From: Candidatus Dormiibacterota bacterium
GTDB taxonomy: Bacteria; Chloroflexota; Dormibacteria; CF-121
Direction of reading: 5' to 3'
Length of the DNA stretch: 64,000 nucleotides
Assembly (NCBI GenBank): GCA_035544955.1
Contig: DASZZN010000014.1
Span: forward strand, 124,001 to 188,000
Shown here: piece by piece, positions 1 to 64,000 of the stretch
Layout of the letters: the number at the start of each line of letters is the position of its first letter
How positions within the stretch are numbered: the first letter of the stretch is position 1
Position numbers and translations under genes: made by a program
Notes under the pieces: generated by a model
The model's input: the letters and a program-made list of their open reading frames with translations, nothing else
Databases searched by the model: none
Told to the model about the DNA's origin: nothing

Positions 1-296
1 CGATCGTGCTGGCGTCGGCCGCCAAGGAGGAAGGGATCGAGCCGGTCTGGGATGCGGTCCTCGCGCACCGGGCCTACCTATCGGAGAGCGGGACCTTGGC
101 CTCACGGCGCCAGCAGCGTCTCAAGCAGGAAGTCATGGCACTGGTCGCCGACCGCGCTCGCGAGGACGCCCGGCGCGTGCTGGAGGGCGACACGGCCGTG
201 GGCCGGCGCGTGCGCGAGAATCGGAATGGGAAACTAAACCCGTACGCCCTCGCCGAGGAGGTCCTCGAGCAGCGGGCACCGCAAGGAGGCAGCTGA
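1..296 (+). CDS. meaB: MeaB/ArgK-type G3E GTPase, C-terminal end (5' partial)
   Basis: Only the last 97 codons lie in the window; the reading frame is open to the left edge and ends in TGA at 294-296. The visible part ([15 protein letters not shown], then a basic helix with [10 protein letters not shown] and a C-terminal [19 protein letters not shown]) is the dimerisation arm typical of MeaB proteins. These GTPases load and protect adenosylcobalamin in B12-dependent acyl-CoA mutases. The stop overlaps the ATG of the next gene by one base, so it is co-transcribed with the mutase it presumably chaperones. The G-domain lies outside the window, so identity rests on the C-terminus and the context. 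Confidence 0.85.
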
Positions 297-1948
297 TGGC
301 ACTTCGCCGCAAGACGGCCTACGAGGAATGGGCCGCCCGCTACCGGGGCGGCAAACCGGCGCCGAAGGATAGCGCCGAGACGATGTCGGGCCTGCCGTTG
401 CAGCCCCTCTACACCCCCGACGACATGGAGGGTTGGAACTACGACGAGAAGCTCGGCTATCCGGGTGAGTTCCCTTACACGCGGGGTGTCTATCCCTCGA
501 TGTATCGCGGGCAGCCGTGGACCATCAGGCAGTTCGCCGGTTACGGCACGGCGCAGGAGACGAACCGCCGCTATAAGTTCCTGCTCGCGCAGGGCCAAGC
601 GGGCCTCTCGGTGGCGTTCGACATGCCCACCCTGATGGGATACGACTCCGACGACCCGCTCGGCGAAGGCGAGGTCGGCCATTGCGGCGTGGCGATTGAC
701 TCCCTGGAGGACATGGAAACCCTCTTCGAGGACATCCGCCTGGACCAGATCACCACCTCGATGACGATCAACTCGCCGGCGGCGATCCTCTACGCGATGT
801 ACATCGCCGTCGCCGAGAAGGAGGGAGTCTCGCCGGCGAAGTTGGGAGGCACCCTGCAGAACGACATCCTCAAGGAGTACATCGCCCAGAAGGAGTACAT
901 CTTCCCGCCGGAACCGTCGATGCGGCTGGTGGTCGACACCATCGTCTTCGCGGCGCGCGAGATGCCCCGCTGGAACGCCGTGTCCATCTCCGGTTACCAC
1001 ATTCGCGAGGCCGGCTCCACCGCTACCCAGGAGCTCGCCTTCACGCTGGCGGACGGCATGGCCTACGTCGAAGCCTCGATCAAGGCCGGCCTGAAGGTCG
1101 ACGAGTTCGCGCCGCGGCTCTCTTTCTTCTTCGACTCGCACATCGATTTCTTCGAGGAGATCGCCAAGTTCCGCGCAGCTCGCCGGCTGTGGGCGAAGAT
1201 CATGCGCGACAAGTACGGCGCGCGCGATCCCAAGTCCTGGATGCTGCGCTTCCACACGCAGACGGCCGGCGTGTCACTGACGCGCCAGCAGGTGGAGAAC
1301 AACGTGACACGGACGGCCTACGAGGCGATGGCGGCCGTACTGGGTGGGACCAACTCGCTGCACACCAACTCGATGGACGAAGTCCTCTCCTTGCCGACCG
1401 AGCGCGCGGCGCAGATCGCGCTGCGCACGCAGCAGGTGCTCGCCCATGAGACCGGGGTCGCCAACACCATCGACCCGCTGGGCGGCTCCTATTTCATCGA
1501 GCAGCTCACCGACGAGATGGAGCGCGGCGCGCAGCGCTACTTCGACGAGATCGATGCGCTGGGCGGCGTCCTGCGCTGCATCGAGAACGGGTTCTTCCAG
1601 CGGGAGATCGCCGATGCCGCTTTCGAGTTCGAACGCAAGCTCGAGGCCAACGAACGGATCATCGTGGGCGTGAACGCCTACAAGGACGGCGAAAGCGGCG
1701 ATGTCCCCACCCTGCGCATCGGTCCCGAGACCGAGCAGGGTCAGGTGCGCCGGCTCAAGGCGTTGCGGGCGCGGCGCGACAACACCAGCGTCTTAAATCG
1801 CCTCGAGGAGTTGAAGACCGCCGCTCGCGGCAACGACAACCTCATGCCGCCCTTGCTGGCGTGTGTCAAGGCGTATGCAACGGAGGGCGAGATCATGGCC
1901 GCGCTGAAGGAGGTCTTCGGCGTCTACCGCGAGCCGATCCTCTTCTAG
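296..1948 (+). CDS. icmA: B12-dependent acyl-CoA mutase large subunit, isobutyryl-CoA mutase type
   Basis: A 550-aa TIM-barrel catalytic subunit without its own B12 domain, which matches stand-alone IcmA in length. It ends VFGVYREP like IcmA. The B12/substrate histidine is H235 in SGYH. The residues that set substrate choice are F80 (RQFAGYG) and Q198 (KEYIAQKE). Methylmalonyl-CoA mutase has Tyr89 and Arg207 at these places, while isobutyryl-CoA mutase of Streptomyces has Phe80 and Gln198. The expected reaction is therefore isobutyryl-CoA to n-butyryl-CoA through radical carbon-skeleton rearrangement, in valine or branched acyl-CoA metabolism. The ATG overlaps the meaB stop. Methylmalonyl-CoA mutase remains the usual automatic label, but the missing arginine argues against a carboxylated substrate. 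Confidence 0.85.
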
Positions 1949-2038
1949 ATGATCAAGCTGCGCTTTTCCCTCTTGGGACGGATCATTGCGGGACTGGCGG
2001 TCTTCATCATCATCGCCCTCTACGTGACGAGGCTATGA
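1949..2038 (+). CDS. 29-aa single-pass membrane micro-ORF inside the mutase operon
   Basis: The ATG follows the icmA stop (TAG 1946-1948) with no gap, and the TGA at 2036-2038 overlaps the next ATG (ATGA). The 29-residue product starts [11 protein letters not shown], has a run of about 16 hydrophobic residues ([15 protein letters not shown]) and ends TRL, so it is a positively flanked single membrane helix. It fills the gap between the two mutase subunits exactly, which suggests translational coupling. No Shine-Dalgarno sits at a good distance. Function unknown. It may only be a coupling leader for the B12 subunit. No known ICM operon protein of this kind comes to mind. Confidence 0.5.
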
Positions 2039-2427
2039 CCGCCCGCGTCCTGACGGCAAAAGTCGGGCTCGATGGCCACGATCGCGGCGTGAAGGTCGTT
2101 TCGCGGGCACTGCGTGACGCCGGGGTCGAGGTGATCTATGCCGGGCTGCGGCAGACGCCGGAAATGGTGGTGGAAGCGGCGATCCAGGAAGACGTCGACG
2201 CTATCGGAGTCAGCCTACACAGCGGCGCGCACATGACGCTCATCCCCCGCATCCTCGAGCTGCTCAAACAGCGCAACGCCACCGACATCGTGGTTTTCGG
2301 GGGTGGCATCATCCCGCCGGACGACGCCAAAGAACTCAAGAGAATGGGCGTCGTCGAGATCTTCGGCCCCGGCACGTCGCTGCAATCGATCATCGACTTC
2401 GTCAATCACGGCTTCAAGGCGGCGTGA
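2035..2427 (+). CDS. icmB: B12-binding small subunit of acyl-CoA mutase
   Basis: A 130-aa cobalamin-binding protein with the base-off/His-on signature D13-x-H15-x-x-G18 in VGLDGHDRG, followed by SLHSG and the GGGIIP loop of the Rossmann-like B12 fold. The length equals stand-alone IcmB or the MCM C-terminal domain. It pairs with the large subunit upstream to form the active holoenzyme. The ATG at 2035 is chosen because earlier in-frame starts lie inside icmA and would add residues unlike the family. Its stop overlaps the GTG of the next gene (GTGA). Confidence 0.88.
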
Positions 2428-3266
2428 TCGCGACCGCACCGCGAAAGCTCGGCCGGTTCGAGCTCCACTGCCTGAGCGATGGGCACTGGCGGATGGACGG
2501 CGGCTCCGTCTTTGGCGTCGTGCCCAGGGTCTTGTGGGAAAAGCTCAAGGTCCCGGACGCCCGCAACCGCATCCCGATGGCGACCAATTGCATGCTGGTC
2601 CGCACGCCCGACGCCAACATCCTGATCGAGGCCGGCATGGGCCCCAAGCTTTCCGACAAAGAACGCGACATCTGGGCCTACGATCGAGACCCCGGGATCC
2701 CGGACGCGCTGGCCGGCGTCGGGCTCCAGCCGCAGGATATCGACCTGGTCGTCCTCAGTCACCTGCATTTCGACCACGTTGGTGCACTGGTCACTCCTGG
2801 ACGGGACGGCGAGCTGACGCCGCTCTTCCCGCGCGCGCGTCATGTCGTCCAGGCGACGGAGCTGGAGGCGTGGCGGAATCCGGATCCTCGCAGCAAACCG
2901 TCTTACAAGCCGGAAAACTTGAAAGTCGTCGAAGAGGAGGGTCGGTTGCAGGTGGTCGACGGCGACCAGGAGGTGGCGCCGGGTGTCCAGGTGCGCGTCA
3001 CCGGTGGTCACACGGCGGGACACCAGGCCGTGTACGTCCAAGATCAGGAGCAGACCGTCGTCTTCACCGGCGACTTCCTCTTCATGCGCGCCTTCCTCAA
3101 GGTCAACTGGGTCAGCGGGCTCGACCTTTTCCCACTGGAGGCGATGGAGCACAAGGCGGCCTTCCTCAAAGAGGCGGCGCGCGAGCGGTATCTGCTCTGG
3201 TTCTATCACGAGACCGAGCAGATGCTCGGTTACTGGACCGGCGAGGGCTTCGAGCCGGCTAGCTGA
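2424..3266 (+). CDS. Metallo-beta-lactamase fold hydrolase
   Basis: A 280-aa protein with the metal-binding signature H113-L-H115-F-D117-H118, a later GGHTAGH (about H196/H200) and TGD (D217), the two-metal MBL core. The GTG start overlaps the icmB stop, so it is the last gene of the mutase operon. Relatives include glyoxalase II-like thioesterases, lactonases and sulfatases, and the exact substrate cannot be read from sequence. Because of its position an acyl-CoA or other thioester hydrolase is an attractive inference. Its 3' end overlaps the convergent zinc-ribbon gene by 8 nt. Confidence 0.8.
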
Positions 3267-3477
3267 CGATCAACAGGACTTCTGAACCGCACCGCTCGCA
3301 CTCGCCCCGCACGACGTAGTTTCCGGTCTTCAGGTCCATCGCCGACGGGTTGAGGATGCCCACCGCCTGCCGGCAGGCGCGGCAGTTCGCCTTCATCGGC
3401 GCCACCGGGATTTCCGAGGGCTGGAAGGTCCAGGTGTGTGGGCCGACCTGGTGCATGGTTGCGTGGGCGATGGCCAT
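3259..3477 (-). CDS. Small zinc-ribbon protein
   Basis: A 72-aa protein with two CxxC knuckles, C32-x-x-C35 and C60-x-x-C63, spaced as in a zinc ribbon. Its C-terminal half (YVVRGECERCGSEVLL) resembles a rubredoxin-like or ribbon fold. The N-terminus contains HATMHQVGPHTW. GGAG 7 nt before the ATG could serve as ribosome site. Its last codons overlap the end of the hydrolase gene on the other strand. Function unknown; nucleic-acid or protein binding is possible. Confidence 0.55.
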   Translation of the reverse strand: MAIAHATMHQVGPHTWTFQPSEIPVAPMKANCRACRQAVGILNPSAMDLKTGNYVVRGECERCGSEVLLIVS

Positions 3478-3524
3478 TCAAGAGCTCCATCTTTTGTAAC
3501 GCGCCTGGTCAGGAAATGACGTGC

Positions 3525-3556
3525 GCCGTTCGGACCTGCAATCTACTGTGAACGGC
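3525..3556. terminator. Inverted repeat after the L,D-transpeptidase gene
   Basis: GCCGTTC (3525-3531) and GAACGGC (3550-3556) are perfect 7-bp arms with an 18-nt loop. They sit between the transpeptidase stop and the zinc-ribbon start on the minus strand. There is no clear T-run, so it is at best a weak terminator. Confidence 0.25.
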
Positions 3557-3580
3557 GTACCCGCGGGCCCGCCGGCTGGC

Positions 3581-4861
3581 CTAGTAGACAATGACCGGGG
3601 TGCCGGTCGGCGTCCAGTTCCACAGCCAGACCATGTTGGAGTAGGGGACATTGACGCAGCCGTGCGTGCCCGTGTCCTCTCCGGTCGGGTCGTAGTGGGG
3701 GCCGTTGGTCCCCGGACCGTAGCGCGAGCGCCAGTAGGCGTCGTGGATCCCGTCGCCACCGTTGAACCACATCACCATGGTGACCTTGCTGTCGGGGTAC
3801 CAGAAGGGCGAACTCTTGGGCCATGGCGAGTGCATGGTCCAGGGTGAGACCTTCCAGTAGACCTTGAAGCTGCCGGGGTCGGTTTCCAGGCCGGGCCGGC
3901 CGGTCGTGACGTAGCTCCAGAAGACTTGCTGGCCATGGTCGTAAGCCCGGATCACCTGCTCGCCGAGCGAGATCGTGAGCGCCTTGTCCGGCAGGGTCTG
4001 GGTCATCGCGTCGCCCAGCACCTTCGCCTGCACCATCAGCCCGCCGGTCACCTGGTCGAGCTTGGCGGCGGTGTCGGCGCTACCCAACTTGGCGGTGAGC
4101 TTCTGGACATTGACGTCGACGACGGAGACGTCCATCGAGAAGATCCTCGCGGTCTGCATCTCACCCTGAACCTGCGCGAGTGCCGAATTGGCGGCGGCTA
4201 GGGCCACGCTTGCGTCGCCGTGATCCTGGGCGGCGGCCTGGGCGGCGTACTGGTCGATGAGTTTGTTGGCGTTCTCCTGGTCGGCGATCATGAGCGAGAG
4301 CTTCGAGAGCCGGGCCTTCAGCTCGGCGCTGACGGCGCGGTAGGCCCGCACGTTGCTGGCCTGCTCCAGCTCGATCGAGGCCTTCGACGGCAGGCCGTCG
4401 AATTCGACCAGGAGCTGGTCGTCGACGCCGATCTGCTTCGCCTTTTGCAGGTTGGTCGTGAGCTGGCTGACCGCCGACTGGGCGGAGTCATGCGTTTCGA
4501 CCAGCAGCTTCTGTACCCGGGTCTGGAGCTGCTGCTTGATCTGCACCTCCTGACCGGCCGCGCGCGAGAAGAACGCGATCCGCTCCTCGTTGAACGGCGC
4601 CGAGGCGGCCGGCGGGGTCTCGCTGGCGGTGGTCAGCTCCTGGCGCTGAAGGTCGGAGTATTCGGATTTCTCGAGCCCGAGCTCACTGGCTCGGGCCTGG
4701 GCCGCCATCACCTGGGCCCGGGCGGCCTGGAAGTCCTGCTCCGCGAAGGCCTCCCGCATCTGCTGGACGAAGATGAAGCTGGCTACCAGGGCAAACGTCC
4801 CCAGCACCGCTCCAATCCGGAGGGCGTTCCGACGTAGGAATCTAAGAGATGATGTCAGCAT
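3581..4861 (-). CDS. Membrane-anchored L,D-transpeptidase (YkuD domain) with long coiled-coil stalk
   Basis: A 426-aa protein from ATG 4861 (TTG 4870 is an alternative). An N-terminal signal anchor (ALRIGAVLGTFALVASFIFV) is followed by about 250 residues rich in Ala, Gln, Leu and Glu, predicted helical/coiled coil. A C-terminal YkuD domain has the catalytic motif HDAYWR...GTHGCVNV, where the Cys is the nucleophile. Such enzymes form 3-3 crosslinks in peptidoglycan or attach proteins to it. The stalk would place the catalytic domain away from the membrane. Promoter TTACCA-N17-TAAAAT lies just upstream. Confidence 0.85.
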   Translation of the reverse strand: MLTSSLRFLRRNALRIGAVLGTFALVASFIFVQQMREAFAEQDFQAARAQVMAAQARASELGLEKSEYSDLQRQELTTASETPPAASAPFNEERIAFFSRAAGQEVQIKQQLQTRVQKLLVETHDSAQSAVSQLTTNLQKAKQIGVDDQLLVEFDGLPSKASIELEQASNVRAYRAVSAELKARLSKLSLMIADQENANKLIDQYAAQAAAQDHGDASVALAAANSALAQVQGEMQTARIFSMDVSVVDVNVQKLTAKLGSADTAAKLDQVTGGLMVQAKVLGDAMTQTLPDKALTISLGEQVIRAYDHGQQVFWSYVTTGRPGLETDPGSFKVYWKVSPWTMHSPWPKSSPFWYPDSKVTMVMWFNGGDGIHDAYWRSRYGPGTNGPHYDPTGEDTGTHGCVNVPYSNMVWLWNWTPTGTPVIVY

Positions 4862-4873
4862 CGTTGTCAACCG

Positions 4874-4902
4874 ATTTTATGCGGTTCGGCCACTGATGGT
4901 AA
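4874..4902 (-). promoter_or_regulatory. Promoter of the L,D-transpeptidase gene
   Basis: On the minus strand TTACCA (4902-4897), 17 nt, TAAAAT (4879-4874). The predicted start of transcription lies only a few bases before ATG 4861, so the leader is very short. Confidence 0.5.
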
Positions 4903-4911
4903 CGGCCGAAC
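4884..4911. promoter_or_regulatory. Operator-like inverted repeat around the -35 box
   Basis: GTTCGGCC (4884-4891) and GGCCGAAC (4904-4911) are perfect 8-bp arms separated by 12 nt. The -35 hexamer of the transpeptidase promoter falls in the spacer, a position suited to repression. It lies between divergent genes, so it could also affect rplY. Confidence 0.4.
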
Positions 4912-4961
4912 GGCGGAAAAGTTCCGATGAAGGGCCGTTCAGCGGGCCCCAAACGCTGTGT

Positions 4962-4967
4962 TAAGAT
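4962..4967 (+). promoter_or_regulatory. Possible -10 element for rplY
   Basis: TAAGAT, about 36 nt before the CTG start of rplY. A weak TTCAGC lies 18 nt upstream (4938-4943). Confidence 0.3.
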
Positions 4968-5003
4968 GGGCCGCGCTCGTATTCAGTTCGAAGGAGAAAC
5001 GCC

Positions 5004-5681
5004 CTGGCGGCCACCACCCCGGTTACGTTGAAACTTGAGCCCCGTCCGGATCGCGGCCGCCACCTGCAGGCGCTGCGCCGGGAGGGCCGTCTGCCGGGGA
5101 TCGTCTACGGCCACAACGTGGACGCCGTGACCGTCGTGGTCGACGGCCGCGAGTTCATCAAAGCCTTCCAAAAGGTCGGCCGCAACCAGCTGGTCGACCT
5201 CCAGCTCGGCGACGAGCCGGTGCGCAAAGCGCTCGTCCGCGAGGTGCAGCGCAGCCCCCGCCACGGCGACCTCCTGCACGTCGACTTCTACCAGGTCAAC
5301 CTGACCGAGAAGATCGAGTCCGAGGTCCCGATCGAGCTGGAGGGCGAAGTCGAGCTGGTGTCCAAGGGGGAGGCCGATCTGCAACGCGGCCTTCACGCGC
5401 TCAAGGTCGAGTGCCTACCGACCGATCTGCCGCCGGTTATCACGGTGGACGTCTCGAGCATGAAGGAGATCGACGACGAGATCCGCGTCAAGGATCTGCC
5501 GGTCCCGCCCGGATGCGAGATCCTCGACGATCCCGATGAGCTCGTCGTCAAGGTCGCGGCGCATCGTGAGGTGGTCGAGGAGGCCGGGCCGGCGGCCGCC
5601 GCCGCCGAGGTGCCAGTGGTCGGCGAAGGAGAAGCTGCGGCCGAACCCGGCGCCGAAGGCGAAGCCCCCACCGAGAGTTAG
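5004..5681 (+). CDS. rplY: 50S ribosomal protein L25 (TL5/CTC type)
   Basis: Binds 5S rRNA in the large ribosomal subunit. It has an N-terminal L25 domain (VTLKLEPRPDRGRHLQALRR, then GIVYGHN) followed by the CTC/TL5 beta domain (VDFYQVNLTEKIESEVPI to LVVKV) and an Ala/Glu-rich acidic tail. The family starts with Met-Ala-x-Thr. The only codon giving this is CTG at 5004, with AAGGAG 7 nt upstream, so translation probably starts at CTG (225 aa). The next standard start, TTG 5028, would cut the conserved N-terminus and has no ribosome site. Confidence 0.9.
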   Translation: MAATTPVTLKLEPRPDRGRHLQALRREGRLPGIVYGHNVDAVTVVVDGREFIKAFQKVGRNQLVDLQLGDEPVRKALVREVQRSPRHGDLLHVDFYQVNLTEKIESEVPIELEGEVELVSKGEADLQRGLHALKVECLPTDLPPVITVDVSSMKEIDDEIRVKDLPVPPGCEILDDPDELVVKVAAHREVVEEAGPAAAAAEVPVVGEGEAAAEPGAEGEAPTES

Positions 5682-5695
5682 CCCGGCGGCGACCC

Positions 5696-5701
5696 TACAA
5701 T
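5696..5701 (+). promoter_or_regulatory. -10 element, leaderless mscS
   Basis: TACAAT, 7 nt before ATG 5709; no Shine-Dalgarno. Confidence 0.5.
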
Positions 5702-5708
5702 TGGCGCC

Positions 5709-6533
5709 ATGCTGACGCTCGGCGCGAGCGCGTGGGAGACGTTTCGCACATATCTCCCGACCACCCGGGATCTCTTCAAGGTTGGCGCGGCCGTCATCAT
5801 CCTGGCCGCCTTTTACCTCCTCGCTCGCCTTGTGCGACTGCTGACCGGGAATGAGCTGCGCCGAGTCCACGCCGATCCCCAGGTCGCCTTGCTCGTCAAC
5901 CGGATCGTGTTCCTCGCCGCGCTGGTCATCGGCGTCGTCGCGGCGTTCACCGAGCTCTTCGGAAGCCCGGCGCTGGTGTTTGGCGGCTTCGGCTTCCTGG
6001 CCCTTGCGTTCAGTCTCGCCTTCCAGGACATCCTCAAGAACTTCATCGCGGGCATTTTTCTCCTGCTCGAGCGCCCCTTCCGTCTCGGCGATGAAATCAC
6101 CGTCGACAACCGGACCGGCATCGTCGAGAACATCGAGATGCGAGCGACCACACTGCGAACGAATGAGGGCGAGCAGGTCCTCATCCCCAACGCCCTGGTC
6201 TACACCGGTACGATCATCAACCGCACCCGGTACCCGACACGCCTCTTCACGCTGACCGCCAAGGTGCCGGATGGCGCGGCGGTCGACGGGCTCGTCGAGC
6301 GGCTGCGCAAGAAGCTCCAAAGCCGGCCGGACATTGCGAAAGACCCGCCGCCGCACGTCGGCCTTCAGCCCGCCATCGATGGCGGCTTGACGCTCGAAGT
6401 GCGCTACTGGCTGGACTACCGCCGCAACGATCCACTGGCGGTCCAGGCTACGCTCGGCCAGGAGATCTACCGGGCGATCCACGCGTCGCCCGAGAAGGCG
6501 ACGAGCACCTCTAGGAAGCCGGCCGGGACATAG
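5709..6533 (+). CDS. mscS: Small-conductance mechanosensitive channel (MscS family)
   Basis: A 274-aa inner-membrane channel that releases solutes on hypo-osmotic shock. Three hydrophobic segments occupy the first 110 residues. The third carries the glycine/alanine-rich pore helix (GGFGFLALAFSLAFQDILKNFIAGIFLLLERPF). It is followed by the beta domain (GDEITVDNRTGIVENIEMRATTLRTNEGEQVLIPN, the most conserved MscS block) and a short cytoplasmic domain. Length is that of minimal MscS. The start is set by a TACAAT box 7 nt upstream. Confidence 0.9.
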   Translation: MLTLGASAWETFRTYLPTTRDLFKVGAAVIILAAFYLLARLVRLLTGNELRRVHADPQVALLVNRIVFLAALVIGVVAAFTELFGSPALVFGGFGFLALAFSLAFQDILKNFIAGIFLLLERPFRLGDEITVDNRTGIVENIEMRATTLRTNEGEQVLIPNALVYTGTIINRTRYPTRLFTLTAKVPDGAAVDGLVERLRKKLQSRPDIAKDPPPHVGLQPAIDGGLTLEVRYWLDYRRNDPLAVQATLGQEIYRAIHASPEKATSTSRKPAGT

Positions 6534-6543
6534 GCGCCGGCTC

Positions 6544-7809
6544 ATGCAGATTGCAGGGGCCAGCGTCCGCCGCGTGCTCGCTCGCTTCGACAGCTTCAGC
6601 CCGTCTGCCCGGCAGTTCCTGGCCTTCTCCCTCCTGATCTCGATCGGCGCGTCGATCTTCAACCTGGTCTTCAACCTCTATATGAGCGCGCTGGGCTTTT
6701 CCAACGCCCTCATCGGCGTGTTCAATGCCCTGCCCGCGCTCGCGCTCCTCGGGATCGGGCTTCCGTTCGCGGCGCTCGCCGACCGGATCGGTTACCGGAT
6801 GTTCCTGCTCGGCGGTGGCGGGCTGGCAGCATTCGCCTCGCTGGTGCTCACGGTCGCGGGAGCGCCGCTGGTCGCGGTGCTGGCCGCCGGCACGTTCGCC
6901 CTGGCACTGACCATCCTCCAGGTTCTGAGTGGACCTCTCCTGGCCCAGATCAGCACCGAATCGGAGCGGGTGTCCCTTTTCGCGATCAACCAATCGCTTG
7001 CCTGGGCAGCCGCGCTGATCGGCGACCTGTTGGGGGGCGCCATCCCCGAGCTGGCGGCCAAGGCCAACCACACATCCAGCGCATCGGCGGGCGCGATCCG
7101 TGCGTCGTTCGCGGCGATGGCACTTCTGACCATCGTCGGCCTTCCGTTCCTCATCCGTCTCGCAAGCGGATCCGGGCTCCGGCCGACGGTCGTGTTTCCG
7201 GTCCGCGAGCTCTTCCGGGTCGACGTGGCGCGCTTCGCCCGCCTCTTATTCCCGATCCTGCTGCTCGGGATCGGCGCCGGCATGTACCTGAATTTCCTCC
7301 AGCTCTACCTGGCGCAGCGGTTCGGGTTGACCGCCGGCCCCATCGGCGTCGTGTTCGCCGTGGGCGCCGCGCTGACCGCCATCACCACGCTGCTGGCTCC
7401 GAGCGTCGGCCGGCGGCTGGGCCTGACCCGAACGATCGGCGCGTCCCAGGTCATCGGCGCTCCGCTCGTCCTCGCCCTCGCGTTTCTGATGACCTTGCCG
7501 CTCGCGCTGGTGATCATGACCGTCCGCCAGCTGGCGCTCAACCTGCAGGGGCCGTTGAGCCAGGCGTTCGGTATGGGATACGTCGAGCCGAGCCAGCGGG
7601 CACGCTTCGCTACGGCGCAGATCGTCGTCAGTGGTATCGGCGTCGCGGGCATTGGCCCGCTGCTGAGCGGCTTCTTACAGGTCCGCGGTGGTTACCAGCT
7701 CGCCTTCTCCGTCAGCGCCGCCTTCTACCTCCTCGCCGGCCTGACCTTTCTGCTCCTCTTCGGCAAGGTGCGGCTCCGTTCCGAACCCGCGCCCCGTCAG
7801 GCCAGCTGA
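6544..7809 (+). CDS. MFS transporter
   Basis: A 421-aa protein with about 12 hydrophobic segments in two six-helix halves. The loop after helix 2 has AALADRIGYRMFL, the usual D-R-x-G-x-R/K motif A of the major facilitator superfamily. A second copy (VGRRLGLTR) follows the start of the second half. The substrate cannot be deduced; drug or metabolite export is common for such 420-aa proteins. It starts 10 nt after mscS ends, so the two may share a transcript. Confidence 0.82.
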   Translation: MQIAGASVRRVLARFDSFSPSARQFLAFSLLISIGASIFNLVFNLYMSALGFSNALIGVFNALPALALLGIGLPFAALADRIGYRMFLLGGGGLAAFASLVLTVAGAPLVAVLAAGTFALALTILQVLSGPLLAQISTESERVSLFAINQSLAWAAALIGDLLGGAIPELAAKANHTSSASAGAIRASFAAMALLTIVGLPFLIRLASGSGLRPTVVFPVRELFRVDVARFARLLFPILLLGIGAGMYLNFLQLYLAQRFGLTAGPIGVVFAVGAALTAITTLLAPSVGRRLGLTRTIGASQVIGAPLVLALAFLMTLPLALVIMTVRQLALNLQGPLSQAFGMGYVEPSQRARFATAQIVVSGIGVAGIGPLLSGFLQVRGGYQLAFSVSAAFYLLAGLTFLLLFGKVRLRSEPAPRQAS

Positions 7810-7824
7810 CCGAGCGCCGGGACC

Positions 7825-7830
7825 TATAGT
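7825..7830 (+). promoter_or_regulatory. -10 element, leaderless rarA
   Basis: TATAGT, 6 nt before ATG 7837; no Shine-Dalgarno. Confidence 0.55.
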
Positions 7831-7836
7831 CGTCTG

Positions 7837-9183
7837 ATGGCGCAGGAGACGCTCTTTCCGGCACCGACAGAGCCGGCTCAAAAAGACCAGCCGCTTGCCG
7901 CTCGTATGCGGCCGCGGTCGCTCGACGAGTTCGTCGGGCAGCAACACCTGGTCGGACCGGAGCACGAGTTGCGCCGCGCGATCGAGGAGGACCGCGTCGG
8001 TTCGATGATGTTGTGGGGACCGCCGGGCAGCGGAAAGACGACGCTGGCGCGGCTGATCGCCCGCGTGACGTCCTCGCACTTCGTTCCGCTCAGCGCCGTG
8101 AGCGCCGGGGTGGCCGACCTGCGGCGCAACATCGAGGAAGCGCGGCTTCGTCGGGCGCAGTCCGGCCAGCGAACGATCCTCTTCATCGACGAGATCCACC
8201 GCTTCAACAAGGGCCAGCAGGACGCGGTCCTGCCCTTCGTCGAGGAGGGTGTCATCACGCTGATCGGCGCCACCACTGAGAACCCATCGTTCGAGGTCAA
8301 CGCCGCGCTGCTGTCGCGCACGCGCGTCTTCGTCCTCGCTGCGCTCGACGACGACCAGGTAGGCGAGATCGTCGACCGCGCCGTGTCCGATGTCGAGCGA
8401 GGGCTCGGCGGACGCCACGTCGACCTCCAGCCGGAGGCGCGCGCCGCGCTGATCCGGGTGGCAAATGGTGACGCCAGGGTGGCGCTCAACGGCCTGGAGG
8501 CAGCGGCGGCGCTGGCGCGGCCAAAGCAGGGCCGCCGGCTGGTGACGGCCGCGCTCGTCGAGGAGGCGGTTCAGCGGAAGAACCTCCTCTACGACCGCGC
8601 AGGCGAGGAGCACTACAACATCATCTCGGCGCTCCACAAGAGCCTCCGCGACAGCGACCCGGATGCCTCACTTTACTGGCTGGGCCGCATGCTGGAGGCG
8701 GGCGAAGACCCGCTGTACGTGGCGCGTCGCCTGATCCGCTTCGCCTCAGAAGATATCGGTCTCGCCGACCCGCAGGCGCTGACCCAGGCGGTGGCCGCGC
8801 AACAGGCGGCCCACTTCATCGGCATGCCGGAAGCGAACCTGACATTGGCGCAAGCCGTCGTCTACCTGGCGACGGCGCCGAAGAGCAACGCCCTGTACGC
8901 CGCCTACACGAATGTTCAGGAAGACGTCGAGCGAACCCGTGCCGACCCGGTTCCGCTCCAGCTCAGAAATGCCCCGACGCCGCTGATGCGAAAGGTCGGC
9001 TATGGCAAGGGCTACCGGTACGCGCACGACTACGAGGAAGCCCAAGTCGAGCAGCAGCACCTGCCGGACGCCATCAAGGACCGGACCTATTACCACCCCT
9101 CCGATCGTGGCTACGAAAAGACGGTGAAGGATCGGCTCGACGCCTTCGAGGCGGCGCGCCGCAAGACCCGCAAGACGAGCTAG
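7837..9183 (+). CDS. rarA: Replication-associated recombination protein A (RarA/MgsA)
   Basis: A 448-aa AAA+ ATPase related to clamp loaders that acts at stalled forks. The Walker A is GPPGSGKTT (61-69) and the Walker B/DEXH-like motif is FIDEIHRFNKGQQD (116-129). GATTENPSFEVN is the sensor 1 region. The C-terminal tetramerisation part contains DPLYVARRLIRFASEDIGLADP and the RYAHDY block conserved in RarA. Full length for the family. Confidence 0.93.
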   Translation: MAQETLFPAPTEPAQKDQPLAARMRPRSLDEFVGQQHLVGPEHELRRAIEEDRVGSMMLWGPPGSGKTTLARLIARVTSSHFVPLSAVSAGVADLRRNIEEARLRRAQSGQRTILFIDEIHRFNKGQQDAVLPFVEEGVITLIGATTENPSFEVNAALLSRTRVFVLAALDDDQVGEIVDRAVSDVERGLGGRHVDLQPEARAALIRVANGDARVALNGLEAAAALARPKQGRRLVTAALVEEAVQRKNLLYDRAGEEHYNIISALHKSLRDSDPDASLYWLGRMLEAGEDPLYVARRLIRFASEDIGLADPQALTQAVAAQQAAHFIGMPEANLTLAQAVVYLATAPKSNALYAAYTNVQEDVERTRADPVPLQLRNAPTPLMRKVGYGKGYRYAHDYEEAQVEQQHLPDAIKDRTYYHPSDRGYEKTVKDRLDAFEAARRKTRKTS

Positions 9184-9253
9184 TTGCCAAACCCGAAAGT
9201 GAACTGTTCCCTTCAGTTGCGCTGGCATTAGAAAATCGAGGGGATTCGCGGCT

Positions 9254-9478
9254 ATGGAGTGGGTAAGGCAGGAGGTTTTGAAGGCCCCCCGTCGGGTCTG
9301 GGGCATATTGACTTTCACGTCGGCCGGTGCAGCGGTGGGACTGCTCCTCAATGGCTTCGTCCAACCGAGTCTGCCTGACCTTTTGAAGACCGTCTGCCAG
9401 GTGACAGGCACTCTGGCCCTCTTATCGGCGATTCTTTGTTTCCTGGCTTATCGCTTTTACGGTAGGCTCCGCTCGTAG
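9254..9478 (+). CDS. Hypothetical two-helix membrane protein
   Basis: A 74-aa protein with a short basic N-terminus (EVLKAPRRVW) and two hydrophobic stretches (ILTFTSAGAAVGLLLNGF and LLKTVCQVTGTLALLSAILCFLAYRF). GAGGGG at 9238-9243 lies upstream of the ATG. Flanked by rarA on the same strand and a convergent SRPBCC gene. No family recognised. Confidence 0.5.
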   Translation: MEWVRQEVLKAPRRVWGILTFTSAGAAVGLLLNGFVQPSLPDLLKTVCQVTGTLALLSAILCFLAYRFYGRLRS

Positions 9479-9496
9479 AGGCAGCCGACTAAGGGG

Positions 9497-9955
9497 TCAA
9501 CCCTCCACGTACGGCCGGAGCGCCGCATAACCGTTGGCCATGACCCGCTCGTGGTTGCGGGCGAGGGCGCCCTTCGCAAGCGGAGCCACCAGGTTGAGGA
9601 TTGGATTGGTCGTCGCGACGTCCCAGTAGTAGACGGCCTTGACGGTCGACGGATCGACTTCCGAGAATTCCCAGCGGCCCGTCCCGATCAGGTCGCCCGT
9701 CGATTGCAGCAGGATGTGGCGATACTCGTCGGCCTCTTTGACCTCGAGCGCGTACTTGAGGCTGTATGGCAGCGAGCCACGCACCTCGCACTCGATCACC
9801 GAACCGACCGACTTCCCGTCACCGCGCGTTATTGTCACGCGCCGGAAGTTCTTCCACCAGCCCGGATAGCTCTCAATGTCGAGCACCACCGGCCACACCT
9901 TCTGGAGCGGCGCCCGGAGGCGCCAGTCAGTCACGAAGTGATAGGTCTCGGGCAC
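9497..9955 (-). CDS. SRPBCC (START/Bet v1-like) family protein
   Basis: A 152-aa protein beginning at GTG 9955 (VPETYHFVTDWRLRAPLQKVWPVVLDIESYPGWW). The latter is the classic start of polyketide cyclase/dehydrase SRPBCC proteins. The rest forms the expected alternating strands (SVIECEVRGSLPYSLKYALEVKE, GRWEFSEVD) and a long C-terminal helix (NLVAPLAKGALARNHERVMANGYAALRPYVEG). These bind hydrophobic ligands; the ligand here is unknown. The start is fixed by TAAAAT 7 nt upstream, back to back with the next gene's promoter. Confidence 0.8.
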   Translation of the reverse strand: MPETYHFVTDWRLRAPLQKVWPVVLDIESYPGWWKNFRRVTITRGDGKSVGSVIECEVRGSLPYSLKYALEVKEADEYRHILLQSTGDLIGTGRWEFSEVDPSTVKAVYYWDVATTNPILNLVAPLAKGALARNHERVMANGYAALRPYVEG

Positions 9956-9961
9956 GCAGAG

Positions 9962-9968
9962 TATTTTA
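9962..9968. promoter_or_regulatory. Shared bidirectional -10 element of two leaderless genes
   Basis: The 7-bp TATTTTA reads TATTTT on the plus strand, 6 nt before GTG 9974. It reads TAAAAT on the minus strand, 7 nt before GTG 9955. Only 18 bp separate the two start codons, and neither has a Shine-Dalgarno sequence. Confidence 0.55.
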
Positions 9969-9973
9969 GGAAC

Positions 9974-10423
9974 GTGCTCTTCAACATCGTGAAGTTCTTG
10001 CACATCCTGTTTGTGATCACCGCCTTTGGGGCCAACATCACCTACGGCGTCTGGCAGGCCCGCGGCGCGATTGATCCCGCGCACGAGTCGTTCGCGCTGC
10101 GCGGCGTGAAGTTCCTCGACGACCAGGTCGCCAACCCGGCTTACCTGATGGTCCTGGTCACCGGTCTCACGATGGCCTGGTGGCACTGGTCATACACGAC
10201 GCACTGGATCATGGCCGCCATCGTCCTCTTCGTGGCAGTGTTCATCTTCGCGCTGGCCGTCTATTCACCGGCGCTCACTCGCCAGATCGAGGCGCTGGAG
10301 CGCGACGGTGCGCAATCGGCCGCGTATCGGAGCGCCAACCTGCGAGCGACGATCTATGGAATCGGCGTCATGGTGCCGATCCTGGCGATCCTCTTCCTGA
10401 TGGTCACCAAGCCAAGTCTGTAA
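9974..10423 (+). CDS. Four-helix integral membrane protein (DUF2269-like)
   Basis: A 149-aa protein starting at GTG 9974 (VLFNIVKFLHILFVITAFGANITYG), with four hydrophobic segments and conserved-looking FLHILF and KFLDDQVANPAYLMVLVTGL. This matches the general plan of DUF2269 membrane proteins, which place a histidine in the first helix. The family call is tentative and the function is unknown. It is transcribed divergently from the SRPBCC gene through a shared -10 element. Confidence 0.7.
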   Translation: MLFNIVKFLHILFVITAFGANITYGVWQARGAIDPAHESFALRGVKFLDDQVANPAYLMVLVTGLTMAWWHWSYTTHWIMAAIVLFVAVFIFALAVYSPALTRQIEALERDGAQSAAYRSANLRATIYGIGVMVPILAILFLMVTKPSL

Positions 10424-10514
10424 ACCCCCACCCCGACCCTCCCCCAGAGGGGGAGGGTAAGAGTGCGGTCCCTCCCCCGCAAGTGGGGGAGGGGTGAGAG
10501 CGAGTGGGTCGGGT
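10424..10514. repeat. Pair of inverted REP-like palindromes between convergent genes
   Basis: Two GC palindromes: 10436-10458 (10-bp arms ACCCTCCCCC/GGGGGAGGGT, AGA loop) and 10470-10493 (CCCTCCCCC/GGGGGAGGG, 6-nt loop). Outer arms GACCC and GGGTC reach the stop codons of both flanking genes. The same repeat recurs at 18267-18300 and 53642-53675. It probably acts as a bidirectional terminator or mRNA 3' end here. Confidence 0.6.
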
Positions 10515-11456
10515 TTACGCGTTGCCGGCGAGGTCGGAAAGCTTCGTGTATTTCCCGTACTTGCCGGATTTCAGAACGGCGAAAGCATTCTGGTCGACGG
10601 CGGGTGACGGATCGAGCGCCTTGAGGCCCTTCGGTGACAGGTAGGTGTTCAGTTTTGCGACCGTGGCGGCCGCGTCAGGGGTTGCCTCGCCCTTCCCCTT
10701 GTTCTGGAACTCAAGCTCGGTTGCCGCGTAGTCGGGGAAGAGGTCGATATCGCCTTTCTCGAGTGCCGGCTCGACGACCTCACGGCTCCCCAGGTTCAGC
10801 TTGAAGTTGATCGTGTAACCCTTGCCCTTGAGGGCCTGTCCGTAGATCTGGGCGATGATGGCGCTCTCCGGGAAGTTGAGCGCACCAACGGTGATCGTGC
10901 CCGTCGACGAGCCCGAGGTCGAGGTGTAGCCATGATCCGTCAGCCATTTCTTGGCGATCACGTCCGGATCCTGCTTATCGACATCGGAGCTCTTGTTGAG
11001 CGCGATCAGGTCCTGGGTTGTGAGCTTGCCATCGATTTCGTTGAGTAACGCCGTGACGTCGGGTGTCGCCTTGCTCGTTTTGATCAGCGGCACCACGTTG
11101 TCTGCGTTCTGCAGGTGCTTGTCATCCTGCAGCTGGACGTACTTGCCGGTGGAGTAGGCGCTGTCGCTCGAGAAGATCAGGCCCAGGTCGATATCCCCGC
11201 GGTCGAGCGCCGCTTTGGTCAGAGGACCGCCCGCATCGAGCGGCCTGAAAGTCTTGAAGTGTAGGCCGTAGACCCTGACCAGGCCAGCCTGGCAGAACGG
11301 CCGCGTCGGGCACTCAGCTGGACCACCCAACGTCATCTGGCTCGCGATCTGACTGGGACTGGAGCTTGAGGTCCCACCTGTCGATCCGCACGATGTCGTC
11401 ACGAGTCCCAGCGCGACCATGCTCGCGCCGAGCACAAGGATTCGATTCATCCGCAT
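10515..11456 (-). CDS. Glycine betaine/choline-type ABC binding lipoprotein (OpuCC/ProX family), apparently circularly permuted
   Basis: A 313-aa lipoprotein (signal to C23 in LVTTSC) captures osmoprotectant outside the cell for the permeases upstream in the operon. The order of its parts is unusual. After a Ser-rich linker comes what is normally the C-terminal half of the family (MTLGGPAECPTRPF at 41, FRPLDAGGPLTKAAL, QLQDDKHLQNADNVVP, LTTQDLIALN, to DHGY at 177). A Thr/Ser/Gly linker follows, then the usual N-terminal half (TITVGALNFPES at 187, LNLGSREVVEPAL, GDIDLFPDYAAT). The protein ends KYTKLSDLAGNA, which would normally precede the LGGP block. ATG 11456 is chosen over GTG 11468 because AGGAGG directly abuts the GTG. 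Confidence 0.85.
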   Translation of the reverse strand: MRMNRILVLGASMVALGLVTTSCGSTGGTSSSSPSQIASQMTLGGPAECPTRPFCQAGLVRVYGLHFKTFRPLDAGGPLTKAALDRGDIDLGLIFSSDSAYSTGKYVQLQDDKHLQNADNVVPLIKTSKATPDVTALLNEIDGKLTTQDLIALNKSSDVDKQDPDVIAKKWLTDHGYTSTSGSSTGTITVGALNFPESAIIAQIYGQALKGKGYTINFKLNLGSREVVEPALEKGDIDLFPDYAATELEFQNKGKGEATPDAAATVAKLNTYLSPKGLKALDPSPAVDQNAFAVLKSGKYGKYTKLSDLAGNA

Positions 11457-11490
11457 TTGCCTCGCCACCTCCTGAATATTGCGCCGATGT

Positions 11491-12198
11491 TTACGCCGCC
11501 GACAGACTTGTTGACCTAACCTCCTGAGTGGTTGTTTCGCTACGCAGACCTATTGGGGTCGTGATTCGTTGCAGGCCAGTGAGGCTCACCTCGACCGCGA
11601 TCGAGAGCAGTGCCACCAGCAGTGCACCCGCAAAGAGTTGAACCGTGTCCCGCTGGGCCAGGCCATCAACGATGAATCGGCCAAGCCCGCCCCACGCCAC
11701 CAGGGCGGCGAGCGTGGCGGTGGCGACGATGTTGACCGCTGAGGTGCGCACGCCGGCCATGATCAGCGGCGCGGCGATGGGCAGCTCGACTTGCCACAGG
11801 ACGGCACGATCGCGCATGCCCATCCCCTTCGCCGCCTCACGTACATCGGCATCCACCTCTCGCATTCCGATGTAGCTGTTGGTGACCATCGGTGGTATGC
11901 CGAGCGCAACCAGGGCAACGAAGGCCGGCCAGAAGCCGATGCCCACCAACTGAACCGCGAACACCAGTAGCGCGAATGAGGGAACGGCGCGACCGACGTT
12001 GGAGACGTTGATCGCCAGGTTGCCCCAGCGGCCGATGTGCCCAATCGTGATCCCGATGGGCAGGGCGATCAGGGCGGCGACGGCAAGGGACGCCGCCGAC
12101 ATGTACACGTGCTCGAACAACCGGTTCGGAATGCCGAAATCGCCCTGCCAGTGTGAGCCGTCGAGGAACCATTGCAGCACTTGGCCGATAAAGCTCAT
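11491..12198 (-). CDS. Osmoprotectant ABC transporter permease (OpuCB/OpuCD type)
   Basis: A 235-aa inner-membrane permease with five to six hydrophobic segments and the EAA loop REAAKGMGMRDRAVLWQVELPIAAPLIMAG, which contacts the ATPase. The opening GIPNRLFEHVYMSAASLAVAALIALPIGITIG is typical of OpuC permeases. Its ATG overlaps the stop of the other permease (ATGA). The binding-protein gene follows downstream. Confidence 0.9.
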   Translation of the reverse strand: MSFIGQVLQWFLDGSHWQGDFGIPNRLFEHVYMSAASLAVAALIALPIGITIGHIGRWGNLAINVSNVGRAVPSFALLVFAVQLVGIGFWPAFVALVALGIPPMVTNSYIGMREVDADVREAAKGMGMRDRAVLWQVELPIAAPLIMAGVRTSAVNIVATATLAALVAWGGLGRFIVDGLAQRDTVQLFAGALLVALLSIAVEVSLTGLQRITTPIGLRSETTTQEVRSTSLSAA

Positions 12199-12878
12199 GC
12201 CGCCGATCTCCCTCGCGACCAGGGGGTCACCAGCCGCTGCAAGCCGGACAGGCTGACATCAGCGACGATTGCCAGAACGACCGAAAGCAGGGTGCCGACG
12301 ACAAGCGGCGTCTTGAAGTCGCGGATGAGCCCGTCGAGGATCAGGCTGCCGAGGCCACCTTCCCCGATGAGGGCGGTGACCGTGACCAGCCCGATCGTGG
12401 TGACCGTGGCGATCCGGATGCCGGCCATGATGGCGGGAAGGGCGAGTGGCAGGTCGACCCGAAGCAGCTCGGCGAACGGTCGGTATCCCATGCCGCGCGC
12501 CGCCTCCCGGACCTCCAGCGGCACCGCGTCCATCCCCACCACGATGTTGCGGATCAGGATCAAGAGTGTGTAGCTGACCAGCCCGATCTCCGCCGTCAGG
12601 AAGGTGAGCCCGGTGAATGGAATCAAGATGGCGAACAGCGCCAGCGATGGGATGGTGTAGAGGATGCCGGTGAGGGAGAAGATGGGGCCGCGCAGTAGGC
12701 GTTGTCGCCAGGCAAGCAGCCCGAGAGGTATGGCGATCAGCAGCCCGACGCCAACCGCGATGACCGTCAGCTCAATGTGTTGGGTCAGGGCTTCGCGGAT
12801 GACCGGCACGTGTCCCGATACCCACGACCACCGGATCCATGGGTCTTCGACCGCCCCCACGACCCCGGTGGCGAGCAT
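12195..12878 (-). CDS. Osmoprotectant ABC transporter permease (OpuCB/OpuCD type)
   Basis: A 227-aa second permease, paralogous to its neighbour, with the EAA loop REAARGMGYRPFAELLRVDLPLALPAIMAGIR. First gene of the minus-strand permease/permease/binding-protein operon. TAGCAT ends 6 nt before the ATG, so the transcript appears leaderless. The ATPase gene is divergent, 55 bp away. Confidence 0.9.
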   Translation of the reverse strand: MLATGVVGAVEDPWIRWSWVSGHVPVIREALTQHIELTVIAVGVGLLIAIPLGLLAWRQRLLRGPIFSLTGILYTIPSLALFAILIPFTGLTFLTAEIGLVSYTLLILIRNIVVGMDAVPLEVREAARGMGYRPFAELLRVDLPLALPAIMAGIRIATVTTIGLVTVTALIGEGGLGSLILDGLIRDFKTPLVVGTLLSVVLAIVADVSLSGLQRLVTPWSRGRSAA

Positions 12879-12884
12879 TGCCCG

Positions 12885-12890
12885 ATGCTA
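12885..12890 (-). promoter_or_regulatory. -10 element, leaderless permease operon
   Basis: TAGCAT on the minus strand, 6 nt before ATG 12878. Confidence 0.5.
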
Positions 12891-12916
12891 GCAGGGCCCT
12901 TCGGCGGCAATCAATT

Positions 12917-12922
12917 TAGAGT
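12917..12922 (+). promoter_or_regulatory. -10 element of the osmoprotectant ATPase gene
   Basis: TAGAGT, 11 nt before ATG 12934; predicted leader of about 4-5 nt, no Shine-Dalgarno. Confidence 0.4.
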
Positions 12923-12933
12923 AGAAGTTTCTA

Positions 12934-14049
12934 ATGATTCGGCTGGAACGCGTCACCAAGCGCTATCCGGGCGGCCAGGTGGCCGTCCGGGAGCTGACGA
13001 TCGAGTTCCCCACCGGCCAGCTGACGATGCTGGTCGGGCCGTCGGGCTGCGGGAAGACCACCACCCTCAAGATGATCAACCGGCTGATCGAGCCGACCGA
13101 GGGTCGGATCTTCCACGATAAGCAGGACGTCACCCACGCCGACCCCGTCGCGCTGCGGCTGGTGATGGGCTACGTCATTCAGAACGTCGGCCTGTTTCCG
13201 CACCTGAGCATCGGCGACAACGTTGCCACCGTGCCCAGGCTGCTCCACTGGGACAAAGCGAGGATCCAGCGGCGTGTCACCGAACTGCTCGAGCTTGTTG
13301 GCCTCGATCCGAAGCAATTTGCGCACCGATATCCGCACCAGCTCTCCGGCGGGCAGCGGCAGCGCGTTGGCGTGGCGCGTGCGTTGGGTGCCGACCCGCC
13401 CGTCTTACTGATGGATGAGCCGTTTGGCGCCATCGACCGCATCGCAAGGGAGCGGCTGCAGAACGAGTTCCTCAGGATCCAGCGGGAGGTGCGCAAGACC
13501 GTCATCTTCGTGACCCACGACATCGACGAGGCGATCAAGCTGGGGGACCGGATCGCGGTCATGAACGCCGGCCGCCTCGAGCAGTACGACACGCCGGCGG
13601 CCATCCTGGCAAAGCCGGCCTCTGACCTGGTCATCGATCTCCTCGGGCCCGACCGCGGCCTCAAGCGGTTGTCGGTCACGCCCATCGACCTCAATGCGTT
13701 GGAGCAGCCGCCCGTCGTCCACCCCGACGACTCGCTGGCCGACGCCCGTCGCCTGCTCGACAGCCGCTGGACCCGGGTGGTCGTCCTCGATCAAAGCGGC
13801 AAACCGGTCGGCGAGCTCGACCGAGAGCTGGCCGTTGGCGATGGGCGGGTTGCGGATCGCGCCCGTCCGCTCGATGCGATCATCGGCGCGGATCGGACAT
13901 TGTTCGACGCCTTCTCGCAGATGCTGATCCATCAGGCCGGCTGGGTGGCGGTGGTGGACGGCGATAGGTTCCGCGGCGTCCTCACGCCGCAAGCGTTCGT
14001 GGCGGCGATCCAGCGTGTCCCGGCGGAGCTGGAAGGCGCACGTCGCTGA
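12934..14049 (+). CDS. opuCA: Osmoprotectant ABC transporter ATP-binding protein with CBS domains (OpuCA type)
   Basis: A 371-aa ATPase with Walker A GPSGCGKTTT, signature LSGGQRQRVG, Walker B LLMDEPFGA and the switch histidine in VTHDIDEAI. After residue about 245 come two CBS-like segments (PPVVHPDDSLADARRLLDSRWTRVVVLD and the closing AGWVAVVDGDRFRGVLTP), which in OpuA/OpuC sense ionic strength or nucleotides. It works with the divergent permeases and the binding protein. The GYVIQNVGLFPH Q-loop is specific for the quaternary-amine-type subfamily. Confidence 0.92.
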   Translation: MIRLERVTKRYPGGQVAVRELTIEFPTGQLTMLVGPSGCGKTTTLKMINRLIEPTEGRIFHDKQDVTHADPVALRLVMGYVIQNVGLFPHLSIGDNVATVPRLLHWDKARIQRRVTELLELVGLDPKQFAHRYPHQLSGGQRQRVGVARALGADPPVLLMDEPFGAIDRIARERLQNEFLRIQREVRKTVIFVTHDIDEAIKLGDRIAVMNAGRLEQYDTPAAILAKPASDLVIDLLGPDRGLKRLSVTPIDLNALEQPPVVHPDDSLADARRLLDSRWTRVVVLDQSGKPVGELDRELAVGDGRVADRARPLDAIIGADRTLFDAFSQMLIHQAGWVAVVDGDRFRGVLTPQAFVAAIQRVPAELEGARR

Positions 14050-14067
14050 TGGGCGCGAAATTCGACC

Positions 14068-14859
14068 CTATCGGCTAGGGACGGCGCTCTCCACGACGGC
14101 CATCTTCGCCCGGATGTCGTCGTAGGCTCGGTCGTCGATCGCGGTGAAGCGTCGGATCAGACCGCCGGCGAGAACGGCTCGGCTCTCGGGCTCGTGCCCC
14201 AGCTCGCAGAGGGCTGCGCCGATACGAGCCTCCACTGCATCGGAAACCCTGGCCGTCGCGGCGGCGAGGGGGATGGTTGAGGGGCCGAGGGTGGCAATCA
14301 CACGGATCTCACCGGCGAGGTCCCGATTTCGCAGGCGCTCCACGCCGAGCACCTGGGAGTCGATCGCGGACGCGTCGATTTCGCCTGTAATTACCTGTCG
14401 GATCGACTCCTGGTGCCGGCCTGAGAAGGTCCGGCGGCCGAAGAACGCCTCCGTTTCGCCCATCTGCAGCAGGTGATAGCGGACCAGCAGGCAGCCCGAG
14501 TGGGAGTCCGGGTCGTTGTAGGCCCAGCTTCGCCCGCGGAGGTCGCCGAACGAACGAAACGGGCTGTCGCGCCGGACGATGACGTCGGAGAAATACACCG
14601 GCCGGTCCTGGTAGCGAGCCTCGTCTAGCACCGGAGCCGCCAGGGGTCGCAGCATCCCCGGCCGCTCGCGGCGGAGGCGGACATAGGGAAGCCCACAGAG
14701 GAATGCGACGTCGACCGAGCCATCCCGAAGTTGCTCCCAGTCCTTTCCCTCGACCAGCTGCGCCGGTACCCCGAGCGCCCGGCCGACGCGCGCCGCCACG
14801 TCGGCGTAGACGGAGGTCATGTTCGGCGCGAGGAAGTTCGCGAAAACGAGGGGCTTCAC
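14068..14859 (-). CDS. PhnD-like periplasmic binding protein (phosphate/phosphite/phosphonate type)
   Basis: A 263-aa protein from GTG 14859 (VKPLVFANFLAPNMTSVYADVAARVGRALG). It carries the PhnD-family blocks EQLRDGSVDVAFLCGLPYVRL, YFSDVIVRRDSPFRSFGDLRGRSWAYNDPDSHSG and the closing TAIDDRAYDDIRAK. The conserved SHSG ligand loop is present. No signal peptide or lipobox is visible from this start. No permease or ATPase gene is adjacent, so it may be a cytosolic sensor or an orphan binding protein. It is divergent from the cupin gene. Confidence 0.75.
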   Translation of the reverse strand: MKPLVFANFLAPNMTSVYADVAARVGRALGVPAQLVEGKDWEQLRDGSVDVAFLCGLPYVRLRRERPGMLRPLAAPVLDEARYQDRPVYFSDVIVRRDSPFRSFGDLRGRSWAYNDPDSHSGCLLVRYHLLQMGETEAFFGRRTFSGRHQESIRQVITGEIDASAIDSQVLGVERLRNRDLAGEIRVIATLGPSTIPLAAATARVSDAVEARIGAALCELGHEPESRAVLAGGLIRRFTAIDDRAYDDIRAKMAVVESAVPSR

Positions 14860-14889
14860 GGGCGGGTTGACGGCAGTATTGCACAGAGT

Positions 14890-14907
14890 GGCGCAATTTA
14901 TTGCGCC
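14890..14907. promoter_or_regulatory. 18-bp perfect palindromic operator
   Basis: GGCGCAATTTATTGCGCC: perfect 8-bp arms around TT, in the divergent region between the PhnD-like and cupin genes. Its right arm contains the -35 box (TTGCGC) of the cupin promoter, which fits repression by a dimeric regulator. Confidence 0.55.
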
Positions 14908-14929
14908 GGCCACCGTCTTCTTCTATACT
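14901..14929 (+). promoter_or_regulatory. Promoter of the cupin gene
   Basis: TTGCGC (14901-14906), 17 nt, TATACT (14924-14929). The GTG start lies 20 nt further on. Confidence 0.55.
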
Positions 14930-14949
14930 CCGCAAAACACTCCAACGAG

Positions 14950-15528
14950 GTGACGTCGCCCATCGTCGGTCCGATCATCGAGAACCCCCTCCACGGCGAA
15001 CGGATCCGCTTTCTAAAGACTGCCCCCGAAACACAGGGCGAGCTGGTCCAGTACGAGTCCTGGCTCGCACCCGGCGGCAGCGTTGGCGATCCCCACGTCC
15101 ACCCCGTCCAGGAATCGCGTTTTACCGTGATTTCAGGAACCGCGTCGTTTTCCATCCACGGTGCCCGCTTCGACCTCCGACCCGGCCAGCAGCTGACCGT
15201 GCCACGGCGAACGGCCCATTGTCTGTGGAATGCCGGGGAGGTCGAGGCGCACCTGCTGGTGGAGTTCCGGCCCGGTATGCTCAAGCAAGAATTCTCGGAA
15301 ACGACCTTCGGCCTGGCTCGTGATGGCAAACACCACCTTCGCGGCATCGGGAACATGCTGCAGTGGGCGGTCATCGCGGCGGCCTACCGCCGGGAGAGCC
15401 GTCCCCTGAGTCGTCCCATCTGGTTGCGGCTCGGCCTTCCGGCGCTCGCCCCGGTTGGATGGCTGTTCGGCTACCGGGCTCACTATCCGCGGTACTGTAC
15501 CCGGGAATCCGGCGAACTCGCCAGCTGA
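14950..15528 (+). CDS. Cupin-domain protein with C-terminal extension
   Basis: A 192-aa protein from GTG 14950. The first half is a single cupin: motif 1 PHVHPVQESRFTVISGTASF (HxH-x-E), then LRPGQQLTVPRRTAHCLWNAGEVEAHLLVEFRPG as motif 2. The second half (NMLQWAVIAAAYRRE... to WLFGYRAHYPRYC) is partly hydrophobic and probably membrane-associated. It may bind a metal and a small ligand. It precedes a betaine/sarcosine-type oxidase and methyltransferase and could belong to the same regulon. The start overlaps nothing and has no good ribosome site. Confidence 0.75.
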   Translation: MTSPIVGPIIENPLHGERIRFLKTAPETQGELVQYESWLAPGGSVGDPHVHPVQESRFTVISGTASFSIHGARFDLRPGQQLTVPRRTAHCLWNAGEVEAHLLVEFRPGMLKQEFSETTFGLARDGKHHLRGIGNMLQWAVIAAAYRRESRPLSRPIWLRLGLPALAPVGWLFGYRAHYPRYCTRESGELAS

Positions 15529-15569
15529 GCCGGCCGGCTCTGAGCTAGCCGTTCGGGGCCCGAGCGATC

Positions 15570-16733
15570 TTGGCTGAGACCGTCTACGACCTGGCGATCA
15601 TCGGTGCCGGCGTCATGGGCCTCTTCACCGCCGACTTCGCCCGCCGGCGTGGGGCACGCGTCCTGGTGCTGGACCAATGGCGACTGGGCGATCCGCGGGC
15701 GGCCTCGTTCAGCCTGACGCGGTCGATCCGCAACGACTATCTCGATCCGGAATACGCCCGGCTGGCCTTCGCGGCGCGCCAGCTGTGGCTGGATTTCCAG
15801 CGGGAAACCGGTGAGTCCTTCCTCATCGACTGCGGCTGTCTGAACCTCGCCAAAGCCAGCGTCACGCCCGACCTGGCGGCGACGTATGCGGAGCAAAGTT
15901 ATCGGGTCCTGCAGGGCCTGCAATTGAAGACGGAGGCCTTCAACCGCGACGGGCTCCGCGCCCGCTTTCCGCAGTTCGACGTCGATCTCGGGCGGCTCGA
16001 CGTCGAGGCGGGCTTTCTCCATGTCCCGCCGATCACATCGGCGTTGCTGATGCGCCTTCACGCCGGGCAGGTGGCGGTTGAGGAGCACACTGTGGTCAAC
16101 CGGATCAGCCGGCGGAATGGCCTGATTGCGATCGACACCGCCGCCGGCGAGCGCGTGGCCGAGCGCCTCGTCCTCACGGCCGGGCTGGGCACCAACGAGT
16201 TGCTCGCCAGGATCGACGGCTGCGATCTCCGGCTACCCTTGCGGCCGGACCGGCCGAGCGAGTCGAAGTACCTGATCCCGCCGCCCGCCAAGCGCGAGAT
16301 GTTCACGCCGGGACGGCTCCCCGTGTTCGCCTACCTCGACGTGGGCATCTACGGGCACCCGATGCTCGAGGGAAAAACGCCGGGCGTCAAGATCGGCTAC
16401 TACAACCCGCCCGACGTCCGCACGCAGGTGACCTCTATCACGAGCGTGCAGACCTTCGTCGCCGAGTGCATGCCGGAGTTGATGGATGCCCGCGTCATCG
16501 ACGTCGAGGGCGCCGACCAGTGCTCGTATGATCTGGTGGCAGATGACAACTTCATCCTGGGAGCGATTCCCGGCCTGCCTGGCGGAGCGGTTGGGACCGG
16601 CTGGCGGGGCACCGGTTACAAATTCGCGCCGCTCATCGGCCGGACGTTGATGGAACTTAGCCTCGAGGCGCGAACCGTCGAGGACATCTCGCGCTTCGCC
16701 CCGGAGCGTTTTGTGGTCAGCCGTGCCGGCTAG
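15570..16733 (+). CDS. FAD-dependent amine oxidase, sarcosine oxidase/N-methyl amino acid oxidase-like
   Basis: A 387-aa DAO-family flavoprotein. The dinucleotide site is IIGAGVMG (residues 10-17). The FAD-phosphate region contains ASFSLTRSIRNDYLDPEYARLA, matching the conserved S-x-R-I-I-R segment of monomeric sarcosine oxidases. It closes with GTGWRGTGYKFAPLIGRTLMEL, the conserved flavin loop. Probable reaction: oxidative N-demethylation of an N-methyl amino acid such as sarcosine or dimethylglycine. The TTG start follows the cupin gene by 41 nt. The next gene, a BHMT-like methyltransferase, begins inside its last codons, which supports a betaine-degradation role. Confidence 0.82.
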   Translation: MAETVYDLAIIGAGVMGLFTADFARRRGARVLVLDQWRLGDPRAASFSLTRSIRNDYLDPEYARLAFAARQLWLDFQRETGESFLIDCGCLNLAKASVTPDLAATYAEQSYRVLQGLQLKTEAFNRDGLRARFPQFDVDLGRLDVEAGFLHVPPITSALLMRLHAGQVAVEEHTVVNRISRRNGLIAIDTAAGERVAERLVLTAGLGTNELLARIDGCDLRLPLRPDRPSESKYLIPPPAKREMFTPGRLPVFAYLDVGIYGHPMLEGKTPGVKIGYYNPPDVRTQVTSITSVQTFVAECMPELMDARVIDVEGADQCSYDLVADDNFILGAIPGLPGGAVGTGWRGTGYKFAPLIGRTLMELSLEARTVEDISRFAPERFVVSRAG

Positions 16734-17760
16734 AAGCGGACGCGGGATTCTCGACCGCCTGGAGAGCGGCGTCGTGCTGGGTGCGGAAGGCTATGTCTTC
16801 GAGCTCGAGCGTCGCGGCTATATCAAGGCCGGGCCGTATGTGCCCGAGGTCGTCCTGGATTTTCCCGACGCCCTGCGGGAGCTCCATCGCGAGTTCCTAC
16901 GAGCGGGTGCCGACGTCATGGTGGCACTCACCTACTACGCGCACCGCGGAAAGCTCAAGGACGTCGGCCGCGAGAACGATTTGGAGGCGATGAACCGGCA
17001 GGCAGTGCGAATCGCGAACGAGGTCGCGCGCGAAGGCGACGCCTTGGTCGCGGGCGATATCTGCAACACCTGGGCGTACGACCCGAAGAACAAGGACGCG
17101 TCCTCCAAGGTGGTTCGCGCCATGTACGAGGAGCAGCTGTCCTGGGCGGTGGACGAGGGTATCGATTTCGTCATCGCGGAGACGAATGACTACCTGGGAG
17201 AGGCGCTGATCGGGCTCGACGTGATCAAGGAGCTTCGCCTCCCGGCAATGGTGACGCTAGCCACCACCCGGCCACACCAGACCTGGGATGGCTACGACTA
17301 CGTCGACGCCTGCAAGATCCTGGCCGACCAGGGGGCCGACATCGTCGGATTGAACTGCGACCGGGGGCCGGCGACCATGCTGCCGCTCATCGAACAGGTG
17401 CGCAGCCGGGTGAGCGGCTACGTCGCGATGCAGCCGGTTCCTTACAAGACCGAGGCGGCGATGCCCACGTTCGAGTCATTGAAATCCGCCGAGGGAACCA
17501 ACGTCTTTCCCATCGCGCTGGAGCCGTTCCTCTGTACGCGATTCGAGATGGCGGATTACGCGCGGCGGGCGCAGGCCCTGGGCGTCAACTACATCGGGAT
17601 CTGTTGTGGGGGAGCGCCACACTATGTGCGTGCCATCGCCGAGGCCCTGGGACGGATCGTCCCCGCCAGCAAGTACTCGCCGGCGATCGAACTCCACCCC
17701 GTGCTCGGCACCAAGGTGGAGGAGAAAGAAAAGGAATTCCTGGTCGACTGGAAGGGCTAA
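16723..17760 (+). CDS. Betaine-homocysteine S-methyltransferase-like enzyme
   Basis: A 345-aa cobalamin-independent methyltransferase barrel (Pfam S-methyl_trans). Zinc ligands are C212 in GLNCDRGP and the pair C294-C295 in GICCGGAP, as in BHMT. The N-terminal GVVLGAEGYVFELERRGY and the LTYYAHRGKL segment also fit. Likely role: transfer of a methyl group from betaine or a related donor to homocysteine, giving dimethylglycine and methionine. GTG 16723 overlaps the oxidase stop; TTG 16711 is a longer alternative. The nearby betaine importer and amine oxidase support the assignment. Another homocysteine or mercaptan methyl acceptor is possible. Confidence 0.8.
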   Translation: MPARSGRGILDRLESGVVLGAEGYVFELERRGYIKAGPYVPEVVLDFPDALRELHREFLRAGADVMVALTYYAHRGKLKDVGRENDLEAMNRQAVRIANEVAREGDALVAGDICNTWAYDPKNKDASSKVVRAMYEEQLSWAVDEGIDFVIAETNDYLGEALIGLDVIKELRLPAMVTLATTRPHQTWDGYDYVDACKILADQGADIVGLNCDRGPATMLPLIEQVRSRVSGYVAMQPVPYKTEAAMPTFESLKSAEGTNVFPIALEPFLCTRFEMADYARRAQALGVNYIGICCGGAPHYVRAIAEALGRIVPASKYSPAIELHPVLGTKVEEKEKEFLVDWKG

Positions 17761-17763
17761 GCT
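17758..17763 (+). promoter_or_regulatory. Possible -10 element, leaderless small membrane gene
   Basis: TAAGCT, 7 nt before ATG 17771; overlaps the stop codon of the preceding methyltransferase gene. Confidence 0.35.
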
Positions 17764-17770
17764 CGGCCCG

Positions 17771-18052
17771 ATGATCCTCAACCGCGGCAACCTCGTCTCC
17801 TTGCTGGTCACGGCCGTCGTGGGCGCGATCTTCCTGCTCCTGGCCTTCGAGACCTGGGCCCTCTTTACCGACAACAAAACGATCACCGATTACTTCCGCG
17901 AAGCCGCCCACGATATTCCCGGCCTCGTGCTCGTGATCGCGATCCTGGTCGGGATCGTGCTCGGGCACTTTCTGTGGGGGCCGGCCACTGGACTGCTTGC
18001 GCCGGCTCCGCGCACGATCCGCGAGCTGATGAGTCGCCGTGCTGCACGTTAG
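17771..18052 (+). CDS. Small two-helix membrane protein, first of a paralogous pair
   Basis: A 93-aa protein with helix 1 NLVSLLVTAVVGAIFLLLAFETWALF, a polar middle (TDNKTITDYFREAAHDIP), helix 2 LVLVIAILVGIVLGHFLW and a basic tail. The next gene encodes a shorter relative with the same order and the same GH-(F/L)-(L/F)-W end of helix 2. No family recognised. It could be holin-like or a transporter accessory subunit; both are guesses. Confidence 0.6.
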   Translation: MILNRGNLVSLLVTAVVGAIFLLLAFETWALFTDNKTITDYFREAAHDIPGLVLVIAILVGIVLGHFLWGPATGLLAPAPRTIRELMSRRAAR

Positions 18053-18254
18053 CCCGGGTGCGATCCTCTCGCTGCTCGCGACCATCTTCGTCGGCGCCGT
18101 CTTCATCCTGATGCTCAATGAGACGATTTCATTGGGGAAGGGGCAAGCGCCGCTCACCAACCTGATCCGTTCGCTGGTGCGCGCCTACCCGCGGTTCAGC
18201 TACGTCGTGGCGGTTGCGATCGGGATGCTACTCGGCCATCTCTTCTGGCCCTGA
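18039..18254 (+). CDS. Small two-helix membrane protein, second of a paralogous pair
   Basis: A 71-aa protein from GTG 18039, overlapping the previous gene by 14 nt. Helix 1 is ILSLLATIFVGAVFILML followed by NETISLGKGQAPLTNLIRSLVRAYPRF, helix 2 YVVAVAIGMLLGHLFWP. It shares with its neighbour L-x-T-x-x-VGA-x-F near the start, a 25-30 residue amphipathic middle and the final GH-x-x-W. The overlap suggests equal, coupled expression of a two-component membrane complex. Function unknown. Confidence 0.6.
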   Translation: MLHVSPGAILSLLATIFVGAVFILMLNETISLGKGQAPLTNLIRSLVRAYPRFSYVVAVAIGMLLGHLFWP

Positions 18255-18266
18255 CTTGAGCTTCTT

Positions 18267-18300
18267 ACCCTCCCCATCTGGGGGAGGGTAGGGTGGGGGC
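18267..18300. repeat. REP-like palindrome with GGGTGGGGG tail
   Basis: ACCCTCCCC (18267-18275) and GGGGAGGGT (18281-18289) with a 5-nt loop, followed by AGGGTGGGGGC. Same unit as at 10436-10458 (inverted) and 53642-53675. It lies just after a stop codon and could terminate transcription. Confidence 0.55.
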
Positions 18301-18383
18301 CGTTCCTCGGGCGCTCCTTCGACGGCGCGATGAAATCGTCCGCGTCCGTGTCGTCGGCGATCTCCCCCGTGGATGGGGATGAC

Positions 18384-18389
18384 TAGACT
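18384..18389 (+). promoter_or_regulatory. -10 element, leaderless DMT transporter
   Basis: TAGACT, 6 nt before GTG 18396. Confidence 0.55.
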
Positions 18390-18395
18390 CGCTTC

Positions 18396-19235
18396 GTGCC
18401 GTTGGCGGTCTTGCCTCTTGTCCTGTTGGCGGCGGTCTTCCATGCCACCTGGAACGCGCTGCTCAAGGCCTCCGAGAACCCGCTCGCACTAGCGACGAGG
18501 GCGCTGACCTGGGGAACGGTCCTCTCGCTGCCGCCGGTCGCCGTGGCCTGGCTTCTGTCGGGCCGTCCTGGACTCCCACTCGGAGGCTGGCTGCTTGCGC
18601 TCGCCTCGGCATTCCTGGAGCTGATCTATTTCATCGCGCTCTCCATCGCCTATCAACGCGGGGAGCTCTCGGTGGTCTATCCAATCGCCCGCGGCACGGC
18701 CCCGCTTCTGGCGGTGCTAGTTGGCGTGATTTTGCTGGGCGAACGGTTGCACGCACCGGCAATCCTGGGCGTCATCGCGTTGCTTGGAGGGATCTGGGTG
18801 GTCCGGCGACCATCCAACGCGGGCTCGGCGCTCTGGCCGGCGCTCCTGACGGGAGTGATGATCGCGGCCTACACGTCACTGGACCGGATCGGTGTCCGTT
18901 TGGGTTCGCCGTGGATCTACGGGTGGCTTCTCTGGCTCTTCGGAGCGATCCTCCTGGTGGCGTTTGCGACGGTTCGCCGCGTTCCCGGGTCGCGACTCAG
19001 CGATCAGCCGCGGCTATCCGTCGCGGTTGGCGTGCTCATGACCGCCGCCTACTTCATGATCCTGTTCGCACTGAGCGTCGCGCCGCTGGCTATCATCGCG
19101 CCGCTCCGCGAGTCAGCCATCGTCCTGGTGACTGCCTGGGGAATCTGGCGGCTCGGCGAGAGGCGTGACGCGTGGCTCCGGGTCGCCGGCGCGGTTGCGA
19201 TCGTCGGCGGGATCGCGCTGCTGACGATTGGGTGA
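18396..19235 (+). CDS. EamA/DMT-superfamily transporter
   Basis: A 279-aa membrane protein with about ten hydrophobic segments in two EamA repeats. The first repeat starts PLVLLAAVFHATWNALLKASENPL and includes ELSVVYPIARGTAPLLAVLVGVILLGERL; the second repeat ends with ESAIVLVTAWGIWRLGERRDAWLRVAGAVAIVGGIALL. The GER-L glutamates recur at the end of each repeat. These proteins export amino acids, nucleosides or other metabolites; the substrate is unknown. Start GTG is fixed by TAGACT 6 nt upstream. Confidence 0.85.
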   Translation: MPLAVLPLVLLAAVFHATWNALLKASENPLALATRALTWGTVLSLPPVAVAWLLSGRPGLPLGGWLLALASAFLELIYFIALSIAYQRGELSVVYPIARGTAPLLAVLVGVILLGERLHAPAILGVIALLGGIWVVRRPSNAGSALWPALLTGVMIAAYTSLDRIGVRLGSPWIYGWLLWLFGAILLVAFATVRRVPGSRLSDQPRLSVAVGVLMTAAYFMILFALSVAPLAIIAPLRESAIVLVTAWGIWRLGERRDAWLRVAGAVAIVGGIALLTIG

Positions 19236-19346
19236 TCAGGGCAGGGTCGGCCGATAGGTGGTTAGGGCGGGCAGAATCGCGAACCACATCACGGCCACCA
19301 CAAACCCAACGAATATCAGCATCGCAAGGAAGGTTCGGCCTGTCAT
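19236..19346 (-). CDS. Possible 36-aa single-pass membrane microprotein
   Basis: ATG 19346 to TGA 19236, in the gap after the DMT transporter on the opposite strand. The product begins MTGRTFLAMLI, has about 20 hydrophobic residues (FVGFVVAVMWFAILPAL) and ends TTYRPTLP. Its stop abuts the transporter stop, so the two are convergent. Hydrophobicity and exact fit to the gap are the only support; no homologue is recalled. Confidence 0.35.
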   Translation of the reverse strand: MTGRTFLAMLIFVGFVVAVMWFAILPALTTYRPTLP

Positions 19347-19440
19347 CTCTATCTGTGGGTTCTGTCGGACTGAACCGCAAACTGCGTCAAGAACCTGCTA
19401 TTTAGCCGAGCGTGCTTAGGCTTCGTGGTATTTGAGCGGC

Positions 19441-19625
19441 GTGAGGGCTGTCGTGCGGAAACAGGCGATCCTCCTTGCGCTGCTTATGAGTGCGGGGATT
19501 CTGAGCATGCTTGTCGGCACGCTGACAACGTGGCTCCTCCATGTGTCCGGCTTCTGGGTATCCGCGGCGGCTTTGGAACGTTGCTGTTCGGGCTCTACAA
19601 AATCCGCACTGATCTGTTTCGCTAG
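19441..19625 (+). pseudogene. Small membrane-protein ORF with probable frameshift
   Basis: From GTG 19441 the frame encodes a basic N-terminus (VRAVVRKQ) and a good membrane helix (AILLALLMSAGILSMLVGTLTTWLLHVSGFW). It then turns Cys/Ser-rich and ends at 19635. In the neighbouring frame the DNA downstream encodes GGFGTLLFGLYKIRTDLFR, a second hydrophobic stretch with a charged end, stopping at 19625. Joining the two frames near 19560 gives a coherent two-helix protein of about 60 residues. Either a decayed gene or a sequence error. Origin unknown. Confidence 0.35.
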
Positions 19626-20608
19626 GCGCGGCTGACTGTCAGGACGACGTTTCCTGTCTTCTGCTCGGTCTCGACGTACCTCGTCGCTTCGACCACGTCC
19701 TCCAGCGGGTAGCGGCGATCGATGACCGGCCGGTACTTCCCGGCCTCGATCAGCTCTTTGAGGAAGACAACGTCCTTCTTCGTTGGCATCGGGCTGGTTA
19801 TCGAGAACCTCACCTTCTTCGTTCCGATCCGCGAGGTCCATAGCGCCAAGAGGAGATTGCGGAACCCGTCGGTCGCCAGGTAGCTGCCGCCCGGCTTCAG
19901 TGAGTCTCTGCAGGGGCGGAACGACTGTTTACCGACCGCGTCGAAGATGACGTCGTATGTCTTGCCGTTCTTCAAGAAGTCCTGCTGCGTGTAGTCGATC
20001 ACGGCGTCGGCTCCGAGCGATTTCACGAGTTCAAGGTTCTTCGTGTTGCAGACCGCCGTGACGTCGGCTTCGAAGTACTTGGCCAGCTGGACTCCCGCCG
20101 TACCGATGGCCCCCGATGCGCCGTAGACGACGATCGTCTGCCCCTTTCGGAGCCGCGCCTGTCTCAGGCATGCCAGGGCGTTGAGGGCTCCGTCGCAGAT
20201 TGGCGCCGCCTGCTCGAAGCACATCCTGCCGGGCATGTGCGCGATACGGCCGCTCACCCTCATGGCCATGAACTCGGCGTGTGCCCCGAACCCGAGCCCA
20301 CTGGCGCCGAAGACCCGGTCACCGAGCGCGAACTCGGTGATAGCAGCGCCGACGGCTTCGACCTCTCCAGCAAATTCGGTGCCGAGGATCCGCCGCCTCG
20401 GTCGGCGGATCCCAAAGACGAGCCGGCTGATCAGCGAGACCGCCAGGCCGCTGCGTCGGTTGGCATCACGGGTCGCGCAGTCCAACCGGTTGACCGTCGT
20501 CGCGTGGACCCTGACCAGGACCTCGTCCTCCGCGGGCACGGGCCGCTCAACATCTTCGAGTCGTAGAACGTCCGGCGGCCCGTACCTGTCGTACACAACG
20601 GCTCTCAT
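19622..20608 (-). CDS. Zinc-type alcohol dehydrogenase/quinone oxidoreductase family protein
   Basis: A 328-aa MDR-family NAD(P)H enzyme. It has the N-terminal GroES-like domain (MRAVVYDRYGPPDVLRLEDVERP, then GTEFAGEVEAVGAAITEFALGDRVFG) and the cofactor loop VVYGASGAIGTAGVQLAKYF. The conserved NRLDCATRDANRR and NVVLTVSRA ends fit zeta-crystallin-like quinone reductases, which lack structural zinc; no zinc cysteine cluster is visible here. It starts 1 nt after the ABC permease stop, as the last gene of a PadR-headed operon. Confidence 0.85.
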   Translation of the reverse strand: MRAVVYDRYGPPDVLRLEDVERPVPAEDEVLVRVHATTVNRLDCATRDANRRSGLAVSLISRLVFGIRRPRRRILGTEFAGEVEAVGAAITEFALGDRVFGASGLGFGAHAEFMAMRVSGRIAHMPGRMCFEQAAPICDGALNALACLRQARLRKGQTIVVYGASGAIGTAGVQLAKYFEADVTAVCNTKNLELVKSLGADAVIDYTQQDFLKNGKTYDVIFDAVGKQSFRPCRDSLKPGGSYLATDGFRNLLLALWTSRIGTKKVRFSITSPMPTKKDVVFLKELIEAGKYRPVIDRRYPLEDVVEATRYVETEQKTGNVVLTVSRA

Positions 20609-20609
20609 G

Positions 20610-22937
20610 TCACTCGGCGTGGAGGACCTCCACGACGTTGGTGCGCGCCGCCCAGCGGCCTGGAATCCCGGCGGCGACCACCGCCACGATGATGCCTCCC
20701 AGCGGGATGGCAATCAGCTCCCATGGGGCAAAGACGTCGTAAAAGGCGACCGGCGTAATGTTGCCGCCGAGGCTGCTGAGCTGGTCGAAGAGCATCCGGT
20801 AGAGCGCAACCCCTACCGGTACCGCAATCAGACCACCCACCAGTGCGAGGAGGCCGGCTGAGGTGGCGACCATGCCGATCACCTGCCGCGGGCTCATGCC
20901 AAGCGTCTTGAGGGTAGCGGTGTCGCGCACGCGCTCGCGCGTGCTCAGCAACATCGTGTTGAAGACGCCGGCGATCGCGATCAGCGCGACGATCGCCGCA
21001 ATCCCGAACAGGACGCCTGCGATCACGGTAAGAAACGCGGTGTTGCCGGTGCTGTTGGCTTGAACATCGAGCAGGTCCGGCTGCGCTGCGGCCAGGCGCT
21101 TCACGTACGCGTCGAGGTTCGAGCCGGGCTTCAGCGTCACCTGGTAGACGGACGGTGTGAGGTCCGGGACCGCGGCGGTTATCGTCGACCAGTCGACCAT
21201 CAGCACATGGCCTCCTGGACCGGCGGTGAAGTCGAAAACCTCGCCCACGATTCGAAGCTTGAGCGCGCGGCCCTGGACCGTCCCGGGAAAGGTGTCGCCG
21301 AGGTTGAGGTGGGCGTCCTGGACGAAGCCCCTATTGGCAACCACCTCACCGGGACCCGTGAACCAGTGGCCCGGGGAGATCAGGTAGCCGAGCGCCCCAG
21401 AGTCACCGCGGAAGCCGATCGTGTTAACCGGATCAGCGATTCCCGCAACGTTGATGTTGGTCGTCGTTTCCGCCACCACGCGCATGGTTTCCGGCTGCGA
21501 GTTGATCAGCTGCGTGGCCTCGACGTCCGCCAGGGCGAGGCTCTTGGTGACGACCACATCCACCTTGCCGATGTGTCCCTCGTAGGTGTAAATCTTGTTG
21601 AAACTGCGCGCCTCTCCCAGGGCAACGACGACCGTGGCGACGCCCAGAACGATGGCAAGGAGGGTCAGGATCGCCCGGCCCGGCCGCGCCGCCGCCTCGC
21701 CAAGACCGAGGACGATGGGGCGCGGCAGCCTGGCCCGAGATGCCAGGCGGCGGAGCCAGCGGCCGCTGTGGCCCCGAGGGGCCGAAGCATTGGCGATGAC
21801 GGCCGCGGGCTTGAGTCGGCCCGCACGAAACGCCGGAATCACCGCCGCGATGGTCACGATGAGCAGTGCCCCAGCAAGCGCGAGGACGTCGAGAGCGGGT
21901 GAGAAGGTCGGCTGATAAGCGAGACCCAGCGCCTGCGAGTTGCTCGCCAGCAGCGGCTCGCTCAGGACCGTCCCGATTGGAATGCCGAGGATGGAGGCCG
22001 CTGCCGCGGGAGCCAGGATCTGGAGCACGAAGACGCCGACCACTTGCAGTGGGGTGAAGCCGACGGCTTTCATGATCCCAATCTCGCGATACGCCGAGAT
22101 GACGATCCCGGTCACGAGGTTGGCCACGATCGCCGCCGTCGCAGCCAGCGCGAAAACGCTGAAGGCGACCAGCACCCCGGTGAGGATCTGCGTCGAGATG
22201 TGGAAGACGGTGCGGACAAAGATGTAGTTGGCCGAGCTGGTGACACTGTCTGGCGGAAGCGAGGCGCGCAGTGTATCCAGGTGCGCCTGCAGTTGAGCGC
22301 TGGTCGGGTCGCTGGCGAAGCGGTAGTCCATCAGGAACGACGCGTCCTTCGCGGTCAAGGGGGCGACGGTTGGACTGAGGACCCAGGCGTGCTGGACGCC
22401 GCCGACGTCCGCCCGGAGCTCATCGATGTCCACCACCTCGGCCACGACGGTGAGCACCGGCTCCTGCGGAACGCTGACCACCTTGAGCCTGTCTCCGATG
22501 GAGATGTGGTTTAGGTCGGCAAAGGACCGCGTCAGCGCGATCTCGGTCGTGCTGGATGGCCAGTGGCCCGCCGCAATGCGGACCTGCCCAACGTCGCCTC
22601 CCGGGTTGTCGCGGCCGACGGCGGTCACCAGGTACTTGTGTCCCGCTGACTGAAACTGGACGTCGGTCGCTCGATACGGCCCGCCGTAGGAGGTCGCCCC
22701 GATGAGCGCCGGCGTTCCGGCGATCGTACCGGGGTCAATCCGGCCGTCGAACGCCACCTTCAGGTGAGCGCCTTTCTGCGCATCGAATGCCAGCTGAAAC
22801 GGGTCGCGGGTCTGTGCGATGAGGGTTAGCGCCATCGTGCCGGTGCCGACCGCCAGCAGCGTCGTCACGAAGATCACCGCGGCTTGCAGCCGCCGCCGGC
22901 GTAAGTCCCGCATGGCTTTGAGAAGGACGGCGGTCAT
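20610..22937 (-). CDS. FtsX/MacB-type ABC transporter permease
   Basis: A 775-aa membrane protein with four parts. An N-terminal helix (RRRLQAAVIFVTTLLAVGTGTMALTLI) precedes an extracellular MacB-PCD-like domain. A first FtsX three-helix block follows (about 240-380, including VNLVTGIVISAYREIGIMKAVGFTPLQVVGVFVLQ). A second periplasmic domain then leads to a C-terminal FtsX block (LLSTRERVRDTATLKTLGMSPRQVIGMVATSAGLLALVGG). The T-L-G-M/A-V-G-F motifs are coupling regions. Such permeases export lipids, lipoproteins or antimicrobials mechanically. Its ATG overlaps the ATPase stop by 4 nt. Confidence 0.88.
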   Translation of the reverse strand: MTAVLLKAMRDLRRRRLQAAVIFVTTLLAVGTGTMALTLIAQTRDPFQLAFDAQKGAHLKVAFDGRIDPGTIAGTPALIGATSYGGPYRATDVQFQSAGHKYLVTAVGRDNPGGDVGQVRIAAGHWPSSTTEIALTRSFADLNHISIGDRLKVVSVPQEPVLTVVAEVVDIDELRADVGGVQHAWVLSPTVAPLTAKDASFLMDYRFASDPTSAQLQAHLDTLRASLPPDSVTSSANYIFVRTVFHISTQILTGVLVAFSVFALAATAAIVANLVTGIVISAYREIGIMKAVGFTPLQVVGVFVLQILAPAAAASILGIPIGTVLSEPLLASNSQALGLAYQPTFSPALDVLALAGALLIVTIAAVIPAFRAGRLKPAAVIANASAPRGHSGRWLRRLASRARLPRPIVLGLGEAAARPGRAILTLLAIVLGVATVVVALGEARSFNKIYTYEGHIGKVDVVVTKSLALADVEATQLINSQPETMRVVAETTTNINVAGIADPVNTIGFRGDSGALGYLISPGHWFTGPGEVVANRGFVQDAHLNLGDTFPGTVQGRALKLRIVGEVFDFTAGPGGHVLMVDWSTITAAVPDLTPSVYQVTLKPGSNLDAYVKRLAAAQPDLLDVQANSTGNTAFLTVIAGVLFGIAAIVALIAIAGVFNTMLLSTRERVRDTATLKTLGMSPRQVIGMVATSAGLLALVGGLIAVPVGVALYRMLFDQLSSLGGNITPVAFYDVFAPWELIAIPLGGIIVAVVAAGIPGRWAARTNVVEVLHAE

Positions 22938-23665
22938 CGCGCTGCCTCCTCGCCGCGCACGCGGATCACCTCGGCGGCCGCCCGCTCCGGGCTCTCCAGG
23001 TGCGCGTCGTCGACGATCGTTCCGTCCATCACGCTGATCACGCGGGTAGCGTGCCGGGTCGCCAGCTTGGCATCGTGGGTGACGAGCAGGACCGTTTGCC
23101 CTTCGCGATGAAGCTCGCCGAGGAGCTCCATCACCTGCTCGCCACTGCGCGTGTCGAGCGCACCGGTGGGCTCATCCGCGAGAAGGAGGGTCGGCTGGTT
23201 GATCAGCGCGCGGGCGATTGCGACGCGCTGCTGCTGGCCGCCGCTCAACCGCGCCGGGTACCGATTTGCGACCTCGTTGATGCCAAGCCGCTCCATCAGC
23301 TCCCGGGCTCGACCGTTCGGTGAGTTGCCCTTGAGCTGGGCGGGGATGAGGACATTCTCGAGCGCGGTCAAGTTGGGGAGCAGGTAGAAAAACTGGAAAA
23401 CGAAGCCGATGTGGTCGCGCCGAAACCGGGCCAGTCCGGTCTCACCGAGCTTGCCGAGGTCGGTGCCGCCGACGACGACGGTGCCGGACGTCGGCCGGTC
23501 AACTCCGGCGACGAGGTTGAGCATGGTGGACTTGCCGCTGCCCGAGGGTCCCATGATCGCGGTGAACTCGCCCTGCCCGACGGCGACCGACACGCCGTTG
23601 AGCGCCCCGGTGATGCCGCCCTGATAAACCTTGGTGACGTCGGTCAGCCGGACCAGCTCGCTCAT
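22934..23665 (-). CDS. ABC transporter ATP-binding protein (MacB/LolD type)
   Basis: A 243-aa ATPase with Walker [10 protein letters not shown], the Q-loop [18 protein letters not shown] typical of the LolD/MacB family, signature [15 protein letters not shown], Walker [13 protein letters not shown] and H-loop LVTHDAKLA. The start is ATG 23665 ([15 protein letters not shown]), which overlaps the PadR stop (ATGA). It powers the FtsX-type permease encoded next. Confidence 0.92.
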
Positions 23666-24195
23666 TCTGTCTTCGCCCCCTCCGTCCCGAAACGCTCTGA
23701 TGACAATTCGTCCATCCATTTGAGATCTGCCTCCGTGTGAAGTAATGCGCCGCGAACGAGTCGCGCGAGATCGATGCGTCCGTCGCGGCGGGCCCCTTCT
23801 TCCAGCCGGTTCAGGTCGCGCAGACGTTGCAGGTAGGCACGCTTCTGCCGAGCGAGCATTCCCTTCAGGTCGCCGTTGGCGATGCGGGTCGCGAGCAGGA
23901 GTTTCACGTAGATCTCCTCGTGCAGTTGCTGAGGCCCGGAGTCCGGCTGGGCGAGCCACTCGTGGAGCGCCTTGTCGCCCTCCGGCGATAGCTCGTAGAG
24001 CAGCTTGCCCCGGTCGCCGCGATGACCAACGGGCCGGACGAGCCCGTCGCGCTCGAGGCGCTGGAGCGTCGTGTAGATCTGGCCGATATTGACGTCCCAG
24101 GTGCCTCCGAGCATGGCTTCAAAGCGGTTCTTCACCTCATATCCGTGGAGGGGTTGCTCCTTGAGGAGCCCCAGCACGCCGTACTTAAGCGACAA
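23662..24195 (-). CDS. PadR-family transcriptional regulator
   Basis: A 177-aa winged-helix regulator. The N-terminal SLKYGVLGLLKEQPLHGYEVKNRFEAMLGG...VNIGQIYTTLQRLERDGLV is the PadR DNA-binding domain, followed by a helical dimerisation domain (Vir_C-like, LLATRIANGDLKGMLARQKRAYLQRL). TTG 24195 gives the family's usual M-S-L-K-Y-G start; ATG 24235 or 24252 would add unrelated residues across the operator. PadR proteins usually repress a neighbouring drug-export operon, here the ABC genes that overlap its stop. Confidence 0.85.
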   Translation of the reverse strand: MSLKYGVLGLLKEQPLHGYEVKNRFEAMLGGTWDVNIGQIYTTLQRLERDGLVRPVGHRGDRGKLLYELSPEGDKALHEWLAQPDSGPQQLHEEIYVKLLLATRIANGDLKGMLARQKRAYLQRLRDLNRLEEGARRDGRIDLARLVRGALLHTEADLKWMDELSSERFGTEGAKTE

Positions 24196-24217
24196 GCTTT
24201 CGACTACCCATACGCAG

Positions 24218-24238
24218 TATGTATGCTGAGTATGCATA
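24218..24238. promoter_or_regulatory. PadR-like operator
   Basis: TATGTAT, 7 nt, ATGCATA: inverted arms with one mismatch, 22 nt before the padR start. This resembles the ATGTAT/ATACAT dyads bound by PadR proteins and points to autorepression. Confidence 0.45.
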
Positions 24239-24278
24239 AGGCCGCGGCGCATGTCAAGGGCTTGGGTGAGGAAAATCG

Positions 24279-24356
24279 TGGTCGGGGCGAAAAGATTTGA
24301 ACTTTCGGCCTCTCGGTCCCGAACCGAGCGCTCTAACCTGGCTGAGCTACGCCCCG
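24279..24356 (-). tRNA. tRNA-Pro (anticodon CGG)
   Basis: Full cloverleaf on the minus strand: acceptor CGGGGCG/CGCCCCG, D-arm GCTC...GAGC, anticodon stem CTCGG/CCGAG with loop TTCGGGA (anticodon CGG), T-arm GAAAG-TTCAAAT-CTTTT, discriminator A. The 3' CCA is encoded (24281-24279). Confidence 0.95.
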
Positions 24357-24404
24357 ATCAGCGAATGTCAATGATAACCTCTCTCTGGCGCGCCGCCGGA
24401 GCAT

Positions 24405-24478
24405 GCCCTCGTAGCTCAGGGGATCAGAGCGCCTCCGTCCTAAGGAGGGCGTCGCAGGTTCGAGTCCTGCCGAGGGCA
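24405..24478 (+). tRNA. tRNA-Arg (anticodon CCT)
   Basis: Cloverleaf of 74 nt: acceptor GCCCTCG/CGAGGGC, D-arm GCTC/GAGC, anticodon stem CCTCC/GGAGG with loop GTCCTAA (anticodon CCT), T-arm GCAGG-TTCGAGT-CCTGC, discriminator A. CCA is not encoded. Confidence 0.95.
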
Positions 24479-24490
24479 GTTTTCAGCCTC

Positions 24491-24496
24491 TAACAT
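24491..24496 (+). promoter_or_regulatory. -10 element, leaderless nitrobindin
   Basis: TAACAT, 7 nt before ATG 24504; this favours 24504 over ATG 24495, which overlaps the box. Confidence 0.45.
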
Positions 24497-24503
24497 GGAG
24501 CCC

Positions 24504-24980
24504 ATGATCGCCGCGGAGCTGAATCCGGCGCTCACCCCGGTGACCTTCCTGCTCGGCACCTGGCGCGGAGAAGGGGAGGGACAGTACCCGAGCATCAAGC
24601 CCTTCCGCTATCGCGAGGAGATCCGCTTCGCCCACAACGGCAAGCCGTTTCTGATCTACACCCAGCGGACGGAGTCGCTCGAGACCGGCCAGCCGATGCA
24701 TGCCGAAGCGGGCTACATGCGGCTCGTCGGCGAAGGCCGGGTCGAGTTCGTGATCGCCCAGCCCATCGGCTACGCGGAGATCTCGCTCGGCCGGGTGGAT
24801 GGCCGGCGGGTCGACGTCGAGTGCGCCAGCGTCGGGCGCACCCCGACCGCCAAGCCGGTCACCGCGATCAGCCGATCGTTCTGGATGGATGGGGAGGCGC
24901 TCCGTTACGAGATGAAGATGGGGTTGGAAGGGAATCCGGCGATTCGGCACCTGACGGGCAGCTTCCGCCGCTCGGATTAA
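24504..24980 (+). CDS. Nitrobindin/THAP4-like heme-binding beta-barrel protein (DUF1794)
   Basis: A 158-aa protein with the nitrobindin hallmark FLLGTWRGEGEGQYPSIKPFRYREEIRFAHNGKPFLIYTQRT (GTW at 18-20) and a late histidine (H149 in IRHLTG) that matches the proximal heme ligand. The ten-stranded barrel binds ferric heme and handles NO or peroxynitrite. It lies just after tRNA-Arg and converges with the SDR gene, overlapping it by 4 nt. Confidence 0.88.
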   Translation: MIAAELNPALTPVTFLLGTWRGEGEGQYPSIKPFRYREEIRFAHNGKPFLIYTQRTESLETGQPMHAEAGYMRLVGEGRVEFVIAQPIGYAEISLGRVDGRRVDVECASVGRTPTAKPVTAISRSFWMDGEALRYEMKMGLEGNPAIRHLTGSFRRSD

Positions 24981-25762
24981 CGCTGCGGGACGCGCTCCTG
25001 CATTCGGCGCACGACTCGTGTCACAACGCCCCGCGGTGAAAGCCGTACGACCCAGGGGATCAACTTGTTGCTGAAGCCGGGAATCACGATCGTCTTGCCC
25101 GCCATCAGCCCGCGGTAGCCGGCGAGGGCGACCGAGGCCGCATCGGCGATCTGACTCTGCACGAGGCGCGAGTCCTCCATCACGCCGCGCTGCTGGAAGC
25201 CGGTTCGCGTCGGCCCAGGGCTGAGTGCGGTGACCGTAACCCCCGTCCCGCGCAGCTCATTCGACAGCGCCTGAGAGAACGACAGCACGTACGCCTTGCT
25301 CGCGTAATAGACGGCCATCAGCGGACCCGGCAGGAATGCCGCCGTCGATGCGAGATTCAAGATGCGGCCGGCTCGACGTTCGACCATCCCCTTGAGGAAT
25401 AACTTGGTGAGCGCGGTCAGCGCGATGACATTGACCTGCAGCATCTCGAGCTCGATGCGCAGGTCCGTCTCGTTAAAGAGACCGAATACCGGGAAGCCGG
25501 CGTTGTTGACCAGCACGTCGACGTGCATCGAGGCGGCGGTGACCTCTTCAAAGATCTCATCGACGGCGCTCGGTTTGGAAAGATCCCTGGCAAGCACCAG
25601 CGTCTTGACGCGGTGCTCACTCTCCAGGCGTTCGGCCAGCTCTTTGAGCTTGTCCTGGCTGCGGGCAACCAGGATGCAGTCGTAGCCGTCGCGGGCAAAC
25701 AGGATCGCCAGCTCATAGCCGATCCCGCCGGACGCGCCGGTAATCAGCGCGGTCTTACTCAC
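24977..25762 (-). CDS. Short-chain dehydrogenase/reductase
   Basis: A 261-aa classical SDR with cofactor motif TGASGGIG (residues 8-15), NNAG (VDVLVNNAGFPVFG), catalytic Ser in LNLASTAAFLPGPLMAVYYASK and the YxxxK pair, and PGPTRTGF after it. The resemblance is to DltE/YqjQ-like reductases; substrate unknown. Its ATG overlaps the DUF1684 gene stop (ATGA). Confidence 0.9.
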   Translation of the reverse strand: MSKTALITGASGGIGYELAILFARDGYDCILVARSQDKLKELAERLESEHRVKTLVLARDLSKPSAVDEIFEEVTAASMHVDVLVNNAGFPVFGLFNETDLRIELEMLQVNVIALTALTKLFLKGMVERRAGRILNLASTAAFLPGPLMAVYYASKAYVLSFSQALSNELRGTGVTVTALSPGPTRTGFQQRGVMEDSRLVQSQIADAASVALAGYRGLMAGKTIVIPGFSNKLIPWVVRLSPRGVVTRVVRRMQERVPQR

Positions 25763-26388
25763 GCAAATACTTTCTCACCCGCGCGTACGGGGACCGGCAG
25801 CCAGTTCTCGCGCGGCGCGAGCGGGCAGGCCCAACGGGCGTCGTAGGCACACGACGGGTTGTAGGCGAAGTTGAAATCGATCGTGATGTCAGGCGAACCG
25901 GCGGTCATTTCGAGGACCAGGCCGTCGGTGTTCTTCACCGTATCGAAGAGGTAGCGCCCACCACCGTAGGTTTCCTTGCCGGACGTGCCATCCCGAAAGG
26001 GCAGAAACAGACCTCCGCCATAGCCGACCAGGCTGAAGATGGTGAGCCGGCAATCCTGGCCGCCGAGGCGAAAGTTCAACCAGCCGGCTCGGCGGTAGGT
26101 AATGACGCCATCCTCACCGCCGGTGTTGACCACCAGCGGATCGCCCGCGCCGGCGGGCTCGAGGCGCATCGTCAGGCGGTAGCTCGGGTCGTGCTCGAAG
26201 TAGAACAGGCCCTTGAACGCCGCCTGGGCTGCGGGCGAGAGCGGCGACTGCGGGTGCATACGAAACAGCTGATCGCGACCCTGCCGAAATCGTTGCAGCG
26301 CATCAGGTCCTTTCAGGCGGTAAAGGTCGCCGACACGCCGGCGCCAGTCCGCGAGGTCGACGTAGTGCTGGGGCCCGCGGTCAGCCAG
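25759..26388 (-). CDS. DUF1684 protein, probable CTG start
   Basis: From ATG 26259 the protein starts MHPQSPLSPAAQ and carries the DUF1684 core: FRDGTSGKETYGGGRYL, DFNFAYNPSCAYDARWACPLAPRENWLPVPVRAGEK. The frame stays open 43 codons further upstream and encodes DWRRRVGDLYRLKGPD...RQGRDQLFR, which is the expected N-terminal helix of the family. No ATG, GTG or TTG occurs there. The first usable codon is CTG 26388, giving 209 aa. DUF1684 proteins are of unknown function. In operon with the SDR. Confidence 0.75.
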   Translation of the reverse strand: MADRGPQHYVDLADWRRRVGDLYRLKGPDALQRFRQGRDQLFRMHPQSPLSPAAQAAFKGLFYFEHDPSYRLTMRLEPAGAGDPLVVNTGGEDGVITYRRAGWLNFRLGGQDCRLTIFSLVGYGGGLFLPFRDGTSGKETYGGGRYLFDTVKNTDGLVLEMTAGSPDITIDFNFAYNPSCAYDARWACPLAPRENWLPVPVRAGEKVFA

Positions 26389-26411
26389 TGATTTCTAGCC
26401 TGAGGTGGTCG

Positions 26412-28964
26412 TCAGCCGCTGTGCTCGACGGCCTGCGCCGCGGGTTCGCGCTCGGGCGCGGGGGACGGTGCGCTGCCATCGGCATGTGATGCGGCCTGGC
26501 TCTCACTCGTCGCGGTTCCGTTGGCTGGTGCGGCAGAACCGCGGCGTCGCCCGCGGCGGCGCCGGAACTTGCGGGGCGGGGCCGCGCCGTTTTCCGTGGG
26601 TGGTGCTCCGCCCTCCGGTGCCGCGACACCATTGCCTGCGACGGTGGCGCCCGGTGTTACCGGACGAGGCCCGAACCCACGGCGACGCCGGCGCGATCGA
26701 CCTCCGGCCGCCGGGGCGGCGCCAACCCGCTGCCGCCGACGGTCGCCTCGCTGGCGCCCACCGACCGCCGCGTCCATGGCATGAAGGGCACCGATGCCGG
26801 CCACGCGACCCTCGCGCTCGACGTGCTCGAGCAACGGTCGGTAGAGATCCTGTCCCTCGCGGCCGGTCATCGTCTCGATGTCGCCGACCACGACCAGCAG
26901 CTGCTTCGCCCGCGAGATCGCGACGTTCAGCCGCTGGGCCTTCTTCAAGAAACCGATCCGCTCCGCTTCGTTGCTCCGCACCAGGCTCAGGATGACGACA
27001 TCGGCCTCCTCACCCTCGAAGGCATCGACCGTATCGACCGCCAGCCCTGGCAGCGCCACCATCCGCAGCTCGCGCCGCAACTGGGTGACCTGGTCCTGGT
27101 ACATGGCGATGACGGCGACGCGTAACTGCTCGAGCCCGAGTCGCTGCAGGTGGCGGACCACCCGTCCGACCGCCTCGATCTCGGCGCGGTTCGAGATGCT
27201 TCCTGAGCCGCCCTTCTTTTCGCGGCCGCGGATCGTCAGCCAGGTGAGGTTGCGGTTGAAGGGCCACGGCAGCGGCGAGCGCAGCGCCGCCATCTCCGGC
27301 GAGTTCCGCAACCGCCCGTCATACGACGCCACCGATACGTAGCTGCCGATTGGCGCCGCCATCCGGTACTGCTCGTCGAGCATGACGAGGTTGCTTTCGG
27401 GCAAGACGACCCAGCTCAACTCGAAGAAGCTCGCGTCGCGAACCATCGCCCTCGCCTCGTCGTCCTCGACCGGGAACGCCGCGGCACTCTCGTCCAGGAC
27501 CGGAGGCAGCTGGCGGTGGTCGCCGACCAGCAGCCAGCGCGGAGCCAGGCGCAATAGCGGCAGCGTTTCGGTGAAGCGGACCTTGTTCGCCTCGTCCAGG
27601 ATCAGCCAGTCGAACATCTCGGCTTCCTTGCAGGCGAGCGCGATGCGGTTGACTGTGCCGAAGACCACATGGGCGTTGCGCACCCGCGGATCGTCGGCCT
27701 CGACGATGCTCGCGCGGAACTTCGGATCGACCTTCTCGGGCTCGGCGATGCGGACCATGCGCAGCGAGTCCAGTCCTTGCAGACGTTCCTGCGCGTTGTC
27801 TACCGCCGTATTGGCATGGGAGGTCATGAGGATCCGGACGCTGGGATCGCGCGCCACCAGCTGGCGAACCGTCTCAACGATCGAGGTCGTCTTGCCGGTC
27901 CCGGGCGGTCCCTGTACCAGTTGCATGCTCCCGGGGAAAAGATTGACGGCGCTGCGCACCGCCTGCTGCTGGCTCGGGTTGAGGCGCTCATCGAAGGGTT
28001 GCAGGTCGCCGGTACCCGGGGGCAGCACCTCGTCGGGGGCGATCAGGAGCGCCGCGACGCGGCGCAAGCTGATGTCGCCCGCCGGAAAGCCATTCAGGGT
28101 TCGCTGCTGGACCTCGACGACGGCGGTGATCGGCTGCGGCCGGACCGTGCCCGGACCGAGCAGGCCCTCCTCACGGAGCTTGACCAACCAGCGGCGTCCG
28201 CCGCCTTCGCCACGCAGCAGCGTGCCTTCGCGGTCCGCTCCGTGGCCGGTGCGAATGATGACGCGGTCGCCTTCCTTGAACCCGCCTCGACGGCTGAGGA
28301 CGAGCATCGCCCCGGCGCTGCGGTCGCCGTTGGTGGCGCCGCAGACGGTGCATTTCGCACCGGCCACCTGGAGGCTCTCGCACTTGCTGCAGATCACGCC
28401 TTCGGTCTCGACGTCGTAGGGGCGGGCGTCCTGTTCGGCCTGCCAGGCGAGCCATTGCCGCTCGTGGTTGGCAAAGGCCTGGCCGGCCAGGACCAGCGGC
28501 AATTGTGCCGCCTCTTCGAGCGCGGTCAACTGCCGGCGGACCCAGTCCTCCTCCGGCACGTAGGAAGCGGCATCAGCCAAAGCTTCGGCGACTTCTAACG
28601 TTAGCACGTCTCCCGCATCCTTGGAAGGGTCCGGATCGGGTTGAACCCGCTCGATGACGAAGGCGACATCGCGGCCGGGCAGCCCGAAGAGCTGGCCGGT
28701 CAGCCCAAAGCGCTCGATGGTGGTTTCCGTCCGCTTCTGCAGGTTGAGCGTGAAGCGCACCGGAGCGTGCTTGATATCGACGTAGCCGTCACCCTCGGTG
28801 GCTTCGGTCAGCAAACCCATCAGGGCCTCCTGGCCGAGGTGGGCGAGCAGGGTCTCGGCCTGGCTCTGCGGCGCGGCGCAAACGAGCAGGCGGACCGCGG
28901 TGATGTCAGGGGCCCGATGGGCGAACGGGGACCCCGCGACAACAGGCGGTAACCGTAAGGTCAA
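26412..28964 (-). CDS. Superfamily 1 (Upf1/Dna2-like) helicase with zinc ribbon and basic disordered tail
   Basis: An 850-aa protein from TTG 28964, which has AAGGAG 5 nt upstream. Regions: N-terminal domain of unknown fold (1-185); zinc ribbon C192/C195/C205/C208; a beta-rich segment (GDRVIIRTG...GTLLRGEGGGRRWLVKL); helicase core with QGPPGTGKTT (351-360), SHANTAVDN motif Ia, ILDEANK (Walker B, 455-461), GDHRQLPP motif III, LDEQYRM motif IV, VDTVDAFEGEEADVVILSLVRSN motif V and LNVAISRAKQLLVVVGD motif VI. After about 735 the chain is Ala/Gly/Pro/Arg-rich with RRRRG runs, likely RNA- or DNA-binding and disordered. Role in RNA or DNA unwinding. Confidence 0.88.
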   Translation of the reverse strand: MTLRLPPVVAGSPFAHRAPDITAVRLLVCAAPQSQAETLLAHLGQEALMGLLTEATEGDGYVDIKHAPVRFTLNLQKRTETTIERFGLTGQLFGLPGRDVAFVIERVQPDPDPSKDAGDVLTLEVAEALADAASYVPEEDWVRRQLTALEEAAQLPLVLAGQAFANHERQWLAWQAEQDARPYDVETEGVICSKCESLQVAGAKCTVCGATNGDRSAGAMLVLSRRGGFKEGDRVIIRTGHGADREGTLLRGEGGGRRWLVKLREEGLLGPGTVRPQPITAVVEVQQRTLNGFPAGDISLRRVAALLIAPDEVLPPGTGDLQPFDERLNPSQQQAVRSAVNLFPGSMQLVQGPPGTGKTTSIVETVRQLVARDPSVRILMTSHANTAVDNAQERLQGLDSLRMVRIAEPEKVDPKFRASIVEADDPRVRNAHVVFGTVNRIALACKEAEMFDWLILDEANKVRFTETLPLLRLAPRWLLVGDHRQLPPVLDESAAAFPVEDDEARAMVRDASFFELSWVVLPESNLVMLDEQYRMAAPIGSYVSVASYDGRLRNSPEMAALRSPLPWPFNRNLTWLTIRGREKKGGSGSISNRAEIEAVGRVVRHLQRLGLEQLRVAVIAMYQDQVTQLRRELRMVALPGLAVDTVDAFEGEEADVVILSLVRSNEAERIGFLKKAQRLNVAISRAKQLLVVVGDIETMTGREGQDLYRPLLEHVEREGRVAGIGALHAMDAAVGGRQRGDRRRQRVGAAPAAGGRSRRRRRGFGPRPVTPGATVAGNGVAAPEGGAPPTENGAAPPRKFRRRRGRRRGSAAPANGTATSESQAASHADGSAPSPAPEREPAAQAVEHSG

Positions 28965-29045
28965 TGGCGCTCCTTGTGGCGCATAAGATTGGGCCTGGCT
29001 TTCACAGGTGGGCCGACGGCTAGCCACCCCTTCGGCAGAGCGTCG

Positions 29046-29069
29046 GACAGGCGTAAGCGTCAGCCTGTC
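29046..29069 (-). promoter_or_regulatory. Hairpin in the helicase 5' leader
   Basis: GACAGGC and GCCTGTC, perfect 7-bp arms with a 10-nt loop. It lies just downstream of the predicted transcription start and about 80 nt before the TTG start. Confidence 0.35.
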
Positions 29070-29082
29070 TAACCCGGCCACC

Positions 29083-29111
29083 AGTATAACGCCAAACTGG
29101 GGCGTTCGCCA
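29083..29111 (-). promoter_or_regulatory. Promoter of the helicase gene
   Basis: On the minus strand TGGCGA (29111-29106), 17 nt, TATACT (29088-29083). It predicts a leader of about 110 nt, the longest seen in this window. Confidence 0.45.
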
Positions 29112-29146
29112 CTCGGCCGCCGAATACAGGTTTGGCTCCGGTGCAC

Positions 29147-29152
29147 TAGGGT
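29147..29152 (+). promoter_or_regulatory. -10 element, leaderless glycosyltransferase
   Basis: TAGGGT, 8 nt before GTG 29161. Confidence 0.4.
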
Positions 29153-29160
29153 TAGAAGAG

Positions 29161-30699
29161 GTGGCAAAGAGGGCATCCCTGAGCAAGGGCGAGCGGCGCG
29201 TGCAGCGCGCCCTGGAAGTGGCACCGGGTGCGCTCACCTGGACCATCTTGATCGCCCCGGTGGTGGCATCCTTACTGTTCGCCCCCTACATCGCCGTAGC
29301 TATCTTTCTCATCGATATCTACTGGTTCGTCCGGACCGCGACGGTCGTCGTCGGCATTCGCAGCACCTATCGAAAGATGAAGCGGGCGATGCTGGAGGAT
29401 TGGTGGCAGCGCTGCCTTGCGCTGGCGGTCTCACCGACCACGCTCGATCCGCATCGGATCGTGCACGCCGTCCTGATTCCGACCTACACCGAGCCCTACC
29501 CGATCCTTCGCGAGACGGTCCGGGCGATCGCCGAGGCCGACTACCCGGCCGAAAACAAGGTGGTAGCGATCATCACTCGGGAAAGCGACCGGCCCGGTTG
29601 GGAAAACGTCCACCGGCTCCAGCAGGAGTTTGGCGACCGGTTGCGCGCCTTCATCCACATCAAAGACCCGTTGCTGCCGGGCATCGTGGTGGGCAAGTCG
29701 GCCGCGATGGCCTACGGCGGCCCGGTGCTGCGCCGCGAGCTGGAGGCGATGGGCCTCGACCCGAAAGATGTGATCGTCACCGACCTGGATTCGGACTTCC
29801 GCGTCCATCGCCAGTACTTCGCCTACGTGACCTATAACTACGTCCAGGAACCGAGGCGGCTCGAGTGCCTTTTCCAGCCGATCCCGATGTTCCACAACAA
29901 CCTCTGGCGCGTGCCCTTCGCGGTGCGCATCATGGCAAGCGCCTGCACCCAGTGGCAGATGTTCCTCTCATCGCGGCCCGACCGGCTGGTCGCCTTCAGC
30001 AGCTATTCGATGTCGCTCGACCTGGTCATCAAGGCCGACTACTGGGACGACGACGTCATCCCGGAGGATTCCCGCTTCTACTGGAAGTCCTTCTTCGCGA
30101 CCCACGGCCGCTTGAAGATGTTCCCGATCTTCCTCCCGATCTACGGCGACGCGCCCGAGGCCTCCGACCGAGGCATGCCGTGGGAGCGAGTCAAGACGCA
30201 CGCCAATCAGTACAACCAGATCAAGCGCTGGGCTTGGGGCGTCAGTGATGTGCCCTACGCGACGGTCCGGCTGCTGCGCCACCCTGAGATCCCCCTCTGG
30301 CTGCGCGCGCGGCGCTACGGCTACATGATCTTCAACCACTTGACCTGGGCGACGCTGCCGCTCCTGCTGCTGTTTGGCGCCGCCCTGCCGCGCCTCCTGT
30401 CGGAGGACTGGAACCTGACCCTCGCCGCCGACCAGCTCGGCCTTTACGCCTTTATCCTGATCAACATCGCGTTCCTGAACATCGCCGCGCTGATCCTCGT
30501 GGAACGGCGCATCAATCCGCCGATGCCGCGCACCTGGGGAGTGCCGCATCAGATCTGGGCTTACGTCCAGCTTGGCCTGTATCCCGTCGTCGGGCTGCTG
30601 TTCAGCGTCCTGCCCGCACTGGAGGCGCAGACCCGTCTGATGCTTGGCATGTACCTCGAGTATCAGGTCACGGAGAAGGTCTCGGAGGGGACGGCGTAG
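29161..30699 (+). CDS. Membrane glycosyltransferase, family 2
   Basis: A 512-aa processive-type GT2. Two N-terminal membrane helices (LIAPVVASLLFAPYIAVAIFLIDIYWFV) precede the catalytic domain (VLIPTYTEPYPILRETVRAI; nucleotide/metal motif D208-L-D210; acceptor motif Q353-x-x-R356-W357 in QIKRWAWG). Three or four C-terminal helices follow. The Q-x-x-R-W is characteristic of cellulose/hyaluronan synthase-like enzymes. Predicted to build or extend a cell-surface glycan at the membrane. A second glycosyltransferase gene follows, and a flippase is found 3 kb downstream. Confidence 0.87.
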   Translation: MAKRASLSKGERRVQRALEVAPGALTWTILIAPVVASLLFAPYIAVAIFLIDIYWFVRTATVVVGIRSTYRKMKRAMLEDWWQRCLALAVSPTTLDPHRIVHAVLIPTYTEPYPILRETVRAIAEADYPAENKVVAIITRESDRPGWENVHRLQQEFGDRLRAFIHIKDPLLPGIVVGKSAAMAYGGPVLRRELEAMGLDPKDVIVTDLDSDFRVHRQYFAYVTYNYVQEPRRLECLFQPIPMFHNNLWRVPFAVRIMASACTQWQMFLSSRPDRLVAFSSYSMSLDLVIKADYWDDDVIPEDSRFYWKSFFATHGRLKMFPIFLPIYGDAPEASDRGMPWERVKTHANQYNQIKRWAWGVSDVPYATVRLLRHPEIPLWLRARRYGYMIFNHLTWATLPLLLLFGAALPRLLSEDWNLTLAADQLGLYAFILINIAFLNIAALILVERRINPPMPRTWGVPHQIWAYVQLGLYPVVGLLFSVLPALEAQTRLMLGMYLEYQVTEKVSEGTA

Positions 30700-30743
30700 C
30701 CCGGCTCAGGGCCGCGGCCTGGCACTACCAGGCATCGATCGGT

Positions 30744-32276
30744 GTGCTGGCGATCCTCGTCGTCGCCGCCGTCTTGCGCACGTTTCGGCTGGACACCTTC
30801 CCGCCGGGTCTGTACGCAGACGTCGCGGCCAACGGGCTGGACGCGCTGGGCGTACCCAAGCACGGCCTGCAGGTCATCTACCCCCGGGGAACCGGCAACG
30901 GCATCGAAGGCATGATCTCCTGGCTCGATGGGGTCAGCGTCGCCCTGGTGGGTGGCAAACCGATCGCTCTCTACCTGACGACGGTCGTCATCGGCCTGGT
31001 CACGCTCCCCATCCAATACCTGCTAGGAAGCCGCCTCTTCGGGCGCCGCATCGGCCTCATCAGCACCGCGCTCCTGGCCGTGTCCTTCTGGGCCGTCCAC
31101 TACAGCCGGCTCGGTTACCGAACCGTCCTCGTCCCGCTCTTCCTCGACCTCTCATTTCTGGCTCTCTTCTGGGCCGTCCGGCGCGGTGGGAACTGGCGCT
31201 GGGCCCTGGCCGGCGCGGTGATCAGCCTCGGGTTCTATACCTATACGGGCTACCGGCTGGTGCTGCTGGTGCTTGCGGGGTTGATCGTCCAGCGGATCCG
31301 GGCCGGTCGCCAGCTGCCGGGGACGCGGTCATCGTGGGCCGTCTACGTCGTTGCCGCCGCGGTGGTGGTGGCGCCGCTCGCGATCGCCACGTTGCTGCAC
31401 CCCGAGGTGCTCAATCGAGCCGCCGGCGTCTCCGTCCTGGGCGGAGGGCCGATCCTCGGCCTACCGTTCCGGCTCGCCGATCACGCGTGGCGGACACTCG
31501 CCGTCTTCAACCTCTGGGGCGACCCCGAACGCCAATACAACGTCCCGCATCTGCCGCTCTTCGATCCCCTGGTGGGCCTCGCCTTCCTGGCCGGGATCGT
31601 GGTGGCGGTCAAGCGCTGGCGCGAGAGTCGTTACGCCCTGTTGCTGCTCTGGCTCGGCGTGTTCACCCTGGTGGTCGGGCTGACGGATCGCACGCCGCAC
31701 ATGCTCCGCGGCAGCGGGTTGGTTCCGGCCGCCTACCTGCTGGCCGCGGTAGGCCTGGACGCCGTCCTCCAAAAGGTGTGGCCGCGGCGCGCGACACTGG
31801 CGGCCGCGGCCGTCTGGGTGGTCAGCCTCGCCTGGACGGCCATCTTCTACTTTGCCGTCTACCCGACCGTGCCCGGTCTGTATATCGAGTGGATGGGCGA
31901 CCGGGTCGACGTCGGGCGATTCATGGATGCCACGGATTGGAACGGTCGCCAGCTCTACGTTGCCATCACGTTCACCAACCGCGGGATGGTCAACCCGGAT
32001 CCGTTCCGCGCCATCCCCATTCAATTCATGACCGAGGGGCACGTCCCGTGGACGTTTCTGGACTACCGGAAGGTGGCGCAGCTGCCTGGGGACGTGCCCA
32101 TCGCCGTCGTGGTCGACGAACGGGACCGCGTCGTGCTCAGCGGGCTGGCGGCTCGTTTTCCGGATGGCTACGTGGCGTACGTGATGCCACTCCCGCAGCG
32201 CCCGGTCGCGATCTTTCTTCATGGTGACGCCGGGTGGTTCCATCCCGCACTGAGTCGTCCCTACTCGAACTGGTAG
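30744..32276 (+). CDS. Membrane glycosyltransferase, GT39/ArnT-like
   Basis: A 510-aa protein with about eleven hydrophobic segments. The first external loop RLDTFPPGLYADVAANGLDAL carries the acidic residue (YADVAANG) used by lipid-linked-sugar GT-C enzymes. The C-terminal part after about 390 is a soluble extracytoplasmic domain. These enzymes transfer sugars from polyprenyl-phosphate donors to proteins or glycans outside the membrane. GTG 30744 is the first standard start in this frame after the previous gene's end, 44 nt upstream; the first helix begins immediately, so a few residues may be missing. Confidence 0.78.
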   Translation: MLAILVVAAVLRTFRLDTFPPGLYADVAANGLDALGVPKHGLQVIYPRGTGNGIEGMISWLDGVSVALVGGKPIALYLTTVVIGLVTLPIQYLLGSRLFGRRIGLISTALLAVSFWAVHYSRLGYRTVLVPLFLDLSFLALFWAVRRGGNWRWALAGAVISLGFYTYTGYRLVLLVLAGLIVQRIRAGRQLPGTRSSWAVYVVAAAVVVAPLAIATLLHPEVLNRAAGVSVLGGGPILGLPFRLADHAWRTLAVFNLWGDPERQYNVPHLPLFDPLVGLAFLAGIVVAVKRWRESRYALLLLWLGVFTLVVGLTDRTPHMLRGSGLVPAAYLLAAVGLDAVLQKVWPRRATLAAAAVWVVSLAWTAIFYFAVYPTVPGLYIEWMGDRVDVGRFMDATDWNGRQLYVAITFTNRGMVNPDPFRAIPIQFMTEGHVPWTFLDYRKVAQLPGDVPIAVVVDERDRVVLSGLAARFPDGYVAYVMPLPQRPVAIFLHGDAGWFHPALSRPYSNW

Positions 32277-32279
32277 CGC

Positions 32280-33275
32280 TCAGCGCAGCCCGACGGCTTT
32301 CTGGACGCGATGCAAGGTGGCGTTCGCGATCGGCGTCAACCGGTCGGCCGCCCGGCGCAGCTGTTGCATCAGCGCAGGGTCGTCCGATCGGATCTCGTGG
32401 TAGCGCTGCTGGATCGGCGTCAACACCTCGATCACGGCGTCGGCCACAGCAGTCTTGAGCACGCTATATGACGTGCCCGCGAACTCCCGCTCAATAGCCG
32501 GCCAATCCAGCTCCTTGATCGTTGCGTAGATTTCGAGGAGATTCCTGACCCCCGGCCCCACTGGGAATTGCACCGAGGGCTGGGCATCAGTCTGGGCCCT
32601 TGCCAGCTTCTTCCGGATCAGCTCGGGCGGATCGAGCAAAAAGATCGCGTGCCCGGGGACCTCAGCGGCAAGGCTCTTGCTCATCTTGTTTTCCGGGTTG
32701 TCGAGGCCCATGATCCGAGCGCCCGACTTCTGGATCATCGCCTCGGGCAGCACGAAGATCTCGCCGAAACGCTGGTTCATTCGCTGCGCCACATCTCGCG
32801 TGAGCTCGATGTGCTGCCGCTGATCGTCACCGACCGGGACGAACCGGGTGTCGTACAGAAGGATGTCAGCGGCCATCAGGGCCGGGTAGGTGAAGAGGCC
32901 GGCGCTCGATCGCTCGCGGTCCTTTCCGCTCTTCTCCTTGAACTGCGTCATCCGCTCCAGCCAACCCAGGGGAATGAAGCAGTCGAGGATCCAGGCGAGC
33001 TCGGCATGCGCCGAAATGTGCGACTGAACGAACATCGCCTGCTCGGGCCTGATGCCGCTGGCCAGGTAGATCGCGGCCAGGTCGAGGGTGTTCTCCCTCA
33101 GCGCCGTCGGGTCCTGGGGAACGGTAATCGCGTGCAGGTCGACGATGCAGAAGATGTTGTCGTACTTGTCCTGGTCGCGAACCCAGTTGCGGATCGCCCC
33201 GAGGTAATTACCGATGTGGAGGCCGCCGCTCGGCTGGATCCCGCTGAACACCCGCGGCTTTCCTGCCGACTGCAT
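32280..33275 (-). CDS. trpS: Tryptophanyl-tRNA synthetase
   Basis: A 331-aa class I synthetase of normal length. HIGH-type motif is LHIGN in GIQPSGGLHIGNYLGA; KMSKS is present in NPENKMSKSL. GDDQRQHIELTRDVAQR is the conserved Trp/ATP-binding block. It charges tRNA-Trp. TAACAT ends 6 nt before the ATG, so the transcript appears leaderless. Convergent with the GT39 gene, with a 3-nt gap. Confidence 0.96.
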   Translation of the reverse strand: MQSAGKPRVFSGIQPSGGLHIGNYLGAIRNWVRDQDKYDNIFCIVDLHAITVPQDPTALRENTLDLAAIYLASGIRPEQAMFVQSHISAHAELAWILDCFIPLGWLERMTQFKEKSGKDRERSSAGLFTYPALMAADILLYDTRFVPVGDDQRQHIELTRDVAQRMNQRFGEIFVLPEAMIQKSGARIMGLDNPENKMSKSLAAEVPGHAIFLLDPPELIRKKLARAQTDAQPSVQFPVGPGVRNLLEIYATIKELDWPAIEREFAGTSYSVLKTAVADAVIEVLTPIQQRYHEIRSDDPALMQQLRRAADRLTPIANATLHRVQKAVGLR

Positions 33276-33281
33276 CCACGA

Positions 33282-33287
33282 ATGTTA
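33282..33287 (-). promoter_or_regulatory. -10 element, leaderless trpS
   Basis: TAACAT on the minus strand, 6 nt before ATG 33275. Confidence 0.45.
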
Positions 33288-33311
33288 AGGAACGCCAGTG
33301 CCGGCGTTCCT
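33288..33311 (-). terminator. Terminator-like hairpin after the lipoprotein gene
   Basis: AGGAACGCC (33288-33296) and GGCGTTCCT (33303-33311) are perfect 9-bp arms with a 6-nt loop. Read on the minus strand it overlaps the lipoprotein stop codon and is followed by TTAACATT, a weak U-tract. It isolates trpS from the upstream gene. Confidence 0.6.
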
Positions 33312-33714
33312 ACAGCAACTGAATCGTGTAGGTAAAGTCCGCCGTTACCGTCTTGCCGCCGCCGACCGTGACCGTCGTAGGGCCGCTGAATCCGGCGAAG
33401 CCCTGCCTGGTCGACCCCTCCTCCATCGCGCGGACGCGATAGGTTCCCGGCTTGAGATCGATTCGGTAGGCGCCGGATGAATCCGTCGTGATCTTGGAGG
33501 GGCTTCCCGCATCGTTCGGCTGAAACGTCAGCGTCGCGCCCGCCATCGGCTGCGCCGGGCAGCCGGTCTGCTCCGGGCGGTAGGCGCCGCCGCAGGCCTT
33601 GATTCGCACGTGTCCGGTTACGGTGCCCGTGGCAGGCGCGAACAACGATGCGACGCCGCCGCATCCGGCGAGGGTCGCCGCGAGCAGACAGGCGATGAGG
33701 CCGCGCGAGAGCAT
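33310..33714 (-). CDS. Lipoprotein with a carboxypeptidase-regulatory-like (Ig-type) domain
   Basis: A 134-aa protein with signal sequence and lipobox LAGC (C18). The rest is a single beta-sandwich: GTVTGHVRIKACGG...MAGATLTFQPNDAGSPSKITTDSSGAYRIDLKPGTYRVRA, the usual pattern of CarboxypepD_reg repeats. Predicted to be anchored on the outer face of the membrane. Function unknown; structural or adhesive roles are common. Confidence 0.75.
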   Translation of the reverse strand: MLSRGLIACLLAATLAGCGGVASLFAPATGTVTGHVRIKACGGAYRPEQTGCPAQPMAGATLTFQPNDAGSPSKITTDSSGAYRIDLKPGTYRVRAMEEGSTRQGFAGFSGPTTVTVGGGKTVTADFTYTIQLL

Positions 33715-33788
33715 CCTCTCTATAAGACGGAGCGGACGGCCAGATGGTTCCGCTTCGATCTCGTTACGAATTGCCGGTTGAACTCTAC

Positions 33789-33794
33789 TAGAAT
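33789..33794 (+). promoter_or_regulatory. -10 element, leaderless flippase
   Basis: TAGAAT, 7 nt before GTG 33802. Confidence 0.5.
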
Positions 33795-33801
33795 CCGCGC
33801 C

Positions 33802-35226
33802 GTGAGCGAACGGCTCGCGTCAAAGACCCTGCGCAACAGCATGCTGGTCGTCGGAGCGCGGGCCGTTGCCAAGCTGTCGGTCTTCGTTGTCGTCGTCTTG
33901 CTCTGGCGCCACCTGGGCGCCGACAACTACGGCCGCTTTGCCACCATGATCGTCTACGTCACGCTCCTCGGGATCGTCGCCGACCTCGGGTTGCAGACGG
34001 TGTTCATCCGCGACGCTTCCCGAGACCGGACCGTCTTGCCGCGCTACCTCGGGAACCTGCTCAGCGCTCGGCTGCTGCTCTCGCTGCTGGCACTCGTCAT
34101 CCTGGCGGTCGCCCTGCGCCTGCTCAGCCCGGCATTGTTTCCCTACACTCTGGCCGCCTTCGTTCTCTTGCTGACCACGAGTTACTCGAGCCTGCTGCGC
34201 GCCGTCTTCTACATCCGGGGTCGCCTCGGTTACGAGGCGATCGCGATCGTCGCCGAATCGCTGTTGCTGCTCGGGCTGACGATCGTCGCCATCGAGCAGC
34301 GGGCAACCTGGGACGCGTTCCTCTGGGTCTACGCGGCCAGCTACCTCTTTACCTGTCTTTTTGCGTTTGGCGTGATCCGCTGGGGCTGGCACGAGCGGGT
34401 CACCATCCGGCTCGATGCCGTCTTGGTGCGGAGGCTGCTCGCCGCTGGGCTGCCGCTGGCGCTGGCGTTCACCGTCACGACGATCTATGCGCAGCTCGAC
34501 ATCGTGCTACTGCAGCTCTTCAAGAACTTCCAGGTGGTTGGCTGGTACTCGGCGGCGAACAAGTACATCGACGCGGTCGCCTGGGTGCCGCAGTCGGCGA
34601 TGGGCGCGGTCTTCCCGGCGCTGTCGCTGCTCGCGGCGGGCGATCGCCGCCGGCTGGCCTTTGCCTACGAGAAGTCCTACAAGATGCTCGCCATCCTCGG
34701 CCTGCCGCTGGCAGTCGGCCTGGGGGTGACGGCCGATTCCATCGTGCATGTCACGCGCGGCTTCGAGCAATCGATCCCGGCGCTGCGCATCCTCGCCCCG
34801 TCGGTCGCGCTGCTGTTTGTCAACAACGCCTTCATCTACACGCTGACCGCGATCAACCGCCAGCTCGATTTCACCCGACTCGCGCTCGTCACGCTTGCTG
34901 TCAACGTTATCCTCAACCTCGTCCTGATTCCGCCGTACGGCTACCTGGGGGCGGCGGCCGCCTCGACCATCACCGAGGTCGCCCTCTTCGCGGGCGGCTG
35001 GTGGCTGCTGCGGCGGCATCTCGCCGCGCTCTCGATCGTTGGCAGCATCGCGCCCGTGCTGGCCAGCGCGGCGATCATGGGGATCGTCGTTTACAGCGTT
35101 CGCACCTGGCCGCTCGTCGTCGTGATCATCATCGGGGCCGCGGTCTACCTCGTCGGACTGCTGGCCCTGCGCGCCCTCAATTCTGAAGAGTGGTCGATCG
35201 TGCGCTCCGGCTTCAGGGGCCGGTAG
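33802..35226 (+). CDS. Polysaccharide flippase (Wzx/MOP superfamily)
   Basis: A 474-aa membrane protein with about 12-14 hydrophobic helices. It starts LASKTLRNSMLVVGARAVAKLSVFVVVVLLWRHLGADNYGRFATMIVYV, the typical Wzx/RfbX opening (x-x-N-x-x-x-x-G-R, then LG-x-x-x-Y-G). NKYIDAVAWVPQSAMGAVFPALSLL and LNLVLIPPYGYLGAAAASTITEV also match the family. It flips lipid-linked glycans across the membrane and could serve the nearby glycosyltransferases and the GDP-sugar cassette. The GTG at 33802 is preferred because a -10 box lies 7 nt before it. Confidence 0.87.
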   Translation: MSERLASKTLRNSMLVVGARAVAKLSVFVVVVLLWRHLGADNYGRFATMIVYVTLLGIVADLGLQTVFIRDASRDRTVLPRYLGNLLSARLLLSLLALVILAVALRLLSPALFPYTLAAFVLLLTTSYSSLLRAVFYIRGRLGYEAIAIVAESLLLLGLTIVAIEQRATWDAFLWVYAASYLFTCLFAFGVIRWGWHERVTIRLDAVLVRRLLAAGLPLALAFTVTTIYAQLDIVLLQLFKNFQVVGWYSAANKYIDAVAWVPQSAMGAVFPALSLLAAGDRRRLAFAYEKSYKMLAILGLPLAVGLGVTADSIVHVTRGFEQSIPALRILAPSVALLFVNNAFIYTLTAINRQLDFTRLALVTLAVNVILNLVLIPPYGYLGAAAASTITEVALFAGGWWLLRRHLAALSIVGSIAPVLASAAIMGIVVYSVRTWPLVVVIIIGAAVYLVGLLALRALNSEEWSIVRSGFRGR

Positions 35227-35231
35227 TTACC

Positions 35232-35237
35232 TAAACT
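35232..35237 (+). promoter_or_regulatory. -10 element, leaderless apt operon
   Basis: TAAACT, 6 nt before GTG 35244. Confidence 0.5.
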
Positions 35238-35243
35238 ACTCGC

Positions 35244-35780
35244 GTGCCGGATGATGGCGACGTCGTGCGCGCCCTGTCGGAGAAGATCCGCGACGTGCCG
35301 AACTTCCCCAAAGAGGGGATTCTCTTCAAGGACATCACGACCCTCCTTCAGGACGCCGCCGCCTTTCGGCAGGCGGTGGACATCATGGCCGGAACCTATC
35401 GAGGCAAGGTGGTCGACCTGGTGGTCGGGGTGGAGTCGCGTGGTTTCATCTTTGGCGGCGCGCTCGCTTACCTTCTCGACGCGGGCTTCGTCCCGGTGCG
35501 CAAGGAGGGCAAGCTCCCCGGCCAGAAGATCTCCGAAGCCTACGCGCTCGAGTACGGCTCCGCGGTGCTCGAGATCCACAAGGATGCGATCAAGCCGGGG
35601 CAGTCGGTCGTCATCGTCGATGATCTGCTGGCGACCGGGGGAACGGCGAGGACGACCGCCAGCCTGGTCCAGCAGTTGGGCGGCCGTGTCGTCGGGATCA
35701 CCTTCCTGATCGAGCTCAAATTCCTCAAAGGGGCCGACAACCTGTCCGAATACAACGTCGTGTCCCACTTGAAGTTCTAG
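35244..35780 (+). CDS. apt: Adenine phosphoribosyltransferase
   Basis: A 178-aa enzyme that converts adenine and PRPP to AMP. The N-terminal IRDVPNFPKEGILFKDITTLLQD and the PRPP loop SVVIVDDLLATGGTA are diagnostic, as is GVESRGFIFGGALAY. First gene of apt-PfkB-ahcY-metK; recovery of adenine fits disposal of SAM-cycle by-products. The next gene begins directly after its stop. Confidence 0.95.
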   Translation: MPDDGDVVRALSEKIRDVPNFPKEGILFKDITTLLQDAAAFRQAVDIMAGTYRGKVVDLVVGVESRGFIFGGALAYLLDAGFVPVRKEGKLPGQKISEAYALEYGSAVLEIHKDAIKPGQSVVIVDDLLATGGTARTTASLVQQLGGRVVGITFLIELKFLKGADNLSEYNVVSHLKF

Positions 35781-39176
<3,396 letters not shown>

Positions 39177-40133
39177 GACCGTCCTTGTCACGGGGGTCGA
39201 CGGCTTCGCCGGAAGCCACCTCTGCGAGCTTTTGATGCGGCGACGCCACACCGTCCACGGCACGATCCGGCAAGCCCGACCGGCTCCGCGGGCGGAGCTG
39301 CCGGCCCAGGTCCGGACCCACCAGGTCGACCTGCTCGATCGCGATCGGGTCGACACCCTGGTTCGCGAGATTCAGCCGCAGTGGGTGTTTCACCTCGCCG
39401 CGCTGAGCAGCCCGGCTGCGTCCTGGGATGATCCGGCCGGGACGATCGCCACCAACGCCAGCCTCGAAGCCAATCTGCTGGCGGCGGTCGTCAAGCAGAA
39501 GCCGATGCCCCGTGTCGTGGTGGTCGGCTCCGCGGACGAGTACGGCCGGCCGGTCGGCCGCGTGCGCCGGCTCGACGAGGCCACACCGCTGCGGCCCCTG
39601 ACACCGTACGGGGTGAGCAAGGTGACCCAGGACCTGCTGGCGCTGCAGTATCACCTGAGTCACGGCCTGCCCGCGATCCGGCTGCGACCCTTCAACCATG
39701 CCGGCCCGCGGCAGGCGCCGCAGTTCGCCATCGCCAGCTTCGCCCAGCAGATCGCGCGCATCGAGCTGGGCAAGCAGCCGCCGATCATGAAGGTCGGCAA
39801 CCTCGAGGCGCGGCGCGACTTCACCGACGTGCGCGACATCGTGCGCGCCTACCTGCTGGCGGCGGAGAAGGGAAAGCCGGGCGAGGTCTACAACATCGGC
39901 TCGGGGACGGCACCACGGCTCCGCGAGCTCGTAGCCAAGCTCTTGAAAATGACGCGTGCCTCGATCACGCTTGAGGTGGATCCCGCGCGGACGCAGCCCG
40001 TCGAGGCGGAGGTGTATGTCTGCGACGCGCGTCGCTTCGAGCGGCTGACGGGCTGGCGCCCGCGAATCGCGCTGGACACGATGCTACGCGACACGCTCGA
40101 CGACTGGCGGCGTCACGAGCGGAGCGCCGCCTG

Positions 40134-41204
40134 ATGGCGCGGCATGTCGTGATCCTGGCGGGCGGGAGCGGGACCCGGCTCTGGCCGCGTTCGCGCGAGA
40201 AGTCGCCCAAGCACCTGCTGACCCTGCAGGGTGAGCAGTCGTTGCTCCAGTCGACCGTGGCACGCGTCGCGCGCCTGACGGACAACGTTTACGTCGTGAC
40301 CGAACAGTCGCAGGTGAAGAGCATCCGCGAACAACTCCCCGAGCTGACCGACCAGCAGTTCATCGTCGAGCCGGCGCGGCGCGGGACCGCCTCGGCGCTC
40401 GGCCTCGCCGCAGTCGCGATCGCGGAGCGCGATCCGCAGGCCACCATGCTCTCGGTCCACGCCGATCACTATCTCGGTCATGACGAGGATGCCTACTTGA
40501 AAACGCTCGACGCCGAGGCACGGTGGGCGGAGGAGAAGCGCTCGCTGGTGACGGTCGGTTTGCGTCCGCCCTATGCGTCGACCGCCTTCGGCTACATCCA
40601 GGTCGGTCCGGCGCTCGACGGCGACCAGGCGCCGGCGGTCCATCGCGTGAAAGCCTTCGTCGAGAAGCCGGACCTTCAAACCGCCCAACGGTACGTGGCC
40701 GCCGGGGACTATCTCTGGAACCTCGGCCTCTTCAGCTGGCCGGTCGACGTGCTCTTCAGCGAGATGGCGAAGCACGCTCCGGAACTGTACGCGGGGCTGG
40801 AGCAGGTGAGGCACGCCCGCCGGGCTGCGCGCCCGGATGACGCCGATCGCATCTACCGGGCGTTGCCCACCGCGGCGATCGATTACGCCGTACTGGAGCG
40901 CACCAAGAACCTGCTGGTCGTCGGCGCCACCTTCGAGTGGCACGACCTGGGATCCTGGGCCGACCTGCACGACATCCTGCAGCAGGACGAAGCGGGCAAC
41001 TTCGTCGAGGGCGACTCGGTGCTGATCGACTCGAAGAACTGCATGATCCACTCCCCGCACAAGCTCGTCGCCGCGGTCGGCCTCGAGGATATGGTCGTGA
41101 TCGAGACCGACGACGCGATTCTCATCTGTCCGAAAGCGCGCTCCCAGGATGTCAAGCTGATCGTCGATCGTCTCAAGCAGATGGGCAAGACCGAATACCT
41201 GTGA
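40134..41204 (+). CDS. manC: Mannose-1-phosphate guanylyltransferase
   Basis: A 356-aa nucleotidyltransferase: Man-1-P + GTP to GDP-mannose. The signature [20 protein letters not shown], the FVEKPD sugar-binding motif and [20 protein letters not shown] are present. It lacks the C-terminal PMI cupin domain of bifunctional enzymes; a separate PMI-like cupin gene lies at 43731. ATG overlaps the rmd stop. Confidence 0.93.
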
Positions 41205-41211
41205 CCGTCGC

Positions 41212-41217
41212 TACACT
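41212..41217 (+). promoter_or_regulatory. -10 element, leaderless gmd
   Basis: TACACT, 6 nt before GTG 41224; this selects 41224 over the in-frame GTG 41218. Confidence 0.45.
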
Positions 41218-41223
41218 GTGGCC

Positions 41224-42252
41224 GTGGCAAAGCGCGCGCTGATCACCGGCATCACCGGCCAGGACGGTTCCTACCTCGCCGAGCTCTTGCTGGAGAAGGG
41301 ATACGAGGTGCACGGTGTGGTGCGTCGCTCCTCGAGCATGAACCGCAGCCGGATCGACCACCTCGAGCACGCGCACCCGTCGCACCTCGAGGGAGCGCGC
41401 TTCACCCTCCACTACGGCGACATGACGGACTCGGGTGGCCTGAACCGGACGGTGATGACGGTCGAACCCGACGAGATCTATAACCTGGCCGCCCAGAGCC
41501 AGGTGCAGATTTCGTTCGACCAGCCCGAGTACACGGGCAACACCGACGGACTCGGCACGACGCGGCTGCTCGAGGCGATCCGGGCCACCGGCCGCCCAAC
41601 GCGCTTCTACCAGGCATCGACCTCCGAGATGTTCGGCTCGACGCCGCCGCCGCAGAACGAGCAGACCCCCTTTCATCCGCGCAGCCCCTATGGCGTGGCC
41701 AAGGTCTACGCGCACTGGATGACGGTCAATTACCGCGAGGCCTACGACATGTTCGCCTGCAGCGGCATCCTCTTCAATCACGAGTCGCCCCGGCGCGGCG
41801 AGAACTTCGTGACGCGCAAGGTGACCCGCGGCGTGGCGTCCATCGTCGCCAAGCGTTCCACGACGATCCGGCTCGGGAATCTCGAGTCCAAGCGCGACTG
41901 GGGCCACGCCAAAGACTATGTCCAGGCGATGTGGCTGATGCTGCAGCAGGACAAGCCCGATGACTACGTCATCGCCACTGGTGTGCAGTGGACCATTCGG
42001 CAACTGGCGGAGCTGGCCTTCGGGCTGGTCGGCCTCGACTGGCAGGACCATGTCGAGGTGGACAAGGCGTACTTCCGTCCGGCGGACGTCCCTGACCTGC
42101 GCGGCGACCCCAGCAAGGCCCGTGCCAGGCTGGGCTGGCGGCCGACCATCACCTTCCCGGAAATGATCCGGGAGATGCTCCAGGTCGACCTCGCCGCAGC
42201 CGGGCTCAAGCCCGAGGCGCACCTGCGAGAGCGGTCGGCGAAAGCCAGCTGA
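41224..42252 (+). CDS. gmd: GDP-mannose 4,6-dehydratase
   Basis: A 342-aa extended SDR: GDP-mannose to GDP-4-keto-6-deoxymannose. Hallmarks are [67 protein letters not shown] and [16 protein letters not shown], all of which are specific for Gmd. The NADP-binding RRSSS arginine/serines are present. Supplies the substrate of Rmd two genes upstream. Confidence 0.96.
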
Positions 42253-42263
42253 TCGATCCCGGC

Positions 42264-42269
42264 TAGGAT
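42264..42269 (+). promoter_or_regulatory. Possible -10 element for the phosphohexomutase gene
   Basis: TAGGAT; a start of transcription about 7 nt downstream would give a leader of about 20 nt with GGGGGATGGGGA before GTG 42296. Confidence 0.35.
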
Positions 42270-42295
42270 AAGTGGGGGATGGGGACCCGATAGCG

Positions 42296-43738
42296 GTGGC
42301 CGTCGACATCAAGTTCGGCACCGATGGGTGGCGTGGCATCATCGCCGACGACTTCACCTATGAATCGGTTCGAATCGCGACCCAGGGCATCGCGCAGTAT
42401 CTCATCAGCCGGCCGAACCCCTCCGCCATCGTCGGCTACGACACGCGCTTCGCGTCGGACCTGTTCGCCCGCGAGGTGGCCCAGGTGCTGGCCGCCAACG
42501 GCGTCAAGGTCTTCGTCGTCAACGCCCCGGCGCCGACGCAGGTAGCCACCTACGCCATCCTCGACAAGGCGACGAGCGGCGGGCTCGTCATCACCGCCAG
42601 CCACAACCCTTACTACTTCAGCGGGCTGAAATACAAGCCCGAGTACGCCGGCTCGGCGTCGCCCGAGGTCACCGCCCGGCTCGAGGAGGAGATCGAGAAA
42701 GTCCAGCGCGGCGGGCGCGTCCGCCAGGTCCGCTTCGACGATGCCCAGCGCGAGGGAAAGATCGAGGTCTTCGACCCGCAACCGGCCTATGCCGCCCAGA
42801 TCAATCGCCTCGTCGACCTGGGCGCGATCAAGGCGGCCGGCCTGAAGATCCTGCATGAGCCCATGTACGGGGCCAGCCAGGGCTACGTAAGGGCGCTGCT
42901 GTCCGGCGGGAAGACGACCGTCGAGGAGATCCACAGCGAACGCAACCCAGGCTTTGGGGGCATGCATCCCGAGCCGATCGCCCAGTGGATGCCTGAGGCC
43001 ATGGAGCGGATGCGAAAGGGTGGCTTCGACCTCTGCATCGCCAACGACGGCGACGCGGACCGCGTGGGCATCATCGACGAGCGGGGGACCTTCATCAACC
43101 AGCTGCAGGTGATGGCACTGCTGATGATGTACCTGGTCGAGAAGCGAGGCTTGAAGGGCGACGTCGTTCGTTCCCTGACCTCGACGTCGATGGTCGACAA
43201 GCTCGGCGAGCGCTTCGGGGTCAAGGTTCACGAGCTCAAGGTCGGCTTCAAGTACATCGGTCCCAAGATGGCGGAGACCAACGCCATGCTGGGCGGCGAG
43301 GAAAGCGGTGGCTTCGCGTTCCGCGGCCATATCCCCGAGCGCGACGGCATTCTCTCGGGCATCACCTTCGCCGACATGATCGTCAAATACGGTCAGCCGC
43401 TGTCGAAGATCATGGCTCACCTGACCGAGCTGGTCGGGCCGGATTTCTACGCCCGCCATGACCTGCATCTCGACCGGCAGGAGTACGCGGCTCGCCGGAC
43501 CGAGCTCTACGGCCGGCTGGAGAAGGAGCCGCCCACCGAGATCGCCAGCGCGCGGGTCGCGCGCTCGCGCACCGATGACGGCTTCAAGTACTACCTGGAG
43601 GACGGCAGCTGGGTGCTGGTCCGCTTTTCCGGGACCGAGCCCCTGATCCGCGTCTACAGCGAGGCGTCCTCGAAGGAGCGGGTCGATCAGCTGCTGGCGT
43701 CGCTGGAAGAGAAGCTCGGATTACGCCAACTTGTCTAG
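42296..43738 (+). CDS. Phosphoglucomutase/phosphomannomutase
   Basis: A 480-aa alpha-D-phosphohexomutase with KFGTDGWRGIIADDF at the N-terminus, phosphoserine loop ITASHNPYYFSGLKYKP, metal site NDGDADRVGIID, sugar loop GGEESGGFAFRGHIPERDG and phosphate loop VRFSGTEPLIRVYSEA. In this cassette it probably makes mannose-1-phosphate for ManC. Subfamily resembles archaeal/actinobacterial PGM-PMM rather than E. coli Pgm. GTG 42296 (MAVDIKFGTDG) fits the family better than GTG 42272. Confidence 0.92.
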   Translation: MAVDIKFGTDGWRGIIADDFTYESVRIATQGIAQYLISRPNPSAIVGYDTRFASDLFAREVAQVLAANGVKVFVVNAPAPTQVATYAILDKATSGGLVITASHNPYYFSGLKYKPEYAGSASPEVTARLEEEIEKVQRGGRVRQVRFDDAQREGKIEVFDPQPAYAAQINRLVDLGAIKAAGLKILHEPMYGASQGYVRALLSGGKTTVEEIHSERNPGFGGMHPEPIAQWMPEAMERMRKGGFDLCIANDGDADRVGIIDERGTFINQLQVMALLMMYLVEKRGLKGDVVRSLTSTSMVDKLGERFGVKVHELKVGFKYIGPKMAETNAMLGGEESGGFAFRGHIPERDGILSGITFADMIVKYGQPLSKIMAHLTELVGPDFYARHDLHLDRQEYAARRTELYGRLEKEPPTEIASARVARSRTDDGFKYYLEDGSWVLVRFSGTEPLIRVYSEASSKERVDQLLASLEEKLGLRQLV

Positions 43739-44117
43739 TGATTCACCCTCCCGGCAGGTTGGGGGCATCGTAAAGAAGCCCTGGGGCTGGGAGAACCGCT
43801 TCGCGATCACCGAGAAATACCTTGGCAAGGTGATTCACGTCAACGCGGGAGAGATGCTCAGCCTGCAGTACCACCGCCAGAAGGACGAGACCGTGCTGGT
43901 GGTCAAAGGCGTGATGGACCTCCAGCTGGAGGACGACCGCGGCCAGCTGCAGACCCACCGGCTGACCCCCGGCATGTCGCGCCGAATTGTTCCAGGGCGT
44001 AGGCACCGGATGATCGGGGTTGAGGACTGCGAGTTCTTCGAGGTGTCGACGCCCGAGATCGATGACGTGGTCCGCCTGGAAGACAAATATGGACGGCAGG
44101 GAACCAGCACGGCCTAA
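43731..44117 (+). CDS. Mannose-6-phosphate isomerase type II-like cupin
   Basis: A 128-aa single cupin: KKPWGWENRFAITEKYLGKVIHVNAGEMLSLQYHRQKDETVLVVKGVMDLQLED (metal ligands Q/H-x-H-x-x-x-x-E) and PGMSRRIVPGRRHRMIGVEDCEFFEVSTPEIDDVVRLEDKYGR. This corresponds to the C-terminal PMI domain of bifunctional ManC enzymes. Expected to interconvert Fru-6-P and Man-6-P, feeding the GDP-rhamnose pathway. TTG 43731 overlaps the mutase stop by 8 nt and is the only start in frame. Confidence 0.82.
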   Translation: MSSDSPSRQVGGIVKKPWGWENRFAITEKYLGKVIHVNAGEMLSLQYHRQKDETVLVVKGVMDLQLEDDRGQLQTHRLTPGMSRRIVPGRRHRMIGVEDCEFFEVSTPEIDDVVRLEDKYGRQGTSTA

Positions 44118-44123
44118 ACTCAC

Positions 44124-44141
44124 CTTTCCACACTTTCCACA
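44124..44141. repeat. Tandem CTTTCCACA nonamers
   Basis: Two perfect adjacent copies (44124-44132, 44133-44141). Each matches the DnaA box TTATCCACA at 7 of 9 positions. Two copies are too few for an origin; a DnaA-responsive regulatory site is possible. Confidence 0.3.
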
Positions 44142-44163
44142 GACCTGTCGCCCCGCGTCGAAC

Positions 44164-44183
44164 ATTTGTTTTCGAATACAAAT
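44164..44183. promoter_or_regulatory. AT-rich 20-bp near-perfect palindrome
   Basis: ATTTGTTTTCGAATACAAAT: arms ATTTGT/ACAAAT around TTCGAA, symmetric except for one base pair on each side of the centre. It stands out in a GC-rich region, about 55 bp before the -10 box of the membrane-protein gene. Confidence 0.45.
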
Positions 44184-44235
44184 TCGGTGCGAGATCGCGC
44201 GGTCTTTCCCCAGCCCCAAACGGACGTTTCCCTGC

Positions 44236-44241
44236 TAGACT
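44236..44241 (+). promoter_or_regulatory. -10 element, leaderless membrane-protein gene
   Basis: TAGACT, 7 nt before ATG 44249. Confidence 0.5.
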
Positions 44242-44248
44242 AGCCGCC

Positions 44249-45106
44249 ATGTCGGAAGCCCTGGCGAGTTCTTCCGCGACCCTACGGCCAGGGCAACAGG
44301 TTCGACCGAGAGTCCGTCCCACACCGCGTCCGGTCCAGTTGGGCACCCGCTACCTCGGATTGCTCTCGGCCTGGGCGGTCGCCGTCGGGCTGACCTTCAA
44401 GTCCGAGCTGCTCTCCCCGAACCAGGTCTGGCTGGCGACGGCGGGCCTCGCGGTGTTTGTCACGCTCGGTCTGGTCTTCCTCCACGCCCGCAATCGGACG
44501 CCGGCCTGGGCGAGCCTCGACCATTACATCACGCCGGTGCTGACGATCATCGCCGCGGCAACCTTCTCGATGCTGCAGACGCCCGACTACCGGGTGCACG
44601 CGGTCGCAATGCTCACCATGGGAGGTTTCATCTTCGCCAGCAGCTTCGTGGATATCTCGCGCGGCATGGGCCGCGAACGCCCACTCCACCGCTTCCTGCG
44701 CGACGCGACCACCTTCTGCGTGCTCCTCGCCCTCTTCTACCTGATCCTGCAATCGAACGACCTGGCGAATCCCATCAAGCTCACCGCGATCTTCGTCATC
44801 GCGCTGCTGAGCGGCTACCGCAGCTTCCGGTTTGCCACCAAGCGCGAGGGCCTGGCGCTGCTCTCGGCCTTTTTGACGGCTGGCACGGTCACCTTCGGTG
44901 CCTTCGGCATGGTGAACTACCTCAACCAGGGCAGCCAGTACGTCGCAGTGATCCTCGCATTCGCCTGGTACGCATGGCAGGGATTCACGGTCCACGCGCT
45001 CGACGATTCCTTGACCCGGCGGATCATGTTCGAGTACGGGCTCTTCGCCGTGATCTGCGTCTACTTGATCGCGCTCGCGCTGGTGACCGGCCGCCCGATC
45101 ACCTAG
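44249..45106 (+). CDS. Polytopic membrane protein of unknown function
   Basis: A 285-aa protein with a Pro/Arg-rich cytoplasmic N-terminus (about 30 residues) and seven or eight hydrophobic segments (for example LGLLSAWAVAVGLTF, VWLATAGLAVFVTLGLVFL, YITPVLTIIAAATFSMLQT). The polar loop VDISRGMGRERPLHRFLRDAT lies mid-protein. No transport or enzyme motif recognised. Convergent with the second LIV binding protein, overlapping it by 4 nt. Its promoter region carries a striking palindrome. Confidence 0.7.
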   Translation: MSEALASSSATLRPGQQVRPRVRPTPRPVQLGTRYLGLLSAWAVAVGLTFKSELLSPNQVWLATAGLAVFVTLGLVFLHARNRTPAWASLDHYITPVLTIIAAATFSMLQTPDYRVHAVAMLTMGGFIFASSFVDISRGMGRERPLHRFLRDATTFCVLLALFYLILQSNDLANPIKLTAIFVIALLSGYRSFRFATKREGLALLSAFLTAGTVTFGAFGMVNYLNQGSQYVAVILAFAWYAWQGFTVHALDDSLTRRIMFEYGLFAVICVYLIALALVTGRPIT

Positions 45107-46374
45107 CCGTCGATCGCGGGCTGCGCGGCAAACTGCCCGGCGGGATCATTCGCTCCCAGCCACTGGTACGCCGAGACCAACCTGAGGTTGGTGTCACCGC
45201 GGGCATCGAAGCTCATCGTTCCCATGGCGCCCTGGTAGTCCATGGTGAGCGCGACCTCCTTGAGTACCTGGTCGCGGGTGGGCAGCTGCCCGCCGGCATC
45301 GTCGATCGCGCGCGCGATCGACGCGATCAGGAGCCTGGTGGCATCGAAGGCTGGCAGGCTAAAGGTGCCCGGCGCGGGGCCATAGAGCTTCTGGTAGTCG
45401 CGGACGAATCCCTGTGCGGACCGAAGGCTGGCGGCGTAGGGACCGACCACGGTGTAATAGCACCCCCGCGCGGCGGCGCCGGCGGACTTCGCGAACTGGC
45501 TGCTCGCCAAGCGGTCGCTCCCGATCAGCGGCACCTGGGGCATCCGCGCCGCCATCTCGCGCCGTAGCGACGCCGCCGTGGCGATGCCCGCGCCGGCGAA
45601 GTAGACGACGTCCGCTCCCAGGTCGACCGCCCGCTGGACGCGCGATCCGAACGACGGCGGCTGGCTGGCATCGAAGGCGCCGAGATCCGATGGGTCGACG
45701 ACGGTCCCGCCGTCTCGAACGAAGCGCGCGACGAACTCGGTCGCGATCCCCGATCCGAAGGTGGTCTGATCGTTGATGACGAAGGCCCGCTTCCTTCCCA
45801 ACGCCTTGAACGCCAGATCGGCACCGGCCGCCCCCTCGACCAGCTGGGTCGTCACCACGCGAAAGAAATTATTGGGGCTGCGCGGGCGAAGCCGCGCGCT
45901 CAGTCCCTGGCAGTGCCCGTCCGCTGGCTCCTGGGTAAGGCACTCGTTCGTCGCGCCGGGGCTCACCATGGCGAGCTCCACCGGGTTCGCGACCGGCAGC
46001 TCACTCTTGGCCAGGCTGTCGTAGAGCGGGCCGACCATCGCCAGGACCCGAGCGTCCTCGACCAGCAACTGGACGTTCTTCGCACCCTTCGCCGGATCGT
46101 GGATGCCCTGACTGACGTCGTCGTAGGTGACCGCTTGCAGGTCGAAACAGGCATCGGGGTGGCGGGTCGAGCCGCAGACGCGTCCGGCCTGCTTGATGGC
46201 GAGGTCGATGGCGTTCTTCGCCGGCAGCCCATCCGGCGCATCGTCACCGCTCAGTGGCAGATCCACCCCCAGCTTGATGACGCCCATGGAGTGCGCTGGC
46301 GTGCCCACCCCAACCGTGCAGCCGGCGAGAAGAAGCACGCCCAACATGAGGACGGCGAGGTGGTAGCGTCTCAT
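45103..46374 (-). CDS. LIV-type ABC transporter binding lipoprotein, second copy
   Basis: A 423-aa lipoprotein (lipobox LLAGC, C19) of the leucine/isoleucine/valine-binding family: IKLGVDLPLSGDDAPDGLPAKNAIDLAIKQ, VEDARVLAMVGPLYDSLAKSELPVAN, SPNNFFRVVTT, ALGRKRAFVINDQTTFGSGIATEFVARF. It is a diverged paralogue of the binding protein at 51260 and ends the same operon. ATG 46374 overlaps the stop of the propeller gene. Four or more cysteines in the N-domain (CGSTRHPDAC, CLTQ...GHC) suggest disulfides. Ligand unknown; may widen the specificity of the importer. Confidence 0.85.
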   Translation of the reverse strand: MRRYHLAVLMLGVLLLAGCTVGVGTPAHSMGVIKLGVDLPLSGDDAPDGLPAKNAIDLAIKQAGRVCGSTRHPDACFDLQAVTYDDVSQGIHDPAKGAKNVQLLVEDARVLAMVGPLYDSLAKSELPVANPVELAMVSPGATNECLTQEPADGHCQGLSARLRPRSPNNFFRVVTTQLVEGAAGADLAFKALGRKRAFVINDQTTFGSGIATEFVARFVRDGGTVVDPSDLGAFDASQPPSFGSRVQRAVDLGADVVYFAGAGIATAASLRREMAARMPQVPLIGSDRLASSQFAKSAGAAARGCYYTVVGPYAASLRSAQGFVRDYQKLYGPAPGTFSLPAFDATRLLIASIARAIDDAGGQLPTRDQVLKEVALTMDYQGAMGTMSFDARGDTNLRLVSAYQWLGANDPAGQFAAQPAIDG

Positions 46375-47408
46375 CTTGCGCCAGCCAGCTGCGGATCGAT
46401 GCGCAGGATGCGGCCCTGGACGTCGGTGATCCAGAGCGAGCCGAAGCCGTATCCTAGGGTGAAGGTGGCGACGTCGAGCGTGCCGGACACCGCGGTCGCC
46501 CCGGAATCGATCCGCTGCAGCTTGGTGCCGCTCAACCAGACGCTCGAAGCGGTTAGCGCCATGGCGTCGAGGCCGGCCCGGCCGTCGAAGGCACCAACAT
46601 CGATGGTGGCGACTACCTGGTTGGTTGCTGGATCGACGCGCGAAAGGGTGCCGCTCTGTTCGTTGCGGACCCAGACCGCCTTCGCCGTGGCGGCGATGGC
46701 GAGCGGAGTCGGTCCGATCGGGCACGGCTCGCGGCAGGGAAGCGGAATGGTGGCCGTCACCTGGTTCGACTGCCGGTCGATGCGAACCACTGTCCCGGCT
46801 CGACTATTGGCGACCCAGATCGTGTTCCCGCTGACGGCGACGCCCGAGGGCCCCTGTCCTGGTTCGTGGATCATGACGACGACTTTTTGAGACGCGGTGT
46901 CGACGCGGACGATCGCATCGTCCCAGTAGCTCGTTACCCAAACCGAGGTATCGTCCGCGGCGAGATCGAACGGCGTGACCCCGATCGGGATCGTAACGCG
47001 CGGGCGTCCGCTGGTTGGATCGAGCCCAATGATGCTGTTGGTGTCGTTTCCTGCCGCCCACAGCTGGTTCGCGTGCGTTACGACCGCGCTCGGCAGGTCG
47101 CAGCGCCGGACATTGAAGGTCGTACCCATGAAGCTGTGGACCGAGCCGAACGGCTCACAGACCCTGGTGTAGAACGCCGCCGCGTCGCCGACGCGCCAGG
47201 TGGCGACCGTTCGATTCGTCGACGGGTCGATTTTAGATACGGTGCCGTCACCGGTGTTGGGCACCCAGACCGCACCCAGGCCGGCCACCGGTGTTCCGGG
47301 TCGGGCACCGACCGCGACCTTCGCCAGTACTGGCCCCGGGCTCGCTGGGGCCGCATTGCTGCAGGCCGCGCACACGAGGGCAACCGCGATGCATGCCCGA
47401 CGCTTCAA
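46371..47408 (-). CDS. Secreted YVTN/Vgb-like beta-propeller lipoprotein
   Basis: A 345-aa lipoprotein (lipobox VCAAC, C16) made of about six or seven repeats of the form G-x-x-x-V-W-V-x-N-x-x-x-x-T-V-x-x-I-D-x-x-x-N-x-V (examples: AVWVPNTGDGTVSKIDPSTNRTVAT; TIWVANSRAGTVVRIDRQSNQVTAT; AVWVRNEQSGTLSRVDPATNQVVAT). This is a surface beta-propeller. TTG 47408 lies 8 nt after the livF stop and the stop overlaps the second binding protein, so it belongs to the LIV operon. Its role there is unknown; ligand or partner binding is possible. Confidence 0.82.
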   Translation of the reverse strand: MKRRACIAVALVCAACSNAAPASPGPVLAKVAVGARPGTPVAGLGAVWVPNTGDGTVSKIDPSTNRTVATWRVGDAAAFYTRVCEPFGSVHSFMGTTFNVRRCDLPSAVVTHANQLWAAGNDTNSIIGLDPTSGRPRVTIPIGVTPFDLAADDTSVWVTSYWDDAIVRVDTASQKVVVMIHEPGQGPSGVAVSGNTIWVANSRAGTVVRIDRQSNQVTATIPLPCREPCPIGPTPLAIAATAKAVWVRNEQSGTLSRVDPATNQVVATIDVGAFDGRAGLDAMALTASSVWLSGTKLQRIDSGATAVSGTLDVATFTLGYGFGSLWITDVQGRILRIDPQLAGAR

Positions 47409-47415
47409 GCCAGGC

Positions 47416-48126
47416 TCAGATCCCCAGGTAGGCCCGCTGCACGTCAGGACTGTCCAGCAGGGCCTGTGAGGTCCCTTCCTTGACGATCCGCCCGGTCTCG
47501 AGCACGTAGCCGCGGTTCGCCACCTGCAGCGCCCTCGCCGCGTTCTGCTCGATCAACAGGATAGTGGTGCCCTCCTTGTTGATCTCCCGGATGACGTCGA
47601 AGATGGTGTCGACGAGGATCGGTGCGAGGCCCAGCGACGGCTCGTCGAGAAGAAGCACTTTCGGGCGAGACATGAGGGCCCGGCCAATCGCCAGCATCTG
47701 CTGTTCGCCCCCGGAGAGCGTTCCCGCGATCTGGTCGCGCCGCTCCTTCAGGCGCGGGAAGAAGTGGAAGATGCGCTCCTGGTCGCTGCGAATCGCCGGG
47801 CCATCCTTGCGTACGTAAGCGCCCAGAAAGAGATTGTCGCGGACGCTCATCCGGCTGAAAACCCGCCGGCCCTCGGGAGCCTGACCGACCCCCAGCATCA
47901 CGACGCGATCAGGGGGCAGCCCCGAGATCACCTGGCCACGCAGCCGGACCTGGCCGTGGGCCGGCCGGTTGAGACCGGAAATCGTCCGAAGGGTGGTCGT
48001 CTTCCCCGCGCCGTTGCTCCCAATCAGGGTGACGATCTCGCCCTCCTCGATCGTGAGCGTGACCTGGTGGAGTGCCTGCACGCGGCCGTAATAGGTGTCC
48101 ACGGCGTCGACTTCGAGGAGGGCCAC
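47416..48126 (-). CDS. livF: Branched-chain amino acid ABC transporter ATP-binding protein LivF
   Basis: A 236-aa ATPase: Walker A GSNGAGKTTT, LivF-type VMLGVGQAPEGRRVFSRMSVRDNLFLGAY, signature LSGGEQQMLAIGRALM, Walker B LLLDEPSLGLAP. Works with LivG on the LivH/LivM permeases. Stop lies 8 nt before the propeller gene start. Confidence 0.95.
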   Translation of the reverse strand: MALLEVDAVDTYYGRVQALHQVTLTIEEGEIVTLIGSNGAGKTTTLRTISGLNRPAHGQVRLRGQVISGLPPDRVVMLGVGQAPEGRRVFSRMSVRDNLFLGAYVRKDGPAIRSDQERIFHFFPRLKERRDQIAGTLSGGEQQMLAIGRALMSRPKVLLLDEPSLGLAPILVDTIFDVIREINKEGTTILLIEQNAARALQVANRGYVLETGRIVKEGTSQALLDSPDVQRAYLGI

Positions 48127-48138
48127 CTGGCTACGCGC

Positions 48139-48921
48139 TCACGCGCTCTTCCCTAGGTACGCCTCGATGACCCGCGGGTTGCTGCGGACGTCCTGAGGCT
48201 TGCCCTCCGCGATCTTCTCTCCGTAGTCGAGGACGACGATCCAGTCTGAGATGCCCATGACGACCTTCATGTCGTGTTCGATCAGCAGGACGGTCACCCC
48301 CTGGTCGCGCACCTTTTGCACCAGGGCCATCAGGTCGCGTTTCTCCTGGGGATTGGCGCCGGCGGCTGGTTCGTCGAGGAGCAGCAGCTGGGGGTTGCTC
48401 GCCAGCGCGCGGGCGATTTCCAGCCGGCGCTGGTGTCCATAGGGGAGGTTGCGCGCATAGTTGTGCGCCTGTGGCCTGATCCCGACGAAGTCCAGCAGCT
48501 CGAGGGCCCGCTCGGTGACGGTCGCTTCCTCGCGTCGCGCCCTTCTGGTCTTGAACAAGGCGTCCCAGATCCTTGCGTGCATCCTGGGGTGCTCGCCAAT
48601 GCGTACGTTGTCGAGCGCCGACATGTAGGCGAAGAGTCGGATTTGCTGAAAGGTCCGGGCGATTCCGAGTTCGGCAATTTTGTACGGCTTGAGTCCGGTG
48701 ATCTCACGACCCTGAAACACGATGCTGCCGGCGGTTGCGCGGTACATCCCAGTAATCGTGTTGAACAAGGTGGTCTTGCCGGCGCCGTTCGGGCCGATCA
48801 ACGAGAAGATCTGGCCTCGACTGATCGAGAAGCTCACATCATCGACGGCCGTCAGGCCGCCGAAGCGCTTGGTCACGTGGTCGACGTCGAGGATAGCGGG
48901 TGGGATGGCTTCGCCGTTCAA
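48139..48921 (-). CDS. livG: Branched-chain amino acid ABC transporter ATP-binding protein LivG
   Basis: A 260-aa ATPase: Walker A GPNGAGKTTLFN, ELGIARTFQQIRLFAYMSALDNVRIGEH (LivG Q-loop), the short helical insert (RIWDALFKTRRARREEATV), LPYGHQRRLEIARAL (LivG uses YG-x-Q-R-R-L in place of LSGGQ), LLLDEPAAGANPQE. ATG overlaps the livM stop (ATGA). Confidence 0.95.
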   Translation of the reverse strand: MNGEAIPPAILDVDHVTKRFGGLTAVDDVSFSISRGQIFSLIGPNGAGKTTLFNTITGMYRATAGSIVFQGREITGLKPYKIAELGIARTFQQIRLFAYMSALDNVRIGEHPRMHARIWDALFKTRRARREEATVTERALELLDFVGIRPQAHNYARNLPYGHQRRLEIARALASNPQLLLLDEPAAGANPQEKRDLMALVQKVRDQGVTVLLIEHDMKVVMGISDWIVVLDYGEKIAEGKPQDVRSNPRVIEAYLGKSA

Positions 48922-50171
48922 TCGGTCCCCTCGCGTAGATCAAAGACCGACTCTTCGGCAGTTCCCTTCTCGAGCTCTTGCTCGCGGATGCGGCTGGGGA
49001 AGAGCCCTTGAGGTCGCAGCAGCATGACCACGACAAGGATCAAGCCGAACACAATGTAGTTCAAACGCTGGACTTCGTCGTGAAGGCCCACCCATCCGCC
49101 GCTGGATTGATTCAAGAACCCAAGACCCACCGCCTTGCTGGCGGCGACGGTCCAGTCCGGAAGGTTGGTCAACACGAAGAACTGGACGGTGAAGACTGTC
49201 AGCGAACCGAGGATGACGCCGGGGATGTTGCCCATACCACCGAGGACCACCATGATCAGGATGCTGACGGAGACCACGAACTCGAAATTCTCTGAGCTCA
49301 CATACGACAGCTTCGCTCCGTAGAAACAGCCGGCAAAGCCGGCGAATGATGCACCAATGGCGAAGGCCAGCAGCTTGACGGCCACGGTATTGATGCCGCT
49401 GGCTGCCGCGGCCACCTCGTCCTCTCGGACGGCCATCCAGGCACGGCCGATTCGAGAGTTGTGGAGGTTGGTGACGAGGACGACACAGATGGTGACCAGG
49501 ACCAACATCAGGACGTAGAAGTCCATAGGCGCCCAGTTCGAGTCGCCAAAGTCGAAGGGCGCCACGACCTTGATCGGGGTGCCGAACCAGGGTCCCGTAA
49601 TGAAGGCTGGCAGTCGTGGCGAATCGATGGCGGCGATGCCATTGACGCCGCCGGTCCAGTTTCCAAGCGGCGAACCGGCCCCCAGGAAACGGAAAATTCG
49701 GGGGACGATCTCGCCGAATCCGAGGGTGACGATCGCCAGATAGTCACCCCGGAGGCGGAGCGTTGGGGCGCCCAGGATCGCGCCGAAGCTGGCGGCGACG
49801 AACATGGCGACAAGCAGCAGCACCCAGAAAGGAATGTGGAATTCGTGGTGCAGCGGGCTCCCGGAGAGCTGACCGGAAGCGAAGAGGCCGTAGGTGTAGG
49901 CGCCTATCGCGAAGAAGGCCGCGTAGCCCAGGTCCAGCAGCCCGGCGAAGCCGACCACGACGTTGAGGCCGATGGCGAGTAGCACGTAGATCCCGGCGTC
50001 CGCTGCCGTGCTGACCAGGTGATTGCCCGCCCCCCCGGTGGTGATGTCGGCAAAGCTGGGAAAAAGAAGTGCGCCGATGACGAGGAAGGTGTAGATGGCT
50101 CGGTTGCGGTCCTTGAACGTGCCCATGGCCCAGCGCATGGCTAGGTCGCTCCGCCGCAACTGACCGCTCAT
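48918..50171 (-). CDS. livM: Branched-chain amino acid ABC transporter permease LivM
   Basis: A 417-aa membrane protein with about ten hydrophobic segments; GLNVVVGFAGLLDLGYAAFFAIGAYTYGL and LRGDYLAIVTLGFGEIVRR-like (LRLRGDYLAIVTLGFGEIVPRIF) are LivM hallmarks. The EAA-like loop is GRAWMAVREDEVAAAASGIN. ATG 50171 overlaps the livH stop; upstream extension reads into livH and is not protein-like. Confidence 0.94.
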   Translation of the reverse strand: MSGQLRRSDLAMRWAMGTFKDRNRAIYTFLVIGALLFPSFADITTGGAGNHLVSTAADAGIYVLLAIGLNVVVGFAGLLDLGYAAFFAIGAYTYGLFASGQLSGSPLHHEFHIPFWVLLLVAMFVAASFGAILGAPTLRLRGDYLAIVTLGFGEIVPRIFRFLGAGSPLGNWTGGVNGIAAIDSPRLPAFITGPWFGTPIKVVAPFDFGDSNWAPMDFYVLMLVLVTICVVLVTNLHNSRIGRAWMAVREDEVAAAASGINTVAVKLLAFAIGASFAGFAGCFYGAKLSYVSSENFEFVVSVSILIMVVLGGMGNIPGVILGSLTVFTVQFFVLTNLPDWTVAASKAVGLGFLNQSSGGWVGLHDEVQRLNYIVFGLILVVVMLLRPQGLFPSRIREQELEKGTAEESVFDLREGTD

Positions 50172-51208
50172 TTCTCCGGAACTTGCATGCCGAGCAGCCC
50201 AGACGGCCGAAAGACCAGGACAAGGATCAAGATGGCGAAGACCCAGACGTCGGTGAGGGCCGCCTGAAAGTAGGCGTTGGAGAATGCCTGCACCAGCCCG
50301 ATGAACAACCCCCCAAGGGCTGCCCCCTGGATGTTCCCTATGCCGCCGAACACGGCCGCCGTGAACGCGAAGAGACCGGCGACGAAGCCCTCGTCGAAGC
50401 GAATGTTGTTGAAGTACAACCCGAAGATGATGCCCCCTGCCGCGGCCAGAGCGGCGCCGATGAAGAAGGTGGCGGCGATGGTGCGGTTGATATTGATGCC
50501 CATCAACTGGGCGGCCTCGCGATCCTGGGCCGTTGCCCGCATGGCCTTGCCAAGCTTCGACTGGGTGGTGAAGATGTTGAGGAGCGTGACCAGGATGCCG
50601 GCGCTGCCGATGACGATTAGATCTTTGATGCTGAGCGATGCGCCAAACAGCGCAAAACGCGTGTTGGGTAGCAGGTCGGGAAAGTGCACGTTGTTGGCGC
50701 CGCGCCACACGTACATAACACCCTCGAGGATGAACGACACACCGACGGCCGTAATCAAGATCGCAAGCCGCGGGGCACTACGAAGTGGACGATAGGCGAT
50801 CCGCTCGATCGCGATATTGATTCCGCCATCGATGATCATGACGATGGCCGTCACGAGCACAAGAATCAAGACAACGGCGACCGAGAATGACCTGCCCTCG
50901 CTAAGGCCGAAAGCCCCAATCAACGGGATCGCGATGAAGTACCCGAGCGTGAAGATGTCGCCATGCGCAAAGTTGATCAATTCGATGATGCCGTACACCA
51001 TCGTGTAGCCGAGCGCAATCAAGGCAAAGATGGCCCCATCCGCCGTTCCGTAGATCACGATTTGGAGGAACGAGCTCGGATCGGCGACGGCCTTGGGAAG
51101 GAGCAGGAAGATGACCACGACGGCGACTCCGCCGACGAAGAGCCAGCTTCCGAGCGCGCCCCTGAGCGCGGTTCGGGTTCCCTTCAGCGCCGCAGCTACT
51201 GTTGCCAA
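50168..51208 (-). CDS. livH: Branched-chain amino acid ABC transporter permease LivH
   Basis: A 346-aa permease from TTG 51208. Characteristic blocks are ALIALGYTMVYGIIELINFAHGDIFTLGYF, AYRPLRSAPRLAILITAVGVSFILE and KLGKAMRATAQDREAAQLMGININ (EAA loop), and GGIGNIQGAALGGLFIGLVQ. It has no evident Shine-Dalgarno and is separated from livJ by a strong stem-loop. Confidence 0.94.
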   Translation of the reverse strand: MATVAAALKGTRTALRGALGSWLFVGGVAVVVIFLLLPKAVADPSSFLQIVIYGTADGAIFALIALGYTMVYGIIELINFAHGDIFTLGYFIAIPLIGAFGLSEGRSFSVAVVLILVLVTAIVMIIDGGINIAIERIAYRPLRSAPRLAILITAVGVSFILEGVMYVWRGANNVHFPDLLPNTRFALFGASLSIKDLIVIGSAGILVTLLNIFTTQSKLGKAMRATAQDREAAQLMGININRTIAATFFIGAALAAAGGIIFGLYFNNIRFDEGFVAGLFAFTAAVFGGIGNIQGAALGGLFIGLVQAFSNAYFQAALTDVWVFAILILVLVFRPSGLLGMQVPEK

Positions 51209-51218
51209 CTTTGATAGG

Positions 51219-51246
51219 GGGAGCGGGCGGTTACCGGCCCGCTCCC
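51219..51246 (-). terminator. Intercistronic stem-loop between livJ and livH
   Basis: GGGAGCGGGC (51219-51228) and GCCCGCTCCC (51237-51246), perfect 10-bp arms with an 8-nt loop. On the minus strand it follows the livJ stop and lacks a U-tract, so it more likely protects the livJ 3' end and reduces read-through than fully terminates. Confidence 0.6.
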
Positions 51247-51259
51247 TCTTATACGCGCT

Positions 51260-52552
51260 TTAGGCGCTTTTTGACAAGTCGACCGCGCTGTCGACGTCCC
51301 AGCCCTTGCTGGCGTCCTTGACGGCGTAAATCGTGATGACTTTGTTGGTGGTGTCCCCCCTGGTATCGAAGCTCGTATGCCCGAGAACACCCGTGTAGTC
51401 GGTCTTGTACATCTGGTCGAGGACCTGCTGGCGGCTCGGCATGTTGCCGCTGTTGGCTTTGATCGCCCGTCCAATGGCCGCCACCAGGATCTTGGTGGCG
51501 TCATAGGCCGGCATGGTGTAGGCGCCGTACGCGCTTGCGTCTGGATTCGCCTTCTTGAAGGCATCGATGGTGGCCTGTGATCCGGAAACCTTCTCGGCGG
51601 CGACCGTCGCCACGGTGCCGTACATGCCGACCGCCGTCGCGGCAGCGTCCTTGATGCACTGGCCGGTTACGATGCCGTCCCCACCGAGGAAGGGCGCGCT
51701 GTCCGGGAAGATCCCTTTCATCTGATTACGGACGACACAGGCATTGTTGCTGTCCGTACCGCCGAAGTAAACCGCCTGGGCGCCTCCTGCCGCCGCCGGG
51801 CGGAGGAAGGTCTTGAAGTCACTGACCTTGGAGGCGTTCGGGAAGTCCTGCCGCTTGACGATCGTCCCGCCGTCCTTCACGAAGCGGATGCTGAAAGTGT
51901 CGGCGATGCCCTTGCCATAGGCCTCGGCATCGGACGCCACGGCGACCTTGGTGATCTTCAACGTGTTGTAGAGATAGTCCGACATCGCGGGACCCTGGTA
52001 GTCGTCGGTCGTGGCGACCCGGAAGTAGTTATTGGTTCCGGTTGGGCGCAGATCCTTGGGGAAGGGATAGCCGGCTGCCTTGCAGTCCACGTCCGGCACC
52101 CCGCTGAGGGACTGGGGAATGTAGATGTCCTTGGTCAGGCACTGGTTGGTGTTGGCCGGGCTGATCTGGACCAGGTGTGCCTGGTTGGTGACTTTGAGCT
52201 CGGCGCGCGCCACGTTTGAGTTGAACGGCCCGATCATGCCCAGCACCTTGGTGTCGTCGACGAATTGCTGGACGTTCTGCGTGCCCTTCTGCGGGTCGTG
52301 GACGCCGTTGACGGCGTCATCCAGGTTGAAGACCTCCAGGGTGAAACCCTCGACCGTCTTCAGCTGGTCGACCGCGAACTTGACGCCGTTCAGGGTTGGG
52401 ATGCCGTTCGACGTTTCCGCCCCTGACTCCGGCAAATCGACACCGATCTTGATCGTCCCCTTGTTGGCGGTGCCGCCGCTCGTCGACGTCCCGCACGCTG
52501 CGAGCGCCAGGCTGACTACGGCAAGCCCGGCGAGCAACTTAGGCAGTCTCAT
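51260..52552 (-). CDS. livJ: Branched-chain amino acid ABC transporter binding lipoprotein LivJ/LivK type
   Basis: A 430-aa lipoprotein (lipobox LALAAC, C20). Family blocks: IKIGVDLPESGAETSNGIPTLNGVKFAVDQ, VDDTKVLGMIGPFNSNVARAELKVTNQAHLVQISPANTNQCL, GTNNYFRVATTDDYQGPAMSDYL, VASDAEAYGKGIADTFSIRFVKDGG. ATG 52552 is preferred over 52588 because AAGGAGG lies 6 nt before it. First gene of the LIV operon and preceded by a good promoter; the hairpin after it would raise its yield over the membrane subunits. Confidence 0.93.
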   Translation of the reverse strand: MRLPKLLAGLAVVSLALAACGTSTSGGTANKGTIKIGVDLPESGAETSNGIPTLNGVKFAVDQLKTVEGFTLEVFNLDDAVNGVHDPQKGTQNVQQFVDDTKVLGMIGPFNSNVARAELKVTNQAHLVQISPANTNQCLTKDIYIPQSLSGVPDVDCKAAGYPFPKDLRPTGTNNYFRVATTDDYQGPAMSDYLYNTLKITKVAVASDAEAYGKGIADTFSIRFVKDGGTIVKRQDFPNASKVSDFKTFLRPAAAGGAQAVYFGGTDSNNACVVRNQMKGIFPDSAPFLGGDGIVTGQCIKDAAATAVGMYGTVATVAAEKVSGSQATIDAFKKANPDASAYGAYTMPAYDATKILVAAIGRAIKANSGNMPSRQQVLDQMYKTDYTGVLGHTSFDTRGDTTNKVITIYAVKDASKGWDVDSAVDLSKSA

Positions 52553-52614
52553 ACGCGTCCTCCTTCCGAATTTTGAATACAAGCCCAAACTGGAAGCGCC
52601 CAGAGGCGTAGCTC

Positions 52615-52643
52615 TTTATACAACCTTGCCCTCAGCGCTGCAA
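52615..52643 (-). promoter_or_regulatory. Promoter of the LIV operon
   Basis: On the minus strand TTGCAG (52643-52638), 17 nt, TATAAA (52620-52615). Leader of about 55 nt with AAGGAGG before ATG 52552. Confidence 0.65.
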
Positions 52644-52745
52644 CAATCGGGGCAACTCTTCTAATACCTATTAATATTCTGCGGAGTTTCTCACAAGCAT
52701 CCGGGGGTGCCGCCGTTGTGATGCCCAGCAACCCGCTACGCAAGC

Positions 52746-52775
52746 TTGACAACGGTTTTCAAGCGCGCGTAAGGT
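52746..52775 (+). promoter_or_regulatory. Promoter of the TPR-protein gene
   Basis: TTGACA (52746-52751, consensus), 18 nt, TAAGGT (52770-52775). Followed by AGGAGGG (52789-52795), 6 nt before ATG 52802. The region from 52644 to 52745 also holds an AT-rich patch (TAATACCTATTAATATT) of unknown role. Confidence 0.55.
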
Positions 52776-52801
52776 ATCGACGCATCTCAGGAGGGCAAGC
52801 G

Positions 52802-53632
52802 ATGGCCGAATTCGCAGAGCGCATCAAACCAAGGGCTCAGTATGTCGACGAGGCGATCGAGCTCGCCCTCGCGAACCGTTGGGTCGAGGCCGTTCAGGTC
52901 AACCGGGGCATCATGGACCGGTTTGGCCCGGACGAGGACACCCTGAACCGCCTGGGCAAGGCCTACACCGAGCTCGGCCAGCTCACCGAGGCCACCGATG
53001 CCTACAAGGGCACCCTGAAGATGAATCCGGTCAACCCGATCGCCGTCAAGAACCTGAGCAAGCTGCAGGGGCTGCGCGGCGGGCAGCCGGTCCCCACCTC
53101 CAAGGCCAAGGTCGACGTCGACGCCTTCATCGAGGAGACCGGCAAAACCTCGCTGACGGCGCTCCACGTCCATGCCGAGGGTGACCCCTGCAGCAAGGTT
53201 GCCGGCGGCGACCCGGTCAAGTTGATCGTGGCCGGGGACACCATGAACGTCGAGACGTCGCGTGGTATCTACCTTGGCCACCTGGAGCATGCCCTGGGGC
53301 GCCGGTTGATCAAGTTCCTGGAGGGCGGAAACCGCTACTCCGGAGCGGTCGCCACCTGTGACGGCGGCGCCGTCAAGATCATCGTCCGGGAGACCTACCA
53401 GGACCCGAAGTTCTTCGGACGCCCGTCCTTCCCCATCAAGAGGGGGCGTGACGAGTTCCGGCCCTACGCCAAGGAGTCGCTGCTTACCCGGAACGCCGAC
53501 GTCGAGGAAACCGAGGAAGATGGTGAGGAGCCGGCCGAAGAGCTGGACGGCATGCACACGGTGGAGTCGGCCGACGACGAGGTGGAAGTCCCCGAGGCCG
53601 ACGAAGACAGCCGCAAAGAAGACGTCTACTGA
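52802..53632 (+). CDS. TPR protein with a HIRAN-like beta domain and acidic tail
   Basis: A 276-aa soluble protein. Residues about 25-95 form TPR helices (RWVEAVQVNRGIMDRFGPDEDTLNRLGKAYTELGQLTEATDAYKGTLKMNPVNPIAVKNLSKLQ). Residues about 150-210 (GDTMNVETSRGIYLGHLEHALGRRLIKFLEGGNRYSGAVATCDGGAVKIIVRE) resemble the Y-x-G-x-x-x-G-Y-L-P...L-x-x-G-x-x-Y-x-A-x-V pattern of HIRAN-type domains, a tentative match. The last 45 residues are Glu/Asp-rich. It has a strong promoter and ribosome site, so it is probably abundant. Function unknown; nucleic-acid related if the domain match holds. Confidence 0.75.
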   Translation: MAEFAERIKPRAQYVDEAIELALANRWVEAVQVNRGIMDRFGPDEDTLNRLGKAYTELGQLTEATDAYKGTLKMNPVNPIAVKNLSKLQGLRGGQPVPTSKAKVDVDAFIEETGKTSLTALHVHAEGDPCSKVAGGDPVKLIVAGDTMNVETSRGIYLGHLEHALGRRLIKFLEGGNRYSGAVATCDGGAVKIIVRETYQDPKFFGRPSFPIKRGRDEFRPYAKESLLTRNADVEETEEDGEEPAEELDGMHTVESADDEVEVPEADEDSRKEDVY

Positions 53633-53641
53633 GAGGGACTT

Positions 53642-53675
53642 CCCTCCCCCTCCTTGGGAGGGTCAGGGTGGGGGC
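53642..53675. repeat. REP-like palindrome with GGGTGGGGG tail
   Basis: CCCTCCC (53642-53648) and GGGAGGG (53656-53662), 7-nt loop, then TCAGGGTGGGGGC. Third copy of the window's repeat family, again between convergent stop codons. Confidence 0.55.
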
Positions 53676-54442
53676 TAGAGAACCTTAGACAGAAAGGCGC
53701 GCGTGCGCTCTTGCTGCGGGGTCGCGAGCACGTCGCGGGGCTTGCCGGCTTCGACGATGACGCCGCCGTCCATGAACACCAGGCTGTCGCCCACCTCGCG
53801 GGCGAAGCCCATCTCGTGGGTCACGACGACCATCGTCATGCCATCGTCGGCCAGGCCACGCATGACGTCGAGCACGTCCCCGACCAGCTCCGGGTCCAGT
53901 GCGGAGGTGGGTTCGTCGAAAAGCATCAGCTTCGGCTGCATCGCCAGGGCGCGCGCGATCGCCACTCGCTGCTGCTGGCCACCGGAGAGTTGGTTCGGAT
54001 AGACGTCGACTTTGTCCACCAAGCCGACCCGCTCGAGCAGTTTGCGCGCCCGCTCGACGGCGACCGTGCGGCTTTCCTTCTTCACCCGGATGGGCGCCTC
54101 GATCACGTTGTCCAGGGCGGTCTTGTGAGGGAAGAGATTGAAGCGCTGGAAGACCATGCCGATCTCCGAGCGCTTTTTGCAGACCTCGGCGTCCGGAAGC
54201 TCGTAGAGCTTGTCACCTCGTTCCCGGTAGCCGACGAGTTCGCCGTCGACCGACAGCCGGCCGCAATCGATCTTCTCCAGGTGATTGATGCAGCGGAGGA
54301 ACGTGCTCTTGCCCGAGCCGGAGGGGCCGATCATGCACAACACCTCCCCGGGGGAGACTTCGAGGTCAATGCCGCGAAGCACCTCGAGCCGGCCAAAGCT
54401 CTTGTGCACCGCTTCAGCCTGGACCATGGGCGTAGGACTCAT
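53675..54442 (-). CDS. Polar amino acid ABC transporter ATP-binding protein (GlnQ type)
   Basis: A 255-aa ATPase with Walker [19 protein letters not shown], the family's [27 protein letters not shown], signature [17 protein letters not shown], Walker [24 protein letters not shown] and H-loop [10 protein letters not shown]. All are diagnostic of the GlnQ/HisP group. It lies 3 nt after the permease stop. Confidence 0.95.
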
Positions 54443-54445
54443 CGA

Positions 54446-55402
54446 TCAGTGCCCTCTGGGCAGAGCCACGGGCATCTCCATCGGCGGCGGCGGCGGGGCA
54501 TGGAAGGTAAATAAGATCCGTCGGAACCGCTGGATCGGCGTGGGCGGTAGCCCGCGCATGGAGCCGCGGGCGAAGTACCGCTCCAGGTAATACTGGCCCA
54601 CCGTCAGGATCGACGTCATTGCCAGGTACCAGATGCTGGCCACGATCGCCAGCTCGATCACCTCGAAGGTGGCGCTGGCAATCTGCTGCGATCGCGTGAA
54701 GAGCTCGGGAACCGACGCGACAAAAGCGAGCGACGACGTCTTGAGCATCGAGATCGTTTCGTTGCCCGTCGGTGGGATGATCACGCGCATCGCCTGCGGA
54801 AGAATGATCCGCCGCATCACGAGCGACCGGGGCATGCCGAGCGCCTGGGCCGCCTCGGTCTGGCCGTGATCAACGGAGATGAGGCCGGCGCGGACGATCT
54901 CAGCCATGTATGCCGCTTCGTTCAACCCGAGACCTAGCGTTGCGGCCATGAACGCTGGAACCAGCGTGTTGGTGTCCGCCTGCCAGTGGATCGAGGTGAA
55001 GGGGATCCCGATGCCGATTTGTGGAAGGACCAGGGCAAGGTTGAACCAGAAGAAGATCTGAACCAGAACGGGCGTCCCGCGAAAGAGCCATATGTAGACC
55101 CAACTCACCCACGCCATCACCGGGTTTGGCGACAGTCGCATGACGGCGAGCAGCACGCCCAGGACGATCCCGATCAGCATCGCGAGGACGGTCAATTCCA
55201 GCGTCGTGACGATTCCCCGCAGGATCAGCCGGTGGGAGAGATAGTGGCCCACCACGCTCCACTTGAGGTTCGGCGCGGTGGCGAGCGTGAAGACGATTTC
55301 GGCGGCGATCGCCAGGACGACCACGGCCGCCACCCAGCGCCCGACGTGCCGAACGGGGACCGCCTCGATCGCCGCCGGACGCTGCGTTACCGCATCAGGC
55401 AC
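54446..55402 (-). CDS. Polar amino acid ABC transporter permease (HisM/GlnP type)
   Basis: A 318-aa permease with a basic N-terminus, about five membrane helices and the EAA loop EAAQALGMPRSLVMRRIILPQAMRVIIPPTGNETISMLKTSSLA, typical of the His/Glu/Gln/Arg family. VYIWLFRGTPVLVQIFFWFNLAL is the conserved N-terminal block. The proline-rich C-terminal tail (HAPPPPPMEMP) is an addition. Single permease gene, so the transporter probably uses a homodimer. Confidence 0.92.
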   Translation of the reverse strand: MPDAVTQRPAAIEAVPVRHVGRWVAAVVVLAIAAEIVFTLATAPNLKWSVVGHYLSHRLILRGIVTTLELTVLAMLIGIVLGVLLAVMRLSPNPVMAWVSWVYIWLFRGTPVLVQIFFWFNLALVLPQIGIGIPFTSIHWQADTNTLVPAFMAATLGLGLNEAAYMAEIVRAGLISVDHGQTEAAQALGMPRSLVMRRIILPQAMRVIIPPTGNETISMLKTSSLAFVASVPELFTRSQQIASATFEVIELAIVASIWYLAMTSILTVGQYYLERYFARGSMRGLPPTPIQRFRRILFTFHAPPPPPMEMPVALPRGH

Positions 55403-55417
55403 GCCTGCTCGATTCCC

Positions 55418-56374
55418 TCAATAGGTGGGCACGCAGCTGTCACCGATGGAGTTGTTGTCGTTGAGCTTGACGGCCGAGCTCGTGATGGCCCCATCTTTTA
55501 CGCCCCACGTGTTGAGGATACTGGCGTAGTAGCCCTTGTCGATCAGGTACTTGACCGCGTCCGTGATCGCCCTCTGCAGCGGGCTTTCCTTGATCATCGC
55601 GATGCCGTAGGGCGAGATGCTGCAGGGCTTGCCGGCGAGCTTCAGCCTCGAGCTGTTTTGCTTCACCGCGTAGTCGCTGACCGGCTGATCGGCCCACATG
55701 ATCTCGACCCGCCCCGAGAGCAGCGCGGAGGTGACGTCGGTCTGCTTTTCGAAGCTGCTCACGGTGATCTTCTGCTTGCCGGCGGTCGCACAGTTGTCCT
55801 TGTCGTTAGGGATGGGCGTGCCGCCGACCTGCTTTCCCATGAAGCCCCAGGCGTCCATTTCCTCCGTCGTTCCGGTCTGGACCGACACGGTGTGGCCACA
55901 CATGTCGGCGGCCGTGCCCACCGTGGGCCCACCCGTCTTCACCACCCAGGCCTCTCCGGCCTTGTAGTAGGTGACGAAATCGATGCCGCCGTCCTCGCGT
56001 TGCTGTGTCGGCGTCCAGCTCGACAGGCTGAACGCGTAGCGCGAGTTGCTCGCCTTGAGCTGGGGGATGATGTCGTTGAAGGTGACGTTGGTGAACTTAC
56101 AGTCAACGCCCATGACTTTGCAGATGGCGCTGCCGAAATCGATGTCCCAGCCCTGGACGGCGCCGGTGTCCGGATTGATGAGCTCGTTCGGTGGATAGCT
56201 CGCATCCGAAGCGATCTGCAGCTGACCCTGGGCCTTTATCGCGGCCGGAACCTCGGCGGCAATGTTCGCCACCTGGGTCGGGCCCGAGCTCGAGGCTGCC
56301 GGCGCGGTCGACGTGCCGCCGCAGGCGGCGAGCGTTGCGGCCACCGTGACCAGAATGATTGGCAAACGCTTCAT
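55418..56374 (-). CDS. Polar amino acid ABC transporter binding lipoprotein
   Basis: A 318-aa lipoprotein (lipobox LAAC, C18) of the family 3 solute-binding fold: LQIASDASYPPNELINPDTGAVQGWDIDFGSAICKVMGVDCKFTNVTFNDIIPQLKASNSRYAFS. Two Cys pairs may form disulfides. GGGAGGGGAA precedes the ATG closely. First gene of the binding protein-permease-ATPase operon. Specificity (cationic, acidic or amide amino acid) is not evident. Confidence 0.92.
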   Translation of the reverse strand: MKRLPIILVTVAATLAACGGTSTAPAASSSGPTQVANIAAEVPAAIKAQGQLQIASDASYPPNELINPDTGAVQGWDIDFGSAICKVMGVDCKFTNVTFNDIIPQLKASNSRYAFSLSSWTPTQQREDGGIDFVTYYKAGEAWVVKTGGPTVGTAADMCGHTVSVQTGTTEEMDAWGFMGKQVGGTPIPNDKDNCATAGKQKITVSSFEKQTDVTSALLSGRVEIMWADQPVSDYAVKQNSSRLKLAGKPCSISPYGIAMIKESPLQRAITDAVKYLIDKGYYASILNTWGVKDGAITSSAVKLNDNNSIGDSCVPTY

Positions 56375-56524
56375 GTTTCCCCTCCCAGCGAGTCTCCTAG
56401 AGCCTCAAACAGGCTGCCAGAATTGTAGGCGACCTAACTTACCGGGCGGTGGCGTCGTCCAGCGGCCCACGAACGCGTCAAACGCTCGCACCGCACTAAA
56501 GCGCGGCTCGGCCTGCGCCCTCGC

Positions 56525-56800
56525 TTAGCCGACGCGCCAGTAGACGCCATCTTTCCGGTTCAGCAGCTCGCGCTCGACAAGCGCGCGCCGGAGCTGGCAG
56601 TGGTCCGGCCAGAACTCTCGGAGGATGGCGTCGACGTCCGCCTCCGCCATCCGTTTTCCCAGGGGGAAGGCGCGCACCACTTCAGCCAGGACCAGGCGGC
56701 GGCGGCTTTCCCGAGCCGGCCACTGGATGATCCGGCCTTCCCGCCAGAAGGGCCGCAGCTTGCGCGTCTCCTCGGCCGGATTCCGATCGGCGGTGGCCAC
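56525..56800 (-). CDS. DUF2087-domain protein
   Basis: A 91-aa protein from GTG 56800. The core RLVLAEVVRAFPLGKRMAEADVDAILREFWPDHCQLRRALVERELLNRKDGVYWRV is a clear DUF2087 domain, a winged-helix-like module sometimes fused to MarR or ArsR regulators. Stand-alone here. Divergent from coaX. TACAAT 5 nt before the GTG suggests a leaderless transcript; an upstream ATG at 56881 would overlap coaX and is not supported. Confidence 0.8.
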   Translation of the reverse strand: MATADRNPAEETRKLRPFWREGRIIQWPARESRRRLVLAEVVRAFPLGKRMAEADVDAILREFWPDHCQLRRALVERELLNRKDGVYWRVG

Positions 56801-56805
56801 GTCAT

Positions 56806-56811
56806 ATTGTA
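56806..56811 (-). promoter_or_regulatory. -10 element, leaderless DUF2087 gene
   Basis: TACAAT on the minus strand, 5 nt before GTG 56800. Confidence 0.45.
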
Positions 56812-56840
56812 AAAACCAAAGCGTTCCGATCTTGCGCGGG

Positions 56841-56846
56841 TAGACT
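56841..56846 (+). promoter_or_regulatory. -10 element, leaderless coaX
   Basis: TAGACT, 6 nt before GTG 56853. Confidence 0.55.
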
Positions 56847-56852
56847 GACGGC

Positions 56853-57617
56853 GTGTTGCTGGCGATCGACCTCGGGAACACGAACCTGACGTTCGGGCTC
56901 TTCGAGGGTGATCAACTCCGGCATGACTGGCGGCTTGCCACCCGCCGCGACAGCATGCCGGATGAGCTTGGCCTTTCGATGGTGCAGCTGATGCGCCAGG
57001 AGGGCTTCGATCCGAAGGCCGTGGACGCGGTCGTCGTCGCGAGCGTCGTCCCGCCGCTGAACAGCAGCCTGGTGCAGGCGATCGAACGCTATTTCGGTCG
57101 AGAGCCGCTGATGGTGGGCCCGGGGATCAAGACCGGCTTGAAGATCCATTACCGGGACCCCAAGGAAGTCGGCGCCGACCGCATCGTGGCCGCCATGGCC
57201 GCCTTCAAGAAATACGGCGGTCCGCTGATCATCATCGATTTCGGCACCGGGACGACCTACGACGTGGTCTCCAAGGAAGGCGACTACCTCGGTGGCGCGA
57301 TCGCTCCCGGGATGGGCATCTCGGTCGACGCGCTCTACGAACGGGCCGCGCGGCTCCAGCGAGTCGAGCTGAAGGCGCCGGCCACGGTGATCGGGCGGAC
57401 CACCGCCGAGAGCATGCAGGCCGGCATCATTTTCGGCTTCACCGCCCAGGTGGAGGGAATGGTGGCCCGCATCAAGAAGGAGCTTGGCGAGAACCCCCGC
57501 GTGATCGCGACCGGCGGGATGGCGGGATTGATTGCCGCCGAGACGCCGGTGATCGAGCTCGTCGATCAGCGGCTGATGCTGGAGGGACTCCGAATGATCC
57601 ACGAGCTCAATGCCTGA
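56853..57617 (+). CDS. coaX: Type III pantothenate kinase
   Basis: A 254-aa ASKHA-fold kinase that phosphorylates pantothenate, first step of CoA synthesis. The N-terminal phosphate motif is AIDLGNTNLTFGLF. DRIVAAMAAFKKYG and IIDFGTGTTYDVVSKEGDYLGGAIAPGMGISVDALYERAARL are diagnostic; ATGGMAGLI closes the site. GTG start fixed by a TAGACT box. Confidence 0.96.
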   Translation: MLLAIDLGNTNLTFGLFEGDQLRHDWRLATRRDSMPDELGLSMVQLMRQEGFDPKAVDAVVVASVVPPLNSSLVQAIERYFGREPLMVGPGIKTGLKIHYRDPKEVGADRIVAAMAAFKKYGGPLIIIDFGTGTTYDVVSKEGDYLGGAIAPGMGISVDALYERAARLQRVELKAPATVIGRTTAESMQAGIIFGFTAQVEGMVARIKKELGENPRVIATGGMAGLIAAETPVIELVDQRLMLEGLRMIHELNA

Positions 57618-57816
57618 CGAGGCGCCACTGGCGAAGCCGGAGCCGACCCCGCCGCTGAAGCCGGAATCAAGTTCGCCGATCAGCGACCCGGCCGCCATCT
57701 TCATCGCCGCCGCCACGCTCTTTGCGATCTTCATCAACTCGCAGAACGTCGGCCCGATCCTGATGTTGGGTGTGATCGCCCTGCTGCTCGAGCTCCGCTT
57801 GCGCCCGAAGGACTGA
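57610..57816 (+). CDS. Small single-pass membrane protein
   Basis: A 68-aa protein whose ATG overlaps the last codons of coaX by 8 nt. The first 25 residues are Pro/Lys/Glu-rich; then AAIFIAAATLFAIFINSQNVGPILMLGVIALLLELRL, one or two helices. Function unknown; coupled to coaX. Confidence 0.6.
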   Translation: MPDEAPLAKPEPTPPLKPESSSPISDPAAIFIAAATLFAIFINSQNVGPILMLGVIALLLELRLRPKD

Positions 57817-57822
57817 TAGGCT
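57817..57822 (+). promoter_or_regulatory. -10 element, leaderless dus
   Basis: TAGGCT, 8 nt before GTG 57831; overlaps the preceding stop codon region. Confidence 0.4.
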
Positions 57823-57830
57823 GGTAGCCC

Positions 57831-58853
57831 GTGAAAATCGGTCCCTACACGCTCGTCTCCCCGGTCTACGTCGCGCCCATGGCGGGCGTCACCGACGCGC
57901 CCTTCCGCAAGATCGCCCGCGAGTTCGGCGCCGGGCTGGCGTGCACCGAGATGATCAGCAGCGAGGCGCTCGTCCGCCAGCACCGCGAATCGTTCCGGCT
58001 GATGGACCTCCAGTGGGACCAGCGACCCGTTTCGGTCCAGCTGATGGGGGGCGCTCCGGGTGTGATGGCGCAGGCCGCTCGTATGGCGGAAGAAGCCGGC
58101 GCAAACATCATCGACATCAACATGGGGTGCCCGGTGCCCAAAGTCGTCAAAACCTCGGGCGGTTCGTCGCTGCTTCGCGATCCCGACCTCGCCTCCCGCG
58201 TCGCGGAAGCCGTGGTCGGTGCGGTGTCGGTGCCGGTGACGGCCAAGATCCGCCTCGGCTGGGACTTCGCCACGCGCAACTACCTCGAGATGGCGACACG
58301 GCTGGAGGCGACCGGCATCCAGGGCCTCGCTGTTCATGGCCGCACCCGCTCGCAGCGCTACGACCCGTCCGCCGACTGGATGGCGATCGCGCAGGTCAAG
58401 GCGGCGGTCAAGATCCCGGTAGCCGGCAGTGGCGATCTGCGAACGGCCGACGACGCCGTCCGGCGCATCCGCGAGTCCGGCGTCGACGCCGTGATGTTGG
58501 GCCGCGGCATCCTCGGCAACCTCTGGCTGGTGCGCCAGACCGTGGCTCGGCTCACGACCGGCGATTCGCTCCCCGCCCTCTCCTGGATCGAGCAGATCGA
58601 GTTGGTGCGGCGGCACTGCGACTTGGTGCTCGAGTATTACGGACCGGAACGTGGCCCGCGGCTGCTGCGCAAGTTCATTGCCTGGGGCCTTCGGGGCTTC
58701 CGGGGCGCAGCCCGGCTGCGGACGATGGTCCAGTCGGTCGCGAGTCCCGCGGATGTAACGGTTGTCCTCGATGCCGCGCTGGCGATCGATCCCGGCCCCT
58801 TCTCGCTCGACGGCGAGATCGAGGATGCTCCGGTATCCCGCGAAGCCGCCTGA
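57831..58853 (+). CDS. dus: tRNA-dihydrouridine synthase
   Basis: A 340-aa FMN enzyme that reduces uridines in tRNA D-loops. VYVAPMAGVTDAPFRKIAREFGAGLACTEMISSEAL, NIIDINMGCPVPKVVKTSGGSSLLRDP (catalytic Cys in MGCP), VTAKIRLGWD, LAVHGRTRSQRYDPSADW and GDLRTADDAVRRI...VMLGRGILGNLWL are all conserved. Dus subfamily not resolved (DusB-like). Confidence 0.95.
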   Translation: MKIGPYTLVSPVYVAPMAGVTDAPFRKIAREFGAGLACTEMISSEALVRQHRESFRLMDLQWDQRPVSVQLMGGAPGVMAQAARMAEEAGANIIDINMGCPVPKVVKTSGGSSLLRDPDLASRVAEAVVGAVSVPVTAKIRLGWDFATRNYLEMATRLEATGIQGLAVHGRTRSQRYDPSADWMAIAQVKAAVKIPVAGSGDLRTADDAVRRIRESGVDAVMLGRGILGNLWLVRQTVARLTTGDSLPALSWIEQIELVRRHCDLVLEYYGPERGPRLLRKFIAWGLRGFRGAARLRTMVQSVASPADVTVVLDAALAIDPGPFSLDGEIEDAPVSREAA

Positions 58854-58884
58854 CCCAGGAACTTTTCTGGCTCCCCCGCGTCGT

Positions 58885-59376
58885 ATGGGCATGGAACGTA
58901 TTGGGCTGCTCCTGTTCGCACTCCTACTTGCCGGCTGTGGCGCACAGGCGGCCGGTCCGGGTCCAAGCCCGACGCCCAGCCCATCCGGGATCGTCTCCGG
59001 GACGAATGGCCCCTTCTACGCCGTCGCGTCGCCCGCCCAGCTGGCGGCCGGCGGTACCGTTCACCTGACGGTGACCGTGACTGGACCGATCGACTATGAG
59101 ATCGGCTGCGTCCAGACCCTCCATATCTGGGCCGAGGACAGCCAGCGCCGGCAGGTCTGGCAGCAGCCGGTGCCGGCGGTCATGTGCATGGCCCTCGGCC
59201 ACAAGCCGCTGAAGGCCGGCGAGACCGCCATCTTCACCGCGGATTGGCCGACGTCGAGCACGCTGGCGCCCGGTTCCTACACCCTCCACGGCCTCTTCCT
59301 GGTGGTGCTTCCGATGGGTGCCGCAATGCGGGTCCGGGAGAATCTGGCACCGCTGACGATCCAGATTCTGAGCTAG
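58885..59376 (+). CDS. Small lipoprotein
   Basis: A 163-aa protein with signal and lipobox LLLAGC, then a Pro/Ser-rich linker (GPGPSPTPSPSG) and a beta-rich domain (AVASPAQLAAGGTVHLTVTVTGPIDYEIGCVQTLHIWAED...GETAIFTADWPTSSTLAPGSYTLHGLFLV) like an intracellular proteinase inhibitor (BsuPI)/Ig-type fold. ATG 58885 or 58891 are both possible. Function unknown. Confidence 0.72.
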   Translation: MGMERIGLLLFALLLAGCGAQAAGPGPSPTPSPSGIVSGTNGPFYAVASPAQLAAGGTVHLTVTVTGPIDYEIGCVQTLHIWAEDSQRRQVWQQPVPAVMCMALGHKPLKAGETAIFTADWPTSSTLAPGSYTLHGLFLVVLPMGAAMRVRENLAPLTIQILS

Positions 59377-59398
59377 CGAACTCGCGGCGGGAATCACG

Positions 59399-59404
59399 TA
59401 TAAT
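59399..59404 (+). promoter_or_regulatory. -10 element of greA
   Basis: TATAAT (perfect consensus), 13 nt before ATG 59418; leader of about 6 nt. Confidence 0.6.
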
Positions 59405-59417
59405 ACGGCGGCTTTTG

Positions 59418-59894
59418 ATGGCTAGCATGGAAAACGACAAGGTCGTATACCTCACGCAGGAGGGTCTGAACCGCCTGCAGGCCGAGCTCGAGGTGCTTCG
59501 TAACAAGCGCCGTCCCGAGGTTGCCGAGCGCATCCGGCAGGCGAAGGAATTCGGCGACATCAACGAGAACGCCGAGTACGACGACGCCAAGAATGAGCAG
59601 GGTTTCGTCGAAGGCCGGATCCTACTGCTCGAGAAACTGGTGCGGAACGCCAGCATCATCGAAGGCAAGCACGTCAAAGGTGTCGTCGAGGTCGGCTCGA
59701 CGGTGAAGGTCCACGACGAATACGGCGACGAGGCCTTCACGATCGTCGGCTCCGCCGAGGCGGAACCGAGCAAGGGTCGGATCTCGCTCGAGTCGCCGGT
59801 CGGCAAGGCGCTCCTTGGCAAGCACGTCGGCGACGACGTTTCGGTCGTCACGCCCGGCGGCTCGACCAAGATGCTGATCATCGAGGTCCGCTAG
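59418..59894 (+). CDS. greA: Transcription elongation factor GreA
   Basis: A 158-aa cleavage factor for backtracked RNA polymerase. The N-terminal coiled coil (YLTQEGLNRLQAELEVLRNKRRPEVAERIRQAKEFGDINENAEYDDAKNEQGFVEGRI) carries the tip acidic residues (D-x-N-E-N-A-E-Y). The C-terminal FKBP-like domain ends SPVGKALLGKHVGDDV. ATG 59418 follows a consensus TATAAT. Confidence 0.97.
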   Translation: MASMENDKVVYLTQEGLNRLQAELEVLRNKRRPEVAERIRQAKEFGDINENAEYDDAKNEQGFVEGRILLLEKLVRNASIIEGKHVKGVVEVGSTVKVHDEYGDEAFTIVGSAEAEPSKGRISLESPVGKALLGKHVGDDVSVVTPGGSTKMLIIEVR

Positions 59895-61045
59895 CGACCG
59901 AGACCGCCGATCTCGTCATTGTCGGCGGCGGCATCATCGGCTGCGCCACTGCCTTCTTCGCCCAGCGCGCCGGCCTGAAGACCATCGTCCTCGAAAAGCG
60001 CCCCGCGCTTGCGACACTCACCACGCCGGTCGCCACGGGTGCCTTTCGGCTGCAGTTCGACAACCCCGAGGAGGTCGAGCTGGTCCGCGAGAGTGTGGCA
60101 TTCTTCGACGACCTCCAGCAGAGGGTCGACCTCGGGCTGCGCCATCAGGGGTATCTGTTCGTCGCTCGCACCGACGACGGCGCCCGGACTCAGCGCGATC
60201 TCGTCGCGGCCCAGCGTACGTGGGGACTCGATGATGTCGAGCTCCTGGACGGCCCGGACGCGAGGCGCCGTTTCCCGTACCTGGCGGGCGACATCGTCAA
60301 TGCGCGCTTCCGCCAGGGGGATGGCTGGCTCGACCCGCGACGCCTAGCCCTCGAGCTGGCGCAGGCGAGCGGGGCACGCTTCGAAACGGGCAGGCTCGTG
60401 ACCGGTTTCGTGCGGGAGGGCGATCGCGTTCGCGGCGTCACGACGCCGGCCGGATCGGTCGCCGCGGAGACCGTTGTCATCGCGGCCGGGCCGCTCTCCG
60501 GGCCCCTCGGCAGGCTGGCGGGCCTCGACCTGCCCTTGGCAACCGTGCGCCGGCAGAAGCTGATCATCCCCGACGTGCCGCAGGTGCCACCCGATGCGCC
60601 GATGACGATCGAGTTCGAGACCGGCGCCCATTGGCGGCCCGCAGGCCGCGGAGCTCACGCGCTCTGGACCGCCCCCGCGCCGGCCGAGCCACCGCTCGAC
60701 GATGTCCCAACCTCCGCGGCCTTCGCCTTCGGTCTCCTCGACCCGACGAGCGATCACGCGCTCGCGCGCACCGTTCCCTTCTGGAAGGACGTCTGGAACT
60801 CGTCGCGGTTGTCATGGTGGTTGCAGGCCGGCCAGTACACCTACACTCCCGACCGGCGACCGCTGTTGGGACCGACCGAGATACCCGGGCTGGCGGTCAA
60901 CACCGGCTACAGCGGTCACGGCATCATGGGCAGCATTGGCGGCAGTCGCCGAGCCGTGGACGCGATCACCGGGCGGTTGAAGCCGGTGGATAATCCGTTC
61001 CGGCCGGATCGGCCGATGCACAGCCGCTCCTTCGACATCCTGTAG
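59891..61045 (+). CDS. FAD-dependent oxidoreductase (DAO family), non-standard start
   Basis: About 384 aa. DLVIVGGGIIGCATAFFAQRAGLKTIVLEKR is the FAD-binding fold; later blocks RQGDGWLDPRRLALELAQASGARFE and PDRRPLLGPTEIPGLAVNTGYSGHGIMGSIGGSRRAVDAI fit sarcosine dehydrogenase/oxidase-like flavoproteins. No ATG, GTG or TTG lies between the greA stop and the glycine motif. The first standard start (GTG 60095) would remove the FAD site. The frame passes CTA 59891, which overlaps the greA TAG, and ATT 59918. Translation is probably coupled to greA termination or uses a rare start. Substrate probably an amino acid or N-methyl amine. Confidence 0.75.
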   Translation, partial: LATETADLVIVGGGIIGCATAFFAQRAGLKTIVLEKRPALATLTTPVATGAFRLQFDNPEEVELVRESVAFFDDLQQRVDLGLRHQGYLFVARTDDGARTQRDLVAAQRTWGLDDVELLDGPDARRRFPYLAGDIVNARFRQGDGWLDPRRLALELAQASGARFETGRLVTGFVREGDRVRGVTTPAGSVAAETVVIAAGPLSGPLGRLAGLDLPLATVRRQKLIIPDVPQVPPDAPMTIEFETGAHWRPAGRGAHALWTAPAPAEPPLDDVPTSAAFAFGLLDPTSDHALARTVPFWKDVWNSSRLSWWLQAGQYTYTPDRRPLLGPTEIPGLAVNTGYSGHGIMGSIGGSRRAVDAITGRLKPVDNPFRPDRPMHSRSFDIL

Positions 61046-61067
61046 CGGTCCGAAAAGCGCGACCCTT

Positions 61068-61073
61068 TAGACT
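61068..61073 (+). promoter_or_regulatory. -10 element, leaderless lysS operon
   Basis: TAGACT, 8 nt before ATG 61082. Confidence 0.5.
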
Positions 61074-61081
61074 TTCGCGGA

Positions 61082-62575
61082 ATGGAAGCTGAGCGGAGCG
61101 AGCAGGAGCTGCAGCGGCGACAGAAACTGCAGACGCTTCGCTCGCAGGGCATCGAGCCGTACCAGAGCCGCTTCGATCGCACCCACAGCTCGGCGGACGG
61201 TGTCGCCTTGTTCGAGCAAGCAGAAAAGTCTTCAGGTGCGGAGGCCCGCAGCGATCGCGTCGCCCTCGCCGGTCGCCTGGTTGCGATCCGGGTGATGGGG
61301 AAGGCCACCTTCGCGCACATCCAGGACTACGCCGGGCGGGTCCAGCTCCTGGCCAAGGTCGATAAGCTCGGGGAGGAAGCCTACAAGCGATTTACCGACC
61401 TGGACCTGGGCGACATCGTCGGCGTGCACGGCACACTCTTTCGGACCAGGCGTGGCGAGATCACCTGCGAGATCGAGGATTTCGTCCTGCTGGCCAAGGC
61501 GCTGCGACCGTTGCCCGAGAAATACCACGGTTTGAAAGACAAGGAGCTCCGTTACCGGCAACGCTATCTGGATCTGATCGCGAATCCCGAGGTGATGGAT
61601 GTCTTCCTCAGCCGCAGCCGCCTGGTGGACGAGACTCGGACGTTTCTCCGCGGCCGCGCATTCGTCGAGGTCGAGACGCCGGTTCTGCAGGCGATGGCCG
61701 GCGGGGCCGCCGCGCGCCCCTTTCGCACCCACCACAACGCACTCGACATGGACCTCTATCTGCGCATCGCGCTCGAGCTATACCTCAAGCGGCTCATCAT
61801 CGGCGGCTACGACCGCGTCTACGAGATCGGCCGGATCTTCCGCAACGAGGGAATGGATCAGTGGCACAGCCCCGAGTACACCATGCTCGAGCTCTACCAG
61901 GCCTACACCGATGTCGAGGGCATGATGGAGCTCACCGAGTCGTTGGTGATTCACCTGGTCGAGCGGGTGAAAGGCCATCCCACGATCCAGTACCAGGGCC
62001 AGGAAATCGCGTTCACCCGGCCCTTCAAGCGAATCGAGATGGTGGACGCCGTCAGCCGGGTGGTCGGTCAGGACGTGAGCAAGGCCGATGTGCCGGCCCT
62101 CGCGGCGCTGCTCAAGCAGTACAACATCGAGCCCAAGCCCGGCCTTGGGTGGGGCGGCCTCGTCGCCGAGCTGTTCGAGGAACTCGTGCAGGACACGCTG
62201 GTCCAGCCAACCTTCGTGCTCGGGCACCCGGTTGAGGTTTCCCCACTGGCGCGGCGCCGCACCAGTGACCCGCGTCTGACCGATCGCTTCGAGCTCTTCA
62301 TCGCCGGGGAAGAGATCGCCAACGCATTCTCGGAGCTCAACGATCCTGATGATCAGCGAACCCGCTTCGAAGACCAGGCTCGTGCACGCGCCGCGGGCGA
62401 TGAGGAGACGCATCCGATGGACGAGGACTTCCTCACGGCGCTCGAATACGGCTTTCCACCGACCGGAGGGATGGGGCTGGGCATCGACCGGCTGATCGCC
62501 ATCCTCACCGACCAGCCCTCGATCCGCGACGTCATCCTCTTTCCCAATCTGCGTGCCCGTCATGCTGAGTCTTAA
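61082..62575 (+). CDS. lysS: Lysyl-tRNA synthetase, class II
   Basis: A 497-aa enzyme with N-terminal OB-fold anticodon domain ([31 protein letters not shown]), then [15 protein letters not shown] (motif 1 region), [25 protein letters not shown] (motif 2) and [13 protein letters not shown] (motif 3). Normal length. It overlaps serS by 14 nt, so the two synthetases form an operon. Confidence 0.97.
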
Positions 62576-63821
62576 CTTCATCCACGAGCACCCGGACCTC
62601 GTCAAGGAGGGCGCGCGCAAGAAGGGCGAGCCGGCGCCGGTCGATGAGATCCTCCGCCTCGATGCGGAGCGCCGCGAGATGGTCACGAAGCTGGAGCAGC
62701 TGAAGGCCGAGCAAAACCGGCGATCGGCCGCCATGGCGAAGAGCCGCGACGAGGCGGCGGTCGAAGAGCTCCGCCGAATGCGGGACGAGGTCAAGGCCCT
62801 CGAGCAGAAGGTCGCGCCCATCGACGCCCGGCTCAACGCCCTGCTACTCGAAGTCCCGAACCCGCCGGATGATTCAGTACCGGAAGGGAAAGACGCCACC
62901 GACAATGTGACGGTCCGGACCTGGGGTCACGAAGGTCGCAAACCGCCCGGTTTCAAGATGCGGCCCCACTACGAAGTCGCCGAGCGGCTCGCCATCATCG
63001 ATTTCGAGCGCGCGGTCAAGGTCACCGGCTCTCGTTTCGTTTTCCTGAAGGGTGCCGGAGCACGGCTCGAGCGCGCGCTGATCAACTTCATGATGGACTT
63101 GCACATTCGTGAGCACGCGTATACGGAGATCCTGCCGCCGCAACTGGTGAATCGAGCTTCGATGACCGGCACCGGCCAGCTTCCGAAGTTCGAGGAGGAC
63201 GCCTTTCGCATCGAGAAGCGCGATCTCTTCCTGATCCCGACCGCCGAGGTGCCCGTCACAAATCTCTACCGCGACGAAGTGCTCGACGCCACGGATCTGC
63301 CCATCAAGCACGTCGCCTGGTCGACGAACTTTCGGAGCGAAGCGGGCGCCGCCGGCAAGGATACCCGTGGCTACATCCGGCTCCATCAGTTCAACAAGGT
63401 TGAGCTCGTGAAATTCGTCGAGCCTGCGACATCGATGGACGAGCTCGAGTCGCTGGTCAGGGACGCTGAGTCTGTGCTCCAGTTGCTCGAGATCCCCTAT
63501 CGAGTGCTGCTGATGTGCACCGGCGATATGGGGTTTGCTCAATGGAAGAAGTACGACCTTGAGGCCTACGTCCCCGGTGACGACCGCTACCTCGAGGTCT
63601 CGTCCTGTTCGAACTTCGGCGACTTCCAGGCGCGCCGCGCCAATATCCGGTATCGGGAGAAGGGCGGTAAGCCGCAGTTCGTCCATACCCTCAACGGGTC
63701 CGGCCTGGCCCTGCCGCGCACCGTGGTCGCGATCATCGAGAATTATCAGCAGGAGGACGGCACCATCCGAGTACCCGCTGCGCTGCGCACCTACATGGGT
63801 GGTCTCGACGTCATTCGGTGA
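62562..63821 (+). CDS. serS: Seryl-tRNA synthetase
   Basis: A 419-aa class II synthetase. The N-terminal long coiled-coil arm (residues about 30-100) binds the tRNA-Ser variable arm. [44 protein letters not shown] (motif 2) and [23 protein letters not shown] (motif 3) are present. ATG 62562 ([16 protein letters not shown]) matches the family start better than GTG 62553; both lie in the lysS end. Confidence 0.97.
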
Positions 63822-63884
63822 GCGGCGCGCTCCCGCAGACTTAGAGCGAAAGGAATCCGCTGATAGCCGGTTTGCATATGGCAG

Positions 63885-64000
63885 ATGGCCATCACGAACG
63901 TCCAACAGGGCGTCATCACCGAGGCGGAGTTCGCCAAGATCTGCATCCTTACCTCGAACGGGCGGCTCATCCCAACCCGTGCACTGGCGGACGACGATCG
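63885..64000 (+). CDS. Start of an unknown gene (3' partial)
   Basis: From ATG 63885 the frame stays open to the window edge: AITNVQQGVITEAEFAKICI, then LTSNGRLIPTRALADDD. The composition looks coding and no stop is seen in 38 codons. ATG 63878 starts a different, less convincing frame. Product cannot be named. Confidence 0.4.
   Translation, partial: MAITNVQQGVITEAEFAKICILTSNGRLIPTRALADDD

Follow-up and report, generated by a model that had tools for sequence, protein, structure and literature searches.

Most natural circular permutations on record are ancient and separate proteins with scant sequence likeness. Among the glycine-betaine-binding proteins, one such permutation, between OpuAC (2B4L/2B4M) and ProX, was recognized from structures (CPSARST, PMC2395249), so that an earlier note on the DNA analysed here rightly took changes of order between these two as known; the two forms share less than 24% identity and their divergence is ancient (PMC2395249). 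The ligand cage of OpuAC is Trp-based (PMC9732360). Another example is Tp0684/TpMglB-2 of Treponema pallidum, a permuted, lipid-anchored glucose-binding protein designated "type Ic"; those who described it suggested that a tethered protein may be more prone to permutation (PMC4990184).

The substrate-binding protein (SBP) described here, P0001, is encoded by an uncultured soil bacterium on a stretch of 64,000 nucleotides (the window; features in Table 1), and circular permutation is the sole reading that fits it. Its chain runs from a signal peptide and the lipobox LVTTSC through a short, Ser-rich linker to IASQMTLGGPAECPTRPFC...LTTQDLIALN...KKWLTDHGY, then TSTSGSSTG, and finally TITVGALNFPES...GDIDLFPDYAAT...KYTKLSDLAGNA and the stop codon; that is, the usual C-terminal half (the B half) comes first, directly after the lipoprotein linker, and the usual N-terminal half (the A half) second, just as the earlier note had read it. 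A search of the genome found both halves in one open frame, PF04069 profile positions 112-256 (E 3.6e-20) lying upstream of positions 2-113 (E 1.8e-15), and the whole protein matched the Pfam family in two stretches at E 2.8e-37 (129.1 bits vs a gathering score of 21.2). Its nearest sequence relatives in the PDB (EgtUC, AfProX, OpuBC/OpuCC and YehZ) also align in two stretches, in the order opposite to that of P0001; the full-length collinear alignment with OpuCC/ProX sequences that would have spoken for an ordinary protein was not obtained. The linker that joins the old ends occupies residues 182-190 in P0001 numbering, equal to residues 178-186 counted from the ATG and thus to the position originally noted. 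In unpermuted relatives only some 4-6 residues lie between SDLx and the LGGP strand (e.g. SDLTSVAAQMVLGG), which bears out the claim that the new termini would be contiguous in a normal protein, and these residues reappear at the new N-terminus of P0001 (SQIASQM). The frame begins with ATG, where the start M-R-M is kept in four relatives, and an in-frame GTG upstream at 11468 is also possible.

Table 1. Features of the locus (window coordinates) and the B2-A-B1 proteins of Geodermatophilaceae (locus coordinates)
Feature	Coordinates	Strand	Basis
SBP gene, circularly permuted OpuC/OsmF-type lipoprotein (313 aa + stop)	10515..11456	-	translation, PF04069, conserved start
Signal peptide and lipobox (..LVTTSC), P0001 residues 5-27	11388..11456	-	sequence reading
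N-terminal lipoprotein linker GSTGGTSSSSPSQ, anchor to second lobe	11349..11387	-	sequence and alignment
B half (IASQMTLGGP..DHGY), usually C-terminal; PF04069 positions 112-256	10926..11348	-	profile search
Internal Thr/Ser/Gly linker TSTSGSSTG, old C-terminus to old N-terminus	10899..10925	-	sequence and alignment
A half (TITVGALNFPES..KYTKLSDLAGNA), usually N-terminal; PF04069 positions 2-113	10518..10898	-	profile search
ABC permease (PF00528, ChoW/ProW-like), directly upstream of the SBP gene, same direction	11491..12198	-	domain and synteny
Second ABC permease (PF00528), 4-base overlap with the first	12195..12878	-	domain and synteny
ProV/OpuCA-like ATPase with CBS domain (PF00571), divergent from the permease-SBP operon	12934..14049	+	domain and synteny
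B2-A-B1 SBPs, Geodermatophilaceae	L044:5854-6858, L045, L165:4543-6852, L166:4135-5280, L169		

The predicted fold agrees with this reading. AlphaFold2 was supplied with permuted proteins and with unpermuted relatives split into halves, the latter aiding the folding of each half, and the resulting model of P0001 reached a pLDDT of 86 and a pTM of 0.77. Its top match in VIA-align was B. subtilis OpuAC (2b4m), collinear over 242 residues (Z 19.8, rmsd 3.3) at 14-15% identity to 2b4l/2b4m, the next unrelated matches lying at Z of about 10.8, and Foldseek aligned it to OpuAC-type structures at TM 0.58-0.69. The model of an unpermuted relative from another genus of the family (G016) was, for its part, collinear with EgtUC, AfProX and OpuBC (Z 31-33, 23-28% identity); OpuAC (2b4l/2b4m) was absent from the 50 matches listed for it, an absence that proves nothing alone. 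As modelled, P0001 is an OpuC-family sequence in the OpuAC-type order. The collinearity with 2b4m/2b4l could be taken as a sign that P0001 descends from the same lineage as OpuAC of B. subtilis, its order being ancestral and its likeness to OpuC convergent. However, the identity of 14-15% to OpuAC compares with 65-81% when each half is set against the nearest unpermuted relatives, the profile match to AfProX stands at 1.7e-36, and the protein has one Trp (in KKWL, residue 175) and thus no Trp-based cage; sequence comparison refutes such a descent, which retains practically no credibility.

EgtUC comprises the domains D1 (233-331/445-506) and D2 (341-432) (PMC9732360), and the break was mapped on it through the aligned ranges of the unpermuted model, not through coordinates. 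A position at the first hinge crossing had to be dropped, since the domain limits of EgtUC put the break about 20 residues past this first interlobe crossing, inside lobe D2. The chain is broken in the loop that leads from the SDLA helix into the LGGP strand; the SDLA helix and NAFAVL, a strand of D2, become C-terminal, both interlobe linkers would remain continuous, and the lipid-anchored N-terminus would exit from D2 rather than from D1. The folded body would then be nearly unchanged, with both hinge crossings retained despite the permutation. OpuAC of B. subtilis already differs from OpuC/AfProX by this very break; of the novelty initially seen in it, its occurrence inside the OpuC-type family is what stands.

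Relatives were sought in 101 genomes, in 110 of the class and 400 of the phylum, and in named genome contigs. The permuted gene is present at the same locus in four other species of the genus (G002, G005, G011 and G014), with 87-89% identity; the frame is intact in G000, G002, G011 and G014, and dN/dS among the permutants of the genus is 0.04-0.10, a sign that selection conserves the gene. The search for homologues with the swapped order thus returned intact frames of conserved order in independent assemblies. The copy in G005 (L036:6001-6825) is truncated at its C-terminus by about 37 residues, with hairpin-like sequence directly after it, which reflects either decay, its loss being tolerated there, or an assembly fault. 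Two other explanations of the order can be weighed against these data. First, the relatives are metagenome-assembled genomes, and misassembly of a bin could have produced the order; since no fewer than five separately assembled genomes of the genus show the same order and break, as do other families and phyla, and the sequence is a different one in each, the probability of this is negligible. Second, the gene could be without function, either what decay has left of a tandem pair or a chimera of its two copies, composed of the B half of the first copy and the A half of the second. The likely route of origin does pass through such a state, and the truncated copy in G005 would suit decay. However, the dN/dS values and the intact frames in four genomes speak against it, as does the fact that no leftover copy of either half was found at any Chloroflexota locus examined and no second PF04069 protein in a PF04069 search of the window's genome. 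A remnant, which the earlier note had named as its own counter-explanation, is thus highly improbable, the conservation of the permuted gene having largely ruled it out. We conclude that P0001, assigned by sequence to cluster F-III, is very probably the working lipoprotein SBP of an OpuC/OsmF-type ABC importer, its chain circularly permuted.

The setting of the gene is consistent with this role. The two BPD permeases and the ProV-like CBS ATPase typical of cluster F-III accompany the SBP (the ATPase scores 299 bits against TIGR01186 proV, under the cut-off of 326.6), and since the window SBP is the sole PF04069 protein of its genome, the operon has no alternative SBP candidate of this family. 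Downstream of the gene, between convergent genes, lies a strongly purine/pyrimidine-biased inverted repeat (cccccaccccgaccctcccccagagggggagg..., window 10420-10500) that looks like a terminator or a mobile repeat. On the other side of the operon, at window 14068-14913, stands a lone PhnD-like binding protein gene whose listed frame has no recognizable signal peptide; among the species of the genus this gene shifts relative to the OpuC operon as one block with FAD oxidase and homocysteine methyltransferase-like genes.

In eight further species of the genus (G001, G004, G006-G010 and G013) the protein is unpermuted and about 60% identical. Both versions stand in the same operon, next to the two permeases and the ATPase and for the most part amid the same neighbours; the permeases beside them are about 69-86% identical. 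Half by half, P0001 is 65-81% identical to its nearest unpermuted relatives, and its signal peptide is homologous to those of the unpermuted proteins of the genus (69-79% identity). Trees of the neighbouring genes pair permuted with unpermuted carriers, namely G005 with G004 at 99% support and, with weaker support, G000 with G009/G010 and G011 with G007; trees of the transporter genes likewise mix the two kinds of carrier, their deeper nodes being weak. The permuted SBPs of the genus, on the other hand, form one clade, sister to the unpermuted SBP of G016. Carriers interspersed in the neighbour-gene trees together with a single clade of permuted SBPs imply that SBP versions have been exchanged at one locus. 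The permuted and unpermuted versions thus appear, from these trees, to be exchangeable within the genus, and their swap at one operon position is, of the computational evidence, the strongest hint that the permuted protein would perform the same job. Among the ten plasmid matches listed, the permuted SBP gave just two-piece matches below 60% identity.

The binding pocket was compared with that of AfProX. We take the cage and pocket positions of AfProX to be Y63, Y111, Y190 and Y214, together with R149, T66 and K13. P0001 retains Y63, R149 and T66, and has F in place of Y190, N in place of Y111, A in place of Y214 and L in place of K13. Because the unpermuted relatives carry the same or close changes, the pocket was not altered by the permutation; because the aromatic cage is just partly retained relative to AfProX, the label "osmoprotectant" is not secured. 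P0001 would capture a quaternary-amine-like or related solute and pass it to the two adjacent permeases.

The permutation found in P0001 is real but, as opposed to the lone protein first singled out, it is not a single case. The same order (B-A, type 1) occurs in another family of the class (G059, 64%), in another family of the phylum (G232 and G420, 51-52%), probably also in G316, where the gene lies at a contig end, and in a distant subfamily found in family f2 of the class (G022, G101, G102, G040 and G096), a family in which unpermuted counterparts are common as well. In this f2 subfamily (L097-L102) the internal linker still holds the mature N-terminus, Cys included, of the unpermuted precursor. 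One contig of an f3 genome (L099, G063:C136) holds an f2-type permuted SBP nearly identical to that of G096 and contains Ns; it is possibly foreign to its bin. Beyond the phylum, a strict cut-off yielded type 1 in 6/296 genomes of Actinomycetota. It was read in four Geodermatophilaceae genomes (L161-L164); in the tree, their proteins have as sister L168, which is unpermuted and comes from the same family. A second breakpoint exists in this phylum: in Blastococcus and Modestobacter the chain is cut at the second interlobe crossing and runs B2-A-B1. A query of this type had nearly full-length matches in about 60 of the 79 Geodermatophilaceae genomes sampled, five of them with two adjacent copies. 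As unpermuted SBPs are present too (L167, L168), three orders coexist in this one family.

How many times the order changed was addressed by AU tests of constrained trees from fast searches, covering the type-1 permutants of the main subfamily. Monophyly of all of them was rejected at p of about 1e-54 on the whole alignment and, half by half, at 2e-4 (A half) and 4e-4 (B half). Monophyly of g1 with G059 was rejected on the whole alignment (p 0.011), as was that of G059 with the f21 pair (p 0.001), and that of G232 with G420 was allowed (p 0.40); the A half agreed with the whole alignment, and the B half rejected the full set only (p 0.14 for g1 with G059). The tree of 52 sequences needs 8 changes of order, compared with a mean of 18.7 and a minimum of 13 when labels are shuffled; at least 5 remain when nodes under 80 to 99% support are collapsed, and the distant f2 subfamily, which stands outside this tree, adds at least one. 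With deep nodes weak and the direction not fixed, some of these changes could be reversions.

A single permutation in the distant past that later passed between lineages by horizontal transfer, the unpermuted neighbours being later reversions or replacements, would account for the same breakpoint everywhere and for the similar end motifs (an IAS.M/L start and an SDLAK end in G059, G232 and G420), and both the G232-G420 test and the B-half result for g1 with G059 are compatible with it. The constrained-tree tests nevertheless reject a single origin for the whole permutant set, and for g1 with G059 on the whole alignment; the f2 permutants are a different subfamily; and since reverting also changes the order, the number of changes would not drop. 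We consider a single event unlikely. On these trees, permutation has more than one origin within the SBP family.

As for the route, tandem duplication followed by trimming is the likeliest origin suggested by the sequences. The SBP gene would first duplicate in tandem; the first copy would then lose its A half, its B half would be fused through the lipoprotein linker of the second copy, and the second copy would finally lose its own B half. In all permutants the B half is joined to the A half by a Ser/Gly/Thr-rich linker, the internal linker being of the lipoprotein kind, and those of the f2 permutants still carry CPA.SGSSGGGA, a motif that marks the mature N-termini of unpermuted proteins (L100, permuted, has GCPAASGSSGGGAHVSIGSKGFAEEQLL; L106, unpermuted, has ACPAGSGSSGGGASVSVGSKGFAEEQLL). 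A linker that holds the mature N-terminal region of an unpermuted protein is what duplication, fusion and trimming predict. Adjacent duplicate SBP genes occur in Geodermatophilaceae (L165 and L169); since no A-B-A-B intermediate was seen among the loci examined, we can only infer this route.

Taking these observations further, we lean towards a wider reading, in which OpuC/OsmF-type SBPs are permuted time and again, preferentially at two sites (type 1 separates the SDLA helix from the LGGP strand, type 2 falls at the second interlobe crossing), all three circular orders coexist in bacteria, even in one actinomycetotal family, and a soil genus exchanges versions at one locus as equivalent alleles; what drives this may be the relocation of the tether from D1 to either D2 or the hinge. 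The family would thereby provide a useful natural experiment in protein evolution. Its natural pairs of permuted and unpermuted proteins make it possible to test how permutants arise (the linker remnants point to tandem duplication), whether an altered tether point is selected for, and how sensitive an ABC importer is to which of its SBP lobes is anchored. They also carry a warning, in that profile-based annotation breaks permuted proteins into two partial matches. Biosensors have already been built from this SBP family, and permuted members may serve as scaffolds for them.

The comparison with described systems makes clear in what respect P0001 departs from them. With OpuAC it shares the order of structural elements over the collinear region, and OpuAC (2b4l/2b4m) was not among the sequence matches of P0001 (phmmer E 0.01; profile E 0.1); whereas the OpuAC and ProX forms diverged in the distant past, P0001 remains close to its unpermuted counterparts half by half and both orders occupy the operon of sister species. 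With the members of cluster F-III (OpuBC/OpuCC, A. fulgidus ProX and EgtUC) it shares the sequence family and, likewise, lipoprotein character, two permeases and a CBS-ATPase, but it differs in the order of its halves and in its incomplete aromatic cage; because of the swapped order we class it as a variant permuted by descent and not as an ordinary F-III member. Among NCBIfam models the OsmF/YehZ type (NF049931) fits best, at 64 bits in two stretches of opposite order, far under the cut-off of 400. TpMglB-2 is, like P0001, a natural, conserved, lipid-anchored permuted SBP, yet it has a type I fold, a different break that adds a fourth crossover and another ligand, and close unpermuted orthologues have not been described for it. 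Type Ic denotes a type I fold whose N lobe has had its first three strands moved to the C-terminus, and P0001 falls outside it, best matching the OpuAC type (type II) with its break elsewhere. Permutation inside the OpuC/OsmF family was described in none of the open papers that a literature search covered. Permuted binding proteins are thus known as such; what is new here is that the permutation is recent and repeated, and that permuted and unpermuted versions are swapped at the level of a genus.
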